From: Actinomycetes bacterium
GTDB taxonomy: Bacteria > Actinomycetota > Actinomycetes > Actinomycetales > Cellulomonadaceae
DNA: 5,994 nt
Direction: 5' to 3'
Assembly: GCA_023389545.1 (NCBI GenBank)
Contig: JAEWEI010000332.1
Coordinates: forward strand, 1-5,994
A program made the position numbers and the translations under genes. How positions within the stretch are numbered: the stretch's first letter is position 1; every line of letters begins with the position of its first letter. This document shows positions 1-5,994 of the stretch, in pieces. Under the pieces are notes generated by a model. That model had not been told where the DNA came from, did no database searches, and was given only the letters and a program-made list of their open reading frames with translations.

Positions 1-1624
1 CGACGGCCATGCCGCGCAGCCCGCGGGAGCCGATCTGCTCGGTCAGCGCGGCGAGGCGCTCACGCTGCGCCTCGTCGAGCGGGACCTTCCCCGTCGGGGT
101 GTCCAGCCACGCGCAGCGGGCCAGCACCACGTCCGGGCCTCCCTTGACGAACAGCCGCGCGCCGCTCTCGCCCGGGACCAGCCCTTCTGCCCAGGCGGCC
201 AGGGTCGCCCGGGCCTCGTCGTCCGCGGGCGCCTCGCCGCGCACCGCCGCCCACTCGTGGAACGTCGCCATGTACTTGCGGTCGGAGTCGAAGGGGATCT
301 CCGCGACCCGGGGCCAGGCGCGGCGCGCCGCGTCCACGTCGAGGCCGCCCTTCGCGGCGAGCACCACGAGGGCGCCCTCGGTGGGGTCGCCCACCAGCTC
401 GCCGTCGCGCAGCACGGCCTCGCTCGCCAGCGCCATGCCCAGCAGCGCGCGGCGCACATCCGGCGCGGGGCCCTCGCCCGTCACCTCGAGGGCGCCGTCG
501 GTGGAGTAGCCCTCCCCGGACACCTCGAAGAGCCGCTGCCCGGCGAACAGCTCACGCGCTGTCATCTGGTTGAGGGTCAGGGTGCCGGTCTTGTCCGTGG
601 CGATGTGCGCGGTCGAGCCGAGCGTTTCCACGGAGGACAGCCGCTTGAGGATCGCGCCCTGCCGCGCGAGCCGCCCGGCGCCCATCGCGAGGGTGAAGGT
701 GACGACGGCCGTCAGCCCCTCGGGGATGGTCGCGACGGCCAGCGCCACAGCCGTCAGGAACAGGTCCGCTGGCGCCACGCCCCGCAGCAGGCCGAGCACG
801 AAGACGATGACGATGACGACGCCGGCGATGACGCTGAGGAACGTCGCGAGCTGCGCGATCTGCCGTTGCAGCGGCGTGGTCTCCCGCCCGGCCGAGCTGA
901 GCAGCCCCGCGACGCGGCCGATCTCGGTGCGCATGCCGGTGGCCGTGACGAGCAGCGCGCCGCGCCCGCGGGTGACGGCAGTGCTCATGTACGCCATGTC
1001 GGTGCGGTCGCCGAGGCCCGCGGCAGGGTCGCCCAGCGCGGACACGTCCTTGCTGACCGGCGCCGACTCCCCCGTGAGGGCCGACTCCTGCACCTCCAGG
1101 CCCGCCGCCTCGATCAGCCGCCCGTCGGCCGGGACGACGTCGCCCGGCTCGAGCAGCACGACGTCCCCGGGCACGAGCCCGTCGGCCTCGACCTGCTCGA
1201 CCCGCCCGTCACGCCGCACCGTCGCACGCGTGACAGTCATGTCCTGCAGCGCGCGCAGGCTGTTCTCAGCCCGGCGCTCCTGGACCAGGTTGAGGATCGC
1301 GTTGAAGACGACCACCACGAGGATGACGATCGGCGTCTCGAGCTCGCGGGACACCACAGCGCTGACCACGGCCGCGGCCAGCAGCACGAGCGTCATCGGC
1401 TCGACCAGGAGGGCAAGGATCTTGCGCCACGCCGGAGTCGGGGGCGCCTGCTCGAGCTGGTTCGGGCCGACGTCCGCCAGCCGTCGGGCGACCTCGGGGC
1501 CGTCCAGCCCCTGTCGGGGATCGACGGCGAGCGCGGTCTTGGCCTCGTCGATCGTCAGGACGTGCCACGGACGGGCGTCCCCTGATGTCGTGTCGGCTGT
1601 GGCGATGGGGTCTGCCTCGGGCAT
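1..1624 (-). CDS. P-type cation-transporting ATPase, P2 (Ca2+/SERCA-like) family, N-terminal part
   Basis: Reading the minus strand from an ATG at 1624-1622 gives 541 residues with no stop before the left edge, so the C-terminal 40% or so (rest of the P domain and M5-M10) is missing. A membrane pump that uses ATP to move a cation. Visible in order: a cation-ATPase N-terminal domain (about 20-66); M1 (69-92) and M2 (97-114); the actuator loop TGES at 184-187; M3 (262-280); M4 (288-310) with PEGL at 301-304; the phosphorylation motif DKTGTLT with Asp344; and the nucleotide-domain KGGPD (family KGAPE) at 494. In SERCA the Glu of PEGL is a Ca2+ ligand, and there is no N-terminal CxxC metal-binding domain or CPC motif. 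This argues for Ca2+, Mg2+, Na+ or K+ rather than copper or zinc, but the ion cannot be decided here. Thr follows PEGL where SERCA has Pro. GAGG lies 8 bases before the start; upstream in-frame codons offer no alternative start. Confidence 0.95.
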
Positions 1625-1721
1625 CTGCCCATCCTCGCATCGGGCTGCCGCGCACGCGGGCCCGGCGCCGCGCCACGGGAGGACGGCCCGGCCACCGGTC
1701 GCCGCGCGCACTCGCGGTGCG

Positions 1722-1727
1722 TAGCGT
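1722..1727 (+). promoter_or_regulatory. Weak candidate -10 element for the membrane-protein gene
   Basis: TAGCGT in the 206-base divergent intergenic region fits the loose actinobacterial TAnnnT pattern for a -10. It would start a transcript near 1734 with a leader of roughly 97 bases before the ATG at 1831. No convincing -35 is visible upstream. No good promoter for the divergent ATPase gene could be picked out either. The region has no ATACCC/GGGTAT operator, so nothing visible ties these two genes to the repressor further downstream. Confidence 0.25.
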
Positions 1728-1816
1728 GGTGAGGTCCATTCGGACACGGGTGGACGAGCCGAGAGCGCGGCCTCGGACCCTGCGGTTGTCCCGGCGGCCT
1801 CGGCTCCCGCACTCCT

Positions 1817-1823
1817 GAGGAGG
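1817..1823 (+). promoter_or_regulatory. Ribosome binding site of the membrane-protein gene
   Basis: GAGGAGG, a near-perfect match to the anti-Shine-Dalgarno sequence, lies 7 bases before the ATG at 1831. It supports that start over the in-frame Met at residue 5. Confidence 0.8.
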
Positions 1824-1830
1824 CCGGCTG

Positions 1831-2469
1831 ATGAGCACCCCGATGGACCCCCACGACCAGCCACCCGCCTACCGGCCCGAGCCCCACGGCTCCAGCGCGG
1901 CGCGCATCGGCGACGCGGTGGTGGAGCGCGAGCGGGAGCGGTTCGGCGGCGTCAAGGTGGGCTCCGCGTTCTTCGGATGGCTCACCGCGACGGGCACTGT
2001 CGTGTTGCTGACCGCCATCGTGGCGGCGGTGGGCATCGCGATCGGCGCGGCCAGCAACACCGACATCGACGCGGCGACGGATCAGGCCGCCGCCGATCCG
2101 ACGACCGTCGGGATCGTCTCCGGCATCCTCCTGCTGCTGGTCGTCCTGGTGGCCTACTACTGCGGCGGGTACGTGGCCGGGCGGATGGCGCGCTTCAACG
2201 GCGCGCGGCAGGGCGTCGCCGTGTGGTTGTGGGCCGTGGTGCTGTCGGTGGCGGTGGCCGTCCTCACGGCGATCGCCGGCGCCCGCTACAACGTGCTGGC
2301 GGAGCTGAACGGCGTTCCGACGGTGCCGCTGGACGAGGGCTCCCTCACATTCGCGGGGGTGGTCGCGCTGGTCGTGATCGCGGTGGCGAGCCTGGTGGGC
2401 GCGGTGCTGGGCGGCATGGGAGGCATGCGGTTCCACCGCAGGGTGGACCGGTTCGGCTTCAGTCGCTGA
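1831..2469 (+). CDS. Four-helix integral membrane protein of unknown function
   Basis: The 212-residue protein starts with a Pro/His-rich cytoplasmic tail (1-24), then a charged segment (25-42, with alternating Glu/Arg around 32-37). Four hydrophobic helices follow, at about 44-73, 92-117, 128-149 and 173-197, and a short basic tail (RFHRR at 200-204). There is no cleavable signal peptide. The stretch GGYVAGRMARF at 112-122, at the end of helix 2, followed by a short loop and helix 3, recalls small multi-helix membrane proteins such as the TIGR04086/DUF3792 type; that resemblance is from memory and not proven. Acidic residues between helices 1 and 2 (77-89) would face outside if the N-terminus is cytoplasmic. 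No catalytic or transport motif was recognised. It ends one base before the promoter of the reductase gene, so readthrough into the sulfur cluster is possible, but nothing shows a shared function. Confidence 0.85.
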   Translation: MSTPMDPHDQPPAYRPEPHGSSAARIGDAVVERERERFGGVKVGSAFFGWLTATGTVVLLTAIVAAVGIAIGAASNTDIDAATDQAAADPTTVGIVSGILLLLVVLVAYYCGGYVAGRMARFNGARQGVAVWLWAVVLSVAVAVLTAIAGARYNVLAELNGVPTVPLDEGSLTFAGVVALVVIAVASLVGAVLGGMGGMRFHRRVDRFGFSR

Positions 2470-2470
2470 C

Positions 2471-2498
2471 GTGACCGATACCCCCGGGGGTATATAGT
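2471..2498 (+). promoter_or_regulatory. Promoter of the reductase-rhodanese operon
   Basis: GTGACC (2471-2476; four of six bases match TTGACA) and TATAGT (2493-2498; five of six match TATAAT) are 16 bases apart. The predicted transcription start, 6-7 bases after the -10, falls at about 2505, the first base of the GTG start codon. The spacer is filled by the palindromic operator, so a bound repressor would block RNA polymerase directly. TATATA at 2491-2496 is an alternative -10 register. The promoter begins just after the stop codon of the upstream membrane-protein gene. Confidence 0.65.
2478..2493. promoter_or_regulatory. CsoR/CstR-type operator 1
   Basis: ATACCCCCGGGGGTAT is a perfect 16-base palindrome with an AT edge, C-tract, G-tract and AT edge. 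This is the operator architecture of CsoR-family repressors (CsoR, CstR). It agrees with operator 2 at 4894-4911 at 13 of the 16 core positions, differing only in the centre. A CsoR-family gene lies in the same cluster, which makes it the obvious binding protein. The site lies between the -35 and -10 of the reductase promoter. Confidence 0.85.
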
Positions 2499-2504
2499 CG
2501 GAGT

Positions 2505-4298
2505 GTGGACCAGCACCTGACCCCCCGCACCAACCCTGTCCCCGACGGCGCCGCCGCCCGCCGGATCGTCATCGTCGGCGGCGTCGCCGGCGGCATGAGC
2601 GCCGCCGCCCGCGCCCGCCGCAACGACGAGCGCGCCGAGATCATCGTGCTCGAGAAGTCTGAGCACGTGTCGTTCGCGAACTGCGGCCTCCCGTACCACC
2701 TGTCCGGCGAGATCGAGCGCCGCGACGACCTGCTGCTGCACACGCCCCAGTCGCTCGCGCGCACCCTCGACCTCGACGTCCGGACCCACCACGAGGTCGT
2801 GGCCGTGGACCCCGCCGCCCGGGCCGTCACAGTCCGCGGCCCGCACGGCGAGCACCGGATCGGCTACGACGCGCTGCTGCTCGCGCCGGGCGGCGTCGCC
2901 GTGCGACCCCCGATCGACGGCATCGACCACCCCGCCGTCCACACCCTGCGGACCATCCCGGACGTCGACGCGCTGCGCGCCGAGGTCGACCGGGTCACGT
3001 CCGCGCAGACGCCGGGCGCCACCCCGCGCGCCGTCGTGGTGGGCGCCGGGTTCATCGGCCTCGAGGCGGTGGAGGCGCTCACCGCACGCGGGGTGCGCGT
3101 CGACCTGGTGGAACTGGCCGACCACGTGCTGCCCCCGCTCGACGCCGAGCTGGCGCCGCTGCTGGCCGACGAGCTCGCGGCGCACGGCGTCGGGGTGCAC
3201 CTCGGCGTCTCGGCACAGTCGATCCACCCCGCCGCCGATGGCCACCGCGTCACCGTGGCCCTGTCCGACGGCACGCCGCTGCCGGCCGACCTCGTCGTGG
3301 TCAACGTCGGGGTGCGCCCCGCCGGCGACCTCGCCCGCCAGGCGGGCCTCGACACCGGCACCACCGGCGCCATCACCGTCGACGCGGACCAGCGCACGTC
3401 CGACCCGCACATCTGGGCCGTGGGCGACGCAGTCGAGGTGGCGCACGCCGTCACCGGCGCCGTCGGGCCCGTCCCGCTGGCCGGCCCGGCCAACCGCCAA
3501 GGCCGCCGCGCCGCCGACTCCATGACCGGGCGCCGCACCACCCCGCAGGCCACAGTGCTCGGAACCGCCATCGTGCGCGTCTTCGGCCTCACCGCAGCCG
3601 TCACCGGCGCCAGCCAGGCCACGCTGCGCCAGGCGGGCATCGCGCATGAGGTGGTGCACCTGCACCCCGCGCACCACGCCGGGTACTACCCCGGCGCCGA
3701 GACGATGCACCTGACGGCGTCCTTCGCGCCCGACGGCCGCCTGCTGGGCGCCCAGGCCGTGGGCCGCTCCGGGGTGGACAAGCGCATCGACGTGCTCGCC
3801 ACCGCGCTGCGCGCCGAGATGACCGCAGACGACCTGGCCGAGCTCGAGCTCGCCTACGCCCCGCCGTACGGCTCCGCCAAGGACCCGGTGAACATGCTGG
3901 GCTTCGTGGCGCAGAACGTGCTGAGCGGCGCCATGCCGCAGTGGCAGGCCTGGGACCTCGACGAGGCGCTGCGCACCAGCCTGGTGCTGGACGTGCGCTC
4001 CGCAGCGGAGTTCGCCGCCGGCCACCTGGACGGCGCCCTGAACATCCCGCACACCGAGCTGCGCGCCCGCCTGGACGAGGTCATCGAGGCCGCCGACGGC
4101 CGCCCGGTGAAGGTGCACTGCGCCAGCGGCGTCCGCTCCTACCTGGCCACCCGCATCCTGCTGGCGCATGGCGTGGACGCCCGCAACCTCTCGGGAGGCT
4201 GGCTCACGCTCGAGGCGGCCCGCCGATCCGCGGCGCCCCTCCCAGCACGCGTGGCCACGACCCGCATGCCCACCGACCCGGAGGAGATCCCCGCATGA
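2505..4298 (+). CDS. CoA-disulfide / persulfide reductase with C-terminal rhodanese domain (CoADR-Rhd fusion)
   Basis: A 597-residue cytoplasmic flavoenzyme. Family members use NAD(P)H to reduce CoA disulfide, CoA persulfide or polysulfide, releasing thiol and H2S, while the rhodanese domain carries sulfane sulfur. Visible: FAD-binding GGVAGG at 25-30; active-site Cys60 in the SFANCGLPYH context typical of CoA-disulfide reductases (one Cys, not the CxxxxC pair of glutathione reductase); NAD(P)-binding G180-A-G182 and G185; a second FAD motif WAVGDA at 304-309; and the dimerisation half, with GYYPG (Tyr394/395) and YAPPYGSAKDP (Tyr451, Tyr455), where the family has its active-site tyrosines. 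The rhodanese domain spans about 482-575, with LDVR at 495-498, GHLDGA from 506 and a CASGVRS loop with catalytic Cys539. The GTG start is chosen because the first in-frame ATG (Met31) would remove the FAD motif. There is no Shine-Dalgarno sequence. The stop overlaps the next start (ATGA). Known fused homologues are about 550-565 residues; the extra length here is a short N-terminal leader and a C-terminal tail. Confidence 0.95.
   Translation: MDQHLTPRTNPVPDGAAARRIVIVGGVAGGMSAAARARRNDERAEIIVLEKSEHVSFANCGLPYHLSGEIERRDDLLLHTPQSLARTLDLDVRTHHEVVAVDPAARAVTVRGPHGEHRIGYDALLLAPGGVAVRPPIDGIDHPAVHTLRTIPDVDALRAEVDRVTSAQTPGATPRAVVVGAGFIGLEAVEALTARGVRVDLVELADHVLPPLDAELAPLLADELAAHGVGVHLGVSAQSIHPAADGHRVTVALSDGTPLPADLVVVNVGVRPAGDLARQAGLDTGTTGAITVDADQRTSDPHIWAVGDAVEVAHAVTGAVGPVPLAGPANRQGRRAADSMTGRRTTPQATVLGTAIVRVFGLTAAVTGASQATLRQAGIAHEVVHLHPAHHAGYYPGAETMHLTASFAPDGRLLGAQAVGRSGVDKRIDVLATALRAEMTADDLAELELAYAPPYGSAKDPVNMLGFVAQNVLSGAMPQWQAWDLDEALRTSLVLDVRSAAEFAAGHLDGALNIPHTELRARLDEVIEAADGRPVKVHCASGVRSYLATRILLAHGVDARNLSGGWLTLEAARRSAAPLPARVATTRMPTDPEEIPA
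4280..4286 (+). promoter_or_regulatory. Ribosome binding site of the stand-alone rhodanese
   Basis: GGAGGAG lies inside the last codons of the reductase gene, 8 bases before the ATG at 4295. Together with the ATGA stop/start overlap, it indicates translational coupling and fixes the start of the downstream gene. Confidence 0.8.
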
Positions 4299-4675
4299 GC
4301 ACCACCCCCACGCCGTCCCTCGGCGACCGCCTGCGCAGGCTGCTGGGCCGCGGCCAGGACGACGGGCGGCTGCGCGCGACGGTGGACGCCGCCCGGGCGC
4401 TCGAGCTGGTGCGGGACGGCGCGTCACTGGTCGACGTCCGCGAGCGCGGCGAGTGGCGTGCCGGCCACGCCCCGCAGGCCGTGCACATCCCCCTGGCCGA
4501 GATCGACAAGGCCGCGCAGCGCGTCGCCAAGGGCCGTCCCGTCGTCGTGATGTGCGCCAGCGGGATGCGCTCGCGCACCGGCGCGAAGCGGCTGCGCGCC
4601 CTCGGCCTGGACGCGACGAGCCTCTCGGGCGGCATCGGCGCCTGGCAGGCCGCGGGCGGCGCCGTGCGGCGCTGA
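4295..4675 (+). CDS. Single-domain rhodanese sulfurtransferase
   Basis: A 126-residue protein. After a basic, probably flexible N-terminus (1-28, with several Arg in 12-19), a rhodanese domain fills about 29-122. It shows LVDVRERGEW (45-54), GHAPQAVHIP (57-66), a hydrophobic strand leading into the active-site loop CASGMRSR with Cys87, and the closing LSGGIGAW (110-117). Such proteins accept sulfane sulfur on the loop Cys and pass it to thiols. No signal peptide or membrane helix is present, so it is likely cytoplasmic. It overlaps the reductase stop by four bases and is surely co-transcribed and coupled, which suggests a relay between this protein and the fused enzyme. Its active-site loop closely resembles that of the fused rhodanese domain, differing mainly at the Val/Met position; a shared origin is possible but not shown. 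Confidence 0.95.
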   Translation: MSTTPTPSLGDRLRRLLGRGQDDGRLRATVDAARALELVRDGASLVDVRERGEWRAGHAPQAVHIPLAEIDKAAQRVAKGRPVVVMCASGMRSRTGAKRLRALGLDATSLSGGIGAWQAAGGAVRR

Positions 4676-4706
4676 CTCCCCCACACCTCACCACCACACC
4701 CACCCC
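4675..4706 (+). other. G-free, C/A-rich intergenic stretch
   Basis: This run of 32 bases contains no G on the plus strand, in a window where G is normally about a third of all bases. It begins at the last base of the rhodanese stop codon and ends just before the ribosome binding site of the small Cys-rich gene. A C-rich, G-poor unstructured RNA could be a Rho-loading (rut-like) site, or could keep the next ribosome binding site open. Either role is inference. Confidence 0.4.
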
Positions 4707-4711
4707 GTTTG

Positions 4712-4717
4712 AAGGAG
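4712..4717 (+). promoter_or_regulatory. Ribosome binding site of the 39-aa peptide gene
   Basis: AAGGAG lies 6 bases before the ATG at 4724 and directly follows a T-rich GTTTG patch. It is one of the main reasons for accepting such a short reading frame as a gene. Confidence 0.75.
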
Positions 4718-4723
4718 TTCCCC

Positions 4724-4843
4724 ATGTGCTTCCCCGTTCCCTGCGCCACCTGCGGCAAGACGACCTGGGACGGCTGCGGCCTGCATGTCGACGACGTGAT
4801 GTCGCAGGTCGCCGCCGATCAGCGGTGCACGTGCCGCCGCTGA
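4724..4843 (+). CDS. 39-residue Cys-rich small protein, function unknown
   Basis: A short reading frame with six Cys in 39 residues: Cys2, Cys7-x-x-Cys10, Cys18 with His21, and Cys35-x-Cys37. The core reads CATCGKTTWDGCGLHVDD (7-24), and the C-terminus is basic (CTCRR). This CxxCGKTTWxGCGxHV pattern resembles a recurrent family of roughly 40-residue uncharacterised proteins in bacteria and fungi (recalled, not searched). The Cys/His spacing could bind one zinc ion, or the thiols could be persulfidated. A good ribosome binding site, the gene-like spacing and the dense Cys pattern make it very likely real. It lies 48 bases after the rhodanese gene and 98 bases before the repressor gene, and is probably on the same transcript as the reductase and rhodanese. 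That position in a sulfane-sulfur cluster hints at a thiol or metal role; no function can be assigned. Confidence 0.8.
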   Translation: MCFPVPCATCGKTTWDGCGLHVDDVMSQVAADQRCTCRR

Positions 4844-4893
4844 GCAGCGCCCGCGACAAGGCAGCGCCGGGCCCTGCCCCTGCGCCGTCCGCC

Positions 4894-4911
4894 GATACCC
4901 AGCGGGGTATC
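4894..4911. promoter_or_regulatory. CsoR/CstR-type operator 2
   Basis: GATACCC and its exact reverse complement GGGTATC are separated by four bases (AGCG). The core ATACCC-N4-GGGTAT has the same geometry as operator 1 at 2478-2493. It lies 30 bases before the repressor start codon, in the 98-base gap after the small peptide gene, so it most likely mediates autoregulation. TATCGT at 4908-4913, overlapping the right arm, could be a -10, but no clear -35 is visible. Confidence 0.8.
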
Positions 4912-4927
4912 GTGCTGAGCAGTCACC

Positions 4928-4934
4928 GAGGAGG
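4928..4934 (+). promoter_or_regulatory. Ribosome binding site of the repressor gene
   Basis: GAGGAGG ends 7 bases before the ATG at 4942 and fixes that start. The much longer open frame upstream in this phase lacks such a site and conflicts with the rhodanese and peptide genes. Confidence 0.8.
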
Positions 4935-4941
4935 AATCGGC

Positions 4942-5208
4942 ATGGAGCTCGACAGGGACGAGATGGCCAAGGTCAGCAACCGGCTCAAGCGCGCCCAAGG
5001 GCAGCTCACCGCCGTGGTGCGGATGCTCGACGAGGGCCGGGACTGCGAGGACGTCGTCACCCAGCTCTCCGCCGTGTCCCGCGCCCTGGACCGCGCCGGG
5101 TTCGCGATCATCGCCTCGAGCATGCGCCAGTGCATGACGAAGTCCGACGAGGGCGAGCAGACGCTGGACGTGCAGAAACTCGAGAAGCTCTTCCTCTCGC
5201 TGGCCTGA
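4942..5208 (+). CDS. cstR: CsoR-family transcriptional repressor, CstR-like persulfide sensor
   Basis: An 88-residue all-helical protein of the DUF156/CsoR family. These proteins form tetramers that bind C/G-tract palindromes and let go when their Cys residues react. Visible: the helix-1 signature RLKRAQGQLTAVVRML (14-29), GRDCEDVVTQLSAVSRAL (32-49) with Cys35, and the helix-2 end SSMRQC with Cys64. The two Cys are 29 residues apart, as in CsoR and CstR. In copper-sensing CsoR the residue four before the second Cys is the copper-ligand His; here it is Ser60. That argues against copper and for the CstR branch, which forms di-, tri- and tetrasulfide links between the two Cys on exposure to persulfide. 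The neighbouring reductase and rhodaneses support this. Two matching operators in the cluster are its likely targets, including its own promoter. The family assignment is firm; the persulfide specificity is inferred. Confidence 0.92.
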   Translation: MELDRDEMAKVSNRLKRAQGQLTAVVRMLDEGRDCEDVVTQLSAVSRALDRAGFAIIASSMRQCMTKSDEGEQTLDVQKLEKLFLSLA

Positions 5209-5226
5209 CTGCGCCTGCGCGGGGTC

Positions 5227-5994
5227 CTAGACCCGTTCGAGCAGGGTCAGCACCTCGTAGTGCGCCGTCTGCGGGAACATGTCGAGCACCTGCGCCTGGC
5301 GTGGGCGCAGCGACGGCATCAGCGCGAGGTCCCGGGCCAGGGACCCCGCATGGCAGCTCGAGTACACGACGTGCCGCGCCGACGACCCCTCGAGCCAGCG
5401 GCTGAGGTCCTCGCCGAGCCCGCGCCGGGGCGGGTTCACCACGACCAGGTCGGGCGCCCGCTCAGCCGCGAGCGCGAACGCCGTCGCGTCGCCGGCCTCG
5501 AACGTCACTCGGTCCAGGCCGGCCTCCTGCGCGCTGAGCCGCGCGCTCGCCACCGCCTCCACGCTGGTCTCGATGCCCACCACCTCGCGCGAGGGCTCGG
5601 CGACGTGCAGCGCGAAGCCGCCGACCCCGCAGTACAGGTCCCACACCGAGGCGGGCGACTTCTCGCCGACCCAGGCGGCGGCCTGCCGGTAGAGCGCCGC
5701 GGCGACGTCGGTGTTCGTCTGGAAGAAACTCTGCGGGCGCAGGCGCAGGGCGACGCCGCCCAGGCGCATCCGCAGCGTCTGCTGCTCGGTGAGCACGATC
5801 TCCCGCTCACCCTCGACCGTCGCCTTGTGCTCGGGGTGCAGGTTCACGGACACGACCGCCAGCCGCGGCAACGCCGACCGCAACCACGGCAGGTGCTTGC
5901 GGATCCGGGCGACCGACTCCTGCGACCGCAGCACCAGCCGCAGCATGAGCTCGCCGTCGGGCGACTCGGTGACCAGCAGGTACTTCAGCTCGCC
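5227..5994 (-). CDS. rlmC: 23S rRNA (uracil-C5)-methyltransferase, RlmC/TrmA family, C-terminal part
   Basis: The last 255 residues of a protein whose N-terminus lies beyond the right edge; the frame is open through position 5994, so the Met at 5946 is internal. The enzyme methylates C5 of a uridine in 23S rRNA using S-adenosylmethionine. Counting from the window edge: ELKYLLVTESPDGELMLR (2-19) is RlmC-like; FFQTN at 90-94; SAM-binding DLYCGVGGFALH at 119-130; NPPRRG at 187-192; the nucleophile Cys214 in YSSCHAGSLARDL; and the general-base Glu247 near the C-terminus (MFPQTAHYEV). All the catalytic parts are present. The residue after the Cys is His, where many relatives have Asn. The Fe-S-binding Cys residues of the family would be in the missing N-terminal part. 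RlmC is preferred over RlmD/TrmA from the ELKYLLVTESPDGELM segment, with moderate certainty. It converges on the repressor gene with an 18-base gap and is probably unrelated to the sulfur cluster. Confidence 0.93.
   Translation of the reverse strand, partial: GELKYLLVTESPDGELMLRLVLRSQESVARIRKHLPWLRSALPRLAVVSVNLHPEHKATVEGEREIVLTEQQTLRMRLGGVALRLRPQSFFQTNTDVAAALYRQAAAWVGEKSPASVWDLYCGVGGFALHVAEPSREVVGIETSVEAVASARLSAQEAGLDRVTFEAGDATAFALAAERAPDLVVVNPPRRGLGEDLSRWLEGSSARHVVYSSCHAGSLARDLALMPSLRPRQAQVLDMFPQTAHYEVLTLLERV

Follow-up and report, generated by a model that had tools for sequence, protein, structure and literature searches.

The window, meaning the whole 5,994-nucleotide stretch of DNA analysed here, carries four genes in the order reductase, rhodanese, microprotein and repressor, as read from its open reading frames and their Pfam domains (Table 1). 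The start of the rhodanese overlaps the stop of the reductase (ATGA), and the microprotein gene lies 48 bp past the rhodanese stop, ahead of the CsoR-family repressor gene at 4942. A preliminary description had placed the short frame between a reductase/rhodanese pair and its probable repressor, and both the Pfam domains and the gene order agree with that location. The reductase matches the NCBIfam CoA-disulfide reductase model at 8.1e-119, yet below the curated cut-off; the N-terminus of the rhodanese (window positions 4295-4340) carries an amphipathic SLGDRLRRLLGR motif of the RLRRLFSR or RLRRLLGR type. On the reverse strand, the flanking genes are a P-type ATPase (2-1864), identified by eye from its DKTGTLT motif, and at 5227-5994 one resembling tRNA (uracil-5)-methyltransferases.

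Table 1. Features of the operon and its control sites (positions of the window; a dot marks features assigned to neither strand).
Feature	Positions	Strand	Basis
Predicted sigma-70-like promoter, GTGACC-16-TATAGT, overlapped by operator	2471-2498	+	Promoter scan
CstR-type operator ATACCCCCGGGGGTAT, in the predicted operon promoter	2478-2493	.	Perfect match
CoADR-Rhd: CoA-disulfide/persulfide-reductase-like flavoprotein with C-terminal rhodanese domain	2505-4298	+	Pfam Pyr_redox_2 2.4e-57, Rhodanese 5.4e-14
Stand-alone rhodanese	4295-4675	+	Pfam Rhodanese 9.8e-17
Shine-Dalgarno sequence AAGGAG	4712-4717	+	6 bases before microprotein ATG
39-aa Cys/His microprotein MCFPVPCATCGKTTWDGCGLHVDDVMSQVAADQRCTCRR	4724 (ATG) to 4843 (end of stop)	+	ORF, profile relatives, Cys/His pattern
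Second CstR-type operator ATACCCAGCGGGGTAT, between microprotein and repressor genes	4895-4910	.	Perfect match
CstR-like repressor, CsoR/DUF156 family	4942-5208	+	PF02583 (Trns_repr_metal) 3e-23

Between positions 2400 and 5300 one promoter-like site was found, against a mean of 0.1 in shuffled sequence, and no terminator-like site; an Rfam search gave no match. The GTG of the reductase starts only 6 bases downstream of the predicted promoter, so the operon mRNA is likely leaderless. Both operators are perfect ATACCC-n4-GGGTAT palindromes. With up to two mismatches allowed the window holds 2 sites, where a mean of 0.02 is expected, and two sites appeared in 0 of 200 shuffles. They fit ATACC-n6-GGTAT, a 16-bp segment assigned as the ScCsoR site in Streptomyces coelicolor in the part of the account drawn on here, which also describes an effect of polysulfide on ScCsoR binding (PMC7533328). 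The window repressor has Cys35, Ser60 (not His) and Cys64. The operon combines a repressor with two sensor cysteines and no copper-site His, a palindrome in the promoter and a set of sulfur-handling genes; to judge from sequence, it is probably under the control of CstR, a repressor that senses persulfides.

In the 39 residues of the microprotein, cysteines stand at positions 2, 7, 10, 18, 35 and 37 and a histidine at 21, giving MC-x4-CxxC-x7-CxxH-x13-CxC. The features first described for this short frame (six cysteines, the CxxC, CxxH and CxC spacings, and AAGGAG six bases upstream) can all be read directly. A query with the single sequence found just three relatives. A profile built from nine sequences reached 3492 database proteins at E<=0.01, of 3593 candidates, and at least 577 stretches of the genome collection; family proteins drawn from the protein search lean toward the query because they come from the best 120 of those 3492. 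The family is present in 36 of 296 Actinomycetota genomes of a phylum sample and in 94 of 198 genomes of an order sample, the order being that of the Cellulosimicrobium-locus genome (G300).

Altogether 385 sequences were compared, namely 156 genes from genomes, 228 proteins (search-listed or kept by translation) and the window copy, and homologues with the same cysteine spacing are indeed conserved: the Cys/His pattern is kept in 380, of which 375 match a strict expression and five show the same spacing in a matched stretch that begins at the Cys, outside that expression. The five misses are a stop-interrupted gene, three sequences without Cys10 (P0198 and two yeast entries) and P0209, the one intact sequence among those examined that lacks Cys2. 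After Cys35, the strict matches have Cys37 (161), a His at 38-40 (206) or both (8). Differences among 51 independent close gene pairs fall at codon positions 1, 2 and 3 in the proportion 221/193/549, with 390 synonymous versus 338 non-synonymous codons, and 125 of 155 family genes have a Shine-Dalgarno-like sequence ahead of them, against 18 of 155 random places. A spurious reading frame is rejected on account of the homologues, the codon-position bias and the frequency of ribosome sites.

Relatives are named from Acidobacteria, Deltaproteobacteria and Myxococcaceae, from the yeast Cutaneotrichosporon oleaginosum (P0214 and P0228, the entries without Cys10) and from one EukProt entry (P0202). 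The family tree, built on 38 columns, is poorly resolved. Linked copies (as defined below) and unlinked ones interleave on it with 21 changes, and the linked label is nevertheless more clustered than in all 500 shuffles (mean 27.8). An identical (100%) 58-residue family protein occurs in contigs of Microbacterium, Thermocrispum, Cellulosimicrobium and Microlunatus (L007-L011), which suggests, at the level of sequence, recent horizontal transfer. At four loci (L163, L183, L238, L303) a long family gene and a short one stand in tandem. A phage origin was considered and dropped, as no relative was confirmed in viral contigs; the one candidate, the unverified and unannotated faecal "phage" scaffold MT835623.1 (L343), carries a family gene some 2.2 kb from CstR-type operators and may be bacterial DNA. 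Of the plasmid matches listed, 30 of 40 have no annotated feature, the gene table there being incomplete.

The surroundings of the 156 family genes, which come from 125 genomes of the two Actinomycetota samples, were surveyed as far as 8 kb to either side, or less where a contig ended. A gene was called linked if a CstR-like repressor or sulfur enzyme lay within 3 kb or a CstR-type operator at most 2.6 kb upstream. By this definition 126 of the 156 genes are linked and 30 are not; at least one linked copy is found in 103 of the 125 genomes, and the genes that do not come from the order sample are linked in 24 of 36 cases. Among the 120 genes of the order sample, CstR-like genes number 48, 16, 4, 0, 1, 0, 2 and 0 in successive 1-kb distance bins. 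Within 3 kb, a CstR-like gene accompanies 66 of these 120 and a rhodanese 72, the corresponding counts in the phylum sample being 20 and 17 of 41; the rhodanese, CoADR and PDO models used for neighbours share a rhodanese domain and cross-hit. When frames lying up to 4 kb from a family gene were clustered, with clusters kept if seen in 8 or more genomes, the commonest was the CstR-like repressor (73 of 125 genomes), followed by rhodanese (51). Smaller clusters with Pfam names included TauE/SafE (15 genomes), MFS (15), CoADR-Rhd (12) and thioredoxin (11); such names were placed on eight cluster representatives, and many of the clusters of 16-20 genomes look like antisense frames.

The rhodaneses closest to that of the window (five genomes, 69-72% identity) have a short family copy within 1.5 kb in four of the five cases. 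Short copies (at most 42 aa) are linked less often in general (22 of 34), and several of those without a link are the second copy of a genome that has a linked copy as well. Near one unlinked short copy lies an RraB-like protein (PF06877; L218:8616-9014, reverse strand), of a cluster found in 9 genomes, which perhaps marks another role of the fold.

Operators show the same association. A search for the core TACCC-n4-GGGTA with one mismatch allowed found 98 sites in the 500 bp upstream of family genes; the bins from 500 to 2500 bp upstream, which is where operon heads lie, hold 9, 9, 19 and 18, and each remaining bin 0-5. Of the 156 genes, 75 have an operator in the 300 bp upstream, and in 68 of these cases the core is perfect; a control interval 300-600 bp downstream gives 2 of 156. 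Extending the upstream stretch to 2.6 kb raises the count to 117 of 156, where a control placed far upstream gives 13 of 156. In 23 of the 156 copies the operator is directly upstream and there is neither a repressor nor a sulfur gene at 3 kb or less. In seven genomes with a single perfect operator, chosen by hand, that operator stands directly before a family gene in four, at most 2.6 kb upstream in two and in neither position in one. Across 24 hand-chosen genomes, 75 of 80 operator sites were examined and gave 22 site-gene pairs with the site directly upstream, one site being counted for two genes. On a Clavibacter capsici plasmid one operator lies between divergent reductase and family genes, and on pRHL3 of the laboratory strain Rhodococcus jostii RHA1 a perfect-core operator precedes the family gene by about 45 bp.

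That the microprotein gene belongs to the CstR regulon is well supported, and the two operators of the window, which the preliminary description did not include, count among the strongest evidence. The link to sulfur genes that had been anticipated for the homologues stands, with controls, for CstR-like genes, rhodaneses and operators, and it falls short of being universal, 30 genes having none. None of the three outcomes set against the preliminary description (homologues or spacing not conserved, no translation signal, no tie to sulfur genes) occurred.

The neighbouring repressors also speak to the kind of signal involved. In all 79 of 79, two cysteines stand 29 residues apart (Cys-x28-Cys), and the residue four before the second is Gly, Ala, Ser, Thr or Asn, never the His that we take to be a copper ligand of CsoR. 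That His is present in 17 of 17 readable high-scoring CsoRs encoded elsewhere in the same genomes (20 fetched). The neighbour model was seeded with the window repressor and could miss copper-type proteins, a gap covered by a PF02583 control: of 150 places listed, in 80 of the 94 order-sample genomes with a family gene and split at 90 bits by eye, a family gene is found at 3 kb or less from 0 of 67 at or above the split and from 49 of 83 below it (Fisher 2e-17). A link to copper is judged unlikely, because the His is absent from the neighbours and the high-scoring CsoRs are distant.

For the window peptide, AlphaFold2 predicts a beta hairpin followed by a helix starting at CGxH (pLDDT 81, pTM 0.40); for a tailed homologue the model has a shorter helix, and its tail is uncertain. 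Small zinc fingers were among the best Foldseek rows, none of them significant. The four spaced ligands C7, C10, C18 and H21, kept in the 380 sequences noted above and reduced by C10 in three others, are predicted to hold one zinc in a beta-hairpin/helix finger. Interchange of Cys and His is typical of zinc ligands. That the last ligand is Cys37 or a His at 38-40 in 375 of 375 strict matches argues for metal; C2, C35 and C37 (or His38-40) may make up a further thiolate or metal site, one of higher reactivity.

We give about even weight to the reading that this real gene, of an unnamed microprotein family and likely under CstR control, encodes a zinc-thiolate acceptor for sulfane sulfur, which it would take up or pass on during persulfide stress. 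Persulfides would modify CstR, which would leave its operators, and with the operators free the reductase, rhodanese and microprotein would be made together. One zinc would be held at the finger site; removal of Met would leave C2 as the N-terminal residue, and the site of C2, C35 and C37 (or His38-40) would meet sulfane sulfur, presumably supplied to this second thiolate site by the rhodanese. The microprotein could then act as an acceptor, a relay or a zinc-release buffer for sulfane sulfur. Contact with sulfane sulfur is proposed because the microprotein likely shares a CstR regulon with the rhodanese and a CoA-persulfide-type reductase. A more ambitious version, which we offer tentatively and would not bet on, makes the family a widespread zinc-thiolate group and a core CstR target in actinobacteria that captures sulfane sulfur, releases zinc and passes the sulfur to the pair of rhodanese and CoA-persulfide reductase, on an ancient small fold present in some fungi as well.

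The main rival is an adaptor role, which we regard as unlikely: the zinc-finger head would dock on rhodanese, reductase or CstR, and an amphipathic tail, GFFxRLFGR, would anchor most relatives to the membrane or to a partner. A tail of at least 11 residues past position 37 is present in 117 of the 156 genes, and a GFFxRLFGR-like motif ends 75 of these 117, versus 0.5 expected by shuffling, by a regular expression written after the sequences had been viewed. A helix is predicted for the tail at low confidence, and an N-terminal RLRRLFSR-like motif, similar to that of the tail, is found in rhodaneses next to short copies, in the window and in three other genomes (G300, G438, G571). The window copy, shorter than most, has no tail for such anchoring. 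Movement of the motif between the two proteins was also considered and dropped, because rhodaneses of that type carry it whether or not a microprotein was found in the flanks examined.

TusA-like proteins are sulfur carriers that hand sulfur onward, and a metal-free carrier of this sort, in which rhodanese persulfidates C2 or the CxC thiols and the sulfur passes to the reductase, would suit both the company of rhodaneses and CoADR and the near-invariance of C2, missing from P0209 alone among intact sequences. We consider it improbable, since His is not an expected substitute for a thiol that transfers sulfur, and 206 of the 375 strict matches have His at 38-40 without Cys37 (eight more have both); CxxC and CxxH also look structural. 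More doubtful again is a metallothionein-like buffer or chaperone for copper or zinc, by analogy with MymT of the mycobacterial RicR regulon: small size, Cys-rich composition and a CsoR-family regulator invite the comparison, but a Cys content of 15% would be low for such a protein, the neighbouring repressors lack the His, all 67 high-scoring CsoRs listed are more than 3 kb away from the family genes, and scans of 71 members against Pfam and NCBIfam (E<=0.1) gave no metallothionein. A cysteine-responsive leader peptide (or spurious frame), which a short, Cys-rich sequence upstream of a repressor gene might suggest, is scarcely credible given conservation as protein with divergence biased to the third codon position, the 23 copies with an operator of their own and no repressor or sulfur gene nearby, and relatives far outside the window's type of locus.

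Membership in a known protein family was rejected, as Pfam, NCBIfam and PDB gave no significant relative: Pfam and NCBIfam searches with the window copy and 71 members returned weak matches only (best E 0.0076), and PDB sequences one chance match (E 3.9), hence no solved relative by sequence. As text in open-access papers, the family's core peptide gave only two string matches, in papers listed under other subjects, and among the open-access papers listed on CstR, rhodanese, persulfide and small proteins none deals with such a protein; within that literature, the earlier suggestion that its pairing with CstR and CoADR-Rhd genes is undescribed holds. To our knowledge, CstR-type regulons comprise enzymes and transporters. 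The present locus adds an overlooked protein of about 39-60 residues, regularly operator-linked in actinobacteria and in some hand-picked genomes standing behind the sole perfect operator; its shortness and the lack of a domain model make it easy to miss. Were the zinc prediction true, it would be an overlooked part of how actinobacteria cope with sulfur stress, and handling of sulfane sulfur on zinc-thiolates would join zinc and persulfide biology, making directly testable how cells buffer persulfides yet spare their own zinc sites.

Several known systems resemble parts of this one. CxxH/CxxC (YyzF-like) proteins are likewise short and matched weakly, two of the 71 members each to TIGR04129 (best E 0.0076) and PF14116 (0.046); the similarity is not significant, and the window copy matches neither. 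MymT, the metallothionein of the mycobacterial RicR regulon, is also small and Cys-rich, and its repressor belongs to the CsoR family, but that regulon is a copper regulon and the likeness is one of description rather than alignment. CstR controls the cst operon of Staphylococcus aureus and the CoA persulfide reductase of Enterococcus faecalis. We know of no such microprotein in these Firmicutes regulons, which share with the window a CoADR-Rhd-type reductase and a rhodanese in the company of CstR. For the Enterococcus faecalis reductase a structure has been reported, according to the portion of that paper drawn on (PMC9405070). Another close system is that of ScCsoR in S. coelicolor, a sulfane-sulfur circuit whose targets include a rhodanese and a sulfite exporter; the part of the account used here counts four genes (PDO, TauE, rhodanese and CsoR-like repressor), with sco0622-0623 outside, and unlike the window operon its circuit description has no microprotein, nor its main text the term "small protein" (PMC7533328). 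What the two share, as far as that part of the account extends, is a two-Cys repressor of the CsoR family, an ATACC-n6-GGTAT site and a rhodanese (PMC7533328).
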